Assembly: GCF_024055725.1 (NCBI RefSeq)
Contig: NZ_JAMXMX010000017.1
Span: 1-64,000, forward strand
From: Actinoallomurus spadix
GTDB taxonomy: Bacteria; Actinomycetota; Actinomycetes; Streptosporangiales; Streptosporangiaceae
DNA length: 64,000 bases
Reading direction: 5' to 3'
Part shown: positions 1 to 64,000 of the stretch, one piece after another
Layout of the letters: each line of letters begins with the position of its first letter
Numbering within the stretch: position 1 is the stretch's first letter
Program-made: the position numbers and the translations under genes
Notes under the pieces: model-generated
What the model saw: only the letters and a program-made list of their open reading frames with translations
Databases searched by the model: none
Told to the model about the DNA's origin: nothing

Positions 1-1
1 G

Positions 2-79
2 GCCGGGCCCACGGGCGCGGCGGGCACGGCGGCCACGCCTCGCCCCACCGGCCGCTCCACGACCGCCGAGAACGCCTGA
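2..79 (+). CDS. C-terminal tail of an upstream gene (partial)
   Basis: An open frame enters from the left edge and runs 25 codons, rich in Ala, Thr, Gly and Pro, to a TGA 22 bases before the P-type ATPase start. It could be the disordered tail of a co-transcribed upstream protein. Nothing can be said about its function, and it may not be coding. Confidence 0.3.
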   Translation, partial: AGPTGAAGTAATPRPTGRSTTAENA

Positions 80-101
80 CGGCCGGCCGGGTTCCCGACT
101 C

Positions 102-3100
102 ATGCCGCTGCGAGGCCTGCTCCGGACCGCGTCCGGTCTGCTCCAGACGACGGCGACGGCCCGCGGCACGGCCGCGCGGGCGTCGGGCACCCTCCCGGGC
201 GCCGTGCGCCGGGCCTCCCGTGAGGCGGTGCGCCTGCCGGGCCTGCTGGCGCGTCTCCCGGCGGCCACCGTACGGGCGTCCGAGGCGGTCGTCCAGGATC
301 CGGCGGCCGCGCTGCGCGCCGCCATCGAGACGGTCGAGGAACGGCGGGTACACCGGGGCGAGGAGCGGACCAGCATCCGGGTCCGCGGCCTGCACCGCCC
401 GGACCGCGCCGGCATGGCGAGCGACCTCACCGCCGGGCTGAACGGGATCGCGGGAGTGCGCCGCGCCGAGGTGAACGGCGTGCTCGGCATCGTCATGGTG
501 GTCCACGACGGCGACGTGCCCGTCGCCGCGCTCACCGAGGTGGTCGACGCGGTCGAGAACCGGCACGGCGCCGCCGCCGAGCCGTACGCAGCACATCCCG
601 ACCCCGGCCACCGGCAGGCGGTCCTGCGGGAGACCGCGCTCACGGCGGCGTACGCGGCCGGCGCGACCGCCGCCATCGCGGGCAGGTTCGTGCTGCGCGC
701 CGTGCCGATCCCCCCGGCCGTGGGCACCCTCGTGGCGATGGCGGACTCGACACCACAGGTACGGGAACGGCTGACGCGGCTGATCGGGCGCCCGGCCACC
801 GACGTCCTCATCGGCGGTGGCCTCGCGAGCCTGCAGGCGCTGGCGCAGCAGCCGACCGGTCTGCTGATCGGCTCCGTGCACCGGCTGTTCCGTGTTCAGG
901 AGGCGCGCGGGTACCAGGCCCTGTGGCACCGGCGGGCGGGGCACCTGATCCGGGAGGAGGGCTCCTTCGAGGCCCCGGCGCTGCGGGTACCCGAGCGGCC
1001 CGTGCCGCTGCCGTACGGGCCGGTGGAGCGCGCGGCCTGGACGGTGCCGACGGCGATCACCGGCGCGGTGGGCGCGTACGCCTTCACCCGCGACGCCGCG
1101 CGGGCGCAGGGAGTGCTCGCCGCCGGCGTGCCGAGGGCGGCGCGGATGGGCCGCGAGGCGTTCGCCACCCAGCTCGGCCTGGTCCTCGCCGGCCGGGACG
1201 TCGTCGTCGTCGACCTGGAGAGCCTGCGCCGGTTCGACCGGGTCGACCACGTCATCGTGGACGCGTCGGTGCTGCGCACCGGCGACATGGTGATCGAGGA
1301 CGTCGTCCTCCTCCCGTCGCCGGTCACCGCCGAAGAGGCGCACGACCGCGCGCACGCCCTGGTGGACCTGAGGCGCCCGGAGGCCCGGCGGGAGGAGGGC
1401 CCCTGGGCGGTCTCCCCGCTGCGGCCGGCCGTTCTGCCGGCGGAGGCCCGGGCGCGCGCGGCCGAGCTGCGGGAGCGCGGCGCGACCGTGCTCCTGCTGA
1501 CCCGGGACGGCGAACCGGCCGCCCTCGTCTCCGTCGTGGCCGAGCTCGACCCGCTCGCCGAGGCCCTGATCGACGCCGCGCGAGGAGCCGGGTCGGTGGC
1601 CGTGGCCGGCGCCTCCGCGCTGGCGCAGCGGCTGTCCGTCGACGACGCGGTCCCCGGCGGCGACCGGCTCCTCGGCTCCGTGCGCGAGGCCCAGGAGGCC
1701 GGCCGCGTCGTCGCGCTCGTCGCCGCGGGCGACGGTGCGCCGCTCGCGGCGGCGGACGTGGGGATCGGGGTGCTGGGGCCCGGCCGCCGTCCGCCCTGGG
1801 GCGCCCCCCTGCTGTGCGGGCCCGGTCTGGCCGAGGCGTGCCTGCTGCTCGGTTCCATGCCGCCGGCCCGGCGGATCAGCACGCGCGCCGCGCGGATCGC
1901 GAACGTGGGGTCGGTGGCGGGGGCGCTGCTGGCCGCGGCCGGGTCGTCCGCGCGGGCGCCCCGGCGGGCGCTGCTGGCGGTCGACCTCGCCACCGTGTCG
2001 GCGTTCACCGTGGGGTCCCTGTCGGGCCGTGCGCTGGCCCGGCGGCCCGCTCCCGTACCGCAGGACCGTACGGCCTGGCACGCGTGGCCCTCCAGAGCCG
2101 TGCTCAAGCGGCTGGGGTCGTCGGCGTCCGGCATCGACGAGGAGGAGGCCGCGCGGCGCCGCTCGGACCTGGGCGAGGTGACCCGCCCGCCCGGGTTCGC
2201 CCAGGTGACCGTCGACGAGCTGGACAACCCGCTGACGCCCGCGCTCGCGGCCGGCGCCGGGGTGTCCGCGGTGGTCGGATCGATCATGGACGCGGCCCTC
2301 ATCGGCGCGGTCCTCGGGGTGAACGCGATGATGTCCGGCCTGCAGCGGGTCCGCGCCGACCGCGCGCTGCGGCAGCTCGTCGACCTGAGCGCGGTCCGTG
2401 TCCGGCTCCGGCGGCCCGGCGCGGCCGGCGCCGAGCCGCGGGCCACCGCCGACCAGCTCGTTCCGGGCGACGTCGTCGTCCTCACGGCCGGGGACGCGGT
2501 CCCGGCGGACCTGCGCCTGTTGTCGGCCAAGGACCTGGAGGTCGACGAGTCGAGCCTCACGGGCGAGTCGCAGCTGGTCACGAAGAACCCGCGGCCCAGC
2601 ATGGCCCGGTCCGTCGCCGACCGGCACTCGATGCTGTACCAGGGGACGGTGATCGCGGCGGGTGACGCGGTCGGCGTTGTCGTCGCGACCGGCGCTCAGA
2701 CCGAGGTGGGGCGGACGGCGCGGCAGGGCGGCGCCGAGGACCGCCCGGGCGGGGTCGAGACGCGCCTGCGCGCGCTGACCCGGGTCACCCTGCCGGTCGC
2801 CCTCGGGGCGGGTGTGGTGCTGTTCGGGACGGACCTGCTGCGCGGGGCCACGCTGGCCCGTGCCCTCGGCCCGGCGGTCAGCCTGGCCGTCGCCGCCGTG
2901 CCCGAGGGGCTGCCGTTCGTCGCCACGGCGGCCGAGCTGGCCACGGCGCGGCGGATGTCCCGTCGTGGCGCGCTCGTCCGCAATCCGCGCACGATCGAGG
3001 CGCTCGGCCGGATCGACGTCCTCTGCTTCGACAAGACCGGCACGCTGACGGAGGGGCGGCTGCGGCTGGGCCAGGTGTCCGACGGCATGGCGTCCCGTCC

Positions 3101-4613
3101 CGCCGAGGAGCGGCTGTCGCCGGCGTTCCGGGAGATCATCGCGGCCGCCGTCCGCGCGACGCCGGATCCCGGCGGCGGCCGGGTGCCCCACCCGACCGAC
3201 CGGGCGATCCTGCGGGCCGCCCGCAAGCTCGGCATGGACGCCGCGGAGGGGCTCGGGTCGTGGGAGCGGGTCGACGAGCTGCCGTTCGAGCCCGCGCGCG
3301 GCTACCACGCCGTGCTGGGCCGTACGAACCGTCGGCAGCGGCTGAGCGTGAAGGGCGCGCCGGAGATCGTCCTGGAGGCGTGCGACACCTGGCGGCGCGA
3401 CGACGGACCCGTGCCGTTCGACCAGGAGGCGCGGGAGAAGGTCGATCAGGAGGTCGACCGGCTGGCCCGCCTCGGCTACCGGGTGCTGGCGGTCGCGGAG
3501 CGCGCGGCGTCGGGACGCCGGGACCTCACCGCGGAGCGCATCGACCGGCTCGGCTTCCTCGGCCTGCTCTGCATCGCCGACCCGGTCCGGCCCACCGCCG
3601 CCGAGGCGGTGGACCGGCTGCGCAGGGCGGGCGTCGACGTGATCATGATCACGGGTGACCATCCGACCACCGCGGAGGCCATCGCGGCCGAGCTGCGGTT
3701 GCTGAACGGCCGGATCATGACCGGGCCGGATCTCGAGGCCCTGCGCGACGACGAGCTGGCCGGCGCGCTGTCGAAGGTGGCGGTCTTCGCGCGCGTCAGC
3801 CCGGCGCAGAAGGCCCGTGTCGTCCAGGCGCTGCGGGCCGCCGGGCGGGTGGTCGCCGTCACCGGCGACGGCGCCAACGACGCCCCGGCCATCCGGCTGG
3901 CCGACGTCGGCATCGCGCTCGGCGAGCGGGCCACTCCCGCCGCGCGGGAGACGGCCGACGTGGTCATCACCGACGACCGGATCGAGACGATCACCGACGC
4001 GATCGCCGACTGCCGGGCGATGTGGCGCTCGACGCGGGACGCCCTCGCCGTGCTGCTCGGCGGCAACCTCGGCGAGATCGCCTTCACCGTCGGGACCGGG
4101 CTGCTGAGCGGGCGCAGTCCCTTGAACGTACGTCAGCTGCTCCTGGTCAACCTGCTCACCGACATGCTCCCGGCGATCGCCCTGGCGGCCCGCCCGCCGT
4201 CCGGCGTGACGAGCGAGGAGCTGCTGGCGGAGGGCCCGGATCGCTCGCTCGGGAGCGCGCTCACCCATGACGTCACGGTCCGCGCGGGCACGACGGCGGG
4301 GGCGGCGCTGGCGGCCTGGACGCTGGCCCGGACCTGCGGAACGCGCGGCCAGGCCGACACCACGGGCCTCGTCGCGCTCGTCACCACACAGCTCGCGCAG
4401 ACGATCGTCGCGGGCGGGCGCGACCCGCTGGTGCTCGGCTGCGGTCTCGCGTCCCTCGGCGCCCTGGTGTTCATCGTGCAGGTGCCGGGCCTCAGCCACT
4501 TCTTCGGCTGCCGGCCGCTGCTGCCCCACTGCTGGGCCATCGCCCTCGGGTCGGGTCTGGGCCTGGCGCTGACGGCCGTGCTGCTCACCCGGATCCGGCG
4601 ACCAGCCGTCTGA
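102..4613 (+). CDS. Large cation-translocating P-type ATPase, CtpH/CtpI-like
   Basis: 1503 residues, about twice the length of an ordinary P-type ATPase but close to mycobacterial CtpH and CtpI. The C-terminal half is a complete pump: actuator motif LTGES, membrane motif PEGLP, phosphorylation motif DKTGTLTEG (Asp near residue 977), nucleotide-binding motif KGAPE, hinge motif GDGANDAPA, then hydrophobic helices. The PEGLP motif resembles P2-type (calcium-like) pumps; the CPC motif of heavy-metal pumps is absent. The N-terminal 600 or so residues hold an HMA-like small domain (about 90-150) and a second, degenerate region with hydrophobic stretches. The ion is unknown; family knowledge suggests a divalent cation or metal-stress role in the plasma membrane. 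ATG 102 has no strong ribosome site, so the exact start is uncertain. A short TA-rich gap follows. Confidence 0.92.
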   Translation: MPLRGLLRTASGLLQTTATARGTAARASGTLPGAVRRASREAVRLPGLLARLPAATVRASEAVVQDPAAALRAAIETVEERRVHRGEERTSIRVRGLHRPDRAGMASDLTAGLNGIAGVRRAEVNGVLGIVMVVHDGDVPVAALTEVVDAVENRHGAAAEPYAAHPDPGHRQAVLRETALTAAYAAGATAAIAGRFVLRAVPIPPAVGTLVAMADSTPQVRERLTRLIGRPATDVLIGGGLASLQALAQQPTGLLIGSVHRLFRVQEARGYQALWHRRAGHLIREEGSFEAPALRVPERPVPLPYGPVERAAWTVPTAITGAVGAYAFTRDAARAQGVLAAGVPRAARMGREAFATQLGLVLAGRDVVVVDLESLRRFDRVDHVIVDASVLRTGDMVIEDVVLLPSPVTAEEAHDRAHALVDLRRPEARREEGPWAVSPLRPAVLPAEARARAAELRERGATVLLLTRDGEPAALVSVVAELDPLAEALIDAARGAGSVAVAGASALAQRLSVDDAVPGGDRLLGSVREAQEAGRVVALVAAGDGAPLAAADVGIGVLGPGRRPPWGAPLLCGPGLAEACLLLGSMPPARRISTRAARIANVGSVAGALLAAAGSSARAPRRALLAVDLATVSAFTVGSLSGRALARRPAPVPQDRTAWHAWPSRAVLKRLGSSASGIDEEEAARRRSDLGEVTRPPGFAQVTVDELDNPLTPALAAGAGVSAVVGSIMDAALIGAVLGVNAMMSGLQRVRADRALRQLVDLSAVRVRLRRPGAAGAEPRATADQLVPGDVVVLTAGDAVPADLRLLSAKDLEVDESSLTGESQLVTKNPRPSMARSVADRHSMLYQGTVIAAGDAVGVVVATGAQTEVGRTARQGGAEDRPGGVETRLRALTRVTLPVALGAGVVLFGTDLLRGATLARALGPAVSLAVAAVPEGLPFVATAAELATARRMSRRGALVRNPRTIEALGRIDVLCFDKTGTLTEGRLRLGQVSDGMASRPAEERLSPAFREIIAAAVRATPDPGGGRVPHPTDRAILRAARKLGMDAAEGLGSWERVDELPFEPARGYHAVLGRTNRRQRLSVKGAPEIVLEACDTWRRDDGPVPFDQEAREKVDQEVDRLARLGYRVLAVAERAASGRRDLTAERIDRLGFLGLLCIADPVRPTAAEAVDRLRRAGVDVIMITGDHPTTAEAIAAELRLLNGRIMTGPDLEALRDDELAGALSKVAVFARVSPAQKARVVQALRAAGRVVAVTGDGANDAPAIRLADVGIALGERATPAARETADVVITDDRIETITDAIADCRAMWRSTRDALAVLLGGNLGEIAFTVGTGLLSGRSPLNVRQLLLVNLLTDMLPAIALAARPPSGVTSEELLAEGPDRSLGSALTHDVTVRAGTTAGAALAAWTLARTCGTRGQADTTGLVALVTTQLAQTIVAGGRDPLVLGCGLASLGALVFIVQVPGLSHFFGCRPLLPHCWAIALGSGLGLALTAVLLTRIRRPAV

Positions 4614-4722
4614 CTTGGGAAAATGTTCACCTACCCGTCACCTGCCACCGTAACCATCGATCCGGACAACAAGGCATAATTCAGGCGGAAGGTATCCCCA
4701 CTCACCCCGTAGGTGCCCCACC

Positions 4723-4848
4723 ATGCCTGACCTCGTGTCGACCGTCCTCGCCAAGGCCCTCGTGATGCTCGTCGAGGCGCTCGTGACCCGGCTGGCCCTC
4801 TACCTGGTCCGCACCGGAACGTCCGGACAGCTCTGGGCCGCCGCCTGA
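4723..4848 (+). CDS. Putative small hydrophobic protein, 41 residues
   Basis: An ATG-initiated frame of 41 codons, MPDLVSTVLAKALVMLVEAL followed by a second hydrophobic stretch ending LWAAA. Nearly the whole peptide could form one amphipathic or membrane helix. It lies 109 bases after the P-type ATPase, behind a relatively AT-rich stretch (4615-4690) that could carry a promoter. The ribosome site is weak. It may be a small membrane peptide, possibly an ATPase partner, or a chance frame. Confidence 0.35.
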   Translation: MPDLVSTVLAKALVMLVEALVTRLALYLVRTGTSGQLWAAA

Positions 4849-4927
4849 GCCGCGATCTCCCGGCGTCCCCACCCGGCCCCGCGGCCGCGCGTCGTCCCGG
4901 GCCCGGCCCGCGGTCGCTCGTCGTCTC

Positions 4928-5524
4928 CTAGAAGTCGGCGAGCAGGCGGGCCGCCGCGATCTCCAGCCGCGCCTGGATCTCCTCGTTCGTGGTGTGGCCG
5001 CGGAGCATCTCGATCATCTCCATCACCCACACGCTGCCGAGCGAGCGCAGGAGGATCCGGCTCTCCTCGCCCTCCGCGGCGTGGAGGTCGGTCCCGGTCA
5101 CCCGGGCCAGCATCCCGGTCATGCGGTTGCCGAAGTCGGTCTTGACGTCCGACAGCAGCAGTGACCGGATCAGCGCGTCGGCCAGCTCCGGCTCGCGCAT
5201 CAACCCGCGCGTCGCGCGCATCAGGACCTCGACGGCGCGCCCGGCCGCGGTCGCCGAGCGCGGCGGCCGGCGCTCCAGGCTCCCCTCGAGGGTGTCCATC
5301 TCCTCGCTGACGACCGCGACGACCAGGTCCATCTTCGACGGGAAGTAGCGGTAGAGCGTGCCGAGGGCGACGCCGGCGCGCTCGGCGACGGTCCTCATCT
5401 GCATCGCCTCGACCCCGCCGCGAGAGGCGAGGGCCGCTGCCGCCTGGACGATGCGCCGGCGGCGCTGGTGCTGACTGCGGGAGCGGACCCCCGGGTGGCT
5501 GGCGGCTGTGGACTCTGCCGTCAC
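4928..5524 (-). CDS. kstR: KstR-like TetR-family repressor of sterol catabolism
   Basis: 198 residues. The N-terminal helix-turn-helix (about residues 20-66, with VAERAGVALGTLYRYFPSK) closely follows the pattern of mycobacterial KstR (VADRADVAVGTLYRYFPSK), which represses cholesterol genes and is released by a sterol-CoA intermediate. The rest is an all-helical ligand domain. GTG 5524 has a GAGGAG ribosome site 7 bases upstream. It is divergent from a sterol side-chain operon, and KstR-type palindromes lie between the two, so autoregulation plus operon repression is the natural model. The family assignment is strong; the exact ligand is inferred. Confidence 0.87.
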   Translation of the reverse strand: MTAESTAASHPGVRSRSQHQRRRRIVQAAAALASRGGVEAMQMRTVAERAGVALGTLYRYFPSKMDLVVAVVSEEMDTLEGSLERRPPRSATAAGRAVEVLMRATRGLMREPELADALIRSLLLSDVKTDFGNRMTGMLARVTGTDLHAAEGEESRILLRSLGSVWVMEMIEMLRGHTTNEEIQARLEIAAARLLADF

Positions 5525-5590
5525 GACGACTCCTCGGCTGTGGGCGCGGTGCCCCGCCCGCGCGTTCCGGAGATCAGCCTACCGCCCGGT

Positions 5591-5604
5591 GAGAACACGT
5601 TATG
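5591..5604. promoter_or_regulatory. KstR-type operator, kstR side
   Basis: GAGAACACGTTATG matches the KstR consensus core AACnnGTT (AACACGTT at 5594-5601) within a partial palindrome. It lies about 67 bases upstream of the kstR start and fits an autoregulatory site. Confidence 0.6.
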
Positions 5605-5702
5605 CATGGCCGTTTCCGGGACGCCTGGGGTCCGGTCGGCCGAGGTAAGCGGAGCCTGACGTGACCGGGAGGCGGGCGGGCGATCACCGATGGTGGACAC
5701 TT

Positions 5703-5720
5703 ACTAGAATCTGTTCTAGT
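5703..5720. promoter_or_regulatory. KstR-type operator in front of the fadD17 operon
   Basis: ACTAGAATCTGTTCTAGT is an 18-base near-perfect palindrome (arms ACTAGAA/TTCTAGT) resembling the actinobacterial KstR box TAGAACnnGTTCTA. It ends 30 bases before the ligase start, where a repressor would block transcription of the downstream operon. Confidence 0.72.
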
Positions 5721-5750
5721 TTTCTTCCGGTGAGCCCGGGAGGTGACGCG

Positions 5751-7388
5751 GTGTCCATGACGGTGGCCGGGCTGCTCCGGGAGCGGTCCGCCGACGACCG
5801 CGTCGGACTCCGCGCCGCCGGCGACGCCTGGACCTGGCGCGCGGTCACCGGGGAGTGCGCCGAGCGCGCCGGCTGGATGGCCGGGATCACGGGCGGCCGA
5901 CCCGGGGCGCGCCCCCTGCACGTCGGCGTCCTGCTCGACAACGTCCCCGAGATGGTCTTCCTGCTCGGCGGCGCGGCCCTGTCCGGCAACGTGATCGTCG
6001 CCCTCAACACGACGCGCGGCGCCGGCGAACTCGCCGACGACGCCGCGCGCGCCGACTGCGACCTGCTCGTGACGGAGCCGCGCCACGCCGCCCTCGCACA
6101 GGAGATCGCCGCCCGCACGGGCCTGCCGGTCACCCCGCCGGGGCGCGCCGCGCCCATCGGCGAGCCCGCGCCGGTCGCCCCGGACACCCTCCTGATGCTG
6201 ATCTTCACGTCCGGCACGTCGGGGCGGCCCCGGGCGGTGCGGGTCACCCACCGCAAGATCGTCGTCCCCGGCACGGTGCTGGCCGGCCGCCTCCTGCGGC
6301 CCGGCGACGTCGTGTACTGCCCCATGCCGCTCTTCCACTCCGGCGCGATCATGGCGGCGTACGCCCCGGCGCTGGTCGCCGGCGCGCAGCTCGTCCTCCG
6401 CGCCCGGTTCTCCGCCTCCGGGACGCTCCCGGACGTCCGCCGGTACGGCTGCACGTACCTGCACTACGTCGGCACGGCGCTGTCCTACGTCCTGGCGACG
6501 CCCGAGCGCGCCGACGACGCGGACAACCCGCTCCGCGTCGCGTTCGGCAACGAGGCCGCGCCCCTGGAACAGCGGCGGTTCGCCGAACGGTTCGGCTGCG
6601 CGGTCGTCGACGGGTACGGCTCGACCGAGACCGCGATCACCCTGTCGCCCGATCCCGCCGGCCCGCCCGGGGCGCTCGGCCGCCTCGGCGACGGGATCGA
6701 GATCCTCGACCCGGCCACCGGCCGGGAGTGCCCGCCCGCGCGGCTGGACGCCGCCGGCCGCGTCCTGAACGGCGACGAGGCCATCGGCGAGCTCGTGAAC
6801 ACCCGCGGGCCCGGCCTCTTCGACGGCTACTACGGCGAGGACGGCGGCGACCGGCTCCGGGACGGCATGTTCTGGAGCGGCGACCTCGCCTACCGGGACG
6901 CGGACGGCTTCGTGTTCTTCGCCGGGCGGGACGCCGACCGCCTGCGCGTCGACGGGGAGAACTTCGGCGCCGCCCAGGTCGAGCGGGTCCTCGGCGAGCT
7001 GCCCGGCGCCGCGGCACTCGCCGTGTACGGCGTGCCGGACGCCGCGGCGGGGGATCAGGTCATGGTGGCACTGGTCGGCTCCTTCGACCCCGGGCGGTTC
7101 GCCGCGTTCCTGCGCGGGCGCGCCGACCTGAGCCCCAAGTGGACGCCGCGCTACGTCCGGGTCGCCGAGCGGCTGCCGTCCACCGCGTCGAACAAGGTGA
7201 TCCGGCGCGCGCTGGCGGCGGACGCCTGGAACACCACGGACCCGGTCTGGTGGCGGCCCGGCCGGGAGCTCCGGTACCGCCGGCTGACCGGCGAGGACAC
7301 CGACCGGCTGCGCGCTGCGTTCGAGAGCCGGGGCAGGGGACACCTGTGGCCCGCCGGAACCGGCCGGGCGGCGGGAACCGCGACGTGA
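5751..7388 (+). CDS. fadD17: Steroid side-chain acyl-CoA ligase, FadD17-like
   Basis: 545 residues, AMP-forming acyl-CoA synthetase (ANL family). It has the P-loop-like motif FTSGTSGRPR, the YGSTE adenylate motif and the C-terminal hinge region FAGRDADRLRVDGEN. FadD17 activates C24-branched sterol side-chain acids as CoA esters in actinobacterial sterol catabolism. GTG 5751 is preferred because GGGAGG lies just upstream and the KstR palindrome sits before it; longer frames from 5661 would run through the operator. ATG 5757 is an alternative. It is the first gene of a five-gene operon. The FadD17 identity rests on the neighbouring fadE26/fadE27-like pair, as in M. tuberculosis Rv3504-Rv3506. 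Confidence 0.82.
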   Translation: MSMTVAGLLRERSADDRVGLRAAGDAWTWRAVTGECAERAGWMAGITGGRPGARPLHVGVLLDNVPEMVFLLGGAALSGNVIVALNTTRGAGELADDAARADCDLLVTEPRHAALAQEIAARTGLPVTPPGRAAPIGEPAPVAPDTLLMLIFTSGTSGRPRAVRVTHRKIVVPGTVLAGRLLRPGDVVYCPMPLFHSGAIMAAYAPALVAGAQLVLRARFSASGTLPDVRRYGCTYLHYVGTALSYVLATPERADDADNPLRVAFGNEAAPLEQRRFAERFGCAVVDGYGSTETAITLSPDPAGPPGALGRLGDGIEILDPATGRECPPARLDAAGRVLNGDEAIGELVNTRGPGLFDGYYGEDGGDRLRDGMFWSGDLAYRDADGFVFFAGRDADRLRVDGENFGAAQVERVLGELPGAAALAVYGVPDAAAGDQVMVALVGSFDPGRFAAFLRGRADLSPKWTPRYVRVAERLPSTASNKVIRRALAADAWNTTDPVWWRPGRELRYRRLTGEDTDRLRAAFESRGRGHLWPAGTGRAAGTAT

Positions 7389-7399
7389 GGAGGGCGACG

Positions 7400-8545
7400 A
7401 TGGACTTCGACCTGGACGAGAACGCGCGCGAGCTGCGGGACCTGGCGGCCGGTCTGTTCGACCGCGAGGTGACGGCGGAGCGCCTGGCCGCGCACGAGAG
7501 GTCCGGCGCGCCGTACGACGCCGGGCTGTGGCGGGCGATGGCGCGGGCCGGCCTCCTCGGGGCCTGCCTCCCCGAGGAGGCCGGCGGCGCCGGCCTCGGC
7601 GCGGTGGAACTCGCCGTGCTCCTGCGCCAGGTCGGCACGCACGTCGCCCCGGTCCCCGCGTGGGGCTCCCTCGTCGCGGCGGCGACCGTGGCCGCACACG
7701 GCACCGGGGAACAGCGAGCCAGGCTCGCCGACCTCGCCGCGGGCGGCGCGGTCCTCAGCGTGGCCGTCCGCGAGCCGGGCGCCGGCGCGACCACCACGAC
7801 GCGCCCCGGGACGGGTTCCGGCCGGACCACGGCGGCGGCCCACGGACCGGGCTCCGGTCTCATCACGACGGCGCGCCGGGACGGGGACGCGTACGTCCTC
7901 GACGGGGTCAAGACCTTCGTCCCGTACGCCGAGCAGGCCGACGCCGTCCTCGTCCCGGCGCGGATGGGGGAGGAGACCGGCGTCTTCCTCGTGGAGCCCG
8001 GCACGGTGGCGCTCGCCCCGCAGCCGTCCGCCACCGGCGAGCCGCTGTGGCGCATCGGCCTGGACGGCGTACGGGTCGGCGCGGACGCCCTGCTCGGCGG
8101 CGGCGCGCACGAGACCCTCGCCGAGTACGCCACCGCCGGCGCGGTCGCCATCGTCGCCGGAGCGCTGGACGCGGCCCTCGAACTGACCACCGCGCACGTC
8201 AGGACCCGTGAGCAGTTCGAGCGGCCGCTCGCGGAGTTCCAGGCCGTGACCATGCAGATCGGCGACGTGTACATCGCCAAGCGGGCGCTCGACGTGGCGG
8301 TCTGGGCGGGCGTGTGGCGGCTCGCCGAGGGCCTCCCCGACGCGGCCGAGGTGCTCGCCGTCGCCGCGTACAACGCGTGCGACCCCGCGCTGCACGCCTT
8401 CTACACCTGCCAGCACCTGCACGGCGGCCTCGGCCTGGACGTGACCTACCCGCTGCACCGGTACTTCGCCTGGGCCAAGCACCACGCGCACCTGCTGGGC
8501 GGCGCCGAGGCGCAGTTGGACGCGATTGGAGCTCTGGTGGCCTGA
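7400..8545 (+). CDS. fadE27: Acyl-CoA dehydrogenase subunit, FadE27-like (ChsE5)
   Basis: 381 residues with acyl-CoA dehydrogenase N, middle and C domains. In mycobacteria FadE26 and FadE27 (ChsE4-ChsE5) form a heterotetrameric steroid side-chain dehydrogenase that shares FAD and active site between subunits; the adjacent homologue fits as the partner. AGGAGG lies 8 bases before ATG 7400. Oddity: residues about 129-155 are a Thr/Gly/Ala-rich insertion (TTTTRPGTGSGRTTAAA) between beta-domain strands that typical family members lack, probably a surface loop. Confidence is high for the family, moderate for which subunit this is. Confidence 0.8.
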   Translation: MDFDLDENARELRDLAAGLFDREVTAERLAAHERSGAPYDAGLWRAMARAGLLGACLPEEAGGAGLGAVELAVLLRQVGTHVAPVPAWGSLVAAATVAAHGTGEQRARLADLAAGGAVLSVAVREPGAGATTTTRPGTGSGRTTAAAHGPGSGLITTARRDGDAYVLDGVKTFVPYAEQADAVLVPARMGEETGVFLVEPGTVALAPQPSATGEPLWRIGLDGVRVGADALLGGGAHETLAEYATAGAVAIVAGALDAALELTTAHVRTREQFERPLAEFQAVTMQIGDVYIAKRALDVAVWAGVWRLAEGLPDAAEVLAVAAYNACDPALHAFYTCQHLHGGLGLDVTYPLHRYFAWAKHHAHLLGGAEAQLDAIGALVA

Positions 8546-9717
8546 TGTTCATCGACCTGACCGGCGAGCAGAAGACGCTGCGCTCCGAGCTGCGCGCGTA
8601 CTTCGCCTCGTGCCTGACCGACGCGCAGCGGAACGAGATCGCCGACGACCCCTTCGGCACCGCGTACATGGCGCACTGCCGGCGGCTCGGCCGGGACGGC
8701 ATGCTCGGCCTCGCGCTGCCGAGGGAGTACGGCGGCGGGGGGTTCGGCCCCGTCGAACAGCAGATCTTCGCCAACGAGATCGCCCGCGCCGAGGTCCCGT
8801 ACCCGATCATCACGCTGAACACCGTCGCGCCGACGCTCGTGCAGTTCGGCACCGACGCGCAGAAGAAACGGTTCCTGCCGGGCATCCTCGCCGGGGAGTG
8901 CCACTTCGCGATCGGCTACAGCGAGCCCGGCGCCGGAACGGACCTGGCGGCGCTGCGCACCACGGCCGTACGGGACGGCGACCACTACATCGTCAACGGC
9001 CAGAAGATCTTCACCTCGGGCGCGCACTACGCCGACCACATCTGGCTGGCCGCGCGGACCGACCCGGACGCCGAGAAGCACAAGGGCATCTCGATGCTCA
9101 TCGTCGACTGCCGGGACCCCGGCTTCTCCTGGACGCCGATCGTCACGATGGACGGCCGCCACCACACCAACGCCACCTACTACCAGGACGTCACCGTCCC
9201 GGCCGACCTGCTCGTCGGCGAGGAGAACCGGGGCTGGGACCTCATCGTCAACCAGCTCAACCACGAGCGGGTCACGCTCGGCCCCGCGGGCAACATCGGG
9301 CATACCTACGACCGGTTCGCCCACTGGGCGCGGACCAAGACGGGACCCGACGGCCGTCCCCTCATCGAGCACCCCGACGTACGGCGCGCGGTCGCGCGGG
9401 TCCACGCGTACCTGCGGGTCAACGAGCTGCTGAACTGGCAGGTCGCCGCCAATATGGACCTCGGCTGGCTCGGCGCGCCCGACGCGTCCGCCACCAAGAT
9501 CTACGGGTCGGAGCGCATGCAGGACGTCGGCCGCGTCGTCGGCGACGTCCTCGCCCGGTACGGCGACCCCGGCGACGAGGAGACCCGCGACCTCATCGAA
9601 CGCCTCGACCACGGCGTGAAGGGCGCGATCGTGCTGACGTTCGGCGGCGGCGTCAACGAGATCCAGCGGGAGTTGATCGCGATGATCGGCCTCGGACTGC
9701 CGCGAGCCCCCCGGTGA
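8545..9717 (+). CDS. fadE26: Acyl-CoA dehydrogenase subunit, FadE26-like (ChsE4)
   Basis: 390 residues. The FAD/substrate motif YSEPGAGTDLAAL and the following VNGQKIFTSGAHYADHIWLA segment are typical of acyl-CoA dehydrogenases, and GGGVNEIQRE near the C terminus corresponds to the family's C-terminal flavin-contact region. It starts in a TGATG overlap with the previous gene, implying translational coupling and equal subunit supply. Expected role: alpha,beta-dehydrogenation of the steroid side-chain CoA thioester together with the FadE27-like subunit. The substrate is inferred from the operon. Confidence 0.83.
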   Translation: MFIDLTGEQKTLRSELRAYFASCLTDAQRNEIADDPFGTAYMAHCRRLGRDGMLGLALPREYGGGGFGPVEQQIFANEIARAEVPYPIITLNTVAPTLVQFGTDAQKKRFLPGILAGECHFAIGYSEPGAGTDLAALRTTAVRDGDHYIVNGQKIFTSGAHYADHIWLAARTDPDAEKHKGISMLIVDCRDPGFSWTPIVTMDGRHHTNATYYQDVTVPADLLVGEENRGWDLIVNQLNHERVTLGPAGNIGHTYDRFAHWARTKTGPDGRPLIEHPDVRRAVARVHAYLRVNELLNWQVAANMDLGWLGAPDASATKIYGSERMQDVGRVVGDVLARYGDPGDEETRDLIERLDHGVKGAIVLTFGGGVNEIQRELIAMIGLGLPRAPR

Positions 9718-11072
9718 CCGCCGCGAGCCCCCGGCGGGGGGACGCACTGCACGATCGGTTGACGGTCCTCGCGGAGGAGCTGACCGCCCTCGGGGAGCGG
9801 CCCGCCGGACCCTGCCCGGACCCGGTGAACGCCCCGATGATCCGTAACTGGACCCAGGCGCTCGGCGACCACGACGCCCGCTGGGCCGAGACGGCGCCGC
9901 CCGCGATGATCCAGGTCTGGTCGATGCCCGGCCTGAACCGGGACAAGCCCGGCACCATCGCCGACCGGATCCTCGCCCTGCTGAACGAGTCCGGCTTCAC
10001 CGGCGTGGTCGCCACCAACTGCGAGCAGACCTACGACCGGTACCTGCGGCACGGCGAGGAACTGCGCTCGACGATGCGCTTCGGCGGCCTCACCGGGCCG
10101 AAACGCACCGGCCTCGGTGAGGGCTACTTCGTCACCTGGCACCAGACCTGGTACGCCGAGGGCGAGCGCGTCGCCGAGATGATGTTCCGGGTGCTGAAGT
10201 TCCGTCCGCGCGCGGCGGGCGGCCCGCCGGCGAAGGGACGCCGGGCCCGGCCGGCCATCGGCCCGGACACCCGGTTCTTCTGGGACGGCCTACGGGACGG
10301 AGAGCTGCGCGTCCAGCGCTGCGCCGAGTGCGGACGGCTCCGCCATCCGCCCGGCCCGATGTGCCCGGAGTGCCACGCGACCAAGCGCGAGCACGTCACC
10401 GTCAGCGGGCGTGGCACGCTCCACAGCTACGTCGTCCACCACCATCCGCCGGTCCCCGGGTTCGACCCGCCCTTCGTCGTCGCGCTCGTCGACCTGGAGG
10501 AGGGCGTGCGCATGGTCGGCGACCTCCTCGGCTGCCCACCCGACCAGGTACGGATCGGCATGCCGGTCGAGGCGGTCCTCCAGAAGATCGACGACGACCT
10601 AGTCCTGCCCCAGTGGCGCCCGGCCGGCTCCGCCCCGAAGCCGCCGCCCGCACAGGGCGCGGAGCCGGCGGCGCAGGGCGCGGAGTCGGTCGCCCAGGGC
10701 ACGGAGCCGGCGAAGGCCGCGGCGGAGCTGGCCGCGCTGAGCGTCGACCTGACGCCGACCTTCGTCATCTCCACCGCCCTCGCGACCCGCGACTTCACGC
10801 CGGTCCACCACGACACCGCACTGGCCCGGGCCCAGGGATCCACGGACATCTTCCTGAACATCCTCACCACGATGGGCCTGGTCCAGAGGTACGTCCTCGA
10901 ACGTCTGCCGGGCGCCGTCCTGGAGGGCGTCTCCGTACGCCTCGGCGTCCCCGCGTACGCCGGGGACACGCTGACCCTGACCGGCCGCGCTCTCGATGAC
11001 CGCACCGTGGAGGTGCGCGGCGCCGTGAGCCTCGGCGACCACGCCATCGCCACCGTACGACTCAAGGGGTGA
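9714..11072 (+). CDS. Fused ChsH2-ChsH1: MaoC-like domain, DUF35 domain and MaoC hydratase
   Basis: 452 residues in three parts. Residues about 10-165 are a MaoC-like hot-dog domain as in ChsH2. Residues about 185-300 are a DUF35 domain with a rubredoxin-like zinc ribbon (Cys203, Cys206, Cys217, Cys220). An Ala/Gln/Pro linker (about 304-335) with a repeated AQGAE/AQGTE unit leads to a second hot-dog domain carrying the hydratase-like Asp/His motif RDFTPVHHD (Asp360, His365/366), as in ChsH1. In M. tuberculosis these are two proteins, Rv3541c and Rv3542c. Together they hydrate the C22 enoyl-CoA, and the DUF35 part docks the Ltp2 aldolase encoded next. The start GTG 9714 overlaps the previous stop (GTGA). 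Confidence 0.85.
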   Translation: MTAASPRRGDALHDRLTVLAEELTALGERPAGPCPDPVNAPMIRNWTQALGDHDARWAETAPPAMIQVWSMPGLNRDKPGTIADRILALLNESGFTGVVATNCEQTYDRYLRHGEELRSTMRFGGLTGPKRTGLGEGYFVTWHQTWYAEGERVAEMMFRVLKFRPRAAGGPPAKGRRARPAIGPDTRFFWDGLRDGELRVQRCAECGRLRHPPGPMCPECHATKREHVTVSGRGTLHSYVVHHHPPVPGFDPPFVVALVDLEEGVRMVGDLLGCPPDQVRIGMPVEAVLQKIDDDLVLPQWRPAGSAPKPPPAQGAEPAAQGAESVAQGTEPAKAAAELAALSVDLTPTFVISTALATRDFTPVHHDTALARAQGSTDIFLNILTTMGLVQRYVLERLPGAVLEGVSVRLGVPAYAGDTLTLTGRALDDRTVEVRGAVSLGDHAIATVRLKG

Positions 11073-11074
11073 CC

Positions 11075-12244
11075 ATGAGCATCTCCGGGACGGCGGCGAT
11101 CGCCGGGATCGGGGCGACCGAGTTCTCCAAGGAGTCGGGCCGCTCGGAGCTCCAGCTCGCCGCCGAGGCCTGCATCGACGCGCTCAAGGACGCCGGGCTG
11201 ACGCCGGCCGACGTCGACGGCCTGGTGACCTTCACGGCGGACGCCAGCACCGAGATCGCGGTGGCGCGTGAGCTCGGTGTCCCGGGCCTGTCCTTCTTCT
11301 CCCGTGTGGACTACGGCGGCGGCGCGGCCTGCGGGACCGTCGCGCACGCGGCGATGGCGATCGCGACCGGGCTGGCGGAGACGGTCGTGTGCTACCGGGC
11401 GTTCAACGAGCGCTCGGGGCGCCGCTTCGGCCGGGCGGCGGCCCGCTCCGAGCACGCCGCCGGCACCGCCGACCTGGAGTTCTCCTGGCACCTGCCGTAC
11501 GGCTTCGCCACGCCGGCCGCCTGGGTCGCGATGTACGCCCGGCGGTACATGCACGAGTACGGGGCGACCAGCGAGGACTTCGGCCGGGTCGCCGTGGCGA
11601 TGCGCCGCCACGCGGCGACCAACCCGAACGCGTGGTTCCACGAGCGGCCGATCACCCTGGAGGACCACCAGGCCAGCCGGTGGGTCGTCGAGCCGCTCCA
11701 CCTGCTGGACTGCTGCCAGGAGTCCGACGGCGGCGTCGCGATCGTCGTGACGAGCGCCGAACGCGCCCGCGACCTGCCGCACCCGCCCGCCGTGATCGGC
11801 GCGGCGGCGCAGGGTTCCGGGCCCGGCCAGATGATGATGTTCTCCTACTACGAGGGCGACCTGACGACCCTTCCGGCGATGGGCCGCGTGGGGGAGACGC
11901 TCTGGCGGCAGGCGGGCCTGGGGCCCGCCGACGTGCAGGCGGCGATCCTGTACGACCACTTCACGCCGTTCGTGCTCGTGCAGCTGGAGGAGCTCGGCTT
12001 CTGCGGACGCGGCGAGGCGAAGGACTTCGTCGCGGACGGCGGCATCGAGGTCGACGGCCGGCTCCCGGTGAACCCGAACGGCGGCCAGCTCGGCGAGGCG
12101 TACATCCACGGCATGAACGGCATCGCCGAGGCGGTCCGCCAGATCCGCGGCACGTCCGTCAACCAGGTCCCCGGCGTCGCGAACGTCCTCGTGACCGCCG
12201 GCACCGGTGTCCCCACCAGCGGCCTCATCCTCACCCGCCCCTGA
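11075..12244 (+). CDS. ltp2: Ltp2-like thiolase-fold aldolase of sterol side-chain cleavage
   Basis: 389 residues, thiolase-like lipid-transfer-protein (SCP-x) family. It has the N-terminal pattern AAIAGIGATEFSKESGRS and the C-terminal GGQLGEAYIHGMNGIAEAVRQ loop typical of Ltp2/Ltp3/Ltp4, which perform retro-aldol cleavage of the 17-hydroxy steroid-CoA made by the preceding hydratase. The gene follows the DUF35 fusion directly, and family knowledge says Ltp2 is active only in complex with its DUF35 partner. ATG 11075 follows GGGG; GTG 11069 is in frame and possible. This is the last gene of the KstR-type operon. Confidence 0.85.
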   Translation: MSISGTAAIAGIGATEFSKESGRSELQLAAEACIDALKDAGLTPADVDGLVTFTADASTEIAVARELGVPGLSFFSRVDYGGGAACGTVAHAAMAIATGLAETVVCYRAFNERSGRRFGRAAARSEHAAGTADLEFSWHLPYGFATPAAWVAMYARRYMHEYGATSEDFGRVAVAMRRHAATNPNAWFHERPITLEDHQASRWVVEPLHLLDCCQESDGGVAIVVTSAERARDLPHPPAVIGAAAQGSGPGQMMMFSYYEGDLTTLPAMGRVGETLWRQAGLGPADVQAAILYDHFTPFVLVQLEELGFCGRGEAKDFVADGGIEVDGRLPVNPNGGQLGEAYIHGMNGIAEAVRQIRGTSVNQVPGVANVLVTAGTGVPTSGLILTRP

Positions 12245-12449
12245 CCCTCACGGGGCGCCACGCCGCGCCGCTTCTTGAGGCGCCGACCACTCAGGCACGT
12301 TGGCGCCGCCGTTGACGGAGCGGACCTGGCGAACCGGTCATCGACCCGGCAACCTCGACGGCGAAGTGACCACATCGGTGGCGCGAAGCGGGGCTGGAGC
12401 TCGTCGCGGCAGCGTGGACAAGGTGCGGGCGGCGGCACATCCTGGAGGC

Positions 12450-12620
12450 ATGAACGAGGATCAGGATCGCGGAGCCGGCGCACCCTCTCAGCGATGGCGC
12501 ACTCTTCCGCCGCGAGTGGACCTCCGGGACACGATCGCGGTCCAGGAGACGCCGCCCAAGCCAGAGGTGATCAGCACTCCGGCGGACCCCCTTCGCGAGG
12601 CCGTCAACGTCGGCGGCTGA
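12450..12620 (+). CDS. Small actinobacterial protein of unknown function
   Basis: 56 residues with a Trp-Arg-Thr-Leu-Pro-Pro-Arg-Val motif in the first third and an acidic, Pro-rich second half. I recall similar short uncharacterised proteins with the WxTLPPRV motif in actinomycetes, but assign no function. ATG 12450 has GGAGG 5 bases upstream. The gene stands alone in a 550-base gap between the sterol operon and the convergent serine hydrolase. Confidence 0.55.
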   Translation: MNEDQDRGAGAPSQRWRTLPPRVDLRDTIAVQETPPKPEVISTPADPLREAVNVGG

Positions 12621-12796
12621 CCGCGCGGACCGATGAGGCGAAGTGGCCCGTCCCGGACGGCGATCCCCTCACCCGGGCGTGATCGATCCCTGGGAGCGGG
12701 TCTCAGACGGTCCAGTCCACGATCGGTGTCCTACGGCTTGTAGTACATGGGCCGGTGGAGGCCCGATCGTGTGCGGACGAGGGCGTACGGGCCGGG

Positions 12797-13939
12797 TCAG
12801 CGCGCCAGGCACTCGCGCAGGGCGGTGATCAAACGGTTCGCGCGGTCGTCCCCGTGTCCGACCATGCGGTTGGCCAGGTACGCGAACCCGACGCCGAACT
12901 CGTCGTCGCCGAACGCGAACTGGCCGCCGGCCCCGTCGTTGCCGAAGCTGCGCCGGCCGAGCATCGGCCGGAACGACGAGTCGAGCAGAAAGCCCGAGCC
13001 CCAGCGCACCCCGGCGTCGAAGCCCAGATATCCCGTCCCCGACGACACCTCCCGGACCGCGTCCGTCACCGTGTCCGGCGTGAGCAGCCGTTCGCGGCCC
13101 TCGACGCCGGTGACCGCCGCCGCGTACAGCCCGGCGAGCCCGCTCGCGGACGCGGTGCCGCCCGCACCGGGCAGTTCCACGCCGAGCAGCGCCGGGTCGT
13201 TCCAGCCGTGCGGCTCGTCCAGGCCGGGGAAGGCCAGCGCGCCGTTCATCGTCACCATGCGGGTGAGCAGGTGCTCGGGCCCTGGCATCGCGGGACGGCC
13301 CTCGGCCTCGGCGAGCCAGGCCCGGCCGTCCATCTCCTGTTCCGGCAGGGCGATCCAGGCGCGCAGCCTCAGCGGGTCGCCCACGGCCTCGCGGAAGTAG
13401 GCACCCGGGGTCAGCCCGGTGACGCGCCGGATCACCTCACCGAGGAGGAAGCCGAAGACGTGGCCGTGGTACTCGTACGCCGTGTCCGGCTCCCACAGCG
13501 GTTTCTGCTCCTCGATGGCGCGGATCACCGGCGTCCAGGCGGCGATCTCCGCGAACGAGAGCGTCTCGTCGAGGACGGGGACTCCCGCGCGATGCCCGAG
13601 CACCATGCGGCATGTGATCGCCTCCTTGCCGTTCCGCGCGAACCCGGGCCAGTAGCGGCTGACCGGCGCGTCGAGATCGAGGCGTCCCTCCTGCGCGAGG
13701 AGGTGGACGCACACGCTGACGATGCCCTTGGTGCAGGAGAAGATCGGCACGACCGTGTCCCGCTCCCAGGCCCGGCCGGTCCGCTCGTCCGCGACCCCGC
13801 CCCAGAGGTCCACGACCTTGCGGCCGCCGGCGTAAACCGCGACCGCGGCCCCGAGTTCGGGGAAGTCCGTGAAGTTACGCGCGAACGCGTCGGCGACCGC
13901 TCCGAAGCGCTCGTCGGCCCATCCGTGATATCGCTCCAC
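12797..13939 (-). CDS. Serine hydrolase of the beta-lactamase/esterase (class C-like) family
   Basis: 380 residues, Pfam Beta-lactamase type (EstB/LipE-like esterases and D-aminopeptidases). The Ser-x-x-Lys motif is SCTK (in PIFSCTKGIVSV) and the Tyr motif is YEYHGHVFG. No signal peptide is visible, so it is probably a cytoplasmic esterase, as in mycobacterial LipE/LipL and other sterol-locus esterases. GTG 13939 is preferred (AAGGACGG upstream); the longer frame would run into the upstream TetR gene. Only 25 bases separate it from that gene, so the pair is likely an operon. The substrate is unknown. Confidence 0.8.
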   Translation of the reverse strand: MERYHGWADERFGAVADAFARNFTDFPELGAAVAVYAGGRKVVDLWGGVADERTGRAWERDTVVPIFSCTKGIVSVCVHLLAQEGRLDLDAPVSRYWPGFARNGKEAITCRMVLGHRAGVPVLDETLSFAEIAAWTPVIRAIEEQKPLWEPDTAYEYHGHVFGFLLGEVIRRVTGLTPGAYFREAVGDPLRLRAWIALPEQEMDGRAWLAEAEGRPAMPGPEHLLTRMVTMNGALAFPGLDEPHGWNDPALLGVELPGAGGTASASGLAGLYAAAVTGVEGRERLLTPDTVTDAVREVSSGTGYLGFDAGVRWGSGFLLDSSFRPMLGRRSFGNDGAGGQFAFGDDEFGVGFAYLANRMVGHGDDRANRLITALRECLAR

Positions 13940-13964
13940 TGTTTCCGTCCTTACACGTCGTCGA

Positions 13965-14573
13965 TCAGGGCATGCGTTCGTCGCGCCCGCCCGCTTCGGG
14001 AGGCTGGTGCGACGGCCAGTTCTCCAGGAGGACATGGAGCGCGTCGAGCGAGCGCGACCACGAGTCCTCGACCTGGCGGGAGTGTGCGAAACCGCCGCTG
14101 AGCTCCAGGTGGATGTAGCCGTGGAAGGCCGCGCGCAGCAGCCGCCCGGCGTCGGTCAGGTCCGGCTCGCTCAGGCCGTAGGCGCGGAGCATGCCGTAGG
14201 TCAGCTCGACGCTGCGGCGCAGGGCCACGGAGTCCGCGACCTCCTCGGGATCGAACTGCATCTGGGTCGCGGCGTACCGGCCGGGATGCTCCAGGGCGAA
14301 CCGCCGGTAGGCGTTCGCGAAGGCGACCAGCGCGTCCTTGCCCGCCCGGCCCGCCACCTCGGCGGCGATGCGTTCGGTCATCTCCGCACCGCCGAGCAGG
14401 GCGATCCGGACCCGCAGCTCGCGCAGGTTCTTGACGTGCGAGTAGAGGCTGGCGTCCTTCACTCCGAACCGCCGCGCGAGCGCGGAGATGGTGACCTGGT
14501 CGAGCCCGACCTCGTCCGCCATCTCCGCGGCCGCCTCGGTCACCTTCGCCGCACTGAGACCTGCCCGGACCAC
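13965..14573 (-). CDS. TetR-family regulator with WHG-type ligand domain
   Basis: 202 residues. The N-terminal helix-turn-helix (about residues 25-55, VTISALARRFGVKDASLYSHVKN) is followed by a C-terminal domain containing AFHGYIHLELSGGF, the pattern of the TetR-WHG domain. It precedes the serine hydrolase and probably controls it. A clear palindrome 18-32 bases upstream of the start suggests autorepression. Confidence 0.85.
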   Translation of the reverse strand: MVRAGLSAAKVTEAAAEMADEVGLDQVTISALARRFGVKDASLYSHVKNLRELRVRIALLGGAEMTERIAAEVAGRAGKDALVAFANAYRRFALEHPGRYAATQMQFDPEEVADSVALRRSVELTYGMLRAYGLSEPDLTDAGRLLRAAFHGYIHLELSGGFAHSRQVEDSWSRSLDALHVLLENWPSHQPPEAGGRDERMP

Positions 14574-14590
14574 CCGCCGCCCCCAACTCT

Positions 14591-14605
14591 CCTAGACGCT
14601 CTAGG
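14591..14605. promoter_or_regulatory. Palindromic operator upstream of the TetR gene
   Basis: CCTAGACGCTCTAGG is a palindrome with 6-base arms (CCTAGA/TCTAGG) around CGC. A degenerate copy (CCCTAGCGGCATTAGG) follows at about 14612-14627. The spacing to the TetR start fits an autoregulatory operator. Confidence 0.6.
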
Positions 14606-14651
14606 TTTTACCCTAGCGGCATTAGGAAGCTGACGCCGCGCTGTCGGCGCT

Positions 14652-15330
14652 TCAGCCGCGCGCCGTCTCGGGACGAGGGTCGGGCAGCAGGGCGCCGGTG
14701 ACGAGCGGCCAGGTGGACGCGCGCAGACTCATCCGGTCCTCGTACGGGTACCGGTCCCACTCGTCGGCCGGCGGCGGCGCGGTGACGAAGCAGCGATGGA
14801 GGAGCAGCTCGCGCCGGCGCGCCAAAGGCACTCCGGCGTCGAGGTCGTCGCGACGGCGGCGTCGACGAGGCGTGACGGCGCCCGCACGCGGACACCCGCT
14901 CGGCAGAACAGCAGGTCACCGAATCGGTGGCCGGGCCACAGGACGTCCTCCACCGTGACCGCGTCCGCGTCCTCATCGGTCGTGACCGCGAAGATCTCAT
15001 GGTGGAACGGTGAGAAGACGGCGGCCGGGGGGAGGCGTTCGAGTCCGACCTCGGTGAAGAACCACTCATGTACGGCGAGCGGAGCCCGGTCGAGCGCGCG
15101 CCCGCCGGTACGGCCCATGATCGAGGTGCCCGCCGGGCCGCCCAGTTCGAGCAGGAGGTCGCTGACCCGACTGACCGCGTACAACGCGTAGAGCGCCTCC
15201 TGGTACCACGCCCGGGACTCCTCCGTGCCGCCCGATGGTTCCGGCGGCGTCTCGCGGTGGCGTAGTGCGGCCGCGTCCGCCTGAGAGAGCGCGCGCAAGG
15301 CGAACGTGCTGGATTGAACCGTCGAGCGTT
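14652..15330 (-). pseudogene. Frameshifted hypothetical gene (function unknown)
   Basis: A coherent protein-like frame covers about 15330-14850, with segments such as ESRAWYQEALYALYAVSRVSD, FSPFHHEIFAV and VLWPGHRFGDLLFCRAG, then loses sense. From about 14850 to the TGA at 14652 a different frame continues with plausible protein (LLLHRCFVTAPPPADEWDRY). A single missing base near 14845-14860 would join them. No ATG or GTG with a ribosome site is seen at the 5' end either, so the gene may be truncated there, or the start may be rare. I do not recognise the family. It is divergent from the YkgJ pair. Confidence 0.5.
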
Positions 15331-15388
15331 CTGCTCCGTATGCCGGAGAAGAGGGGGTCTGTGTCGCTGGAGCGAAGGGGATGAGGCA

Positions 15389-15991
15389 GTGCTGTCGGAT
15401 GAATCGCCGGGCGTACGAGCCCAATGGCAGGCTTGCCGGGCGAAGACCCGCTGTGCGCGTGGTGCCCGGCATGTCACCGGGGCGGACATCGTCCGGATCT
15501 CCCGTACGCTCGCCGTGGAACCGTGGCAATTCACGCAGACCGCGCCCGCCGTGGCCGGCGACCCCACCGGGATCGTCCTCGACAAAGGTCGGCGCCGGGT
15601 CTTCCTCAAGCTCGCCAACGCCATGCACGGGTGCGTCTTCTCGGTCCGCACTCCTAGCGGTGCGACCTGCTGTGGCCTGGGAGATGTCGCTCCGGCCTCG
15701 TGCCGGATCTTCCCGGCCGCCACGAAGGACGGCGCTCCGGAGGTACGTTCCGAGCCCGGCTGTGACTGCCGGGAGTGGAAGCTGGAGGATCTGGACCAGG
15801 AGGCGCTGACCGAAACCCTGCGCACCTGGTCGGCCGATCGCGACCATTGGTTCGAGGTCGTGGCGCGGTGGAACGCGCTGGCCACCGAGTCCGATGAGGA
15901 CCTGAGCATCGAGGACTTCCAGCGCTACCTGCTCGAGGCGCAGTACGCCCGTGAGGCCGGTGCCGGGTGGCCCGAGGAGGTGACGGCATGA
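15389..15991 (+). CDS. YkgJ-family cysteine-cluster protein (first of a tandem pair)
   Basis: About 200 residues with scattered cysteines (ACRAKTRCARG near the start, then CCGLGDVAPASC and CDC) characteristic of the YkgJ/Fe-S oxidoreductase-like cysteine cluster family, thought to bind zinc or an Fe-S cluster. The segment VTGADIVRISRTLAVEPWQF is the usual helix after the first cysteines. GTG 15389 is chosen because GGGGATGAGG lies upstream; ATG 15314 would overlap the divergent gene. The last codons overlap the next gene by ATGA, so both are made together. Function in this family is generally unproven. Confidence 0.7.
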   Translation: MLSDESPGVRAQWQACRAKTRCARGARHVTGADIVRISRTLAVEPWQFTQTAPAVAGDPTGIVLDKGRRRVFLKLANAMHGCVFSVRTPSGATCCGLGDVAPASCRIFPAATKDGAPEVRSEPGCDCREWKLEDLDQEALTETLRTWSADRDHWFEVVARWNALATESDEDLSIEDFQRYLLEAQYAREAGAGWPEEVTA

Positions 15992-16563
15992 ACGGCAGCG
16001 GTGCCAATGTCGCGGGTTGCGCCGGTTGCGCCGGCAAATGCTGCCGCTCGTACGCCGTCGGAGTCACCATCAGGGATGTCCGGGCGCTCGTCGAAGGAAC
16101 CGCCATGCGTCCCAGCGACTTCCTCAGGCTTCGGGACGCCGACGGGGAGGGCTTCCGCCTCCGGCCGGACGGGCCCGCGAAGGAGGTCTATCTGCAACGC
16201 AGGTCGGCGACCGGCGCCTGCGTGTTCCTCATGGAGATCGCCTCCGGCAATGCCAGGTGCGGTGTCTACGCCCACCGCCCGCTGGTGTGCAGCACCTTCC
16301 CCCTGACCCTTCAACGTGGCGTGGTGACGACCCGCGAGGACACGGTCTGCGGTCCCGGCTCCTGGAACCTCGCCACGATGGACCTTCCCGCCTACCGGCG
16401 CGACCTCACCCGCGACCGATCGGCCCGGGCCGAAGATCGACAGGTCATGCGGGCCTGGAACAAGACCATCGATCTCCAGGGTTGGAACGCGACCCCCGAC
16501 GACCTCTACGAATATCTGCTGAACTGCCCGCTCGAAGTGGCGGCGGAAGGTCACGAGGACTGA
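15988..16563 (+). CDS. YkgJ-family cysteine-cluster protein (second of a tandem pair)
   Basis: 191 residues starting at ATG 15988 in an ATGA overlap, with GGAGG 7 bases upstream. The N-terminal motif CAGCAGKCC is the classic CxxCxxxCC of YkgJ proteins, and CGVYAHRPLVCSTFP supplies two more cysteines. Family members are proposed metal or Fe-S binding proteins. The pairing of two divergent homologues suggests a heteromer acting on one substrate. That substrate is unknown. Confidence 0.8.
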   Translation: MNGSGANVAGCAGCAGKCCRSYAVGVTIRDVRALVEGTAMRPSDFLRLRDADGEGFRLRPDGPAKEVYLQRRSATGACVFLMEIASGNARCGVYAHRPLVCSTFPLTLQRGVVTTREDTVCGPGSWNLATMDLPAYRRDLTRDRSARAEDRQVMRAWNKTIDLQGWNATPDDLYEYLLNCPLEVAAEGHED

Positions 16564-16663
16564 GCACCACGGCCGCGCGTAGGCCCCTTTCTCGTTCGTC
16601 GCGCGTGACGGCCTTGGCCTCAACGCAGGACCTCGGCCGACCGCCGCGCGGGTTGGAAGCCGC

Positions 16664-17083
16664 TCACGGGCCGAAGCGGGCCCAGACGACCTTGCCGACG
16701 CGCCGCGCGGGGTACCAGCCGAGCCGCCCGCCGGTGAGCTCGTTGATGATGAACAGGCCGCGCCCGGTCTCGGCGGCCGCGTCCGCGGCGACGATCCGGG
16801 GCAGGTTGGCGCCGTCCGGGTCCCACACGCCGACCTCGCCGACGCCGTACCGCGGAGTCGCGACCCAGGTGAGGATCACCCTGCCCGGGTAGAGCCGGCA
16901 GGCGTTCGTCGTGAGCTCCGTCAGGATCAGCCGGCCGAGATGGCGGGTTTCCTGCGACAGGCCCCATGAGTCGGCGGCCTGGTCGACGAGATTGCGCACC
17001 AAGTAGACATTCTCGGCGCAGGCGTGCAATTCAAGCGTGAGACGGGGCGGCGGGGCCCATTCGTACGGACATGTCGAGACCAT
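16664..17083 (-). CDS. Anti-sigma-like ATP-binding regulatory protein (HATPase_c)
   Basis: 139 residues of a stand-alone histidine-kinase-type ATPase domain. The N box is LILTELTTNACRL, the G1 box VGVWDPDGANLP and the G2 box ETGRGLFIINELT. Such proteins are relatives of RsbW/SpoIIAB and are common in actinomycete developmental loci. The start ATG 17083 has AAAGGA 6 bases upstream. It is divergent from an XRE-DUF5753 regulator with two DUF397 peptides, the usual partners in WhiJ/AbaA-type loci, which supports a role in control of development or secondary metabolism. Confidence 0.82.
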   Translation of the reverse strand: MVSTCPYEWAPPPRLTLELHACAENVYLVRNLVDQAADSWGLSQETRHLGRLILTELTTNACRLYPGRVILTWVATPRYGVGEVGVWDPDGANLPRIVAADAAAETGRGLFIINELTGGRLGWYPARRVGKVVWARFGP

Positions 17084-17246
17084 GGAGCGTCCTTTCGGGA
17101 AAACTCCCTGCATTCGCGTGATGACGTGTGGTGACATGGTCTGTGGAAAGAGAAGCCGCTGGTGACGACTGTCGCTTGCAGGGGCGAACATGCCGGCCCT
17201 CGCGACGTGAGTGGCGACGAGTGGCGAGACCGAGGAGGAGTGGCGA

Positions 17247-18038
17247 ATGGTGATCGGCAAGAAGCGTCCCAAGACGCTCGAACTGTTCGGCTCCGAGGTG
17301 AAGCGGTACCGCTCGATGGCGGGGCTCTCACAGGATCAACTGGGGGAGAAGGTCCCCATCTGCGGCTCTCACGTCGGCAAGATCGAGCGCGGTGAAACGC
17401 GCTGCGACCGCGCCATCGCCGTCAAACTCGACGAGATCCTCGACACCCGCGGAGCCCTCCCGTCCCTCTGGGACGAGCTCGTCTTGGACGCCGCCTTCCC
17501 GGTGTGGTTCGACTGGCCCGAGGTCGAGTCCGAGGCCGACTTCCTCGGCAGCTACCAGTGCCTGGTCGTGGACGGCCTCCTCCAGACCGAGGACTACGCG
17601 TCAGCGCTGCTGGGCGGCGACAAGGCCGCCACGGCGGCCCGAATCAAGCGGCAGGCGATTCTCTCTCGTGAGGATCCACCGCCGCCGCGGATATCGGCGC
17701 TGCTCGCAGAAGGTGTCCTGCGGAATCAGATCGGTGACCGCGACACCATGCGCGGCCAGCTCGAACATCTGCTGGCCATCTCCTCTCCGCGGCTGACAGT
17801 CCAAATGGTTCCCGGGCCTCTCCGCCCGGGAGACACAGCCGGAGCTTTCGTCTTGGCGACTCTGCGGGATCGGACGGAACTCGCATACGTAGAGAGCGCC
17901 GTGCGCGGCATCACGGTGAGCGAAGCGGATGATATTCGCCTACTCTCGGAGGTATACGACGACATCCGGTCAAGAGCTCTCCCGGTAGGGATGTCGAAGG
18001 AGCTCATCAGCCGGATCTTGGAGGAACAGTGGATGTGA
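17247..18038 (+). CDS. XRE-family regulator with DUF5753 domain, WhiJ-like
   Basis: 263 residues. The N-terminal helix-turn-helix is at about residues 15-65 (SQDQLGEKVPICGSHVGKIER). The rest is DUF5753, the presumed ligand or partner domain of WhiJ-like regulators (YQCLVVDGLLQTEDYA is its usual start). ATG 17247 follows GAGGAGGAG at a good distance. It overlaps the first DUF397 gene by 10 bases. In Streptomyces, WhiJ-type repressors are thought to be modulated by their small DUF397 partners; the same is inferred here. Confidence 0.87.
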   Translation: MVIGKKRPKTLELFGSEVKRYRSMAGLSQDQLGEKVPICGSHVGKIERGETRCDRAIAVKLDEILDTRGALPSLWDELVLDAAFPVWFDWPEVESEADFLGSYQCLVVDGLLQTEDYASALLGGDKAATAARIKRQAILSREDPPPPRISALLAEGVLRNQIGDRDTMRGQLEHLLAISSPRLTVQMVPGPLRPGDTAGAFVLATLRDRTELAYVESAVRGITVSEADDIRLLSEVYDDIRSRALPVGMSKELISRILEEQWM

Positions 18039-18127
18039 CCGGCAGCATATGGAGAAAGAGCAGCCACAGCGCTGGAAACGGCGGCCAATGCGTTGAGGTG
18101 ACCGTCGCTTACCTCGCGACTTCCTAG
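18029..18127 (+). CDS. DUF397 small protein A
   Basis: 32 residues starting GTG 18029 (VDVTGSIWRKSSHS, then GNGGQCVEVTVA), the compact DUF397 pattern W-x-K-S-S and C-V-E-V. GGAGGA lies 4 bases upstream inside the XRE gene. The start is chosen by similarity to the next gene's MDVT start. It is a short member of the family, probably an antagonist or co-factor of the XRE protein. Confidence 0.75.
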   Translation: MDVTGSIWRKSSHSAGNGGQCVEVTVAYLATS

Positions 18128-18143
18128 TCCTGCTGGAGGAGCG

Positions 18144-18233
18144 ATGGACGTAACGCTCGGTAGCTGGCGGAAGAGCAGCCGCAGCGGCGGAAACGGCGGA
18201 GATTGCGTCGAGGTGACCGTCGTCTGGGCGTAG
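18144..18233 (+). CDS. DUF397 small protein B
   Basis: 29 residues (MDVTLGSWRKSSRSGGNGGD, then CVEVTVVWA), nearly a copy of the preceding DUF397 peptide, so a tandem duplication. GGAGGA lies just upstream of ATG 18144. Its expected role is the same as that of its twin: interaction with the XRE-DUF5753 regulator. Confidence 0.78.
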   Translation: MDVTLGSWRKSSRSGGNGGDCVEVTVVWA

Positions 18234-18288
18234 CGGGCCGCGCCGGGTCGTTATGGTCCCGGGCGCTTGAGCCGGAGCGGCGCGGGGC

Positions 18289-18321
18289 GGCGGCCCGGCC
18301 ATCCGAGAGGGCCGGGCCGCC
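18289..18321. terminator. Strong hairpin between convergent genes
   Basis: Perfect 12-base arms GGCGGCCCGGCC and GGCCGGGCCGCC around a 9-base loop. It sits between the DUF397 gene and the convergent DUF4360 gene and can serve both strands. There is no T tract, as is usual at this GC content. Confidence 0.7.
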
Positions 18322-18339
18322 GACGTACGCCGGAGCGGC

Positions 18340-18987
18340 TCAGGGGCACTGCATCCAGGCGAAGTGGTAGGTCGTGGTGATGCTGCCGTCCGCCGAGTCC
18401 ATCGTGATGAAGCTGGTGGTCTTGGTCGGGTCGGAGGTGCCGGCGCTGACGCGGAGCTCCGTGTTGATGTTGAAGTTCCGCGACTCACCGCACGGCAGAT
18501 AGACCAGCTGCGCCACGTCGGTGGTGTCGGTGTTCTGCCAGTTGTCGTCGAAGGCGCCCTTGAGCGTGTGGGTGATGGCCGTGGTCTGCTGGTGGCCCTG
18601 GAAGTAGTAGCTCGCCTTCTCGGTGGCGCTGGCGCCCTTCTCGAGGTGTGCGTAGCCGCGATAGTCGGATTCGGCGATCGCGTAGGTGAACCCCTGCGGG
18701 ACGTGCACGGCGAGGTTCAGCTGGCAGTTCTTGCGGAAGTCGGTCGGGGCGGCGCCGACCCCGACCTGGGCCAGGTAGTCGCTGTAGGTCACGGTGAACG
18801 CCGTGTTGTCCGGGGAGACGGCCACCGCCGCCGTTCCGGCCGGGCAGCCGGAGCCGTTGACCGTCGCGACGTCGATGACGATCTTGTCCGGGGGCGGTGT
18901 TCCGTCCCAGGGTTTGGCGTTCGCCTGTGTTGTGGTCGCGGCGAGGAATGCCACGACCGCGGCGGCGGCGATCACTAATCTGTGCAT
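18340..18987 (-). CDS. Secreted DUF4360 protein, copy 1
   Basis: 215 residues with a clear Sec signal peptide (MHRLVIAAAAVVAFLAATTT, cleavage near ANA-KP). The mature part is a DUF4360 domain: VNGSGCPAGTAAVAVSPDN, VTYSDYLAQVG, FRKNCQL and a QCP C terminus, with conserved cysteines suitable for disulfides. DUF4360 proteins are secreted in actinomycetes and fungi; function unknown. A second copy follows 37 bases upstream in the same direction. Confidence 0.85.
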   Translation of the reverse strand: MHRLVIAAAAVVAFLAATTTQANAKPWDGTPPPDKIVIDVATVNGSGCPAGTAAVAVSPDNTAFTVTYSDYLAQVGVGAAPTDFRKNCQLNLAVHVPQGFTYAIAESDYRGYAHLEKGASATEKASYYFQGHQQTTAITHTLKGAFDDNWQNTDTTDVAQLVYLPCGESRNFNINTELRVSAGTSDPTKTTSFITMDSADGSITTTYHFAWMQCP

Positions 18988-19024
18988 CTGCTGTCCCTTC
19001 TTCTGGGGATCGATATTTCCGGAA

Positions 19025-19663
19025 TCAAGGGCACTGCTTCCAGCGGAGGCGATACAGGCTGTTCACCGCTCCTCGCGTGGTGTTCATCGACAGATAGCTG
19101 GTCTTCTTCGCGTCCGCGCCGTCGGCGGAGACCCGCAATTCCGTGTTGATATTGAGAATGCGGTCCTCACCGCAGGGTTTGTAGACCAACGTCGCCACGT
19201 CGGCCTTGTCGGTGGTGGCCCAGTCGCCGTCGTAGGGGCCGCTGAGCGTATGGCCGACCGGAAGGGTCTCGGAGTCGCCCTGGAAGTAGTAACTGGCCTG
19301 CTGGAGGCCGGCCGCGCCGCCCTCGAGGTGGGCGTGCCCGCGGTAGTCGGCCTCGGCGATCGCGTACGTGAACCCTTGAGGCGCGTGCACGAGGACGCTG
19401 ATCTGGCAGTTCTTGCGGAAGTCGGTCGGCGCGGCGGCCGGCCCGACCTCGGCCAGGTAGTCGCTGTAGGTGACGGTGAACCCCGTGTTGTCGGCGAGTT
19501 CCGTCACCGCGGCCGTTCCGCGTGGGCAGCCGGAGCCGTTGACCGTCTTGACGTCGACCGTGATCCGGTCTGTGGGAGGGGCGGTGTCCGTGGCTGCGGC
19601 GGCGGGAGCGCTCGCGATGAGGAACGCTGCGGCCGCGCCGACGATCGTCAGATTCTTGAGCAT
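19025..19663 (-). CDS. Secreted DUF4360 protein, copy 2
   Basis: 212 residues, a clear paralogue of the downstream gene with the same landmarks (VNGSGCPRGTAAV, TVTYSDYLAEVG, FRKNCQI, terminal KQCP) and a signal peptide (MLKNLTIVGAAAAFLIASAP, cleavage after AAA). Start ATG 19663 has GAGGG 7 bases upstream. The longer frame from 19735 would add an unlikely leader. The two genes probably form one operon after a tandem duplication. Confidence 0.85.
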   Translation of the reverse strand: MLKNLTIVGAAAAFLIASAPAAAATDTAPPTDRITVDVKTVNGSGCPRGTAAVTELADNTGFTVTYSDYLAEVGPAAAPTDFRKNCQISVLVHAPQGFTYAIAEADYRGHAHLEGGAAGLQQASYYFQGDSETLPVGHTLSGPYDGDWATTDKADVATLVYKPCGEDRILNINTELRVSADGADAKKTSYLSMNTTRGAVNSLYRLRWKQCP

Positions 19664-20093
19664 GGGAAACCCTCGGTTAAGAAAGGTGCCTGCCGTATTT
19701 CGCGGCACGGTGGCGCGCGGAACCGATAGCGACATATGAAACGGCTGGTGGGCGCTCCGCTATGCGGTTTCAAGCTCGGTGAACGCATATTAAGAACGAC
19801 CTCGAAAAAGCGTCAATGGTTGTGCGTGATCAATTGGCCTGTTTCATGAATATCTGCGGGTGGTAGCCGAGTCATGCCGGTCGGTGACGGTTTATGGGCG
19901 AGGATCGAATCCGCTCGCCGCCGGAGAATGCCGTTCGGAAGTGCTCCGGCCCGGTTCGCTGACCGTGGACATGTCGATGCCGGATCGATGTGCAGCGTTC
20001 TAACGCCGAGGGCGGGCCGCCGGGCATGACGGCGCGGCCGTATTCGGCTCGCCGGAACCGGGTCTTTCATCAGGGCGCGCCGGGGCTCGGTCG
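19664..20093. other. 430-base intergenic region
   Basis: Separates two genes on the minus strand. The part next to copy 2 of DUF4360 is distinctly less GC-rich than its surroundings (for example 19741-19870) and probably holds that gene's promoter. No convincing gene, repeat or RNA structure was seen. Confidence 0.4.
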
Positions 20094-20975
20094 TCAGGCG
20101 ACGGGCTCGCGCTCGCGGTACAGCCCGGGCGGAAGACCGAACTGCCGTTTGAAAGCGTGGGAGAAGGCGTACGGGGAGCCGTAGCCGACCTGGCGGGCGA
20201 TGGTGAGAAGCGGCAGGTCGGACTCGCGGAGAAGGCGGGCGGCGGTGGTCATGCGCCACCAGGTCAGGTAGGCCATCGGGGGCCGTCCGGTCAGCGCGGT
20301 GAACCGCCGGGCCAGGGTGGCCCGGGAGAGACCGACGTGCGCGGCCAGGTCCTCGATCCGCCAGGGCGCGGCCGGCCGTGAGTGCAGCGCCTCCAGCGCG
20401 GCGGCGATCTCCGGGTCGCGGAGCGCGGCGGGCCATCCGCCGCCGGCGTGATCCTCCAGCCAGGCGCGCAGCATGTAGACCAGCAGCAGGTCGAGCAGGC
20501 TGGTGATGACCGTCTCCCGGCCGGCTCCGTCGCCGCGCACCTCACCGCCGAGCAGGTCGATGGCGGCCCGCAACCGGGCGTGCCGGCCGAGGTCCGCGGG
20601 AAGGTGGACGAGGTCCGGCATGCCGGTCAGCAGGGGATGCGCCCGGGACCGGTCGAGCCGGTACTTCCCGCACAGGAACTCCACGGGGCCGTCGGCTGCG
20701 GGAACCGCCGCCTCGAACGGCACCGCCCCCTCCGCGGTGGGCGAGTCCGCCAGCACGTGGGGGGCTCCGTGCGGCACCAGGACGGCGTCGCCCACGCTCA
20801 GCGGGACCGGCTCGCCCTCATCCGCGACCAGCCAGCCCGAGCCGCGGAGCAACACGTGGAAACCGGCGCCTTGGTACGGCGCGAACCGGAAGCGCCACGG
20901 CGGGCCGACGCTGAGGCGGCTGGAGGCGGGCCTCCCGATGCGCATCGTCTCGATGGCGTCGCTGACCACGTCCAT
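20094..20975 (-). CDS. AraC-family regulator with cupin sensor
   Basis: 293 residues. The N-terminal half is a cupin_6-type sensor (RFAPYQGAGFHVLLRGSGWL, VSLGDAVLVPHGAPH-like segment) and the C-terminal 100 residues are two helix-turn-helix motifs (WRIEDLAAHVGLSRATLARR and IARQVGYGSPYAFSHAFKRQ). Start ATG 20975 is preferred over the longer frame. It is divergent from a metallo-beta-lactamase-fold hydrolase 94 bases away, a frequent regulator-target arrangement. Confidence 0.85.
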   Translation of the reverse strand: MDVVSDAIETMRIGRPASSRLSVGPPWRFRFAPYQGAGFHVLLRGSGWLVADEGEPVPLSVGDAVLVPHGAPHVLADSPTAEGAVPFEAAVPAADGPVEFLCGKYRLDRSRAHPLLTGMPDLVHLPADLGRHARLRAAIDLLGGEVRGDGAGRETVITSLLDLLLVYMLRAWLEDHAGGGWPAALRDPEIAAALEALHSRPAAPWRIEDLAAHVGLSRATLARRFTALTGRPPMAYLTWWRMTTAARLLRESDLPLLTIARQVGYGSPYAFSHAFKRQFGLPPGLYREREPVA

Positions 20976-21069
20976 GGAGTCATGGTACGTCGCATGAGTG
21001 AGACGGACACGTATTCGTGAGCGCTGGACGCGTATTGGAAAGCGCATCGGTGGCCACGAGTCTGGTCTC

Positions 21070-21987
21070 ATGAGCGAATTTCAGATCGGTGACGTCGAGG
21101 TCACCAAGGTGGTCGAGTGGCAGGGCGAGATCGCGCCGGCGCGGTTCATCATCCCGGACAGCCCGCCGGAGATCTGGGAGCGGAACAAGTCCTGGCTGGC
21201 GCCGGATCACTGGCGTCCGGAGACCGACGCCTACCATGGGGCCGCGCAGACCTGGGTCCTGCGCAGTGAGGGGAAGACCGTACTGGTCGACACCGGAGTG
21301 GGCAACGACCGGGACCGGCCGCAGATCCCGCTGTTCGACCATCTGCGGACCGACTTCCTCGACCGGCTGGCCGCGGCCGGCGTACGGCCCGAGGACGTGG
21401 ACATCGTGATCAACACGCACGTCCACTACGACCACGTCGGCTGGAACACCGAGTCGCGGAACGGGGAGTGGGTCCCCACCTTCCCGAACGCGACCTACCT
21501 GATCCCCCGTGTCGACCAGGAGTTCTTCGACCCGCGCAACGCCCACCGCCGCCGCGCGCCCCAGGACGAGCACGAGCGGCTCCGGCAGGAGGGCAGCCGG
21601 ATCGTCTACGCCGACAGCGTCGCCCCCGTGCTCGGCCGCGCCGTGCTGTGGAGCGACCGCCACCGCGTCGACGGGAACATCACCCTGGAGCCGGCGCCCG
21701 GCCACACGCCGGGCTCGTCCATCGTCCGGGTGGCGTCCGGCTCGGACCGTGCCGTGTTCGTCGGTGACATCCTGCACAGCCCGGTACAGATCCTCGAACC
21801 GGACTACCGCAGCTGCTTCTGCGAGGACCCCGTGCAGGCGGCGGTGACCCGCCGCAGCGTGCTCGAACGCGCGGCCGACACCGGCGAACTCGTCGTGCCG
21901 GCGCACTTCGCCGGGCCGGGCGCGGCCGAGGTCCGCCGCGACGGCAGCCGGTTCGCCATCAAGCGGTGGGCGGCGTCCGCCGGATAG
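21070..21987 (+). CDS. Metallo-beta-lactamase-fold hydrolase
   Basis: 305 residues. The metal motif is HVHYDHVG (His-x-His-x-Asp-His) near residue 118, with later metal ligands in PGHTPGS and VGDILHSP, and a C-terminal VPAHFAGPG. The pattern resembles lactonase-like and N-acyl-homoserine-lactonase-like members, but the substrate cannot be read from sequence. It has no signal peptide, so it is probably cytoplasmic. Likely controlled by the divergent AraC regulator. Confidence 0.83.
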   Translation: MSEFQIGDVEVTKVVEWQGEIAPARFIIPDSPPEIWERNKSWLAPDHWRPETDAYHGAAQTWVLRSEGKTVLVDTGVGNDRDRPQIPLFDHLRTDFLDRLAAAGVRPEDVDIVINTHVHYDHVGWNTESRNGEWVPTFPNATYLIPRVDQEFFDPRNAHRRRAPQDEHERLRQEGSRIVYADSVAPVLGRAVLWSDRHRVDGNITLEPAPGHTPGSSIVRVASGSDRAVFVGDILHSPVQILEPDYRSCFCEDPVQAAVTRRSVLERAADTGELVVPAHFAGPGAAEVRRDGSRFAIKRWAASAG

Positions 21988-22029
21988 GGCCGGCCCTCGC
22001 GCGCGTAGTGGGGACGTCCTCGTGGCCCA

Positions 22030-22704
22030 TCAGCTCGGCGAGGAGGTCTCCACCGCGGCTGCGGGGAAGTTGATCCCGTCCTCCAGGGACCGCAGCAGCT
22101 CGGACAGCACGTCGGAGAACCGCTCGGCCCCGAGGATGTCGCTGCTGAACAGCTCGAACGCCGTGTGGAACACGCCGTTCACCACGGCCGCGACGACGTG
22201 CGGGCGCACGTCGGTGGCGGGGTCGACGCCCATGCGCTCGGCCATCAGGCGGGTCATCTCCGCGTGCTTCTTCTGCCCGTGCTCGAGGCTGCTGCCGAAG
22301 ACGGCGGGGCTCGACTCCATCAGGTGCTGGATGCAGCCGAACCGCTCGGGGTCGAAGCCGAACTCGCCGTCCTCGCAGGCGCGGACGACGGAGACGGAGG
22401 CACGGCGCAGGGCGGTGATGACCGGCTCGTCGGCGGGCCGGGCGGCGAACGCCTCCTTCATCGCGGTGAACTGCTCGTCCTGGAACGTGAGGAGGACGTC
22501 CTCCTTGGACGCGAAGTAGCGGAAGAACGTCCGGGAGGACACGTCGACCGCGTCGGCGATCTCTTCGACGGTCGTGGCCTCGAATCCTTTCTGCGCGAAC
22601 AGCCGGAACGCGCTGTCCACCAGGGCCTCACGGGTGCGCTGCTTCTTGCGCTCACGACGACCGGCCGTCGGAGAGCAGGCCTGAACAGCAGGGGTCGTGT
22701 CCAT
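22030..22704 (-). CDS. TetR-family repressor of an efflux pump
   Basis: 224 residues. The helix-turn-helix is VEEIADAVDVSSRTFFRYFASKED (about residues 40-62), followed by a TetR ligand domain. ATG 22704 is chosen because the longer frame crosses the operator region. It is divergent from a DHA2 transporter, with palindromes between, so it most likely represses itself and the pump until a drug-like ligand binds. Confidence 0.87.
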   Translation of the reverse strand: MDTTPAVQACSPTAGRRERKKQRTREALVDSAFRLFAQKGFEATTVEEIADAVDVSSRTFFRYFASKEDVLLTFQDEQFTAMKEAFAARPADEPVITALRRASVSVVRACEDGEFGFDPERFGCIQHLMESSPAVFGSSLEHGQKKHAEMTRLMAERMGVDPATDVRPHVVAAVVNGVFHTAFELFSSDILGAERFSDVLSELLRSLEDGINFPAAAVETSSPS

Positions 22705-22750
22705 GCCCGCAGGGTAACCGACATCGGACTGTCCGGCCAAGACTTTCTTC

Positions 22751-22815
22751 ATGACGTGACACTCGTCATGCCGAGACTTAAGTCGCTTGACGACAAGTGT
22801 CACTTCATGACACTT
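22751..22815. promoter_or_regulatory. Operator pair between TetR and DHA2 transporter
   Basis: Two inverted repeats share the TGACACT/AGTGTCA core. The first is ATGACG-7 bases-CGTCAT (22751-22769), with TGACACT inside. The second has perfect 8-base arms AAGTGTCA and TGACACTT around CTTCA (22795-22815). Both lie in the 142-base divergent promoter region and are the obvious sites for the TetR repressor. Confidence 0.7.
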
Positions 22816-22846
22816 TGAGGACCTCACGAACTCTCGGAGGCAGTTC

Positions 22847-24436
22847 ATGACGTCCCCAGCGACGCTTCCGTCCCGCCCAGGGACGCATCAGAGACCGGGC
22901 CGTGCCGGGCACGGCCACCCCTGGCTCACGCTGCTCGCGGTCGCGCTCGGTGTGATGATGGTCGGCCTCGACGCCACCGTGGTGTCGATCGCGAACCCGG
23001 CCATCGCCAAGGACCTGCACGCCGACCTGTCCGGCCTGCAGTGGGTCACCAACGGCTACCTGCTCGCGCTCGCGGTCACCCTGATTCCGGCCGGCAAGAT
23101 CGCCGACCGGTTCGGGCGCAAGCGCACCTTCCTCGTCGGAGTGATCGGCTTCGCCGTCGCGTCGGTCCTCGTCGGCGTGTCCGGCGGCATCGGCATGGTG
23201 ATCGCCTTCCGGGTCGTTCAGGGCTTCGCCGGCGCGCTCCTGCAGCCCGCCAGCCTGGCGATCCTGCGCAACACCTTCCCCGCGGAACGGCTCAACGCCG
23301 CGATCGGCATCTGGGGCGCCACCGTCGGCATCTCCATCGCCGGTGGCCCGATCGTCGGCGGCCTGCTCGTTCAGCACGTGAACTGGGAGTCGGTCTTCTT
23401 CCTCAACGCCCCGCTCGGCCTGATCGCCCTGCTGGTCGGCCTGTGGGTGATCCGCGAGTCCCGCGACGAGGGAGCCGTCGGCTCGTTCGACTTCGCCGGC
23501 GTCCTCCTGCTCTCCGGCTCGCTGTTCGCCCTGGTCTGGGGCCTGATCAAGGCCGGGACGTACGGCTTCGGCGACGTGGTGCCGCTGGTGTCGTTCGCCG
23601 CGTTCGCCGTGCTGATCGTCGGGTTCGTCATCCGTGAGCTGCGGGCGTCCCACCCGATCCTGCCGATGAGCCTGTTCCGCTCGGCGTCGCTGTCGGCCGC
23701 GACCGGACTCATCGTCCTCGGCGCGTTCGCCCTGTTCGGCACGATCTTCTTCATCACCCTCTACATGCAGCAGGTCCACGGGATGTCGCCGGTGCAGGCG
23801 GGTGTCCGGATGCTGCCGATGACCGCGATCTTCATCGTCTCCTCGCCGCTGGGCGGGGCGCTGACGCAGCGGTTCGGGCCGCGCGTGCCGCTCGCCATCG
23901 GCATGGTGCTCACCGCGGGCGCGCTGTTCGGGCTGTCCCGCATCGGGGTCGACGCCTCGTACAACACCATCTGGCCCTGGTTCATCATGATGGGAATGGC
24001 GTTCGGCTTCATTCTCACCGCGGGCACCGAGGCGATCGTCGCGAACGCCCCCGCGCACCTCGCCGGCGTCGCGGGCGGCCTGCAGCAGACCGCGTTCCAG
24101 GTCGGCGGCGTACTCGGCACCTCGGTCCTCGGCACGATCCTGTCCAGCCGCGTCGGGAACGTCCTCGTCGACCGGCTGACCGGCGCGGGACTGCCGTCAC
24201 CGGCGGCCCACCAGCTCACCACCGCCAAGGACTACATCGCCCAGGGCGTGGCCCCGGTGCCCAACGGCGCTCCGGGACCGGTCGCCAAGGCCATCACGAC
24301 CGGTAGCCACCTCGCCTTCATGGACGGGTTCCAGACGTCCATGACCGTCGCCGCGGTGGTCGCACTCGTCGCCGCGTTCGCCGCCCTCCTCGTACGGCGC
24401 GGCGAGTCCCCGGTCGAAGGCGCCATCGCCATCTGA
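22847..24436 (+). CDS. DHA2-family multidrug efflux MFS transporter
   Basis: 529 residues, 14 predicted helices. It has the DHA2 signature segment LDATVVSIANPAIAKDL in helix 1, motif A GKIADRFGRKRTF and the motif C-like GPIVGGLL. It is a drug:proton antiporter of the EmrB/QacA type in the plasma membrane. GGAGG lies 6 bases before ATG 22847. Control by the divergent TetR repressor is likely. The substrate is unknown. Confidence 0.9.
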   Translation: MTSPATLPSRPGTHQRPGRAGHGHPWLTLLAVALGVMMVGLDATVVSIANPAIAKDLHADLSGLQWVTNGYLLALAVTLIPAGKIADRFGRKRTFLVGVIGFAVASVLVGVSGGIGMVIAFRVVQGFAGALLQPASLAILRNTFPAERLNAAIGIWGATVGISIAGGPIVGGLLVQHVNWESVFFLNAPLGLIALLVGLWVIRESRDEGAVGSFDFAGVLLLSGSLFALVWGLIKAGTYGFGDVVPLVSFAAFAVLIVGFVIRELRASHPILPMSLFRSASLSAATGLIVLGAFALFGTIFFITLYMQQVHGMSPVQAGVRMLPMTAIFIVSSPLGGALTQRFGPRVPLAIGMVLTAGALFGLSRIGVDASYNTIWPWFIMMGMAFGFILTAGTEAIVANAPAHLAGVAGGLQQTAFQVGGVLGTSVLGTILSSRVGNVLVDRLTGAGLPSPAAHQLTTAKDYIAQGVAPVPNGAPGPVAKAITTGSHLAFMDGFQTSMTVAAVVALVAAFAALLVRRGESPVEGAIAI

Positions 24437-24497
24437 GTCCCACCCGGGTACGGGCGGCCGCCGCCGCCCGTACCCGCGCCCCGAACGGAGTTCGACC

Positions 24498-24899
24498 ATG
24501 TCCCACGCGATGGCGTTCCCCGCCACACCGTTGCCCGCGAGCGGCTGGGAGCTGCGCGTCGGCCGCGGCAGCCGCCGGCGTCCCGCCCTCGAGGTGCACA
24601 CCGGCGACGGCCTCATCGACGTGGCCGTGGCCCGCGGCGTCGACACCACGCTGATCCGCGGCGCGGTACGCGGCCGGGGCTGGTCCGTCGCCTGGGGCGA
24701 ACTCCCGTCCGGCGGCGAGGTGCTCGTGGAGTTCCACGCCGGGCGGTCCGTGCTGAAGGCCCCCGCGGTGACGATCGCCGGGGCCTTCTGGGTCGCGGAG
24801 GTGCCCGGGAGGTTCCGTTCCGTCGTGGTCACGACCGCGGTCGGCCGGGTCTCCCTCCGCGTCCGGCGATTCCGCCAGGCCCGGCTGCCCTCGCGGTAG
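24498..24899 (+). CDS. Hypothetical protein, 133 residues
   Basis: A basic, beta-rich protein (WELRVGRGSRRRPALEVHTG, then VLVEFHAGRSVLKAPAVTIAG) with no signal peptide or membrane helix. I do not recognise a domain. It begins 61 bases after the efflux pump on the same strand and may be co-transcribed; the ribosome site (GGAG, 10 bases upstream) is modest. Confidence 0.55.
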   Translation: MSHAMAFPATPLPASGWELRVGRGSRRRPALEVHTGDGLIDVAVARGVDTTLIRGAVRGRGWSVAWGELPSGGEVLVEFHAGRSVLKAPAVTIAGAFWVAEVPGRFRSVVVTTAVGRVSLRVRRFRQARLPSR

Positions 24900-24994
24900 G
24901 GCCCTCATCGGGGGGCACCGTCCTCGAGCGTGACCGGCGGCCCCCGGTATCCCGGCAGTGGCCGGAGTGCCCGGAACGAACGGCTGACGCCGGC

Positions 24995-25022
24995 GGGTGA
25001 TCACCGGGGGCGGTGATCACCC
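24995..25022. terminator. Bidirectional terminator hairpin
   Basis: Perfect 12-base arms GGGTGATCACCG and CGGTGATCACCC around GGGG, between two convergent genes. It overlaps the stop codon of the minus-strand transporter. Confidence 0.7.
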
Positions 25023-26591
25023 GCTGAAAGCGTCATGCCCCTCTGCCGATGCCCTGCTCTCCAGGAGCTCCGTCTCGTCCGCGGCGGCCGGCCGGGGCGG
25101 GCCGGCCTTCTTCAGCGGCACCTCCTTGACGGCGAGGGCGAGGGCGAACGCGGCGGCGCACAGTACCGCGATCACCAGGAAGATCTGCCCGGTCGCGTCG
25201 GCGACCCCGTCCGCGTAGGCGGCCCTGGCCGCGGCGGGCAGCGTGGCCGGTGTTCCGGAGCCGGTGGCGCCGGGCAGGTGGTGCCGGACCGCGCGGGTGA
25301 ACATCGACCCGAACGCCGCGATCGCGAGGGAGCCACCGAGTGTGCGGAACAGCTGGGCCGACGACATCGCGGCGCCCATGTCGCGCAGCCCGACGCTGTT
25401 CTGCGCGATCGTGGTGGCCATCTGCATCAGGAAGCCGAGTCCGACGCCGATGAGCACCATGGACGAGGAGGTGGCGAGGCGGGAGGTGCCGGCGTCCATG
25501 GTGGCCAGGAGGGCCGCGCCGGCGGTCAGGAAGGCCGCGCCGAGCACGGGGAAGATCTTGTACCTGCCGGTGGCGGACATCACCTTGCCCGCGATGGTGG
25601 AGACGATCACGATCGGGACCAGCATCGGCACCATGAGGAGTCCCGAGCCGGTGGCCGACGCGCCCTGCACGGTCTGCTGGAAGAGCGGCAGGTAGAGCCC
25701 GCCGCCGAACATCACCACGCCCGCGACCAGGATCATGCCGAGGGCGAGCGGGAGGTTGCGGTGCCCCGTGAAGATCCGCAGCGGCATGAGCGGCTCCGCA
25801 GCCCTCTTCTGGCGGGCGATGAACCCGGCGAGCCCGGCGGAGGTGGCGGCGCCGAGCCCGACGATCTGCCAGGAGCCCCAGGCGTAGGTGGTCCCCGCCC
25901 AGGTCGTGGCCAGCACGGCGGCGGTGATCGTGGCCGTCAGGAGCGCGATGCCCGGCCAGTCGATGGTCGCCTTGCCGCGGTTGAGGGGCAGGTACAGCTT
26001 CGCCCCCAGCCAGGCGAAGGCGAGCACGCCGAGCGGCAGGTTGAGGTAGAACGCCCAGCGCCAGCCGAGGTGACCGGTGACGAAGCCGCCCAGCAGCGGC
26101 CCGCCGATCGTGCCGATCGCCAGCACCGACGCCGACATGCCCTGGTACCTGCCGCGCTCCCGCGGTGGGACCAGCGCGCCGATCAGCGCGAACGCCCCCG
26201 CGCCGATCCCGCCCGCTCCGATGCCCTGCAGAGCACGGGCGAGGATGAGCCAGGTCATGGACTGCGCCGCTCCGCACACCGCGGATCCGGCGACGAACAC
26301 CGCCACCGAGGCGAGGTAGGTGTGCTTGCGGCCGTACAGGTCGCCGAGTTTGCCCCACACCGGGGTCGTCACGGCGGTGACGAGGGTGTACGCGGTCACC
26401 ACCCAGGAGATGTGCCGCAGACCGCCCAGGTCGCCGACGATCGTCGGCATCGCGGTGCCGACGACCATGGTGTCGAGCATCGACAGCAGCATCGCGAGCA
26501 TCACGCCGAGCAGGACCCAGCGCACGTTCGGGGAGGTGGTGGCTCCGGCGGCCGGACCGCCGGGGGAGGGGGGAGGGGTGGACGCGGGCAT
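25017..26591 (-). CDS. DHA2-family multidrug efflux MFS transporter (second)
   Basis: 524 residues, 14 helices. It has the LDTMVVGTAMPTIVGDLGG helix 1 signature and motif A GKLGDLYGRKHTY, both typical of EmrB/QacA-like antiporters. ATG 26591 is chosen because AAAGG lies upstream and the longer frame would place 35 atypical residues first. It is divergent from a TetR gene 152 bases away. It is not a close duplicate of the transporter at 22.8 kb. Confidence 0.9.
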   Translation of the reverse strand: MPASTPPPSPGGPAAGATTSPNVRWVLLGVMLAMLLSMLDTMVVGTAMPTIVGDLGGLRHISWVVTAYTLVTAVTTPVWGKLGDLYGRKHTYLASVAVFVAGSAVCGAAQSMTWLILARALQGIGAGGIGAGAFALIGALVPPRERGRYQGMSASVLAIGTIGGPLLGGFVTGHLGWRWAFYLNLPLGVLAFAWLGAKLYLPLNRGKATIDWPGIALLTATITAAVLATTWAGTTYAWGSWQIVGLGAATSAGLAGFIARQKRAAEPLMPLRIFTGHRNLPLALGMILVAGVVMFGGGLYLPLFQQTVQGASATGSGLLMVPMLVPIVIVSTIAGKVMSATGRYKIFPVLGAAFLTAGAALLATMDAGTSRLATSSSMVLIGVGLGFLMQMATTIAQNSVGLRDMGAAMSSAQLFRTLGGSLAIAAFGSMFTRAVRHHLPGATGSGTPATLPAAARAAYADGVADATGQIFLVIAVLCAAAFALALAVKEVPLKKAGPPRPAAADETELLESRASAEGHDAFSG

Positions 26592-26743
26592 GCGGAACGG
26601 ACCTTTCACCAGGGGAAGGGCGTCGGCGAAGAAGGGCCGGGGTACGGCCGGCCCGACCGACCGTTCCACGAAAGCACACCCGTTCAATAACTGCAACGGT
26701 ACAACTTTTCACTCGGGTTAACCGGGCGGGTAGGATCGGCGCC

Positions 26744-27358
26744 ATGACGGACGCGTCGACGGCACCAGCACCACTGGGCCGGCGTGAGCGCAAGAAGGCC
26801 GCCACCCGGCAGGCCCTCGCGGACGCCGCCCTGCGCCTCTTCCTCGAACACGGCTACGACCAGGTGGGCATCAGGGACATCGCCGACGCCGCCGACGTCT
26901 CCACCACCACCCTGTTCAAGCACTTCCCCAGCAAGGAGGCCCTCGTCTTCGACGAGGACGCCGCGCTGGAGGCCGCCCTGGTCGCCGCCGTACGGGACCG
27001 GCCCGAGGGGTGGTCGATCCCCCGTGCCCTGCGCGAGTACGTCGGGCGCTCCCGGCGGAACAAGGGCGACGACGCCGACGAGCACTTCACCCGATTCGTC
27101 GAACTCGTCGAGAACACTCCCGAACTGCGCGAGTACGAGCGCCGCATGTGGATGCGCCACGAGACCGCCCTGGCCCGGACGATCGCCGAGGAGACGGGCG
27201 CGCCCGCCGGCGATCCGACCTGCCGGGCACTGGCCCACTTCGCCCTCGCGACCCGCTACCTCACCTCCGAGGGGACCGACGCCGACACCGCCATCGCCCG
27301 CGCCTTCGCGTTGCTCGAACACGGCTGGAACACGGCCATCGGCGGCGCCCAGGACTGA
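26744..27358 (+). CDS. TetR-family regulator, likely repressor of the divergent transporter
   Basis: 204 residues. The helix-turn-helix is IRDIADAADVSTTTLFKHFPSKE (about residues 45-67), with an all-helical C-terminal domain. It is divergent from the second DHA2 transporter. The shared promoter region is AT-rich for this genome (26685-26720) and contains a GTTGTACC/GTTGCAG direct repeat on the minus strand, but I found no clear palindrome. Confidence 0.87.
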   Translation: MTDASTAPAPLGRRERKKAATRQALADAALRLFLEHGYDQVGIRDIADAADVSTTTLFKHFPSKEALVFDEDAALEAALVAAVRDRPEGWSIPRALREYVGRSRRNKGDDADEHFTRFVELVENTPELREYERRMWMRHETALARTIAEETGAPAGDPTCRALAHFALATRYLTSEGTDADTAIARAFALLEHGWNTAIGGAQD

Positions 27359-27424
27359 TCCGCACCGAACCGGGAGGGTCGCCTGTCCCACGGGTAAGAC
27401 CGGACTCACGATCATCTGGATCTC

Positions 27425-28186
27425 ATGGGTCGCTCAGGAACAGCCCCTACGCTTTCACCCGTGCACTCGCTCCTCAGGCGCTATCCCCTGCCCATGCTGT
27501 TCATCCTGGCGTTCTGCGCCGTCTCGGCCGTCTACGCGTACGGCCTGGAGCCGGCCCAGCAGCGCTCGGTCGTCGCCACGACGGCCACGAACCTGGTGAA
27601 CCTGAGGAGCGACCCCTTCGGCACCATGATCGCCTCGGCGTTCGTGGCCGAGACCGCGCCGTGGATGTGGGTGGCCCTGGCGGTCGTCGGGCTGTTCCCC
27701 GTGGCGCACCGGTTCGGCAACGTCCGGACCCTGGCGCTGGTCGGCGGAGCCCAGGTCATCGGCACGCTCATCAGCGAGGGCCTGCTCGCCTGGCGGATCT
27801 CGACCGGCGCCCTGCCCGCATCCATGCGCCACATCGACGACGTCGGCCCGTCCTACGTCATCGCCTCGGCGCTCGTCGCCACGATGCTGTACGGCGCCGA
27901 GCCCCTCGTCCGCACCGCCCGGCACGGCCACTGGCTCTTCGACCGCCTGCCGAGCCGCTGGTGGCGCATCGGCGCCGGGGTGGCCCTGGCCTTCCTCGCA
28001 CCGCACCTGTTCAGCGGCCTGGACCACCTGGACGTGGCCGCGGTCGGCCACCTCGTCGCCATGCTCGCCGGCGCCGCCACCGGCCTGCTCTTCGCCCGCC
28101 GCGAGCGGCCGGAAACGGACCAGGACGGCCCCGGCGGAGCCGGACCACGAGACCTCGCCCGCGAGGCCGTCCTCGGCAGGGCCTGA
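27425..28186 (+). CDS. Rhomboid-like membrane protein
   Basis: 253 residues with about six hydrophobic helices. LRSDPFGTMIASAFV near helix 1-2 and the His in AAVGHLVAMLAG near the end match the rhomboid-like families of actinomycetes. The catalytic serine would be in GPSYVIAS, where canonical proteases have Gly-x-Ser-Gly; here the residue after Ser is Tyr, so peptidase activity is uncertain. The Arg/Asp-rich tail is cytoplasmic. Start ATG 27425 has a weak site; GTG 27461 is an alternative. Confidence 0.7.
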   Translation: MGRSGTAPTLSPVHSLLRRYPLPMLFILAFCAVSAVYAYGLEPAQQRSVVATTATNLVNLRSDPFGTMIASAFVAETAPWMWVALAVVGLFPVAHRFGNVRTLALVGGAQVIGTLISEGLLAWRISTGALPASMRHIDDVGPSYVIASALVATMLYGAEPLVRTARHGHWLFDRLPSRWWRIGAGVALAFLAPHLFSGLDHLDVAAVGHLVAMLAGAATGLLFARRERPETDQDGPGGAGPRDLAREAVLGRA

Positions 28187-28210
28187 CGCCAAAGCCGTCT
28201 CGACCAGCCA

Positions 28211-28236
28211 CTGTGACGCCGGTGACGACGTCACAG
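28211..28236. terminator. Hairpin after the rhomboid-like gene
   Basis: Perfect 8-base arms CTGTGACG and CGTCACAG with a 10-base loop, 25 bases after the stop and before the end of the convergent sigma-like gene. A moderate terminator candidate. Confidence 0.5.
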
Positions 28237-28339
28237 GCCCGGCAAATCGGTCAACCGTCCGTCAACTTCGGCGGCACCGTGGCCATGGCGGCGGCAAAGC
28301 GCTCCGCCGCTCGCCACGAACGGGACTTCGAGACAGGCC

Positions 28340-29557
28340 CTAAGACTTCTTCGGGGCGGACTTCTCCGGGGCCGGGGTCGCGGTCGGGCTTCCGTGGCCT
28401 CCGCGGACCGGCACCGGGAGAGGGAACGTCGACAGGCTCGGTGCGGGCGTCGGCGTGGAGGCGGTCGGAGACGGCGTCGGGGTGCCGGACGGGGCCGGGC
28501 TCGTGGGGGACACGGGCGGGCGGCTCGGCGTCGGTGCCGGCGAGGACGAGGCGCGCGTGGCCGAGGCCGACGGGGACGGGGCCACGCTCTTCGGCGCGGT
28601 GCGCGGAACGCCGACGTGAGAGGCTCCGTCGCCCGGCGCCCCGGCCCGGCCCGGCGACGGGCGGCTCGTCGAAGTGCCTTGACGCACCAGCCTGCTGTTG
28701 TCGCCGACGTGGGAGACGCCCTGGTCGGGCCCGCCCGGCCAGACGAGGATCGCGCCGACGACCGCCGCGGCGCAGGCGGCCAGGGTGAGCGTCTCGGTGA
28801 GCAGCGCGTTGCGCCGCCGGGGCCCGCGCCGGTGGCGGGCGAGTGCCGGGGTGTCCGGCCTGGCGTGCCTCGGGTGGTGCCCGGTCGCCGCGGACGCCGG
28901 TGCGAACACCCCGTCGAGGGACAGGGGCAGGCCGTCGGCGTCGGACAGCGGCACACCGGCGGGCGCGCGCACGGCCGCGGCGCAGGCGGCGACCACCTCG
29001 TCCCGCAGGGACGCGGGCGGCTCGGCCGCGCGCCTGCTCACCAGCGCGGGCAGGCGGCCCTTCGCGAGCGCCGTCAGCAACTCCTCGTCCGCCGCGGTGC
29101 CGGCCTCCAGCACGGTGACGACGGCCTGTTCGAGCCGGCGGCGCGCCTGGCGGGCGAGCAGCTCGGCGGTGTCGTCCGCCACTCCGGTGAGCCGCGCGAG
29201 CCCCTCGGCGTCGAGCGCGCCGGTCAGCGCGAGCGCCTCCCGGTGCTCGGGGCGCAGGCGGGCCAGGGCGCGCTCCAGCGCGGGCGCCCCCGGCTCCGCG
29301 GCGACGGTGCGCGTCAGGGCGCCGCGGCGCAGCAGCTCCGCCCGAGCCAGCGCGTGCAGCCAGAGGGGCAGCGCGTCGTCGTTGGACGGGGCTTCGGCGC
29401 GGTGCCGGGCGGCGGCGGCGAAGGCGTCCCGCACGGCGTCGGCGGCCTCGTCACCGGCCATGCGGTGGCAGTAGGCGTGGATCCGCGGCCCGTGCTCGTC
29501 GTAGAGCAGGCCGAAGACCTCCGGCTCGCCGGCGCGCAGCGCCTCCGTCAGGGACAC
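28340..29557 (-). CDS. ECF sigma-factor-like protein with membrane anchor and Pro/Ser/Thr-rich tail
   Basis: 405 residues. Residues about 1-150 resemble ECF sigma regions 2 and 4 (RAGEPEVFGLLYDEHGPRIHAYCHRM, then LARLRPEHREALALTGALDAEGLARLTGV), although the region 2 core is weak. A middle domain follows, then one hydrophobic segment (LTETLTLAACAAAVVGAILV) and about 130 residues of Pro/Ser/Thr-rich low complexity. If the topology is right, the sigma-like part is cytoplasmic and the tail lies outside, so this would be a membrane-tethered regulator. GTG 29557 is chosen for its GGAG site at 7 bases; GTG 29590 is possible. The gene stands alone. Confidence 0.7.
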   Translation of the reverse strand: MSLTEALRAGEPEVFGLLYDEHGPRIHAYCHRMAGDEAADAVRDAFAAAARHRAEAPSNDDALPLWLHALARAELLRRGALTRTVAAEPGAPALERALARLRPEHREALALTGALDAEGLARLTGVADDTAELLARQARRRLEQAVVTVLEAGTAADEELLTALAKGRLPALVSRRAAEPPASLRDEVVAACAAAVRAPAGVPLSDADGLPLSLDGVFAPASAATGHHPRHARPDTPALARHRRGPRRRNALLTETLTLAACAAAVVGAILVWPGGPDQGVSHVGDNSRLVRQGTSTSRPSPGRAGAPGDGASHVGVPRTAPKSVAPSPSASATRASSSPAPTPSRPPVSPTSPAPSGTPTPSPTASTPTPAPSLSTFPLPVPVRGGHGSPTATPAPEKSAPKKS

Positions 29558-29653
29558 CTTCCGACTCCGTTTCACCGCTGGGCTCGTCACTGCAGGTAAA
29601 GAGCAAGCTACCAGGGTGGCAAAAATCGGTGCCAGCGGAAATCGCCCGGGCGA

Positions 29654-30151
29654 TCAGGCGGCGGGGTCCAGGGGGCGGAGTTCGTCGGCGTAGCTGACCG
29701 AGACGCGGCGCATGACGCCGCCGTCGTCGATGGAGTACTGCCCCATGCGCCAGAGCGGGGGCGAGTAGGCGTGGATGGAGACGCTGCGGTCCGCAACCCC
29801 GACCAGGCGGTGGATGTGCTCGGGTCCAAAGCAGAACGAGGCGCCCGCCTCCACCTTCACCTCGACGTGCTCGCCGCCGATCCGGGGGTTGCACTCCATG
29901 AGGACGCCGTCGACGACCGTGACCGCGCCGGAGGAGATGTCGTGGTCGTGCCAGCCGGTGTCGCTCTCCGGCGTCCAGCACAGCAGCCACACGTCGACGT
30001 ACTCGTCCCGGTGCAGCGACACGTAGTGGCGGTGGCCGTCGGGGAAGTCGACCAGCTCGCGCCACTCCTCGGGGCGGGCGGCCAGGTCGTCGACGAGCCG
30101 GCGCAGTTCGTGCCGGTCGAGGCTTCGTTCGGGCAGGGACTCGAAGGCCAC
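29654..30151 (-). CDS. Cysteine dioxygenase-like cupin
   Basis: 165 residues. The iron-binding cupin motif is WHDHDISSGAVTVVDG (His68, His70) with the third histidine in FGPEHIHRLVG (112-114), the pattern of bacterial cysteine dioxygenases, which oxidise cysteine to cysteine sulfinate with O2 and Fe(II). GTG 30151 follows GGAAAGG. It is 5 bases after the amidohydrolase gene, so the two are one operon, divergent from egtA. In this setting it could balance cysteine going into ergothioneine synthesis or act on a related thiol; that is inference. Confidence 0.83.
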   Translation of the reverse strand: MAFESLPERSLDRHELRRLVDDLAARPEEWRELVDFPDGHRHYVSLHRDEYVDVWLLCWTPESDTGWHDHDISSGAVTVVDGVLMECNPRIGGEHVEVKVEAGASFCFGPEHIHRLVGVADRSVSIHAYSPPLWRMGQYSIDDGGVMRRVSVSYADELRPLDPAA

Positions 30152-30156
30152 GGGGG

Positions 30157-31044
30157 TCAGTCCTTTCCAGTGAGGAGCCGGTGCGGGTTGGCCACGCGGA
30201 TGGCGTGCTCGGCGGCGTCGCCGACGCAGAAGTCGCCGGGGATACGGGCGTACGGGCGGTCGGAGCCGCTGACGATCGTGTCGATGCCGATCGCCCGGAC
30301 GGTGGCGTCGACGGCACGGGGTCCGTAGGAGGAGGTCTCGACGTAGGCGTCCGGGTCGACCTGGCCGCGTCCGCCGCCGCGTGCGGCGAACCGCTCGCCG
30401 TGGATGGGGGCGAGCCCGGCGAGCAGGGCGAAGCAGACGCGGAGCCGTGGGTGGCGGGGCCGGCCGAAGGCGCGGAAGGCGAACCAGGCGGCGTGCATCT
30501 GGTGGACGTACGGCACGAGCGCGGGCCACCATGCCGGGCCGTCCGCGGCCGGGGCCGGGCCGGGGTGGACGAACAGCGGCAGCCCGCGCTCCTCCAGCAC
30601 GGTGAGGAGGGGCGCGCAGCGCTCGTAGCCGGCCGCGTCGAGGAGCGCCGTGGCGGGCAGCTGCAGGCCGGCGAGGCCCTGGTCGAGGAGCCGGGCGAGG
30701 GCCGGCGCGTCGATCTCGGCGAGGCCGGCGGCGGCCCACGCGCGGAACGGCGCGGGTAGCGCGAGCGCGTCCGCGTGGTAGGCGTCGAGGAGAGGGGTGG
30801 CCTGGTCGGGCGGCAGCGATTCCACGCCGAGCGGAGCGGACAGTGAGGTCAGCACGAGACCGAGGCCGTCCCGCGCGGCCTCGTCGGCGCGGCGCCGGAG
30901 GTCGTGGTCGGCCGGGTCGACGTCGTACGGGGCCTCGCCCGCGAGGTGGAGCGTCCAGCCGTCGAGCCGGGGGGTCTCGGTGCGTCGTCTGAGGGCGTCC
31001 AGGAAGGCCGGGCCCCAGAGGTGCTGGTGCACGTCGATGCGCAC
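30157..31044 (-). CDS. Amidohydrolase-2 family protein (TIM-barrel metal hydrolase)
   Basis: 295 residues. It begins with IDVHQHLWG (metal-binding His-x-His) and continues as a TIM barrel with LFVHPGPAP, an HPRLRVCF-containing segment and the terminal metal Asp in IVSGSDRPYAR. Members include decarboxylases and lactone or amide hydrolases; the substrate is unknown. GTG 31044 has AGGAG 8 bases upstream. First gene of the pair with the cysteine dioxygenase, reading away from egtA across a promoter full of CGGTTCA repeats. Confidence 0.8.
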   Translation of the reverse strand: MRIDVHQHLWGPAFLDALRRRTETPRLDGWTLHLAGEAPYDVDPADHDLRRRADEAARDGLGLVLTSLSAPLGVESLPPDQATPLLDAYHADALALPAPFRAWAAAGLAEIDAPALARLLDQGLAGLQLPATALLDAAGYERCAPLLTVLEERGLPLFVHPGPAPAADGPAWWPALVPYVHQMHAAWFAFRAFGRPRHPRLRVCFALLAGLAPIHGERFAARGGGRGQVDPDAYVETSSYGPRAVDATVRAIGIDTIVSGSDRPYARIPGDFCVGDAAEHAIRVANPHRLLTGKD

Positions 31045-31076
31045 GCGAGTGCTCCTTCCTTGCACGTCAGGGACAC

Positions 31077-31128
31077 TGAACCGGTTCACTGAACCGTATC
31101 AGTGTAGCGGTTCAGTGGAACGGTTCAC
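31077..31128. promoter_or_regulatory. Operator array in the divergent amidohydrolase/egtA promoter
   Basis: Within 52 bases: a perfect 12-base palindrome TGAACCGGTTCA (31077-31088); an inverted repeat with perfect 10-base arms CACTGAACCG and CGGTTCAGTG 11 bases apart (31087-31117); and a near-palindrome GTGGAACGGTTCAC (31115-31128). A further half-site GCGGTTCAGT occurs at 31197-31206 nearer egtA. Even palindromes centred on CG are typical of LacI-family sites, and a LacI gene ends the egt operon, so that protein is the first candidate. Confidence 0.75.
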
Positions 31129-31246
31129 ACCTGCCCCCGTCACCACAACGACATCTGCCGCTTCCCCCAACGAAAGGTGCTTTTCGGATTATTGATGCGG
31201 TTCAGTAGGGAAAGACCTCCGTTCGTTCGCCTGTTCGGAGGTGCCG

Positions 31247-32455
31247 ATGAGCCGACTGACCATCGACGAGGTCTACGAGCACGTCAAAGGCGTGTGCTTC
31301 AAGACCGGCCCGCCCGGCCTGGTCGGGGTCGAGACCGAGTGGTTCGTGGTCGACCGGAACGCCCCGTCGCGGAGCGTCCCGGTGTCGCGCGTCCGCGCGG
31401 TGATGGAGGCGGCCGGCCCGCCGCCCGCCGGAAGCCGCGTCACGTACGAACCCGGCGGCCAGCTCGAGCTCAGCTCGGCCCCGCGGCGCGGCCCCGCCGC
31501 GGCGCACGCCGCCGTCGCCCGCGACATCGCGCACGTCACCGCCCACCTCGCCAAGGAGGACCTGGTCCTCGACGGGCGCGGCGCCGACCCCCGGCCGCCG
31601 GTGTTCCAGGCGACCGCGGGCCGCTACCGGTGCATGCGCGAGTACTTCGGCGAACACGGCCTGCGGATGATGTGCGGCACCGCCTCACTCCAGGTCTGCC
31701 TCGACATCGGCGCGGACGACGCGGACGCCGCCCGGCGCTGGCGGCTCGCCCACGCGCTCGGGCCGGTGCTCGCCGCGGCGTTCGCGAACTCGCCGGGACC
31801 GTCCGCGCGGTCCGGCCGGCAGGTCGTCTGGGAGACGCTCGACCCGGGGCGTACGGCGGCGGTCGGCGGTGACGATCCCGTCGAGGCCTGGGTCCGGTAC
31901 GCCCTCGACGCGCAGGTCATGCTGATCCGCGACGGCTGGCGGGCGGCCCCGGGCATGACGTTCCGGGAGTGGATGGCGACGGGCCGGCCCGACCTCGGCG
32001 ACCTGTCCTACCACCTGTCGACGCTGTTCCCGCCGGTCCGGCCGCAGGGCTGGCTCGAACTCCGGATGATCGACGCGCTGCCGGAGCCGTACTGGCCGGT
32101 GCCGGTCGCCGTGGCCGCCGCGCTGCTCGACGACCCGGTCGCGGCGGACCTCGCGGCCGAGGCCGCCGAACCCGCGCGGGGCCGCTGGCGCCAGGCCGCG
32201 CGCGACGCCCTGACCGACCCGGTGCTGGGCCGCGCCGCGCGCCGCTGTTTCGCCGCCGCCCTGGACGCCCTGCCCCGGCTGGGCGCCGACGCGCTCGTCC
32301 CGGCCGTGGACGCCTACGCCGGGCGCTTCGTCGAACGCGGCCGCTGCCCGGCCGACGAGCGCGCCGGCCACCCCCCGAAACCCGACGTGTTCACGGCCGT
32401 GCCGGGCACCGCGTCGCCCGCCCCGGCCACTGAGGAGGAACCCACGTGGACCTGA
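31247..32455 (+). CDS. egtA: Ergothioneine biosynthesis glutamate-cysteine ligase EgtA
   Basis: 402 residues, GCS2-type glutamate-cysteine ligase. VGVETEWFVVD is the ATP/Mg-binding start and YEPGGQLELSS the conserved substrate loop. It joins glutamate and cysteine to give gamma-glutamylcysteine, the sulfur donor used by EgtB. ATG 31247 follows GGAGG at 31236-31240; the GTG inside that ribosome site is not the start. First gene of egtABCD; its end overlaps egtB by 10 bases. Confidence 0.92.
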   Translation: MSRLTIDEVYEHVKGVCFKTGPPGLVGVETEWFVVDRNAPSRSVPVSRVRAVMEAAGPPPAGSRVTYEPGGQLELSSAPRRGPAAAHAAVARDIAHVTAHLAKEDLVLDGRGADPRPPVFQATAGRYRCMREYFGEHGLRMMCGTASLQVCLDIGADDADAARRWRLAHALGPVLAAAFANSPGPSARSGRQVVWETLDPGRTAAVGGDDPVEAWVRYALDAQVMLIRDGWRAAPGMTFREWMATGRPDLGDLSYHLSTLFPPVRPQGWLELRMIDALPEPYWPVPVAVAAALLDDPVAADLAAEAAEPARGRWRQAARDALTDPVLGRAARRCFAAALDALPRLGADALVPAVDAYAGRFVERGRCPADERAGHPPKPDVFTAVPGTASPAPATEEEPTWT

Positions 32456-33735
32456 AGGAACGGATCGCGGCGGAACTGATCGCCGCGCGCGACCGGAGCG
32501 TCGGCCTCACCCTGGAGGCGCTCGAGGACCCGGACCTGATGGTGCAGGTATCGCCGCTGATGTCCCCCCTGGTCTGGGACCTGGCGCACATCGGCAACTA
32601 CGAGGAGCTGTGGCTGCTGCGCGCCGCCGCGGGCCAGGAGGCGATGCGCCCGGAGATCGACGACCTGTACGACGCCTTCGAGCATCCCCGGGCCGAACGC
32701 CCGAAGCTCCCGCTGCTCACCCCCGCCGAGAGCCGCGCGTACATCGACACCGTACGGGCCAAGGTGCTCGACTCGCTGGAGAAGGTGCCGCTGACCGGGC
32801 CGCTCGCGGAGGGCGGCTTCGTGTACGGGATGGTCATCCAGCACGAGCACCAGCACGACGAGACGATGCTCGCCACCCACCAGCTCCGCAAGGACGGCCC
32901 CGCGCTGCTCGGCTCCGTACCGGAGGAGCCGCCCGCCGGCGCCCCGGCGTCGGCCGGGCACGAGGTGCTGGTCGAGGCGGGCCCGTTCGTCATGGGCACC
33001 TCCGACGACCCGTGGGCGTACGACAACGAGCGCGGCGCCCACACGGTCGACCTGCCCGCCTTCTTCATCGACGTCACGCCGGTGTCGAACGCCGCGTACC
33101 TGGCGTTCATGGACGACGGCGGGTACGACGACCCGCGCTGGTGGAGCGCCGGCGGCTGGGAGTGGCGCACGCGCACTGGGAAGCGGTCGCCCGCCTTCTG
33201 GCGGCGCGAGAACGGCCAGTGGCTGCGGCGGCGGTTCGGCCGGATCGAGCCGGTGCCGCTCGACGAGCCGGTGCAGCACGTCTGCTGGTACGAGGCCGAC
33301 GCCTACGCCCGCTGGGCCGGCAAGCGGCTGCCCACCGAGGCCGAGTGGGAGAAGGCGGCGAGCTGGGACCCGGAGACGGGCCGCAAGCGCCGCCTGCCCT
33401 GGGGCGACACCGGCGAGCACGCGAACCTCGGGCAGCGGATGATGCGGCCCGCGCCGGTCGGCGCCTACCCCGAGGGCGCGTCGGCGTACGGCGTGCGGCA
33501 GCTGCTCGGCGACGTGTGGGAGTGGACGTCGAGCGACTTCCACGGGTACCCGGGCTTCCGCGCGTTCCCCTACAAGGAGTACTCCGAGGTGTTCTTCGGC
33601 GGCGACTACAAGGTGCTGCGCGGCGGTTCGTGGGCGACGCACCCGCTGGCCTGCCGCACGACCTTCCGCAACTGGGACCACCCGATCCGCCGGCAGATCT
33701 TCGCCGGGTTCCGCTGCGCGAGGGACGCCGCCTGA
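32446..33735 (+). CDS. egtB: Hercynine oxygenase EgtB
   Basis: 429 residues: N-terminal DinB_2 helical domain and C-terminal formylglycine-generating-enzyme-like domain. The iron ligands are His48 (LAHIGNYEE) and His133/His137 (HEHQHDE, the HxxxHxE motif), spaced as in characterised EgtB. It couples hercynine with gamma-glutamylcysteine and O2 to a sulfoxide. GTG 32446 has GAGGAGGAA 5 bases upstream. Translationally linked to egtA and egtC. Confidence 0.94.
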
Positions 33736-34469
33736 TGTGCCGCCACATCGCCTACCTCGGAGCGCCGCGCACCCTGCACGAGCTGCTGTTCGCGCCGGAG
33801 CACTCCCTGGAGCGGCAGTCGTACGCGCCGAGCATGAACGCCAACTGCGTCATCAACGCCGACGGGTTCGGCGCGGGCTGGTACGACCCCTCCCGCGCCC
33901 GGCCCGTCCGGTACCGCCGGTCCCAGCCGATCTGGACGGACCTGTCCTTCGCCGACATCGCGGAGGTCGTGCGCAGCACGTGCGCGGTGGGCGCCGTCCG
34001 CTCCGCGACGCCGGGCTTCCCGGTGGACGAGTCGTGCGCCCAGCCGTTCACCGACTTCGAGCGCCTGTTCAGCCACAACGGCGCCGTCGAGGGGTTCCCG
34101 GGCGTCGAGGCGAAGCTGCGGGAGCTCGCCGGCGACCTCGCGCCGATCCCCGACGCCCGCGCCCCCGTCGACTCGGCGCTGCTGTTCGCGCTGGCCGCCG
34201 GGCGCTGGCGGGACGGGGCGGCCCTCGCGGACGGGCTCGCGTACGCCGTCGAGGCCGTCGCCGCGCTCGCCCCGGGCCGGTACAACCTTCTGGCCGCCGA
34301 CGGGCGCTCGCTGGCCGCGACCCGATGGGGCGACACGCTGTACGTCCGCCGGGGCGAGGACGTCGTCATCGCCTCCGAGCCGTACGACGAGGGGCCCGGG
34401 TGGGAGGAGGTCCCCGACCGCTCACTGGTGACGGTCGATCAGCACGGGGTACGGGTGAGCCCACTGTGA
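33735..34469 (+). CDS. egtC: Gamma-glutamyl hercynylcysteine sulfoxide hydrolase EgtC
   Basis: 244 residues, class II glutamine-amidotransferase fold. It begins MCRHIAYLG, so Cys2 becomes the N-terminal nucleophile after Met removal. [12 protein letters not shown] and [17 protein letters not shown] are the usual family segments. It removes glutamate from the EgtB product. The start overlaps the egtB stop by TGATG, and the end overlaps egtD by GTGA. Confidence 0.93.
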
Positions 34470-35464
34470 CGGGCTCGACCCCACGGACGGACGAACATCG
34501 GGAGGCATACGTGGACCGCTTTCTCACTCCGGACGATCTCGGCAAGGCGCTCCGCCGGGACGTCGCGGACGGCCTGAGCGCACGGCCGAAGACCCTGCCC
34601 GCCAAGTGGTTCTACGACGAGCGCGGCAGCGAGCTGTTCGAGGAGATCACCCGGCTGGAGGAGTACTACCCGACCCGCCGCGAGCGCGAGATCCTCGCCG
34701 GCCGGGCGGGCGAGATCGCCGAGGCGACCGGCGCGGTCACCCTCATGGAGCTGGGCGCGGGCTCGGGGGAGAAGACCCGGGTGCTGCTCGACGCGCTGGG
34801 CGGCACGCTGCGCACGTACGTCCCGGTCGACGTCAGCGGGGACTTCCTCGCGCACGCGGCCGAGCGGATCGCCGCGGACCACCCGGACCTGACGGTGCGG
34901 CCGGTCGTGGCCGACTACGAACGGCACCTGTCCCTGCTGCCGGGCGGCGAGCGCCGGCTGGTGGTGTTCCTCGGCGGCACGATCGGCAACATGACCCCGT
35001 CCGAGCGGGTGTCGTTCCTCAGCGCGCTGCGCGCCACGATGAACGACGGCGACGCCCTGCTGCTCGGCGCGGACCTGGTCAAAAACGAGGGCCGCCTCGT
35101 CCGCGCCTACGACGACACGCGCGGGGTCACCGCGGAGTTCAACCGGAACGTCCTGAACGTCATCAACCGCGAGCTCGGCGCCGACTTCGTTCCCGAGCGC
35201 TTCGAGCACGTGGCCGTCTGGAATCCCGGCGATGAGTGGATCGAGATGCGGCTGCGGTCGGCCGAACGCCAGGTCGTCCACGTTCCGGCCGTCGACCTGA
35301 CGGTGGAGTTCGACGCGGGGGAGGAGATGCGCACGGAGATCTCGGCGAAGTTCCGCCGGGACCGGATCGAGGCCGAGGCCGGGGCCGCGGGCCTGACGGT
35401 CGACCGGTGGTGGACCGACGAGGACGGTGATTTCTCGCTGAGTCTTGTCAGACCCGCTCTATAG
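34466..35464 (+). CDS. egtD: L-histidine N-alpha-methyltransferase EgtD
   Basis: 332 residues, DUF2260-type SAM methyltransferase. The SAM motif is [19 protein letters not shown], followed by [13 protein letters not shown] and [15 protein letters not shown], the hallmark segments of EgtD. It trimethylates histidine to hercynine, the first step of the pathway. GTG 34466 overlaps egtC; GTG 34511 is another possible start. No egtE lies next to it, so the last C-S lyase step must be encoded elsewhere or done by another PLP enzyme. Confidence 0.93.
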
Positions 35465-35474
35465 GGTTGGACCC

Positions 35475-36485
35475 GTGGCGCAGCAACGGAAGCGAGCGAC
35501 CATCCGCGAAGTGGCGAAGGCGACGGGGCTGTCGCCCGCCGCCGTCTCGTACGCGCTGCGGGGCATCCAGACGTCGGAGGAGACGCAGCAGCGGGTCCGG
35601 CAGGCCGCCGCCGAGCTGGGATACGAGGCGCACCCCATCGCGCGTGCCCTCGCCAGCGGGCGCACCGGCATGGTCGGTCTGCTGTGCGGCTCCCTCGAGG
35701 ACCTCTGGCAGCAGTCGCTCGCGGTCGGCATCGGCCGGGCGCTGTTCGCCCGCGACCGCTACGCCATCATCCTCGACGCGGCCGGCGACCCCGCGCGGGA
35801 GGCCATGCTGGCGCGGCAGCTGCGCGACCAGCGCGTCGACGGGCTGATCGTGCAGCCGGTGGACCCGGCCGGCGAGGTGTGGGCCGAGCTGGGGGAGAGC
35901 CTGCCGATCGTGTCGATCGGCGACTCGCTGCGCGGCGGGCACGCGTACGGCGAGGTCGTGTTCGACAACCGTGCCGGGGTCACGCTCGCGCTGGAGCACC
36001 TGCGCCAGCTCGGGCACCGGCACGTCGCCGTGCTCACGCCCACGCGCGCCAGCACGCCCGACCGCCCCGCCGACCTGCACGTCAACGCGGAGGCCGAGCG
36101 GATCGGCATCCAGGTCGACGTGGTGACCTCGCCGCAGGCGCTGCACAGCGCGACCGAGACGGCCCTGGCGGTGCTCCGCCGGCCGGACCCGCCGACCGCG
36201 CTGTTCTGCTTCTCCGACTCGATCGCCTACGGCGTCTACGCCGCGACGCGCGAGCTGGGCCTGAGCGTGCCCGGTGACGTGTCCGTCGCGGGCTTCGACA
36301 ACCACCCGATGTCCGCGCTGCTCACCCCGCCGCTGACCAGCGTCGACTGGGACATCGAGGACATCGTGCACTCGGCGGTGCGGGTCATCGTCGGCGGCAT
36401 CGAGGGCAAGCCGCGCCGCCGCCGCATCGTCTGCGAGCCCAGCCTCCTCCCCCGGGAGTCGACCGGTAAATGTTCGGCTCAGTAG
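35475..36485 (+). CDS. LacI-family transcriptional regulator linked to egt genes
   Basis: 336 residues. The helix-turn-helix and hinge lie in the first 60 residues (IREVAKATGLSPAAVSYALR), followed by a periplasmic-binding-protein-like ligand domain (FDNRAGVTLALEHLRQLGH, then VAGFDNHPMSALLTPPLTSV). GTG 35475 is 10 bases after the egtD stop, so it may be the last gene of the egt operon. Its end overlaps the convergent lyase gene by 7 bases. Such regulators sense small organic ligands; histidine, hercynine or ergothioneine are reasonable guesses but only guesses. Its likely sites are the palindromes at 31077-31128. Confidence 0.87.
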   Translation: MAQQRKRATIREVAKATGLSPAAVSYALRGIQTSEETQQRVRQAAAELGYEAHPIARALASGRTGMVGLLCGSLEDLWQQSLAVGIGRALFARDRYAIILDAAGDPAREAMLARQLRDQRVDGLIVQPVDPAGEVWAELGESLPIVSIGDSLRGGHAYGEVVFDNRAGVTLALEHLRQLGHRHVAVLTPTRASTPDRPADLHVNAEAERIGIQVDVVTSPQALHSATETALAVLRRPDPPTALFCFSDSIAYGVYAATRELGLSVPGDVSVAGFDNHPMSALLTPPLTSVDWDIEDIVHSAVRVIVGGIEGKPRRRRIVCEPSLLPRESTGKCSAQ

Positions 36486-37921
36486 GCGCCGTACGCCGCG
36501 ATCCGGGGGAGCAGGTCCGCGGCGGCGGCGATGTCGGTGTCGAGCGGCCGGTCCTCGACGGCCGGGTCGAGCGCGTCGGCGGCCTGGGCGTACACCTCGC
36601 CGAGCCGGTCCGGTGGCGTCCGGCCCTGCATCCGCAGCGCCCGTACCGCCGCGACGAGCTCGCAGGCCAGCGCGGTGCGGTAGGCCGTGACGACGTCGGT
36701 GGTGGCGCGCGCGGACTGGGTGGCGAAGCCGGCGTGCTCCTCGACGCCCCGCGACAGCACGGCGCTGCCGAGCGCGGCGGGGGAGGCCAGCCGCCGGATG
36801 TCGGCGATGGCCGAGTGCGCGACGTACTCCAGGATCATGATTCCGGACCCGGGTTCGCCCGGCGCCGCCTGGAACGCCTCCAGCCCGGTGAAGGACGGCT
36901 CCACGAGCGTGCCGAGCCGGGCCGCGGACAGCGCCGCGGTCTGGAACAGCGCGGCCCGCACGGAGTCCAGGGCCAGTCCCACGGACGCGGTGTGGAAGTT
37001 GCCGTTGTGCCAGACCGTACGGTTCGCGACGTCGACGAGCGGGTTCTCGGCCGCCGCGTTGATCTCGCGGACGACGATCCCCTCGGCCTGCTCGGCGACG
37101 TCCACGGCCGGGCCGTGCACCTGGGGGAACGCCCGATAGCCGTACGGATCCTGGATGCGCGCCGGGGTGACCTCCTCGGGCAGGAGACCGCGCACGGCCT
37201 CGGCGACCCGGCGCTGACCGGGGTGCGGGCAGGCCTCGTGCACGGGCGCGGCGAAGGGCTCGGCGGAGCCGCGCACGGCCAGCAGCGACAGCGCGGTCAC
37301 CGGCACCGAGGCGCGCAGCAGCTCGGTCACGTCCCGGACGGCCAGCGCGGCCTCGCCGAGGGTCGCGGCGTTGGAGCTGATGAAGGCCAGCGCGTCCGTG
37401 GGCCGCAGGGCGAAGCGCGGGCCGCCCGCGCCGCCCTGCCAGGGGCGCTCGCCGATCAGGCACAGCGCGGTGGCGGCGAGCGCGGTCAGGTCGCCGGTGC
37501 CGATCGCGCCGTACGCCGGGATCGGCGGGATCAGCCAGCGGTTGATCACCTCGGCGAGAGTGCCGAGGACCTCCGGGTCGACGCCGGAGCCGCCGGCGGC
37601 GAGCTGGTTGAGGCGCACGACGAGCATCGCGCGGACGATCTCGGAGGCGAGCAGCGGCCCGGCGCCGCCGGCGTGGCTGCGCAGAAGGCGCAGGCCATGG
37701 GCGTCGTCGTCCTCGATCGTGACGTTGCGGTTGGCGCCGACGCCCGTGGTCCGGCCGTAGACGGCCTGGCGGCCGGCGACCTCGCGGGCGACCTCCCAGG
37801 CCTGCCGGGCCTGCTCCACCGCTTGTGGCGGAACTGTAACAAAGACGCCCTCACGCGCCACAGACGCTACGACCTCGCAGGTCAGGCCGCTACCGTGGAC
37901 GGCTACGGATGTCGGACTCAT
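36479..37921 (-). CDS. Aromatic amino acid lyase homologue with Gly-Thr-Gly in place of the MIO triad
   Basis: 480 residues, histidine/phenylalanine ammonia-lyase fold. Much of the active-site frame is kept: Tyr55 in YGRTTGVG, His83 in SHAGG, QDPYGYRAFPQVHG (Gln257, Tyr260, Arg263), the NGNFH loop (306-310) and Glu394/395. The segment that normally reads GSxGASGDL is here GAIGTGDL, so residues 141-143 (37493-37501) are Gly-Thr-Gly rather than Ala-Ser-Gly. Ergothionase, a member of this fold that removes trimethylamine from ergothioneine, works without MIO. With egtABCD on one side and a betaine-type importer on the other, this is a candidate ergothioneine or hercynine lyase. It could also be a lyase with an unusual cofactor. 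ATG 37921 is preferred over TTG 37948. Confidence 0.75.
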   Translation of the reverse strand: MSPTSVAVHGSGLTCEVVASVAREGVFVTVPPQAVEQARQAWEVAREVAGRQAVYGRTTGVGANRNVTIEDDDAHGLRLLRSHAGGAGPLLASEIVRAMLVVRLNQLAAGGSGVDPEVLGTLAEVINRWLIPPIPAYGAIGTGDLTALAATALCLIGERPWQGGAGGPRFALRPTDALAFISSNAATLGEAALAVRDVTELLRASVPVTALSLLAVRGSAEPFAAPVHEACPHPGQRRVAEAVRGLLPEEVTPARIQDPYGYRAFPQVHGPAVDVAEQAEGIVVREINAAAENPLVDVANRTVWHNGNFHTASVGLALDSVRAALFQTAALSAARLGTLVEPSFTGLEAFQAAPGEPGSGIMILEYVAHSAIADIRRLASPAALGSAVLSRGVEEHAGFATQSARATTDVVTAYRTALACELVAAVRALRMQGRTPPDRLGEVYAQAADALDPAVEDRPLDTDIAAAADLLPRIAAYGAY

Positions 37922-38001
37922 CGGTGGAACATTACGGCAAGCAGACAAATCAGACTATCTTGACCTTTAATCCCGGATAACCCCCAGGGGCTGAGTCACT
38001 C

Positions 38002-38799
38002 TTGATCCAATTCGATGGCGTTACGAAGCGCTACGTCGACGGCACCGTGGCCGTCGACGACCTGACGCTGCAGATCCCCACCGGCCAGATCACCGTGCTC
38101 GTCGGGCCCTCCGGCTGCGGCAAGACCACGACACTGCGGATGATCAACCGCCTGATCGAGCCGACCAGCGGCACCATCACCATCGACGGTGAGGACGTCC
38201 GCGCCCAGGACCCCGCCCGCCTGCGCCGCGGCATCGGCTACGTCATCCAGCACGCCGGCCTGTTCCCGCACCGGACGATCGTCGACAACATCGCCACCGT
38301 CCCCTACCTCCTCGGCTGGGACAAGAAGAAGGCCCGGACCACGGCGCTGGAGCTGATGGAGCGGGTCGGCCTCGACACGAAGATGGCCCGGCGCTACCCG
38401 TACCAGCTGTCCGGTGGCCAGCAGCAGCGCGTCGGCGTCGCCCGCGCCCTCGCCGCCGACCCGCCCGTCATGCTGATGGACGAGCCGTTCAGCGCCGTCG
38501 ACCCGATCGTGCGCAAGAGTCTGCAGGACGAGTTCATCCGGCTGCAGTCCGAACTGCGCAAGACCATCGCCTTCGTCACCCACGACATCGACGAGGCCGT
38601 CAAGCTCGGCCACACCGTCGCGGTGTTCAAGGTCGGCGGCGTCCTCGCCCAGCACTCCACGCCCGACGAGCTGCTCGCCGCGCCGGCCGACGACTTCGTC
38701 CGGGAGTTCCTCGGCGGCGAGAAGGGCCTCAAGCGGCTGCGCTTCAACCGCGACCTCGACCGGCAGGACGAGCCGGGCGTCGAGGCGGCGGAGCGATGA
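38002..38799 (+). CDS. Quaternary-amine-type ABC importer, ATP-binding subunit
   Basis: 265 residues. Walker A is GPSGCGKTT, the signature [15 protein letters not shown], Walker [13 protein letters not shown] and the switch His in FVTHDIDEA. The sequence resembles OpuCA/BusAA/ProV-type ATPases but has no clear CBS domains, as it ends about 30 residues after the core. It starts with TTG 38002, 80 bases from the divergent lyase gene, and overlaps the next gene by ATGA. It powers uptake of a betaine-like compound. Confidence 0.88.
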
Positions 38800-39485
38800 C
38801 CCTGGCCGCCGCGGACGGCGGCGAGCCGCTGATCCGCTGGGACTGGATCGGCGACCACACCGGGCAGCTCGCCGACCTGACCGCGCACCACCTCAAACTC
38901 GCGCTGCTGCCCATCCTGTTCGGGCTCGTCGTCGCGATCCCGCTCGGCCTGCTGTGCGCGCGGTGGCGCTGGCTCTACCCGCCGACGCTCGGCGTCGCCA
39001 ACGTCCTGTACGGCCTGCCGTCGCTCGCGCTGTTCATGCTGTTCATCCCCTACTTCGGCATCGGCAGCGGCGGCCGCGCGGACTTCACCATCATCGTGCC
39101 GCTGACGCTGTTCTCCCTGTCGGTCCTCGTGCCGAACGTCGTCGACGGGCTCCGCTCCGTCCCCGACCCGGTCCGCCAGGCCGCCACCGCCATGGGGTTC
39201 GGCACACTGCGGCGGCTGATCCAGGTCGAACTGCCCATCGCGGTGCCCGTCGTCATCGCCGGAGCACGCGTCGCGGCCGTGTCCTCGATCAGCCTGGTCA
39301 GCGTCGGAACCCTGATCGGCAACGGCGGGCTCGGGCAGCTCTTCGTCGACGGGTACTCCCGTGACTTCACGACGCCGATCATCGTCTCCTGCGTGCTGAT
39401 CATCGCGCTCGCGCTGATCAGCGACGGGGTCCTCGTCGCCGCGCAGCGCCTGCTCACGCCCTGGGCCCGGAGGGGGACCAGATGA
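38796..39485 (+). CDS. Quaternary-amine-type ABC importer, permease 1
   Basis: 229 residues with five to six membrane helices of the OpuCB/BusAB type. The conserved cytoplasmic loop for ATPase docking reads [19 protein letters not shown]. It overlaps both neighbours by 4 bases (ATGA), so subunits are made in balance. A heteromeric permease with the next gene is expected. Confidence 0.88.
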
Positions 39486-40153
39486 ACCTCGCCGACCAGA
39501 TCAAGGACGCCTGGACCTGGCTCACCGCCTCGGCGCACTGGAGCGGCGGCGACGGCATCCCGCACCGCCTGCTCGAACACCTCGGGTACAGCGCGCTGGC
39601 GCTCGTGATCGCCGCGCTCATCGCGCTGCCGCTCGGCGCGCTCGTCGGCCACACCGGGCGCGGCGGGTTCGCCGTCGTCACCGTCGCGAACTTCGCGCGG
39701 TCCATCCCCACGCTGGGCCTGCTCCTGCTCGTCGTCACCGTGACGTCCATCGGCCTCACCCCCGTGATCATCCCGCTGATCGCGCTGGCGACCCCGCCGA
39801 TCCTCGTCAACACGTACGAAGGCGTCCGCGGCGTCGACCCCGACATCAAGGACGCCGCCCGCGGGATGGGCATGACGGGGCCCGGCATCCTTCTCAAGGC
39901 CGAGGTGCCGGTGGCCATGCCGCTCATCCTCCTCGGCCTCCGCACGGCCGCCATCCAGGTCGTCGCGACCGCCACGATCGCGGCGTACGCCGGCATCGGC
40001 GGGCTCGGCCGCTACATCGTCGACGGCCTCGCCCGCAAGGACTACCCCTCGGTCGTCGGCGGCTCGGTCCTCGTGGTCCTGCTCGCCGTCATCGTCCAGC
40101 TCGCCTTCGTCGGCATCCGCCGAGCGGTCGTGTCCCGCGGCCTGCGCAACTGA
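39482..40153 (+). CDS. Quaternary-amine-type ABC importer, permease 2
   Basis: 223 residues, OpuCD/ProW-like, with docking loop [19 protein letters not shown] and the helix segment [17 protein letters not shown] common to this family. It forms the second half of the membrane channel. The start ATG 39482 overlaps the previous stop; the binding-protein gene follows after 30 bases. Confidence 0.88.
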
Positions 40154-40183
40154 GACCGTGATGATTCAACGGAAGGAATCAGC

Positions 40184-41119
40184 ATGATCCGCATCGTCCG
40201 GGGCGCCGCCCTCGGCGTGACCGTCGCCCTCGCGCTCGCCGCCTGCGGAGGCGGCGGCGACGACAGTGGCGGCAACCCCCTCGACCAGAAGTCCAGCGGT
40301 GGCGGCGGGGGGAACGTCGTCGTCGGCTCGGCCAACTTCACCGAGAGCCAGCTCCTCGGCGAGCTGTACGCCCAGGCCCTGGAGGCCAAGGGCGTCAAGG
40401 TCACGAAGAAGTTCAACATCGGCAGCCGCGAGGTCTACTACGACCAGGTCAAGTCCGGCGCCATCACCGTCATGCCGGAGTACAACGGCGGGCTGCTGAG
40501 CACGTCGGTCGACAAGGCCAGCAAGGCCGTGACGGCCGACCAGGTGAACTCCGAGCTGAAGGCGAAGCTGCCCTCGACGCTGGAGATCCTCGAGCCGTCC
40601 AAGGCCGAGGACAAGGACTCGGTCACGGTCAACTCCCAGACCGCCACCAAGTACCACCTGAAGTCGATCGCCGACCTGAAGGCCGTCGCCGGGCAGTTGA
40701 CCATCGGCGGACCGTCGGAGTTCAAGACCCGGGAGCAGGGCATGCTCGGGCTGGAGAGCAAGTACGACCTGAAGTTCAAGAAGTTCCAGCCGTTCGACGC
40801 GAACGCCCAGACCACACTGGTCAAGCTGCTGAAGGACGACAAGGTCCAGGCCGCCGACCTGTTCACGACCGACCCGGCGATCGCGGCCAACAAGTTCGTC
40901 GTGCTGGAGGACCCGCAGAACGTCTTCAGCGCGCAGAACGTCGTGCCGCTGGTCTACAAGTCCGGCGTCAACGACACCGCCCGGGCCGCGCTCAACGCGG
41001 TCTCGGCCAAGCTCACCACCGCGGACCTGCAGACCATGCTGGCGAAGGTGAACGACGAGAAGAAGGACCCGAGCGAGGTCGCCAAGGACTGGCTCAAGCA
41101 GGCCGGCCTCGGCGGCTGA
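40184..41119 (+). CDS. Quaternary-amine-type ABC importer, substrate-binding lipoprotein
   Basis: 311 residues. Signal peptide with lipobox LAAC (Cys21), then a Gly/Asp/Ser linker and an OpuAC-type binding domain (VVVGSANFTESQLLGELYAQ, then ITVMPEYNGGLLS). Family members bind choline, glycine betaine and related trimethylammonium compounds; EgtU, an ergothioneine-binding relative, belongs to the same family. Next to egtABCD and a lyase homologue, ergothioneine or hercynine are candidate ligands, but osmoprotectant uptake is the default alternative. Confidence 0.88.
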   Translation: MIRIVRGAALGVTVALALAACGGGGDDSGGNPLDQKSSGGGGGNVVVGSANFTESQLLGELYAQALEAKGVKVTKKFNIGSREVYYDQVKSGAITVMPEYNGGLLSTSVDKASKAVTADQVNSELKAKLPSTLEILEPSKAEDKDSVTVNSQTATKYHLKSIADLKAVAGQLTIGGPSEFKTREQGMLGLESKYDLKFKKFQPFDANAQTTLVKLLKDDKVQAADLFTTDPAIAANKFVVLEDPQNVFSAQNVVPLVYKSGVNDTARAALNAVSAKLTTADLQTMLAKVNDEKKDPSEVAKDWLKQAGLGG

Positions 41120-41140
41120 GCCCTGCCGATCAGGTACCGC

Positions 41141-41170
41141 GCGGCCCCTCGGTGATCGCCGAGGGGCCGC
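41141..41170. terminator. Terminator after the ABC importer operon
   Basis: Perfect 12-base arms GCGGCCCCTCGG and CCGAGGGGCCGC around the loop TGATCG, 21 bases after the stop of the binding-protein gene. A strong intrinsic-type hairpin, without a T tract. Confidence 0.75.
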
Positions 41171-41195
41171 GTGACCCGGGTGAGAGGAAGGGCGC

Positions 41196-42026
41196 GTGGG
41201 GGTGAGCGCACGCGAACAGGCGCAGTGGACCAGGGCGCGGCTCGGCCGGGGCGGGCCGCCGGTGGACCTGCTCACCGCCCGCTTCGACAGGCACGTCTAC
41301 GCCCCGCATACGCACGAGGAGTTCGCCATCGGCGTCTGCGTCGGCGGGGTGGAGTCCATCGACTACCGCGGCGGCCGGATCCATACCGGCCCGGGCTCCA
41401 TCGTCGTCCTCGCGCCCGGCGAGATGCACACCGGTGGTCCGGCGACGCCCATCGCCGGTTACGCCTACCGCGCCCTGTACGCTCACCCCGCCCTGCTCGC
41501 CGACGGCATCCGCGGCGTCCCGCACTTCCGCGAGCCGCTCGTCGACGACCCCGAACTCGCCGAGGCCCTGCGCGTCGCGCACATCGGCCTCGTCCGCCAC
41601 CCCGACCCGCTGGAGGCGGAGTGCCGCCTCCCCTGGCTGCTGACCGCGCTCGCCCGCCGGCACTCCACCGCCCGGCCGGCCGGCGGCACGGTCCCGGGCG
41701 CCGCCCGGATCGCCCGTACCGTCCGTGACCGTCTGGCCGACGACCTCACGGCCCCACCGTCGCTCGCCGGTCTCGCCGCCGAGCTGGGCCTGTCCCGCTA
41801 CCAGCTCCTGCGCGCCTTCCGCGCGGCGATGGGGGTCCCGCCGTACGCGTGGCTCGCCCAGCACCGCGTGACGAGGGCCCGCGTGCTCCTGGAGTCCGGG
41901 CTGCGCCCCGCCGAGGTGGCCGCGCTCGTCGGTTTCGCCGATCAGGCGCACCTGACCCGGTGGTTCCGGCGGGTGCTGGGGGTGACCCCGGCGGCCTACC
42001 GCGCCGGCGTGGCAGGGGCGGCGTAG
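41196..42026 (+). CDS. AraC-family regulator
   Basis: 276 residues: N-terminal AraC-type cupin (PHTHEEFAIGVCVGG, PGSIVVLAPGEMHTG) and C-terminal double helix-turn-helix (LAGLAAELGLSRYQLLRAFR, then VAALVGFADQAHLTRWFRR). GTG 41196 has GAGGAAG 6 bases upstream. This type is often found next to LysE or DMT exporters of amino acids, matching the DMT gene downstream. Confidence 0.87.
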   Translation: MGVSAREQAQWTRARLGRGGPPVDLLTARFDRHVYAPHTHEEFAIGVCVGGVESIDYRGGRIHTGPGSIVVLAPGEMHTGGPATPIAGYAYRALYAHPALLADGIRGVPHFREPLVDDPELAEALRVAHIGLVRHPDPLEAECRLPWLLTALARRHSTARPAGGTVPGAARIARTVRDRLADDLTAPPSLAGLAAELGLSRYQLLRAFRAAMGVPPYAWLAQHRVTRARVLLESGLRPAEVAALVGFADQAHLTRWFRRVLGVTPAAYRAGVAGAA

Positions 42027-42129
42027 CCGTACCGGCGTGGCGGAGGCGGCCGGCGCGCACCGTGGCAGGAGGGGTCCGGCCGCAACAGCGTTCAAGACGG
42101 CGCCCGCCGTCCCGGCCGATACTCGCCGC

Positions 42130-43083
42130 ATGACTGCACGCGGCTGGTCCCTCTTCTCCCTGATGGGAGTGGTCTGGGGCATCCCCTATCTGATGATCAA
42201 GGTGGCGGTGGACGCGGTGTCCCCGTTCACGGTGGTGTTCACGCGCTGTGCGCTCGGCGCCCTGTTGCTGCTGCCCTTCGTGCTCCGGCAGGGCGGCCTC
42301 GCCCGCACCGTGCGGGCGCACTGGCGTCCCCTGCTGGCCTTCGCGTGCGTCGAGATCATCGTCCCCTGGTTCACCCTCAGCGACGCCGAGCGCCATCTGT
42401 CCAGCTCCACGGCGGGCCTGCTGATCGCGGGCGTGCCGATCGTCGGAGTGGTCGTGGCCCGCTTCTTCGGCGACACGGACCGGCTCGGACCCCGGCGGGC
42501 GGCCGGCCTGGCGGTGGGCCTCGCGGGCGTCGCGGTCCTCACCGCACCGCACCTGACCGGCGGTGACGCCCGCTCCCTCGTCGAGGTGCTGCTGACCGTG
42601 ATCGGGTACGCCACGGCCCCGCTGATCGCCGCCCGCCACCTGAAGGGCGTCTCCTCACTCCAGCTCACGACCGCCTGCCTGGCCCTGTCCGCCGTGGTCT
42701 ACGCGCCCGCGGCCGCCGTCACCGCTCCGTCCGCCATGCCGTCCGCCACGGTCCTGGCCGCCCTCGCCGGTCTCGGCGTGGTGTGCACCGCGGTCGCCTT
42801 CGTGGCCTTCCTGGAGCTGATCAAGGAGGCGGGTCCGGCTCGCGCGACCGTCATCACGTACGTCAACCCGGCGGTCGCGGTGGCGGCCGGGGCGGTGTTC
42901 CTCGGCGAACGGCTGACGCCCGGAATCGTCACCGCCTTCGCCCTGATCCTGGCCGGCTCGGTTCTGGCGACGGCGGGCCCCGTCGCCGCCGATGAGCCGG
43001 GCGACGGGTCCGACGCCGCCGGCGGGGCCAATGCGCCGCGTGCGCCCGAGGCTCTGATCGGCACGGCCGACGAGTCCGGCTGA
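42130..43083 (+). CDS. EamA/DMT-family metabolite exporter
   Basis: 317 residues, about ten hydrophobic helices in two EamA repeats (first near LFSLMGVVWGIPYLMIKVAV, second near the segment with TYVNPAVAVAAGAVFLGERL). It is an inner-membrane exporter for amino acids or similar metabolites. It begins 103 bases after the AraC gene on the same strand and is its likely target. The Asp/Ala-rich C-terminal tail is cytoplasmic. Confidence 0.87.
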   Translation: MTARGWSLFSLMGVVWGIPYLMIKVAVDAVSPFTVVFTRCALGALLLLPFVLRQGGLARTVRAHWRPLLAFACVEIIVPWFTLSDAERHLSSSTAGLLIAGVPIVGVVVARFFGDTDRLGPRRAAGLAVGLAGVAVLTAPHLTGGDARSLVEVLLTVIGYATAPLIAARHLKGVSSLQLTTACLALSAVVYAPAAAVTAPSAMPSATVLAALAGLGVVCTAVAFVAFLELIKEAGPARATVITYVNPAVAVAAGAVFLGERLTPGIVTAFALILAGSVLATAGPVAADEPGDGSDAAGGANAPRAPEALIGTADESG

Positions 43084-43112
43084 CGGCCAGGTCGAGCTCC
43101 CGTGCCGCGTCG

Positions 43113-44015
43113 TCACCACGCGCGGAGCCGGTCGCGGAGGGTTCGCGCGACCCGTCCCATCAGCGCCTCGGCCTCGGGCTGGTGCAGGGCCGGCACCCGC
43201 GACTCGGTGAGCGCCGCGACGCCGAACACGCGGCCGTCGGCGTGCTCGACCACCCCGACCTCGTGACGGAGGTTGAGGAGCGTCCCGGTCTTGGAGGACC
43301 AGCGGGTCGCGTCGGACCGGAAGTCGGGTGCGAGGCGCTGCCGCAGCAGGTTGTCGCCCATGAGCTCCCGGACCCGCGCGGCGACGTCCGGGTCGATCTT
43401 CGACGGTGTCCACAGCGCCTGCAGCAGGTCCAGGTACGCCCGCGCGGACCCGGAGTTGGCGAGGGTGACGTCGAGCTGGGGGATGCGGTGGCCCCGACCG
43501 GTCGTGCCCGCCTCGATCGCCAGGACGTGCGCGAAGTGCACGTCCTCGGGAGGCAGCAGTTCGGCGAGGGTCTCGGTCAGCTCGTGGATCGTGTGCCGTA
43601 CCGTGACGCCGCGCACGCCCAGCTCCTGCAGGATCGCGGCGACCCCGGCCGGCGGCGTCAGGGCGAACAGCGCGTCCGTCGCGGCGTTGTCGCTGACGGC
43701 CACGCTGAGGTAGAGCAGGTCGTCGACGGCGACCCGGGTGGGATGCCGGAACCTGCTCAGCCCGTTCGGCCCCGGAGACGCGTCACCCGGCTCGATCGAG
43801 ATCCGCGCGGAGCCGTCGAGCTCGCCGCGCCGGATGCGCTCGAGGGTGGCGACGGCGAGGGGGATCTTCACCAGGGAGGCGACCGGGAACTCCAGGTCCG
43901 GATCGATGCCGAGCTCGTCCCCGGAGTGCAGGTCCCGGACCAGGAACGACCCGCTCAGCCCGCCCTCGTCCAGTGTCCGTCGCAGGTCACGCAGCAACCC
44001 CTCGACGCTCGTCAC
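43113..44015 (-). CDS. Cytoplasmic class A beta-lactamase-like protein, BlaB-like
   Basis: 300 residues with the class A motifs Ser-x-x-Lys (SLVK), SDN and KTG (SKTGT), but no signal peptide and no recognisable Glu-x-x-Leu-Asn motif that supplies the general base of real class A enzymes. It is therefore probably an intracellular sensor or weak hydrolase rather than a resistance enzyme. It overlaps the LysR gene by 4 bases and together they are divergent from a true beta-lactamase gene, the same layout as blaB-blaA-blaL of Streptomyces cacaoi, where BlaA and BlaB are both needed for expression of BlaL. Confidence 0.78.
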   Translation of the reverse strand: MTSVEGLLRDLRRTLDEGGLSGSFLVRDLHSGDELGIDPDLEFPVASLVKIPLAVATLERIRRGELDGSARISIEPGDASPGPNGLSRFRHPTRVAVDDLLYLSVAVSDNAATDALFALTPPAGVAAILQELGVRGVTVRHTIHELTETLAELLPPEDVHFAHVLAIEAGTTGRGHRIPQLDVTLANSGSARAYLDLLQALWTPSKIDPDVAARVRELMGDNLLRQRLAPDFRSDATRWSSKTGTLLNLRHEVGVVEHADGRVFGVAALTESRVPALHQPEAEALMGRVARTLRDRLRAW

Positions 44016-44908
44016 CGTGCCGGGCCTCCCTCGGTCTCATCGGTGCCCAGGCAGCGGCCGATCTCCTCGCGCAGCCGCGTCCGGACCCGCTCGGCGTCGT
44101 CGCCGATCGCGGCGGCCACGTCGAAGCCCCGCCCGACCCGGACGTCACCGATCGGACGCCAGTGCAGCCCGAGCTCTGCGGCCTGGCGCGGCGAGCACAG
44201 CAGGAGATCGTCCGTGGCGAGTACCTCCGCCGCCGCGACGACGAGAGTACGCGCGACGGCGACCTGAGCGGGCAGCAGACCGACCGCGTCGCGGACCCGG
44301 AACAACCGGTCCCGTACGTGCGGCACGTCGTCCTCGGGCTGGATCCAGATCCGGCGCGGGCGTGCCGAGAGGCCGGTGCGGCCCGCCCGGAGGGTCTCCA
44401 GGTAGAGCGTCCGGGCGGCGGGGGCGGCGGCGCCGGCCAGCCCGAGGCGCACGGACCAGGCGCCGTCGTCCGGCGGCGTCGCCGTCAGGGCGGCGCGGAC
44501 CTCGCGGGACCGGACCAGTTCGGCGCGCTCGGCCGGTGGCGCGGGGTGGAAGTCCAGGTAGACGTCCTTACGACGGGCCTCGGCGGCGAGCACGGCCAGG
44601 TCCCGCACGGAGCAGACGCCGGGGACGGCGAGCCGCAGCGGGCTGAGCCGGGCACGCTCGGCCTCGTCCTCCATGGCCTCCGCCAGGCGGACCAGGCGCT
44701 TGGCCGACGGCAGCAGGTCGCGGCCGAACCGGGTAAGCGTGACGCGGCGCGAGGACCGGTCCAGCAGGCGCTCACCGAGGTGCCTCTCCAGGGCGGCGAT
44801 CCGGCGGCTCGCCACCGACTGGGGGATCCGCGTCGCGGCGGCGCCCTCGGTGAAGCTGCCGTGTTCGCTCACGTTCACGAACGCGCGCCACGCCCCGAGA
44901 AGATCCAC
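44012..44908 (-). CDS. LysR-family regulator of beta-lactamase, BlaA/AmpR-like
   Basis: 298 residues. The helix-turn-helix occupies the first 60 residues (FTEGAAATRIPQSVASRRIA) and a LysR substrate domain follows. GTG 44908. It is divergent from the beta-lactamase gene with 82 bases between and is translationally coupled to the BlaB-like gene. By analogy with S. cacaoi BlaA and enterobacterial AmpR it should activate the beta-lactamase gene. Confidence 0.83.
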   Translation of the reverse strand: MDLLGAWRAFVNVSEHGSFTEGAAATRIPQSVASRRIAALERHLGERLLDRSSRRVTLTRFGRDLLPSAKRLVRLAEAMEDEAERARLSPLRLAVPGVCSVRDLAVLAAEARRKDVYLDFHPAPPAERAELVRSREVRAALTATPPDDGAWSVRLGLAGAAAPAARTLYLETLRAGRTGLSARPRRIWIQPEDDVPHVRDRLFRVRDAVGLLPAQVAVARTLVVAAAEVLATDDLLLCSPRQAAELGLHWRPIGDVRVGRGFDVAAAIGDDAERVRTRLREEIGRCLGTDETEGGPAR

Positions 44909-44917
44909 GACCAGAGT

Positions 44918-44966
44918 CTATGCCGGAACAGCATCGATTCTTCCATTCGCGTCTTTGACGGCATAG
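44918..44966. promoter_or_regulatory. Inverted repeat in the divergent lysR/beta-lactamase promoter
   Basis: Perfect 8-base arms CTATGCCG (44918-44925) and CGGCATAG (44959-44966) with 33 bases between, spanning the promoter region. LysR tetramers bind two such separated sites, so this pair is the natural binding region. Confidence 0.55.
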
Positions 44967-44990
44967 GACGCCCTCGGAAGACTCCTCGCC

Positions 44991-45929
44991 ATGACCAGCA
45001 CACGACAGGATCAGCGGTCCCTGCGCCTCCGGGCCCCCTTCGCGGCGCTCGCCGCGCTCGCCCTCGTCCCGCTGAGCGCGTGCGGCGCCGCCGGCGACGC
45101 CACGACCGCGTCGGCGAAGGCGACCGCCACGACGGTGCCCGCGGCCCAGCGGAACGACCAGGCGTTCCAGGCCCTGGAGAAGCGGTACGACGCCCGGCTC
45201 GGCGTCTGGGCGCTCGACACGGGCACGGGCAAGGTCGTCGCCTGGCGCGCCGACGAGCGGTTCGCCTACGCGTCCACGTCCAAGGTCCCCATCGTGGGCA
45301 CCGTCCTGCGCCAGGACTCGATCAAACGGCTGGACCACGTGGTGAAGTACACGACGGCCGACCTCGTCACGTACTCTCCCGTGACCGAGAAGCACGTCGC
45401 CACGGGGATGACCATCCGCGAGCTGTGCGACGCCGCGCTCCGGTTCAGCGACAACACGGCCGCGAACCTGCTGTTCCGCGAGATCGGCGGCCCGAGCGGT
45501 CTCGGTGCCGCCCTGCGGCGGATCGGGGACCGCACCAGCCACGTCGACCGCGTCGAGCCGGACCTCAACAGCGCGGTCCCCGGCGACATCCGTGACACGA
45601 GCACGCCGCGGCAGTTCGGCACCGACCTGCGGGCGTACACGCTCGGCCACGTGCTGCCCACGCCCAAGCGCGACCTGCTCATCGACTGGATGCGGCGCAA
45701 CACCACGGGCGACAAGGTGATCCGCGCCGGCGTCCCGGACGGCTGGACCGTCGGGGACAAGACCGGGACCGGCAGCTACGGAACGCGGAACGACATCGCC
45801 GTGGCCTGGCCCCCGCACCGTGCGCCGATCGTGATCGCGGTCCTGACCACCCACGCGGCGAAGGAGGCCGCGACCAGCGACGACCTCGTCCGCGACGCCG
45901 CAAAGGCGGTAGTCGACCGCCTGACCTGA
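44991..45929 (+). CDS. bla: Class A beta-lactamase lipoprotein
   Basis: 312 residues. Signal peptide with lipobox LSAC (Cys31), so the enzyme is anchored outside the membrane. All class A motifs are present: active-site STSK (Ser95-Lys98), SDN, EPDLNSA supplying the Glu166 equivalent, and KTGTG. It hydrolyses penicillins and probably cephalosporins. Divergent from the LysR regulator. Confidence 0.93.
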   Translation: MTSTRQDQRSLRLRAPFAALAALALVPLSACGAAGDATTASAKATATTVPAAQRNDQAFQALEKRYDARLGVWALDTGTGKVVAWRADERFAYASTSKVPIVGTVLRQDSIKRLDHVVKYTTADLVTYSPVTEKHVATGMTIRELCDAALRFSDNTAANLLFREIGGPSGLGAALRRIGDRTSHVDRVEPDLNSAVPGDIRDTSTPRQFGTDLRAYTLGHVLPTPKRDLLIDWMRRNTTGDKVIRAGVPDGWTVGDKTGTGSYGTRNDIAVAWPPHRAPIVIAVLTTHAAKEAATSDDLVRDAAKAVVDRLT

Positions 45930-45950
45930 CCGGCCGCCACGCGGACGCCT

Positions 45951-45994
45951 GCGCCGAGGATCCCCGTTCCCGGGACGACGGCGATCCTCGGCGC
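45951..45994. terminator. Hairpin between beta-lactamase and rtcB remnant
   Basis: Perfect 12-base arms GCGCCGAGGATC and GATCCTCGGCGC separated by 20 bases, located between the stop of the beta-lactamase gene and the convergent rtcB remnant. Confidence 0.6.
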
Positions 45995-46007
45995 CGAGCC
46001 GGACGGG

Positions 46008-46448
46008 TCAGCCCTTGACCGTCAGCAACGGCCGGAGCTCGGCGACGGGGTCGGCGACGCCCGCGCGGCTCAGGCTGGAGACGACCGGCCCGATGTCCTT
46101 GTAGACCCAGGGCGCCTCCTGCTTGAGGTCGCGGCGCCACGCGGCCATCACGTCCGACCGGCGGGTGAGGGCCGGATCCCGGTGGTCGAGCGGCGTCACG
46201 ACCCGGAACTCCCGCAGGAAGGCGTCCAGGTCGGCGTCGTTCCCGCGTGAGGCGGCGCCGCGGGGAACGCGCCGGCCCGCGCCGTGGCAGGCGCTCACCA
46301 GCGTCCGTGGATTCCCGTGCCCGCGCAGGACGTAGCTCGCCGCGCCCATCGAACCGGGCACGATGACGGGCTCGCCCCACAGGGCGTACGGGCCGCCCGC
46401 CGCCTCGGCGTACCCACCCGCCGGGGTCGCGCCCTTCCGGTGCACCAC
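46008..46448 (-). pseudogene. rtcB: C-terminal remnant of RNA ligase RtcB
   Basis: About 146 residues matching only the last third of RtcB: HRKGATPA, VIVPGSMGAASYVLRG and SACHGAGRRVPRGAA, which includes the guanylated-histidine region. A normal RtcB has about 400-480 residues; the N-terminal two thirds with the metal-binding Asp/Cys/His residues are absent, and an IclR gene ends directly upstream. The fragment cannot be an active ligase. Its frame is intact, so the deletion may be recent or the piece may still be made. Confidence 0.8.
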
Positions 46449-46470
46449 ACGGTCGACCGGTTATCCGGCG

Positions 46471-47244
46471 TCAGGCGGGGGCGTGGCCGGAGAGGCGGCG
46501 GGTGAGCTCCGCGGCGGCCTCCCGTACGCGGGCGGCGAGGTCCGGCCACTCCGCCTCGTCGTGGGTCTCGCGGCGGAAGGTCACGGCCATCGCGGCGGCC
46601 GGGCGGCCGACGTGGTCGAAGCTGCACGCGGCGATGCTGGCGAAGCCGTCGGTCACGTGCCCGTCCTCGACGGCCCAGCCGCGCCGCGCGTCCTCGGCGA
46701 GCGCGCGCCGCAGCTCGCGCAGCGACCGCGGCCCGGCGCCGGTCCGGGTCACGAACTCACCGGGGAACAGCGCGCGGACCTGCGCGGCCGGAAGGTGCGC
46801 CAGCATGGACCGGCCGCTCGCGGTGAGGTACGCCGGGAGCCGGACGCCGACATCGGTGACGAGCGTCGCGTGGTGCCGTGGCTGCTCCTTCAGCAGGTAC
46901 AGCGTCTCGGCGCCGTGCAGGACGCCGAGCTGGCCGATCTCCCCGAGCCGGTCCACGAGGCGTACGAGGAGGGGGCGGGCGAGCCGTTCGAGCGGACCCT
47001 GCCGCAGGTACGCCGAGCCGATCTCGAACGCCGTCACGCCGAGGCCCCACAGCCGGTCCTCGGGAAGATAGGTGACGAAGCCGTCCTCGGCCATGGCGGT
47101 GAGCAGGTGGTACGTGCTGGACCTCGGCAGGGACAGCTCGCGGGCGATGGCGGACGCGGCGAGCGGCCGGGCCGAGGACGCCAGGAGGCGGAGAACGGCC
47201 AGCGCGCGCCGCGCCGCGGGCACCTGTCCGGCCACCGTCCTCAC
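46471..47244 (-). CDS. IclR-family regulator, probable hut operon controller
   Basis: 257 residues: N-terminal winged helix (SAIARELSLPRSSTYHLLTAM) and C-terminal IclR effector domain (RLPAYLTASGRSMLAHLP). GTG 47244 is chosen because GGAGAGG lies 3 bases before it; ATG 47271 is possible. It is divergent from hutH 88 bases away, so it is the natural regulator of histidine utilisation here. Its downstream end abuts the rtcB remnant. Confidence 0.85.
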   Translation of the reverse strand: MRTVAGQVPAARRALAVLRLLASSARPLAASAIARELSLPRSSTYHLLTAMAEDGFVTYLPEDRLWGLGVTAFEIGSAYLRQGPLERLARPLLVRLVDRLGEIGQLGVLHGAETLYLLKEQPRHHATLVTDVGVRLPAYLTASGRSMLAHLPAAQVRALFPGEFVTRTGAGPRSLRELRRALAEDARRGWAVEDGHVTDGFASIAACSFDHVGRPAAAMAVTFRRETHDEAEWPDLAARVREAAAELTRRLSGHAPA

Positions 47245-47332
47245 CCACCTCTCCGCACAAGAGTCTCGCATCTCAGACACGACCGCCGCCCCCCGGTCTC
47301 CGCCATGGGGACCGGTCGAGTGCAATGGGGAC

Positions 47333-48886
47333 ATGGATACGACGACTGGTGCGTGTGTCGAGGTCGGAGTGGGGCCGCTCGCCTTCGACCAGGTCGTGGC
47401 CGTGGCCCGCCACGGTGCGCGGGTCGCGCTGACCGACGAGGCGCTCAAGGCCATCGCCGCCGCCCGTGCGCACGTCGACGAGCTCGCCGCCCGGCCGACG
47501 CCCGCGTACGGCATCTCCACCGGGTTCGGCGCGCTGGCCACCCGGCACATCCACGAGGACCTGCGGGCCCGGCTCCAGCTGAACATCGTCCGCTCGCACG
47601 CCGCCGGCTCCGGTCCGGAGGTGGAGGCCGAGGTCGTCCGGGCGATGATGCTGCTGCGGCTGAGCACGCTCGCCACCGGCCGTACCGGAGTGCGTCCCGT
47701 GACCGCCGAGACCCTCGCGGCCCTCCTGAACGCCCGGATCACGCCCGTCGTGTACGAGTACGGCAGCCTCGGCTGCTCCGGAGACCTGGCGCCGCTCTCG
47801 CACGTGGCCCTCGCGCTGATCGGCGAGGGCGAGGTCCGCGACGCCGAAGGGCGGCTGCGGCCCGCCGCCGAGGCGCTGGCCGAGGCCGGGATCGCACCGC
47901 TGAGCCTCGTCGCCAAGGAGGGCCTCGCGCTGCTCAACGGCACCGACGGCATGCTCGGCATGCTCGTGCTGGCCATCGAGGACCTGCGCCGCGTCCTCAC
48001 GGCCGCGGACGTCGCGGCCGCCATGAGCGTCGAGGCGCAGCTCGGCACCGACCGGGTGTTCGCCGCCGACCTGCAGGAGCTGCGGCCGCACCCGGGCCAG
48101 GCCGTCAGCGCCGCCAACCTGCGGGCGCTGCTCGCCGACTCGGCGATCATGGAGTCGCACCGCGGCCCCGACTGCACGCGCGTGCAGGACGCGTACTCGC
48201 TGCGCTGCTCGCCGCAGGTGCACGGCGCCGCCCGTGACACCCTGGAGCACGCCGCCCTCGTCGCCTCCCGCGAGCTGGCCGCCGCGGTCGACAACCCGGT
48301 CGTGCTGCCCGACGGGCGCGTCGAGTCGAACGGCAACTTCCACGGCGCGCCCGTCGCGTACGTCCTGGACTTCCTCGCCATTCCCGTCGCGGACGTCGCC
48401 TCGATCTCCGAGCGCCGTACCGACCGGATGCTCGACCCCGCCCGTTCGCACGGGCTGCCGGCGTTCCTCGCCGACGACCCGGGCGTGGACTCCGGGCACA
48501 TGATCGCGCAGTACACCCAGGCGGGCATCGTCTCGGAGCTGAAGCGGCTCGCCGTCCCGGCGAGCGTCGACTCGATCCCCAGCTCCGCCATGCAGGAGGA
48601 CCACGTCTCGATGGGCTGGAGCGGGGCCCGCAAGCTGCGGCGGGCCGTCGACGGCCTGACCCGTGTCGTCGCCATCGAGATCCTGACCGCCGCCCGCGCG
48701 CTCGACCTGCGGGCGCCACTGCGGCCCGGCCCCGCCACCGGCGCGGTCGTCGCCGCCCTGCGCGCCCGGGTGCGCGCGCCCGGCCCCGACCGCTACCTGG
48801 CGCCGGAGATCGCCGCCGCCGTCGACCTGGTCCGCGACGGATCCCTCGTCGCCGCCGCCGAATCCGTCACCGGCCCGCTGGCCTGA
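47333..48886 (+). CDS. hutH: Histidine ammonia-lyase HutH
   Basis: 517 residues. The catalytic Tyr is in YGISTGFGALA (Tyr59) and the MIO-forming triad is Cys148-Ser-Gly in GSLGCSGDLAPLSH, in the same place as the usual Ala-Ser-Gly. NGTDGML, QDAYSLRCSPQVHG and SSAMQEDHVSMG complete the histidine-lyase pattern. It converts histidine to urocanate and ammonia, first step of the operon. ATG 47333 has only a close GGGG in front. It is only a distant relative of the Gly-Thr-Gly homologue at 36.5 kb. Confidence 0.93.
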   Translation: MDTTTGACVEVGVGPLAFDQVVAVARHGARVALTDEALKAIAAARAHVDELAARPTPAYGISTGFGALATRHIHEDLRARLQLNIVRSHAAGSGPEVEAEVVRAMMLLRLSTLATGRTGVRPVTAETLAALLNARITPVVYEYGSLGCSGDLAPLSHVALALIGEGEVRDAEGRLRPAAEALAEAGIAPLSLVAKEGLALLNGTDGMLGMLVLAIEDLRRVLTAADVAAAMSVEAQLGTDRVFAADLQELRPHPGQAVSAANLRALLADSAIMESHRGPDCTRVQDAYSLRCSPQVHGAARDTLEHAALVASRELAAAVDNPVVLPDGRVESNGNFHGAPVAYVLDFLAIPVADVASISERRTDRMLDPARSHGLPAFLADDPGVDSGHMIAQYTQAGIVSELKRLAVPASVDSIPSSAMQEDHVSMGWSGARKLRRAVDGLTRVVAIEILTAARALDLRAPLRPGPATGAVVAALRARVRAPGPDRYLAPEIAAAVDLVRDGSLVAAAESVTGPLA

Positions 48887-48902
48887 GTAAGGAGATCACA
48901 CG

Positions 48903-50555
48903 ATGGGTCCTCGTCCCGTACGCGCGCCGCGCGGCACGACGCTGAGCGCCAAGGGCTGGCAGCAGGAGGCCGCCCTGCGCATGCTCATGAACAACCTCGA
49001 CCCGGAGGTCGCCGAGCACCCCGACGAGCTGATCGTCTACGGCGGGTCCGGCCGGGCCGCGCGCTCGTGGGACGCGTTCGACGCGATGGTCCGCTCGCTG
49101 CGCTCCCTGGAGGCCGACGAGACGCTGCTCGTCCAGTCCGGCAAGCCGGTCGGCGTCATGCGCACCCACGAGTGGGCGCCGCGCGTGCTCATCGCCAACT
49201 CCAACCTCGTCCCGCAGTGGGCGACCTGGGAGGAGTTCCGGCGGCTCGAGGCGCTCGGGCTCACGATGTACGGCCAGATGACGGCCGGGTCGTGGATCTA
49301 CATCGGTACGCAGGGCATCCTTCAGGGCACGTACGAGACGTTCGCGGCGGTGGCCGCCAAGCGGTTCGGCGGCTCCCTCGCCGGCACGATCACGCTGACC
49401 GCCGGGCTCGGCGGCATGGGCGGCGCGCAGCCGCTCGCCGTCACCATGAACGGCGGCGTCGCGATCTGCGTCGAGTGCGACCCCTCCCGCATCGACCGCC
49501 GCGTCGAGCACCGGTACTGCGACGTGCGCGCCGACGACCTCGACGAGGCGCTGCGCCTGGCCGTCGAGGCCCGCGACGCCCGGCGGCCCCTGTCCATCGG
49601 CCTGCTCGGCAACGCCGCCGACATCGTCCCGCAGCTCCTGGCGATGGGCGCGCCGATCGACATCGTGACCGACCAGACCTCGGCGCACGACCCGCTGACG
49701 TACCTGCCGCGCGGCGTCGCGTTCGAGGACATGGCCGACGCGCGCGCCAAGGACCCCGAGGGCTTCACCACGCGGGCCCGCGAGTCGATGGCCGCGCACG
49801 TCGAGGCCATGGTCGGCTTCCAGGACGCCGGCGCGGAGGTCTTCGACTACGGCAACTCGATCCGCGGCGAGGCACAGCTCGCCGGGTACACCCGCGCGTT
49901 CGACTTCCCCGGCTTCGTCCCCGCCTACATCAGGCCGCTGTTCTGCGAGGGCAAGGGCCCGTTCCGCTGGGCGGCGCTGTCCGGCGACCCGAAGGACATC
50001 GCCCGGACGGACCAGGCGATCCTCGACCTGTTCCCGGAGAACGAACAGCTCGCCCGCTGGATCCGGATGGCGGGGGAGAAGGTCCACTTCCAGGGCCTGC
50101 CCGCGCGGATCTGCTGGCTCGGCTACGGCGAACGCGACCGCGCCGGCCTGGAGTTCAACAAGCTCGTCGAGACCGGGGAGATCAGCGCGCCGATCGTCAT
50201 CGGCCGCGACCACCTCGACTCCGGCAGCGTCGCCTCGCCGTACCGCGAGACCGAGGGCATGGCCGACGGCTCCGACGCGATCGCCGACTGGCCGCTGCTG
50301 AACGCCCTGGTCAACGCCTCCTCTGGTGCGTCCTGGGTGTCGATCCACCACGGCGGCGGCGTCGGCATCGGCCGGTCCATCCACGCCGGGCAGGTCTCGG
50401 TGGCCGACGGCACGCCGCTCGCGGCTCAGAAGCTGGAGCGCGTACTGACCAACGACCCGGGCATGGGCGTCATCCGGCACGTCGACGCCGGGTACGACCG
50501 CGCCACTGAGGTCGCGGCCGAGCGCGGCGTCCGCGTCCCGATGAACGAGCAGTAG
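48903..50555 (+). CDS. hutU: Urocanate hydratase HutU
   Basis: 550 residues, the full length of urocanases. It has the NAD-binding segment [20 protein letters not shown] and the signature [20 protein letters not shown]. It adds water to urocanate to give imidazolonepropionate. AAGGAG lies 9 bases before ATG 48903, 16 bases after hutH, in one operon. Confidence 0.95.
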
Positions 50556-50567
50556 ATCGAGGTTCCC

Positions 50568-50599
50568 GCCGCTCCGCCCACGCCGGTGGGCGGAGCGGC
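50568..50599. terminator. Intra-operon hairpin after hutU
   Basis: Perfect 13-base arms GCCGCTCCGCCCA and TGGGCGGAGCGGC with a 6-base loop, 12 bases after the hutU stop. It may stop part of transcription or protect the 3' end of hutH-hutU mRNA, lowering expression of the following genes. Confidence 0.65.
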
Positions 50600-50618
50600 A
50601 CCCGCGTGAGGAGAGGCG

Positions 50619-51812
50619 ATGGGCTACGAAGAGATGTGGCGGGACCTGCTGCCGATCGGGCGCGTCTCCGGCGGCGGGTACCGCCGGTTCTCCTGGACGG
50701 CCGCCGACCGGGAGTGCCGCGCCTGGTTCACCGAGGAGGCGGGCCGGCGCGGCCTGACCGTCGAGGAGGACCGCAACGGCAACCTCTTCGCCTGGTGGGA
50801 CGTACCCGGTGAGCGCCGGGACGCCGTCCTGACCGGCAGCCACCTGGACTCCGTGCCGGACGGCGGCGCGTTCGACGGACCGCTCGGCGTCGTCTCGTCG
50901 CTGGCCGCGATCGACGTTCTGCGCGAGCGTGGCGTCACCCCCGCCCGGCCGCTCGGCATCGCCGTCTTCGCCGAGGAGGAGGGCGCCCGGTTCGGCGTCG
51001 CCTGCCTGGGCTCCCGCCTGCTGACCGGCGCGATCGACCCCGTACGGGCCCGGGGCCTGCGCGACGCCGATGGGACCACCTGGGCCGACGCGATGGCCGC
51101 CGACGGCTGTGATCCGGACGCGATCGGCCCCGACCCCGACCTGCTCGCGGGCATCGGCTCCTTCGTCGAGCTCCACGTCGAACAGGGCCGCGCCCTCGAC
51201 GTGCCCGTCGGCGTCGCGAGCGCGATCTGGCCGCACGGCCGCTGGCGGTTCGACTTCACCGGCCAGGGCAACCACGCCGGCACCACGCTGCTGCGGGACC
51301 GCCGGGACCCGATGCTGCCGTTCGCGCGGACCGTGCTGGCCGCCCGCGACGCCGCGGCCCGCCACGAGGCCGTCGCGACCATGGGCAAGGTCCACGTCAC
51401 CCCCAACGGTGTCAACGCCATCCCCTCCCTCGTACGGGCCTGGCTCGACACCCGCGCCCCCGACGACGACGCCGTGCGCGCGACCGTCGCCGAGATCCAC
51501 GCCGCCGCGGAGAAGGCCGCCGGCGAGCACGGCGTCGAGGTCGCGCTTTCCGAGGAGTCCTACACCCAGGTCGTCGGCTTCCACGCCGAACTGCGCGACC
51601 GGCTCGCCATGACGCTCGGCGGCGCGCCCGTCCTGCCGACCGGCGCCGGGCACGACGCGGGGATCTTGTCCGCGCACGTCCCGACCGCGATGCTGTTCGT
51701 ACGCAACCCCACCGGCGTCTCGCACGCCCCCGAGGAACACGCCGAGACCGGCGACTGCCTCACCGGCGTCGAGGCGCTCGCCGCCGTCCTGGAGGACCTG
51801 CTCTCGCCATGA
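50619..51812 (+). CDS. M20-family amidohydrolase, allantoate-amidohydrolase-like (HutG position)
   Basis: 397 residues. Metal motifs are TGSHLDSVPDGGAFDGPLG and AEEEGARFGVACLGS, as in allantoate amidohydrolases and N-carbamoyl-L-amino acid hydrolases. In the HutF route the product N-formylglutamate must be hydrolysed to glutamate and formate, and no hutG is present here; this enzyme sits exactly in that gap, between hutU and hutF. A role as N-formylglutamate hydrolase is therefore likely but inferred. GGAGAGG precedes ATG 50619. Confidence 0.83.
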   Translation: MGYEEMWRDLLPIGRVSGGGYRRFSWTAADRECRAWFTEEAGRRGLTVEEDRNGNLFAWWDVPGERRDAVLTGSHLDSVPDGGAFDGPLGVVSSLAAIDVLRERGVTPARPLGIAVFAEEEGARFGVACLGSRLLTGAIDPVRARGLRDADGTTWADAMAADGCDPDAIGPDPDLLAGIGSFVELHVEQGRALDVPVGVASAIWPHGRWRFDFTGQGNHAGTTLLRDRRDPMLPFARTVLAARDAAARHEAVATMGKVHVTPNGVNAIPSLVRAWLDTRAPDDDAVRATVAEIHAAAEKAAGEHGVEVALSEESYTQVVGFHAELRDRLAMTLGGAPVLPTGAGHDAGILSAHVPTAMLFVRNPTGVSHAPEEHAETGDCLTGVEALAAVLEDLLSP

Positions 51813-53134
51813 GACTCCACGCCGAACACGCCTGGCTCGGAGACCGCGTCGCGGCCGACGTCCTCATCGAGATCGCCGGGGAGCGGTTCGTCCGGATCAC
51901 CCCGGGCGTGCCGGCACCGCCGGACGCCGAGCGCCTGCCCGGCCTGACGCTGCCCGGCATGGCCAACGTGCACTCCCACGCCTTCCACCGCGCCCTGCGC
52001 GGACGGGTCCAGGCCGGTGGAGGCACCTTCTGGACCTGGCGCACCCACATGTACGAGGTCGCGGCCCGGCTCGACCCGGACTCCTACCTCGCGCTGGCCC
52101 GCGCGGTGTACGCCGAGATGGCCCTGGCCGGGATCAGCTGCGTCGGCGAGTTCCACTACCTTCACCACGGCCCGGGCGGCACCCCCTACGCCGACCCGAA
52201 CGCCTTCGGCGAGGCGCTCCTGCAGGCCGCCCGCGAGGCCGGCATCCGGATCACGCTCCTCGACGCCTGCTACCTGACCGGCGGCATCGGCAAGGATCTG
52301 GAAGGGCCGCAGCTCCGGTTCGGCGACGGCACGGCCGACGCCTGGGCCGACCGGGTCTCGCGGCTGCGCGCGGACGACCACGCCCGCGTCGGCGCGGCCC
52401 TCCACTCCGTACGCGCCGTCCCCGCCGACCAGATCCGCACCGTCGCCCAGTGGGCCCGCCGGCTCCGCGCCCCGCTCCACGTCCACCTGTCCGAGCAGCC
52501 CGCCGAGAACGAGGCGTGCCTCGAGACGTACGGCATGACGCCGACGCAGCTGCTGGCCGACAAGCGGGCGCTCGGCGGCCGGACCATCGCCGTCCACGCC
52601 ACTCACCTCACCGCCGAGGACATCGGCCTGCTCGGCGCCAGCCAGAGCGGCGTGTGCATGTGCCCCACCACCGAACGCGACCTGGCCGACGGCATCGGAC
52701 CCGCCCGCGGCCTGGTCACCGCCGGATCGCCGCTCTCCCTCGGCTCCGACCAGCACGCGATGATCGACCTGTTCGAGGAGGCCCGCGCCGTCGAACTCGA
52801 CGAGCGGCTCCGCACCCGCAGGCGCGGTCACTGGACCGCCGGGGAACTCCTGGCCGCCGCGACGTGCAACGGCCACTCGGCGCTCGGCTGGCCGGAGGCG
52901 GGCCGCATCGAGCCCGGCTCGTACGCCGACCTCGTCACCGTCGATCTGGACTCCGTACGCCTCGCCGGCGCCGCCCCGGACCACCTCGCCGAGTCGGCCG
53001 TCTTCGCCGCCTCACCCGCTGACGTCCGCCACGTCATGGTCTCCGGCCGGCAGATCGTCCGCGACGGCCACCACCTGCTGATCGACGACGTCCCCACCGC
53101 CCTGTCCCGAGCGATCGCCGCCCTGACCACCTAG
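51809..53134 (+). CDS. hutF: Formimidoylglutamate deiminase HutF
   Basis: 441 residues, amidohydrolase superfamily. Metal and substrate motifs: ANVHSHAFHRALRG, HVHLSEQPAENEACLE, AVHATHL and LGSDQHAMIDLFEE, the HutF pattern. It converts N-formimidoylglutamate to N-formylglutamate and ammonia, defining the four-step branch with an amidohydrolase at the end. Overlaps the previous gene by ATGA. Confidence 0.92.
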   Translation: MRLHAEHAWLGDRVAADVLIEIAGERFVRITPGVPAPPDAERLPGLTLPGMANVHSHAFHRALRGRVQAGGGTFWTWRTHMYEVAARLDPDSYLALARAVYAEMALAGISCVGEFHYLHHGPGGTPYADPNAFGEALLQAAREAGIRITLLDACYLTGGIGKDLEGPQLRFGDGTADAWADRVSRLRADDHARVGAALHSVRAVPADQIRTVAQWARRLRAPLHVHLSEQPAENEACLETYGMTPTQLLADKRALGGRTIAVHATHLTAEDIGLLGASQSGVCMCPTTERDLADGIGPARGLVTAGSPLSLGSDQHAMIDLFEEARAVELDERLRTRRRGHWTAGELLAAATCNGHSALGWPEAGRIEPGSYADLVTVDLDSVRLAGAAPDHLAESAVFAASPADVRHVMVSGRQIVRDGHHLLIDDVPTALSRAIAALTT

Positions 53135-53230
53135 TCGCGACAGCGGTCTTGTATTTCAGACGGTGGTCACGTGCCGCGTGCCGGGAGGTCGCGGCGAAGG
53201 TGCGATGCTGGCGGGGAGAGGGAGGTGTGC

Positions 53231-54373
53231 GTGAGCATTGTGATCACGAACATCGGGGAGCTCGTCGGGGCCGACGCGGAGCGGTGGGTGATCGAGGACG
53301 CCGCGCTCGTCATCGACGGTGACCGGATCGCCTGGGCCGGAACGGCCGCCGCCGCGCCGGCCGCGGACGAGGCGGTCGACGCGGGCGGACGGGCGGTGCT
53401 GCCCGGGTTCGTCGACTCCCACGCCCATCTGGTCTTCGCGGGGGAGCGAGCGGAGGAGTTCGCCGCGCGGATGAGCGGCCGGCCGTACGCCGCCGGCGGC
53501 ATCCGGACGACCGTCGCGAAGACCCGCGGCGCGTCCGACGACGAGCTGCGCGCCAACGTACGGCGGCTGGTGGCGGAGATGGCCCGGCAGGGGACCACGA
53601 CGATCGAGTGCAAGTCGGGGTACGGGCTGACCGTCGCCGACGAGGAGCGCGCGGTGCGGATCGCCGCCGAACTGGTCGACGAGGTCACCTACCTCGGCGC
53701 GCACGTCGTTCCGAACGGGACGGACGCCGGCGACTACGTCCGGCTCGTCGCGGGGGAGATGCTGGAGGCGTGCGCGCCGTACGCGCGGTGGATCGACGTC
53801 TTCTGCGAACGCGGGGCGTTCGACGCCGACCAGACGCGGGAGATCCTGTCGGCGGGCAGGGCCGCCGGACTGGTCCCGCGCCTGCACGCCAACCAGCTCG
53901 GCCACGGGCCGGGCGTCCGGATCGCGGTGGAGTACGACGCCGCGTCGGCCGACCACTGCACGTTCCTGTCGGACGACGACGTGGCCGCGCTGGCGGACTC
54001 GGAGACGGTGGCGACGCTGCTGCCCGGCGTGGAGTTCTCCACGCGTCAGCCGTACCCCGACGCCCGCCGTCTCCTCGACGCCGGTGTGAAGGTCGCGCTG
54101 GCGACCGACTGCAATCCAGGGTCCTGCTACACCTCGAGCATGGCGTTCTGCGTGGCCCTCGCGGTCCGGGAGATGCGCATGACGCCGGAGGAGGCGGTGC
54201 GGGCGGCCACGGAGGGCGGTGCCCGGGCCCTGCGGCGGGCCGATGTGGGGCACCTGCGGCCCGGGGCGCGCGCCGACGTGCTCCTGCTCGACGCCCCCTC
54301 GCACATCCATCTCGCCTACCGGCCGGGAGTGCCGCAAGTGGCCCGGGTATGGCGGACCGGACTGCCGGTCTGA
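53231..54373 (+). CDS. hutI: Imidazolonepropionase HutI
   Basis: 380 residues. [41 protein letters not shown] and [10 protein letters not shown] are the signature segments of imidazolonepropionase. It opens the imidazolone ring to N-formimidoylglutamate. GTG 53231 has GGGAGG upstream; the frame to the left is not coding. Last gene of the hut operon. Confidence 0.93.
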
Positions 54374-54535
54374 CTATTCAGAAACCATTCGTGTCAATTA
54401 TCTTAGTCATTGATCTTGCTAAGTAAGACGCCGCCGAGGCGGCCCGAGGTGGCCATGCCACGATGCGGGATTGACTGTTAACGCTTCGTCATTCACTCTT
54501 GGGGGAATCGCCCCCAGCCCCTCGGGAGCCTCCTG

Positions 54536-54607
54536 ATGTACCTGCGTGGCCACCTACTGCCTGAAACCCGTCTCTCACGGTCGGTCGCCGACCGCATGTC
54601 CTTCTGA
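54536..54607 (+). CDS. Possible 23-residue peptide upstream of the regulator
   Basis: ATG 54536 with GGGAG at 7 bases opens a 23-codon frame (MYLRGHLLPETRLSR and then SVADRMSF). It carries no signal or known motif. It could be a leader peptide controlling the next gene or chance. Confidence 0.3.
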   Translation: MYLRGHLLPETRLSRSVADRMSF

Positions 54608-54627
54608 GCCGGCGTACGAAAGGCTTT

Positions 54628-54658
54628 CACCGAGCCCGGGGAATTCATCGGCTCGGTG
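54628..54658. promoter_or_regulatory. Hairpin in the leader of the ramR-like gene
   Basis: Perfect 9-base arms CACCGAGCC and GGCTCGGTG with a 13-base loop, ending 25 bases before ATG 54684. In this position it could affect translation or stability of the regulator mRNA, or terminate upstream transcription. Confidence 0.5.
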
Positions 54659-54683
54659 GAGTCAATAATGCCAAGAGGCGGGA

Positions 54684-55289
54684 ATGATACGCGTTCTCAT
54701 CGTGGAGAATACGAACCTGGTCCGTGGCGGGCTCGTCGCCCTGCTCAACGCCCAGCCTGACATGTCGGTCGGCGCCGCCTTAGATTCCGCGGACAAGGCA
54801 CTGCCCACCGCCCTGGAGACCGACCCCGACGTGGCCCTGATCGGCACGGGCCTGGCAGGAGGAGATGGCTTCGCGGTCGCGCGCGCGTTGCACGACGAAC
54901 TGCCCTCCTGCGGCATCCTGATCATGGCCGACCGCCGCCGGCCGGGCGACCTGCGTCGGGCGGTGGCCGCCGGGGTGATGGGGTACCTCCTCATCGACAC
55001 CCCGCCGGAGGACCTCGCCGACGCCGTCCGGCGGGTCGCGCAGGGCGAGCGGGTGATCGACGCGGAGCTGGCCTTCGCCGCCCTCGAGACCGTCGAGAGC
55101 CCTCTCACCGACCGTGAGCTGGACGTCCTGCGGCTCGCCGCGCAGGGGGCGTCATCCGCCGAGATCGCGGATCACCTCTTCCTGTCGGTCCGCACCGTCC
55201 GGAACCACATGTCGCGCATCATCGGGAAGGTAGGCGCGCGCAACCGGGTCGACGCCATCCGCATCGCCGGCGACGCGGGCTGGCTCTGA
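54684..55289 (+). CDS. Atypical NarL/LuxR response regulator, RamR-like
   Basis: 201 residues. A receiver-like domain is followed by a LuxR helix-turn-helix (LTDRELDVLRLAAQGASSAE, then IADHLFLSVRTVRNHMSRI). In the receiver the phospho-acceptor position is Gly54 (PDVALIGTGLAGGDG) and the acidic pocket reads Glu8-Asn9, so phosphorylation is unlikely. Orphan regulators of this type (RamR/AmfR) activate class III lanthipeptide clusters. It is convergent to the ABC genes, and its last 9 codons lie in a 42-base tandem repeat. Confidence 0.82.
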   Translation: MIRVLIVENTNLVRGGLVALLNAQPDMSVGAALDSADKALPTALETDPDVALIGTGLAGGDGFAVARALHDELPSCGILIMADRRRPGDLRRAVAAGVMGYLLIDTPPEDLADAVRRVAQGERVIDAELAFAALETVESPLTDRELDVLRLAAQGASSAEIADHLFLSVRTVRNHMSRIIGKVGARNRVDAIRIAGDAGWL

Positions 55290-57071
55290 GCGGTCGCCGT
55301 TCGCACGGCCGGCGACGCGTGCCGGCTGTGAGCGGTCGCCGTTCGCGTCGCCGGCGACCTGGGCCGGTTCCGAGCCGTCCGCCGCCCAGTGCCCGTGCAG
55401 GTCGCGGTACGGCTCGCAGCGGGTGAGCAGGTCCTCGTGGCCGCCGAGCCAGGCCCGCGTGCCGTCGAGCATGAGCACGCGGCGGGCGCGCCGCGCCGAG
55501 GTCATCCGGTGCGCGATGACGATGAGGGAACCGGGCCGCGCGGCGAAGGCCGCCTCGGCGCGCTCCTCCGCCGCCGCGTCGAGATGGCAGGTGGCCTCGT
55601 CCAGCAGGACGAGCCGCGCCGGGGACAGGTAGGTGCGGGTCAGCGCGACGAGCTGGCGTTCCCCGGCGGACAGCGTGGCCGGGTCGATCCGCGCGTCGTA
55701 TCCGCCGAGGCGTTCGGCCAGGGCCGTCAGGCCGACGGCGTCCGCGGCGGCGTCGAGCTCGGCGTCGCCCGGAGGCGCGGTGTCCGCCCGCAGGTAACCC
55801 AGGTTGTCCCGCAGCGTGCCGCCGAAGACGTACGCCTCCTGCGGGATGAGCGCGCGGAACTCCGGCGCGACCTGCGAGGCGGGCGTGCCGCCCAGGAAGA
55901 CGGTGCCGCGCGAGGGAGTGAGCAGCCCGGCGACGAGCAGGGCCAGCGTCGACTTGCCGATGCCGCTCGGGCCGACGATCGCGAGGTGGTCGCCGTCGGG
56001 CACCGTCAGGGACAGGTCGTCGATCACCGGCTCGGCGTCCGGCCCGTACGCGAAGGTGACCCGGGACAGCCGCAGGTCACCGCCGCCTCCGGCCGGGCGA
56101 GGCACGGCGGGGACCTCGCCGGTCTCGATCAGGCGGCCGAGGGTCACCGCCAGGCGCAGGCCGCTGCCGCCCAGGCCCCGGATGGCGGTGTGCAGCGCGG
56201 GGGTGAGCCCCTGCAGGACGTACGTCAGCGCCCCGAGTACCGCACCCGGTGTCGCGCCGTGCCGCAGCAGCCACGGCGCGGCGGCGACGATCGCCAGGAG
56301 CGGCAACCGGCCGCCGACGGCCAGCGCGATCGTACGTCCGGCGGCGATCCGGGCGACGGACCGGGCCGCCGCCGCCTGAGCGTCGATCAGCCGCCCGATC
56401 TTGGCGGACCTGGCGTCCTCCGCGCCGCAGGCGACGATGTCGCGGAGACCGGTGGCCAGCGCGGTCGAGGACCCGGCGATCCGCTCCTCGGCGAGGATGA
56501 GGTCACGCTGGCGGGCCATGGCCCGCGACACCATGCCGAGGAACAGGCCGAGCCCCAGCGCGACCGGTGGCACGACGAGGAGGAGCGTCACCGGCAGCAG
56601 GGCCGACAGGCCGATCAGCGCGCTCGCCAGCGTGAACACGAATCCCCGGATGACGACCAGCAACCCCGCGAAGGTGTCGCGGACGATCTCGACGTGCTGG
56701 GTGAGCCGGGCGACGGCGGCGTCACCCGGGCGGCCTGTGCGGACGGCCTCGTGGACGGCGCCGCGGACGACCTGGCGGACCAGGGCGTCCCGGAGCGGTT
56801 CGACGATTCCGGCCAGCGGCCGGTACGCCGCCGCGCTGCCGACCGCTCCCGCGGCGGCGGCGACGGCCAGCGCGGCCAGCCAGGCCAGTCCCGTTCCCGT
56901 GCGGTGGGTCAGGAACGCGTCGGTGGCGCCCGCGACGGACCGGCCGAAGACGAGGACGGGTGCCGCCTCGACCGCCGACCAGACCGCGAGCAGCGTCGCC
57001 TCACGCGGACGGCGGCGTACCGCGCCGGCCAGCACCCGGCCGCCGCTGAGACGTCTCCGCCGCCGTGACAT
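55152..57071 (-). CDS. ABC exporter half-transporter, RamB/AmfB-like
   Basis: 639 residues: six-helix membrane domain, then ATPase with Walker A GPSGIGKS, variant signature LSAGERQLVALTRTY and canonical Walker B LVLLDEATCHLD. Likely forms a heterodimer with the preceding exporter and secretes the mature lanthipeptide. Start ATG 57071 overlaps the previous stop by TGATG. Oddity: the last 60 or so residues contain three 14-residue repeats (units like PARVAGxANGD) and run antisense through 138 bases of the regulator gene. Confidence 0.85.
   Translation of the reverse strand: MSRRRRRLSGGRVLAGAVRRRPREATLLAVWSAVEAAPVLVFGRSVAGATDAFLTHRTGTGLAWLAALAVAAAAGAVGSAAAYRPLAGIVEPLRDALVRQVVRGAVHEAVRTGRPGDAAVARLTQHVEIVRDTFAGLLVVIRGFVFTLASALIGLSALLPVTLLLVVPPVALGLGLFLGMVSRAMARQRDLILAEERIAGSSTALATGLRDIVACGAEDARSAKIGRLIDAQAAAARSVARIAAGRTIALAVGGRLPLLAIVAAAPWLLRHGATPGAVLGALTYVLQGLTPALHTAIRGLGGSGLRLAVTLGRLIETGEVPAVPRPAGGGGDLRLSRVTFAYGPDAEPVIDDLSLTVPDGDHLAIVGPSGIGKSTLALLVAGLLTPSRGTVFLGGTPASQVAPEFRALIPQEAYVFGGTLRDNLGYLRADTAPPGDAELDAAADAVGLTALAERLGGYDARIDPATLSAGERQLVALTRTYLSPARLVLLDEATCHLDAAAEERAEAAFAARPGSLIVIAHRMTSARRARRVLMLDGTRAWLGGHEDLLTRCEPYRDLHGHWAADGSEPAQVAGDANGDRSQPARVAGRANGDRSEPARVAGDADGVDPVARAYLPDDARHVVPDGADRQEEVIRDLGG
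55261..55386. repeat. Three 42-base tandem repeats at convergent gene ends
   Basis: Units at 55261-55302, 55303-55344 and 55345-55386. The first two are close copies (both end GAGCGGTCGCCGTTC), the third more diverged. Unit one contains the end of the regulator gene; on the minus strand all three are read by the ABC exporter as three 14-residue units. A slippage duplication of the regulator's 3' end would explain the extended exporter tail. Confidence 0.8.
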
Positions 57072-58876
57072 CAGCGGAACACCGCCCGGTACTCCGGGTC
57101 GGCCCACAGCTCCCGGTGCGGGGCGCAGGCGCGGATCCGGCCGCCGTCGAGCCAGGCCACCAGGTCGGCGCGGGCCGCCGTCGTCACGCGATGCGCGATG
57201 ATCAGCCGGGTGCGGGGGTCGCGCGTGAGAATGTCCCCGATCCGCATCTCGGTGACGGTGTCGAGGCTGGAGGTGGCGTCGTCGAGGACGAGCACCGTGC
57301 CGGGGTGGGCGAAGGCCCGGGCCAGGCCCAGCCGCTGCAGCTCACCGCCGGAGAGCGGGGCGGCGTCCGGGGGAGTGCCGTAGCCGGCGGGCAGGCGCCG
57401 GATGAAGCCGTCCGCCTGCGCCGCGCACGCCGCCCGCATCGCGCACGCCGCCGGCACGGCCTCGGCGGCGGCTCCGGAGCGATCCGCGGGAGGCGCGGGG
57501 GCGGTGCCGCCCGTGATCGCCTCGGCGATGGTCGCGCCGAACAGGACGGGCCGGGCGAACGCGTACCCGATCGCCCGCCGGAGCGCCGTACGGCTCAGGT
57601 CGCGCAGTGGGACGCCGTCGAGCAGGACCTCGCCCGCGTCCGGCTCGGCGAGGCGGCCGGCCAGCGCGGCCAGCAGCGACTTGCCGGATCCGGACCGGCC
57701 GACGACGGCGACGGCCCGGCCGCCGGGGACGGTCAGGTCCAGTCCGTCGAGGACCGGCGCGGCCGACACCCCGCGGAACTCCAGGCGCCCGGGCCCCTCC
57801 GGCGGTGAGGCGGTGCCGTACGCGGGCGGCTCGCGGTCCAGCACCGGAGCGAGGCGGGCCGCTCCGGCGCGGGCGCGGGCCAGCCGGCCGAGCTGGGTGA
57901 TCACCGGGCCGATGTCGGCGCCCAGCCCGGCGTACTGCGTCGCGGCCAGCAACCCGCCCGCGGTCAGCCGCCCGGCGGCCACCTCCCAGCCCGCGACGGC
58001 CAGGACCGCGATCTGCAGCAGCGGAAGCGCGAGGGTGCCCCGGCCCGCGGTCGCGGCCTGCACCCGCCAGGTCGCGTGCCCGTGCTCGGCGAGCTCGGGG
58101 AGGGGCGCGAGGATCCGGGTGATCTCGCGGTCGGCCGTGCCGGCGGCCGCGACCGTCCGGTTGCCGGCCAGCGCCTCGACGAGGCGGGCGGCGATGACGC
58201 CCTGGACGGCCAGGTAGCGGCCGACGATGGCGGAGGTGTCCCGGACGAAGGCGGTCAGCACCGCGAAGATGACCGGCAGGCCCAGCGCGAACGTCAACGC
58301 GAGCCACGGGTCGAGCAGCAGGAGGGCGATCATCCCGCCGACCGGCGGCAGGACGGCCGTGATCGCGAGGACGACGGCGGACGGCGCGAGGCCCGTGTCC
58401 GCGGTGGCCGTGACGGCGCGGCTGGTCACGTCGCCCGCCGCGAGGCCGGGCGACGTGTGCGCGCCGCGCGTACTCTCGTCACCCGATCCGCCGGCGGCCC
58501 GCACCGTGGGGGAGGCGCGCCGGGCGACGCCGCAGGGCCCCTCGCCGCCTGGGCTTCGCCTCGTTCCGGCCGACGGGCCGAGGGCGAGCAGGCGGCGTAC
58601 GAAGCGATGCCGCATCCGCGCGGTGGCGGCGGCCGCACTGGTCCCGATCGCGAGTTCGGTGAGGACGTCGCCGGCCGTCGCGGCGGCCACCAGCGCGGCG
58701 TACGCGAGCGGCCAGGTGGACGTCCCGCCGTCACGCAGGACGCCGTCCACGGCGAGGCCGAGGACGGCCGGCAGGAGCGTCTCGGCTCCCGCCCGTACCA
58801 AAGAGGTGACGGCGAGCAGGCTCGCCCAGGCGCCGCCGTCGCGGACAGCCCGAATCACGAGCCCACTCGCCGTCAT
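57071..58876 (-). CDS. ABC exporter half-transporter, RamA/AmfA-like, with degenerate catalytic site
   Basis: 601 residues: membrane domain (first about 320, with an Arg/Ser/Gly-rich insertion near residue 110-150) and ATPase with Walker A GRSGSGKS, signature LSGGELQRLGLARAF and Walker B VLVLDDATSSLD. The residue after the Walker B Asp is Asp instead of the catalytic Glu, as in the degenerate site of heterodimeric exporters; its partner has the normal Glu. ATG 58876 has GGGAGA 4 bases upstream; ATG 58921 is possible. It directly follows the precursor gene. Confidence 0.85.
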   Translation of the reverse strand: MTASGLVIRAVRDGGAWASLLAVTSLVRAGAETLLPAVLGLAVDGVLRDGGTSTWPLAYAALVAAATAGDVLTELAIGTSAAAATARMRHRFVRRLLALGPSAGTRRSPGGEGPCGVARRASPTVRAAGGSGDESTRGAHTSPGLAAGDVTSRAVTATADTGLAPSAVVLAITAVLPPVGGMIALLLLDPWLALTFALGLPVIFAVLTAFVRDTSAIVGRYLAVQGVIAARLVEALAGNRTVAAAGTADREITRILAPLPELAEHGHATWRVQAATAGRGTLALPLLQIAVLAVAGWEVAAGRLTAGGLLAATQYAGLGADIGPVITQLGRLARARAGAARLAPVLDREPPAYGTASPPEGPGRLEFRGVSAAPVLDGLDLTVPGGRAVAVVGRSGSGKSLLAALAGRLAEPDAGEVLLDGVPLRDLSRTALRRAIGYAFARPVLFGATIAEAITGGTAPAPPADRSGAAAEAVPAACAMRAACAAQADGFIRRLPAGYGTPPDAAPLSGGELQRLGLARAFAHPGTVLVLDDATSSLDTVTEMRIGDILTRDPRTRLIIAHRVTTAARADLVAWLDGGRIRACAPHRELWADPEYRAVFR

Positions 58877-58931
58877 CGGTCTCCCTGCCTTCATGGCCCG
58901 GGCCATGGTTCCCGGGGCCATTCGTCGGTCA

Positions 58932-59045
58932 TCAGAGGCAGATCGTGATGCTGTGCGAGCTGTGGCACAGCAGGCTCAGGCTGCTGTTCGTCTCGCCGCC
59001 ACCACCCGGGGTGGACTCCATGCCCTGCATGTCGAGAAGCGTCAT
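58932..59045 (-). CDS. Class III lanthipeptide precursor, SapB/AmfS-like
   Basis: 37 residues. The leader begins MTLLDMQGMESTP, matching the LxDLQ-type recognition motif of SapB (RamS) and AmfS leaders. The core holds two ring motifs, SSLSLLC (Ser21, Ser24, Cys27) and SSHSITIC (Ser29, Ser32, Cys36), ending in Cys-Leu. The second fits the class III Ser-x-x-Ser-x-x-x-Cys pattern; the first is one residue shorter. AGGAGG, which overlaps the lanKC stop, precedes ATG 59045. The product is expected to be a surface-active morphogenetic peptide like SapB. Confidence 0.88.
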   Translation of the reverse strand: MTLLDMQGMESTPGGGGETNSSLSLLCHSSHSITICL

Positions 59046-59051
59046 CGTGTT

Positions 59052-61613
59052 TCACCTCCTCACCGTGGTCGTGTCTCCGACACCCGCGAGGGTTCTCGCG
59101 GGTTGCTCTGGTGCCGCCAGGAACGGCAGGTGGACCGGCCGGTCGTGCAGTGCCGCGCCGAGCGCGAGCAGGACGCCGGCGGTCCCGGTGCCCAGGTCCA
59201 TCGAGAGCCGGAGCAGGTTCTCGCCGATGAAGGCCAGACCGCCCTGGTACGGGACGGCGTGCCAGGCCAGGTCGCGGATGTGCGCCGCCGCCCGCGGGTC
59301 GCCCAGCCGGGCGAGGTGGAGCAGCATTCCCGCGCGCCCGCTGAACAGCCCGGCCTGGGCGTAGTAGACGGACCGGGCGGCGAGGCCGATCGCCTCGCGG
59401 GCCTCGCGGAACCGCTCGTCCTCCCGGTGCGCGAGGTAGTCGTCGATGACGAGACCGATCCCCACGCTGCCGCGGCCGAGGTACGGCAGGATGCGCGATC
59501 CCTCGTCGACGTGCAGTGCGCCGTTCTTGTCGGTCACGCACCGCTGGAGGTCCAGCCGGATGGCCGTCGCGGCCAGGTCGAGAAGGTTCGGGTCGCCGGT
59601 CCGTTCGTAGAACCGGACGAACATCAGCGCGGGGCCCGCCATGCCGCGCAGCAGCCCGGGACGGGACGGTGCCCCGGTCGCCGTGACCACCTGGTCGGCG
59701 ACCAATTGGGCCGCCCGCGCCGCGGCGTCCCGGAGGTCCGGTGTCTCCAGCGGCCCGGCGAGATGCTCCAGCGTGAGCGCGATACCCGGCAGCCCGCCGT
59801 ACAGGTCGGTGCCGAGGCGCTCCCACCGTTCGCCGAGGCAGATGTCGACGACCTTGCCGGCGGCATCGAGGTGACCGAGGTGGGCCAGCGTGTACGCGGC
59901 GCCGTACAGGCCGTCGTACAGTCCGAGGCCGGTGCCGGGCGGCGGGGCGGTGGCGTGCTCGATCAGCCAGTCCGTGTGTTCGACCGGGCATCCGGTGACG
60001 TCCAGGGCGTAGAGCACGCCCGCCGCGCCGTACGCCAGGCCGAGGGCGGCACCGCCGAACTGCTGGATGTCGCCGGGGAAGAGCCGGTCGTCACGGTGCG
60101 GCGTGGCACTGGCCAGGATGGCCCTGCCGAGCGCCGAGCGCGTCTCCTCCCAGCCGGCCCGATCGGGGCGCAGTGCGGGGACCGTCCCCACGAGCCGGGT
60201 TCCCGTGGCGACGTCGCGGGAGATCTCGGCCACGGCGGACTCGAGGTAGCCCTCCGGCAGCGGGAACCGCTCGGCGATCACCTCGGCGAGGTGGGCGGCC
60301 TTCGTACGGTCGAGCTGGAGGATCGTGGTCAGCGGCGCGAACAGCGCGAGTTTCAGGCACGCGAGGCAGTAGTCGTCGACCGCGGTCCCTCTGCGGTCCG
60401 GTGGAGCCAGGAATCCCGGGTTGGCGAGGATCTGCCGGCCCTCGTCGGCGGCCGGTGCCGCCGTCTCGAAGTCGATCAGCGCGACGCCGTCGTCGGGGCG
60501 CACCATGATGTTGAACATGTGCAGGTCGTTGAAGACGACCCCGCGGGCGTGCACGGCCTCGACGACACGTTCGGTGCCCTCGTAGACCTTGAGCGCCCAT
60601 GCCGTGTACTCGGCGACCCGGCCCGGATCGGGTTCGGGGTCGAGCAGGGGGTGCCGCTCGGCGAAGAAGGTGTTGAGCGGCCGTCCCTCGATGAACTCCT
60701 GGGCCAGGAATTCGTGGTCGCCGAGGGTGAAGTAGTCGTGCACCCGGGGGACGCCGTCGATGCCGGCGAGGCGCCGGAGCATGTCGCGCTCACGGCGGAG
60801 CCGGGTCACCGCGTCGGCGCCGTCGGCCGCCAGCCCGGCGTACGGCCGGCCCTCTTTGAGCACGACGCGTTCACCGGTCCGGGTGTCCTCGGCGGCGTAG
60901 ACGCCGCCGCCGTTGGAGAAGTGCAGTGCCTCGGTCACCCGGTACGGCAGGCCGGCCATCGTCACCGCGTTGCGGGCGTCGAGGTGCGGTCGCAGGAAGC
61001 CGGGTACGGTCACCCAGTCCGGTATCCGGAAGACCGGGTCACGGCGGTCGGGCACGAGCCGTCCCTCGCCGTCCTCGATGGCGGAGACGAGCCGTCCGTC
61101 CTCGTCCTTGCAGTGGCGCTCGGCGAAGCCGCCGTAGCGTACGTACAGCGGGCCGTTCCCGATCCGCAGGTCGGTGAGGATGTACGGGCCGGGCTCGCCG
61201 GCGAGGAGTTCGCCGAGTTCACGCAGGATCTGCTCGAGTTCGGCCTCGTCTCGCGGATAAATGGTGACGAGTTTCCCGCTTCCGCCGCGTCCCGCGTATT
61301 TGGCGTTACGCATCAAAAGGACGTCGGCGCTACGCAGGTGCTTGAAGGAGATCGTCCTGGGAACGCAGTAGTCTCGGACCCGTACGAGCACGTCTTCGGC
61401 GTTCTCGTGACACGCCGCCACGTGTATCTTCCAGCCCTGTTGCGGGATCTCCTGAGCCGGCGGGACGTAGACCAGCCATTCGCTGCGGCGGATCCGCTGC
61501 CATCCCTCGGGAAGGGGCTCGTCGGCGATGGCGAAAGCCGGGCGCTCCTGACCGTCCATGACGTCATAGAAGAGCCTGTCTTTCTGGCAATACAGCTCGT
61601 ACTGCTTTTCCAC
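59052..61613 (-). CDS. Class III lanthionine synthetase LanKC, RamC-like
   Basis: 853 residues. The N-terminal part (1-215) is the lyase-like domain. The kinase (about 235-480) has Lys253, the catalytic loop FNDLHMFN (Asp363, Asn368) and DFE (Asp381). The C-terminal part (about 520-853) is a LanC-like cyclase lacking the full zinc-ligand set, as in class III. It phosphorylates, dehydrates and cyclises Ser/Cys of the precursor into lanthionine or labionin rings. Start GTG 61613 has AGAGGA upstream. First gene of the lanKC-lanA-ABC-ABC operon. Confidence 0.92.
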   Translation of the reverse strand: MEKQYELYCQKDRLFYDVMDGQERPAFAIADEPLPEGWQRIRRSEWLVYVPPAQEIPQQGWKIHVAACHENAEDVLVRVRDYCVPRTISFKHLRSADVLLMRNAKYAGRGGSGKLVTIYPRDEAELEQILRELGELLAGEPGPYILTDLRIGNGPLYVRYGGFAERHCKDEDGRLVSAIEDGEGRLVPDRRDPVFRIPDWVTVPGFLRPHLDARNAVTMAGLPYRVTEALHFSNGGGVYAAEDTRTGERVVLKEGRPYAGLAADGADAVTRLRRERDMLRRLAGIDGVPRVHDYFTLGDHEFLAQEFIEGRPLNTFFAERHPLLDPEPDPGRVAEYTAWALKVYEGTERVVEAVHARGVVFNDLHMFNIMVRPDDGVALIDFETAAPAADEGRQILANPGFLAPPDRRGTAVDDYCLACLKLALFAPLTTILQLDRTKAAHLAEVIAERFPLPEGYLESAVAEISRDVATGTRLVGTVPALRPDRAGWEETRSALGRAILASATPHRDDRLFPGDIQQFGGAALGLAYGAAGVLYALDVTGCPVEHTDWLIEHATAPPPGTGLGLYDGLYGAAYTLAHLGHLDAAGKVVDICLGERWERLGTDLYGGLPGIALTLEHLAGPLETPDLRDAAARAAQLVADQVVTATGAPSRPGLLRGMAGPALMFVRFYERTGDPNLLDLAATAIRLDLQRCVTDKNGALHVDEGSRILPYLGRGSVGIGLVIDDYLAHREDERFREAREAIGLAARSVYYAQAGLFSGRAGMLLHLARLGDPRAAAHIRDLAWHAVPYQGGLAFIGENLLRLSMDLGTGTAGVLLALGAALHDRPVHLPFLAAPEQPARTLAGVGDTTTVRR

Positions 61614-61694
61614 CGCTGCGTCCTCTGCTCGGGAGTGGGCCGGTCGGGGGAATCCCGGGCGTTACGAGAAGAAGAATGGCAGGGTGCTCGATGG

Positions 61695-61784
61695 GTCGCC
61701 TAGGGACAAGTATCACGAATGACTCGTGAACATGTCCTATGGCGACATGGGGCAGTGAAAGAGGATAAGTCGCCCTGCGGGACA
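61695..61784. promoter_or_regulatory. Repeat elements in the lanKC promoter region
   Basis: Two direct copies of GTCGCC-(2-4)-GGGACA (61695-61708 and 61769-61784) flank an inverted repeat CATGTC-7-GACATG (61731-61749), in the 270-base gap upstream of lanKC. Such spaced repeats fit binding of the RamR-like regulator; the exact promoter is not identified. Confidence 0.5.
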
Positions 61785-61883
61785 TCTACCCAGATAGATG
61801 CCTTTCCGGGAATGGCTACCCGGCGGTATCCGTGCGCGGCCGAGGCACCGGCCGGGCGGTGCGGCCGGCGGTGAACGTTCCCG

Positions 61884-62375
61884 TCAGCGGTATCGGCGGT
61901 TGACGCGGATCAGCGGCGGCCGTGCGGCGTCGACGTAGTCGATCGCCAGGACCTCCGCGATGAAGAGGACGTGGTCACCCGCCGGGACGCGCTGCCGGGT
62001 CTCGCACTCCAGGGCGGCCGATCCCCCCTCGATCACCAGCGCCTCGGAGCTCGGGCCCCGATGGTGGGGCTCCCCGGCGATGAGCAGCCGGGCACTCGGC
62101 CGGCCCGTCGCCGCGAACCGGCCGGCGAGCACCCGCTGAGCCGAGGACAGCACCGTCACGGCCCAGCGGTCGCACCGATGCAGCACCTCGCCGAGATACG
62201 AACCGGTGCCGACGCCGATCAGGACCATCGGCGGATCGAGGGAGACCGAGCCGAAGGCGGTCAGCGTCGTGCCGATGTCGTCGCGCCCGTCCCGGACGGT
62301 CACGACCACGACTCCGGTCGCGAACGCCGCCAGCGCCTCGGTGAAGTCGGCCGGCGTCACCTCGCCCACCGTCAC
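61884..62375 (-). CDS. Flavin reductase-like flavoprotein
   Basis: 163 residues, flavin reductase-like domain (DIM6/NTAB). It begins PADFTEALAAFATGVVVVTV, followed by TLTAFGSVSLDPPMVLIGVG, typical of small NAD(P)H:FMN/FAD reductases that feed two-component monooxygenases. No partner oxygenase is visible in the window. GTG 62375 is chosen; the frame upstream runs into the protease gene. It follows sppA on the same strand. Confidence 0.82.
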   Translation of the reverse strand: MTVGEVTPADFTEALAAFATGVVVVTVRDGRDDIGTTLTAFGSVSLDPPMVLIGVGTGSYLGEVLHRCDRWAVTVLSSAQRVLAGRFAATGRPSARLLIAGEPHHRGPSSEALVIEGGSAALECETRQRVPAGDHVLFIAEVLAIDYVDAARPPLIRVNRRYR

Positions 62376-62418
62376 GCCCCGGTAGGCCCGGCCGGCACGG
62401 GCGTCCGGCAGGCGCCCA

Positions 62419-63999
62419 TCAGCGGATCTCCCAGGAGCCCGGCAGCAGCAGCGGGCCGCCGGAGGGCAGGCCCAGCCGCGTGGCGACCCCGGTGAGCGGT
62501 CCCCACGCGTCGACGCGCGCGCTCGCGGCCGTACGGTCGTCGCTGGACTCGGCCGGGCGCAGGCGGTCGAGGGGCGAGACGCGCGGGTAGGACCGCACCG
62601 GCGCGTCGGCGGCCAGCCCGGCCTTCTTCCTCGCCAGCTCGACCGCGTAGGACAGCCCGCCGAGCTCGTCGACCAGGCCGCGCTCGTGGGCGTCGGCGCC
62701 CGTCCACACCCGTCCCCGGGCCAGGTCGTGGACGCGCTCCGGAGACAGCCCCCGGCCCTCGGCGACCTTGCCGACGAAGTCGTCGTAGACCCGGTCGAGG
62801 AACGTGTTGACCCGTGACCACTCCTCGTCGGTGAAGTCACGCGTCGGCGCGTACATCCGGGCGTGCGCGCCGTGTTCCGCGCTGCCGAGCCCGATGCCGA
62901 GCCGGTCGAGCAGGTCACCGACGACCGGCTTGCCGAAGACGACCCCGATCGAGCCGGTCAGCGTGCCCGGCTGCGCCACGATCGTGTCGGCGGGAGCCGC
63001 AACGAAGTAGCCGCCCGAGGCGGCGACGTTGCCCATCGACACGACGACGGGCTTGCCGGCCTCGCGGGCGAGGATCACCTCGCGCCAGATGGTGTCCGAG
63101 GCGACGTACGAACCGCCGGGGCTGTCGATCCGGAACACGATCGCCTTGACCTTGTCGTCTCCGGCCGCCGCGCGGAACGCCGCCGCGATCGTGTCCGAGC
63201 CGATCGACGCGCTCTGCCCCGGCAGGAGACTGCGGCCGCTCCGGCCCAGCCGGATCTGCCCATGCCCCTGGATCAGCGCGATGACGTCCTGCTGGGGGCG
63301 GGGGATCCGCTTGCTCACCCCCTGGGCCCGGTTGTACCGGGCGACGTAGCGCAGCCGGGCCTCCGCGCCCGCCGCGGCGCGTACCTCGGCGTAGACCTCG
63401 TCACGGTAGGCGAGCCGGTCGACCAGCCCGGCCTCAAGGGCCTCCGGACCCAGGAGCGGCGCCCGGTCGATCAGCTCGCGGACGCGGTCCTCCGGCAGCC
63501 CGCGCCCGGCGGCCACACCCGCCACCAGCTGCTCGCCGATGGAGGAGACGATCCGATCGGACATCTCCCGATGCTCGGGGGTGTACGAGCGTTCCATGAA
63601 GGTGTTCGCGGCCGTCTTGTACTCGTGCCGCTTGGCGAAGCGCGGCGTGATCCCGGCCTTCTCGAGGGCCTCGTTGAAGAACGGCTCCTCCAGGGCCACG
63701 CCGGTCAGCGCCAGGTCCCCGGACGGCTGCAGGTAGATGCGCTCGAACGCGGTCGCCAGGTAGTAGGGGACCGTCCCGCGGCCGGTCTCGCCGAAGGACT
63801 CGGCCCACGCCACCGTCAGCTTCCCGGCGTCCCGGAACGCCTGGACGGCCGCCCGGAGCTCCTGGGCCACCGCAAGGCCGATCCGGTTACCGCCGATCCG
63901 CACGACGAGTGCCTTCACACGGGGGTCCGAACGGCCTTTCCGCAGCCCGCCCAGCACGTCCCGCAGATGGGCCCGGCGCATCGAGATCACCGCGGACAC
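62419..63999 (-). CDS. sppA: Signal peptide peptidase SppA (5' end beyond the window)
   Basis: At least 526 residues of a two-repeat S49 peptidase. The catalytic Ser is in NVAASGGYFVAAPAD (second repeat) and the Lys in the first repeat near RHEYKTAANTFM. It degrades cleaved signal peptides at the membrane. The gene begins beyond the right edge; the visible start of the frame at 63999 is probably internal. It precedes the flavin reductase by 43 bases. Confidence 0.88.
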   Translation of the reverse strand: MSAVISMRRAHLRDVLGGLRKGRSDPRVKALVVRIGGNRIGLAVAQELRAAVQAFRDAGKLTVAWAESFGETGRGTVPYYLATAFERIYLQPSGDLALTGVALEEPFFNEALEKAGITPRFAKRHEYKTAANTFMERSYTPEHREMSDRIVSSIGEQLVAGVAAGRGLPEDRVRELIDRAPLLGPEALEAGLVDRLAYRDEVYAEVRAAAGAEARLRYVARYNRAQGVSKRIPRPQQDVIALIQGHGQIRLGRSGRSLLPGQSASIGSDTIAAAFRAAAGDDKVKAIVFRIDSPGGSYVASDTIWREVILAREAGKPVVVSMGNVAASGGYFVAAPADTIVAQPGTLTGSIGVVFGKPVVGDLLDRLGIGLGSAEHGAHARMYAPTRDFTDEEWSRVNTFLDRVYDDFVGKVAEGRGLSPERVHDLARGRVWTGADAHERGLVDELGGLSYAVELARKKAGLAADAPVRSYPRVSPLDRLRPAESSDDRTAASARVDAWGPLTGVATRLGLPSGGPLLLPGSWEIR

Positions 64000-64000
64000 C

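What the first reader, a model, noticed from the sequence alone, without database searches (positions are those of the whole stretch)
58932..59045. SapB-like lanthipeptide precursor with one contracted ring motif
The 37-residue precursor has a SapB/AmfS-type leader, but its first ring motif reads Ser-x-x-Ser-x-x-Cys (SSLSLLC) instead of Ser-x-x-Ser-x-x-x-Cys, while the second ring is canonical. A smaller first ring or different ring topology (lanthionine versus labionin) would follow. It was too short to be picked out as an ordinary gene.
Basis: partly seen in the sequence, partly recalled or inferred. Interest (0 to 1): 0.65.

Follow-up and report, generated by a model that had tools for sequence, protein, structure and literature searches.

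The report
SapB-type peptide, shortened first ring
This small gene encodes an ordinary aerial-growth peptide (SapB type) of a soil actinobacterium; its slightly shorter first ring motif is not a fluke but the usual form in its close relatives, and it lies within the range already published for such peptides.

Summary
The ORF is real: minus strand, 58932-59045, 37 aa. Its first motif is Ser21-x-x-Ser24-x-x-Cys27, its second Ser29-x-x-Ser32-x-x-x-Cys36. It passes the curated cut-offs of NCBIfam NF033212 (SapB/AmfS) and Pfam RamS and sits in a complete ramC-S-A-B cluster with a convergent response regulator. The nearest named LanKCs are from Actinoallomurus. The short motif is no error or strain oddity: all 11 precursors matched in 8 of 8 genomes of the genus have it, as do 36 of the 39 genomes that matched this peptide among 341 searched. 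Of 80 named LanKC loci it is in 16, against 63 canonical and 1 neither. Canonical precursors also occur close by. The core is under purifying selection (pN/pS 0.16 over 20 chosen sequences). A published class III motif, SxxSx{2,5}C, already includes it. Best reading: a lineage-typical SapB-like morphogen whose first thioether closes one residue shorter. Lanthionine or labionin cannot be told from sequence. Interest is low.

The parts
58932..59045 (-). ramS/amfS-like class III lanthipeptide precursor, 37 aa
   Evidence: translation; NF033212 E 5.9e-11; PF19402 E 2.7e-10
58989..59045 (-). approximate leader (residues 1-19) with LLDMQ recognition motif; the exact cleavage site is not known
   Evidence: Sequence; the 11 precursors of the genus have LLDMQ; LLDLQ is the common form in the relatives read
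58965..58985 (-). first ring motif S21-S-L-S24-L-L-C27 (SxxSxxC)
58938..58961 (-). second ring motif S29-S-H-S32-I-T-I-C36 (SxxSxxxC, canonical)
59052..59059 (-). ribosome-binding site GGAGGTGA, overlapping the LanKC stop codon
   Evidence: Sequence; upstream stretches in relatives
59052..61613 (-). class III synthetase LanKC (RamC/AmfT type), 853 aa
   Evidence: NF038151 1091 bits, cut-off 575; RamC_N, Pkinase and LANC_like; matches solved LanKC chains such as 8sap_A; DFE in the alignment to 7wj6_A
57071..58921 (-). ABC exporter RamA-like, 616 aa
   Evidence: Pfam ABC_membrane and ABC_tran; collinear in relatives
55152..57107 (-). ABC exporter RamB-like, 651 aa
   Evidence: Pfam ABC_tran; collinear in relatives
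54684..55289 (+). RamR-like response regulator, convergent with ramB, 201 aa
   Evidence: Response_reg and GerE; same place and orientation in 60 of 68 loci that reach 5 kb beyond LanKC

Best explanation
This is the ramS/amfS gene of an Actinoallomurus-like actinobacterium. Shown: the precursor, its LanKC, two ABC exporter genes and a response regulator form a SapB-type cluster, and the short first motif is shared by the whole genus as held here and is under purifying selection. Inferred: the LanKC binds the LLDMQ leader, phosphorylates and eliminates the ring serines to dehydroalanine, and closes two thioether rings. Ser24-Cys27 gives a 13-membered first ring instead of the 16-membered ring of the SxxSxxxC form; Ser32-Cys36 gives a normal second ring. 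Ser21 and Ser29 are either left as dehydroalanine (SapB-like lanthionines) or captured as labionins. The exporters secrete the peptide, the leader is cut off by a protease not identified here, and the amphipathic product lowers surface tension so that aerial hyphae can rise. The shortening probably arose as the loss of one codon between Ser and Cys, tolerated because class III synthetases accept variable spacing.
For: Family matches above curated cut-offs. Order ramC-ramS-ramA-ramB plus convergent regulator in 60 of 68 named loci that reach far enough. Short motif in 11 of 11 precursors matched in 8 of 8 genomes of the genus, in 36 of the 39 genomes that matched this precursor among 341 searched, and in 16 of 80 named LanKC loci, against 63 with spacing three and 1 with neither. 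pN/pS 0.16 over the 18-residue core of 20 sequences chosen from the short-motif set. Among the 28 distinct short-motif precursors both motif positions are Ser, never Thr. Five chaplin-domain matches above the Pfam cut-off in the same genome fit an aerial life style.
Against: No product, ring size or activity is shown. Ring type is hard to predict from the synthetase (PMC13380574). No leader protease is assigned. The search used this very peptide as query, and the 80 loci were picked by LanKC similarity, so both favour the short motif; in the unnamed group g38, 27 genomes show it but the RamS matches read in 10 others are canonical. That the motif positions are Ser or Thr is built into the 28-precursor set. 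The 20 sequences used for pN/pS were chosen by hand and are related, so the ratio is descriptive.
Confidence: 0.85

Rival explanations
1. The first ring uses other residues, for example Ser22 to Cys27 with Thr19 as the labionin partner (TxxSxxxxC), so that the ring is not shortened.
For: The window peptide fits this alternative too: gaps 2 and 4 were both found for it.
Against: Residue 19 (position -8 from the first Cys) is V, G, A, N, T, F or H among 28 short-motif precursors, T in only one; the positions -6 and -3 are always Ser.
Confidence: 0.08
2. Sequence or assembly error: one codon is missing and the true motif is SxxSxxxC.
For: None found.
Against: The same motif lies in 8 of 8 genomes of the genus and in 28 further genomes matched, with synonymous codon differences among those compared.
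Confidence: 0.01
3. The cluster makes a class III peptide with another role (signal, antimicrobial, or metal binding through His28/His31) rather than a surfactant morphogen.
For: His follows the first Cys in 22 of 28 short-motif precursors. A class III peptide with a histidine cross-link, noursin, is known (PMC10206099, passages).
Against: Noursin synthetases form a subgroup distinct from RamC (PMC10206099, passages), and the cluster here has the ram/amf layout. I did not compare this LanKC with NorKC directly.
Confidence: 0.1

Closest known systems
SapB (RamS, Streptomyces coelicolor) and AmfS (S. griseus)
   Same: Leader type, two-motif core, RamC-type synthetase, two ABC exporters, response regulator; family models NF033212 and PF19402 passed
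   Different: First motif SxxSxxC instead of SxxSxxxC; Met for the second Leu in the leader motif LLDLQ; His/Ser-rich linker CHSSHS. The SapB sequence itself was recalled, not fetched; Micromonospora precursors read here end in cores such as GSRASLLLCGDSSLSVTTCN
Durhapeptin (Streptomyces durhamensis) and rochsin A (S. rochei)
   Same: Class III precursors; durhapeptin belongs to the SapB/AmfS family with a synthetase grouped with RamC and AmfT
   Different: Durhapeptin has two SXXSXXXC motifs and, by MS and hydrolysis, two labionins; rochsin A is cited there as having two labionins (PMC13380574, passages). Here the first motif is shorter and the chemistry unknown
Class III motif SxxSx{2,5}C as defined for labionin/lanthionine peptides
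   Same: The published range explicitly includes two residues between Ser and Cys (PMC11251773, passages)
   Different: That paper uses it as a mining pattern; the passages I read show no solved structure for a spacing-two ring

Membership tests
SapB/AmfS (RamS) lanthipeptides | Precursor passes NF033212 and PF19402 cut-offs | tested here: met
   42.3 against 25 bits; 41.0 against 24.3 bits
SapB/AmfS (RamS) lanthipeptides | Leader motif LLDLQ or close variant | tested here: met
   LLDMQ, shared by the 11 precursors of the genus
SapB/AmfS (RamS) lanthipeptides | Two tandem SxxSxxxC motifs in the strict spacing | tested here: not met
   First motif has spacing two, second has three. Strict spacing of the first motif is usual but not universal: 73 of 92 precursors in the 80 named loci. 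It is therefore not treated as required
SapB/AmfS (RamS) lanthipeptides | Adjacent RamC-type LanKC, two ABC exporters and response regulator | tested here: met
SapB/AmfS (RamS) lanthipeptides | Secreted surfactant that restores aerial hyphae | not testable with these tools
   Needs culture work
Class III lanthipeptides (SxxSx{2,5}C) | Motif with two to five residues between Ser and Cys | tested here: met
   Both motifs fit; definition in PMC11251773
Class III lanthipeptides (SxxSx{2,5}C) | LanKC with lyase, kinase and cyclase-like domains | tested here: met
   RamC_N, Pkinase, LANC_like; NF038151 1091 bits
Class III lanthipeptides (SxxSx{2,5}C) | Lanthionine or labionin cross-links in the product | not testable with these tools
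   Needs MS or NMR
Noursin-type (LanKC-Hbt) peptides | Synthetase in the separate NorKC cyclase subgroup | not tested
   No direct comparison with NorKC was made

The most novel reading that the evidence does not exclude
Actinoallomurus and many Actinomadura share a distinct, strongly conserved SapB subfamily (core NSSLSLLCHSSHSITICL or close) whose first cross-link is a compact i/i+3 thioether, perhaps a labionin built of two i/i+3 bridges, not yet structurally described; its fixed ring size and His/Ser linker could make it a lineage-specific morphogen, with a similar shortening arising separately in Streptomyces aculeolatus.
Probability: 0.35. Interest if true: 0.35.

Novelty: new member of a known kind. 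Interest (0 to 1): 0.18.

Why it matters
It gives a natural test of how much ring-size variation class III synthetases and SapB function tolerate, since closely related clusters carry the short and the normal first motif. Beyond that it is routine annotation of a known developmental peptide family.

Tried and rejected
Sequence-error reading: rejected on independent assemblies. Alternative Thr19/Ser22 pairing: not conserved. RNA element over the gene: no support, the fold of 58895-59070 minus is no better than shuffles (z 0.59; 145 of 200 shuffles fold as well), and no promoter- or terminator-like site was found between 58700 and 59300. A second class III synthetase in the genome: the only other long candidate is a class IV LanL by its best model (NF038150 736.7 bits against 650; NF038151 339.5 against 575); I did not look for its own precursor beyond listing ORFs. 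Plasmid collection: 83 records hold a LanKC relative, all under 60% identity.

Literature: one search was badly posed (one term matched unrelated words) and its listing is not used; one search repeated SXXSXXC alone and found 0 papers. Searches pairing Actinomadura (14 papers, one listed; 67 papers, one listed) or Actinoallomurus (9 listed) with lanthipeptide or SapB terms listed no paper that, by title or start of abstract, treats this subfamily; I opened passages of one listed there (PMC13380574) and of PMC4255298, PMC11251773, PMC10604976 and PMC10206099, and no other. The library holds open-licence papers only.

Coverage: (297 and 345 genomes) found RamS matches in 165 and 198 genomes, but loci came only for the best-scoring matches; 32 such loci (L013-L044) were read and none had a first motif outside spacing three. 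Most of the other matches were not read. In one search, three loci (L172, L173, L177) gave no precursor to my finder. In one search the finder also picked up chance ORFs (for example antisense ones); these rows were dropped, and the counts quoted for the 80 loci come with a stricter leader pattern.

Full report
The observation. Bases 58932-59045, read on the minus strand, encode MTLLDMQGMESTPGGGGETNSSLSLLCHSSHSITICL. The first motif is S21xxS24xxC27, the second S29xxS32xxxC36. The peptide passes the curated cut-offs of NCBIfam NF033212 (SapB/AmfS family, 42.3 against 25 bits) and Pfam PF19402 (RamS, 41.0 against 24.3 bits). Its ribosome-binding site GGAGGTGA overlaps the stop codon of the gene upstream (sequence).

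The surroundings. Upstream lies a full class III synthetase LanKC (853 aa; NF038151 1091 bits against a cut-off of 575; domains RamC_N, Pkinase, LANC_like). It matches solved LanKC chains such as 8sap_A, and a solved kinase-domain chain, 7wj6_A (named only as serine/threonine protein kinase), with the residues DFE in the matched stretch. Downstream lie two ABC exporter genes and then a response regulator that runs the other way. Of 80 named LanKC loci, 68 reach at least 5 kb beyond LanKC, and 60 of these show the order LanKC, RamA, RamB and the convergent regulator; 8 do not (on the matches). The nearest named LanKCs are from Actinoallomurus soli (89%) and A. purpureus (88%), so I take the window to be Actinoallomurus or very close; this is inference. 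The genome also has five chaplin-domain matches above the Pfam cut-off and, on another contig, a class IV LanL.

Is the short motif special to this strain? No. A search of the genus found a RamS match in 8 of 8 genomes, 11 places in all, and all 11 precursors read S[ST]LSLLC. A search of 341 genomes of the wider family with this peptide found matches in 39. The matched precursor was read in all 39: 36 have the short first motif and 3, all of one other genus (g67), have SxxSxxxC. Since the query was this peptide, that search favours the short form. Against a simple rule: in group g38, which holds 27 of the 36, the RamS matches read in 10 further genomes have a canonical first motif of another kind (for example SGLTVLTC), and the 32 loci read from the best RamS matches show none outside spacing three. 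In the 80 named LanKC loci, 92 precursors were read: 73 have spacing three, 18 spacing two and 1 neither; by locus 63, 16 and 1. The 16 are the 5 named Actinoallomurus loci, 10 of the 11 named Actinomadura loci, and Streptomyces aculeolatus. The last motif has spacing three in all 92; 8 of these also fit spacing two and 3 also fit five. Named and unnamed sets overlap in organisms.

Is it under selection? In 20 short-motif sequences that I chose (named and unnamed, from the genus, from Actinomadura, and one of g51), the 18-residue core gives pN/pS 0.16. Residue 22 is Ser or Thr; Ser21, Ser24, Cys27, Ser29, Ser32 and Cys36 do not vary in these 20. Across 28 distinct short-motif precursors from loci L001-L178 the two motif positions are always Ser; that they are Ser or Thr is built into the selection, that they are never Thr is not. 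One of the 28 is an odd type found in two genomes of g51 (L170, L171), not a close homologue.

How often did it arise? The short motif covers the 7-row Actinoallomurus clade, a 12-row clade of Actinomadura and unnamed rows, and one g51 row (L148) on an open fork. Canonical Actinomadura craniellae and three unnamed g67 rows lie beside the 12-row clade. It occurs apart from these in S. aculeolatus (one assembly, not cross-checked) and in the odd L170 type.

What it probably does. From the ram/amf layout and established knowledge of SapB and AmfS, the product should be a secreted amphipathic peptide that helps aerial hyphae leave the substrate. Counting atoms, a Ser-x-x-Cys thioether is a 13-membered ring against 16 for Ser-x-x-x-Cys; rings of this size are common in other lanthipeptides such as nisin (recalled). 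Whether Cys27 forms a lanthionine with Ser24 or a labionin with Ser21 and Ser24 is open: a 2026 paper on durhapeptin reports that synthetases grouped with RamC and AmfT make lanthionine-only, labionin-only and mixed peptides, and that the type is difficult to predict from the synthetase sequence alone (PMC13380574, passages read).

What is known. A 2024 survey gives the class III motif as SxxSx{2,5}C (PMC11251773, passages read), so spacing two is inside the accepted range. I found no structure with that spacing in the passages read, and no paper in the held library with the string SXXSXXC; other spellings were not searched cleanly. The finding is therefore a correct observation of an ordinary family member with a lineage-typical variation.

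Noticed in passing
window 55152-55289: The response-regulator gene (+) and ramB (-) overlap tail to tail by 138 bp. By tblastn match ranges the two also overlap in 49 of the 60 named loci with the full gene order, mostly by 111-132 bp.
   Followed up: partly
window 55253-55378: Three tandem 42-nt copies (the second and third 83% and 79% like the first) begin at the 3' end of the response-regulator gene and lie inside the C-terminal part of ramB on the other strand.
   Followed up: no
L170, L171 (1501 onward, minus): Two genomes of g51 carry MALLDLQGMELAEIPGGHSSHSKSCGGGGASTLSLLLC, in which the first motif SSHSKSC also has spacing two but a different composition.
   Followed up: no
window core codons, 58935-58988: In 20 chosen sequences the ring serines 21, 24 and 29 are always AGC and Ser32 AGC or AGT, while the non-ring Ser30 is always TCN.
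   Followed up: no
L174, L175, L176, L178: Two genomes of group g38 (G115, G228) carry pairs of precursors that resemble labyrinthopeptins (resemblance recalled; for example ending SNGSVWECCSTGSWVPFTCGC) and match the RamS model near its cut-off.
   Followed up: no
L047, L057, L005: Some loci of the Actinoallomurus type carry two tandem copies of the precursor gene.
   Followed up: no
L192:3158-5902: The same genome has a class IV LanL synthetase (914 aa, NF038150 736.7 bits) on another contig.
   Followed up: partly
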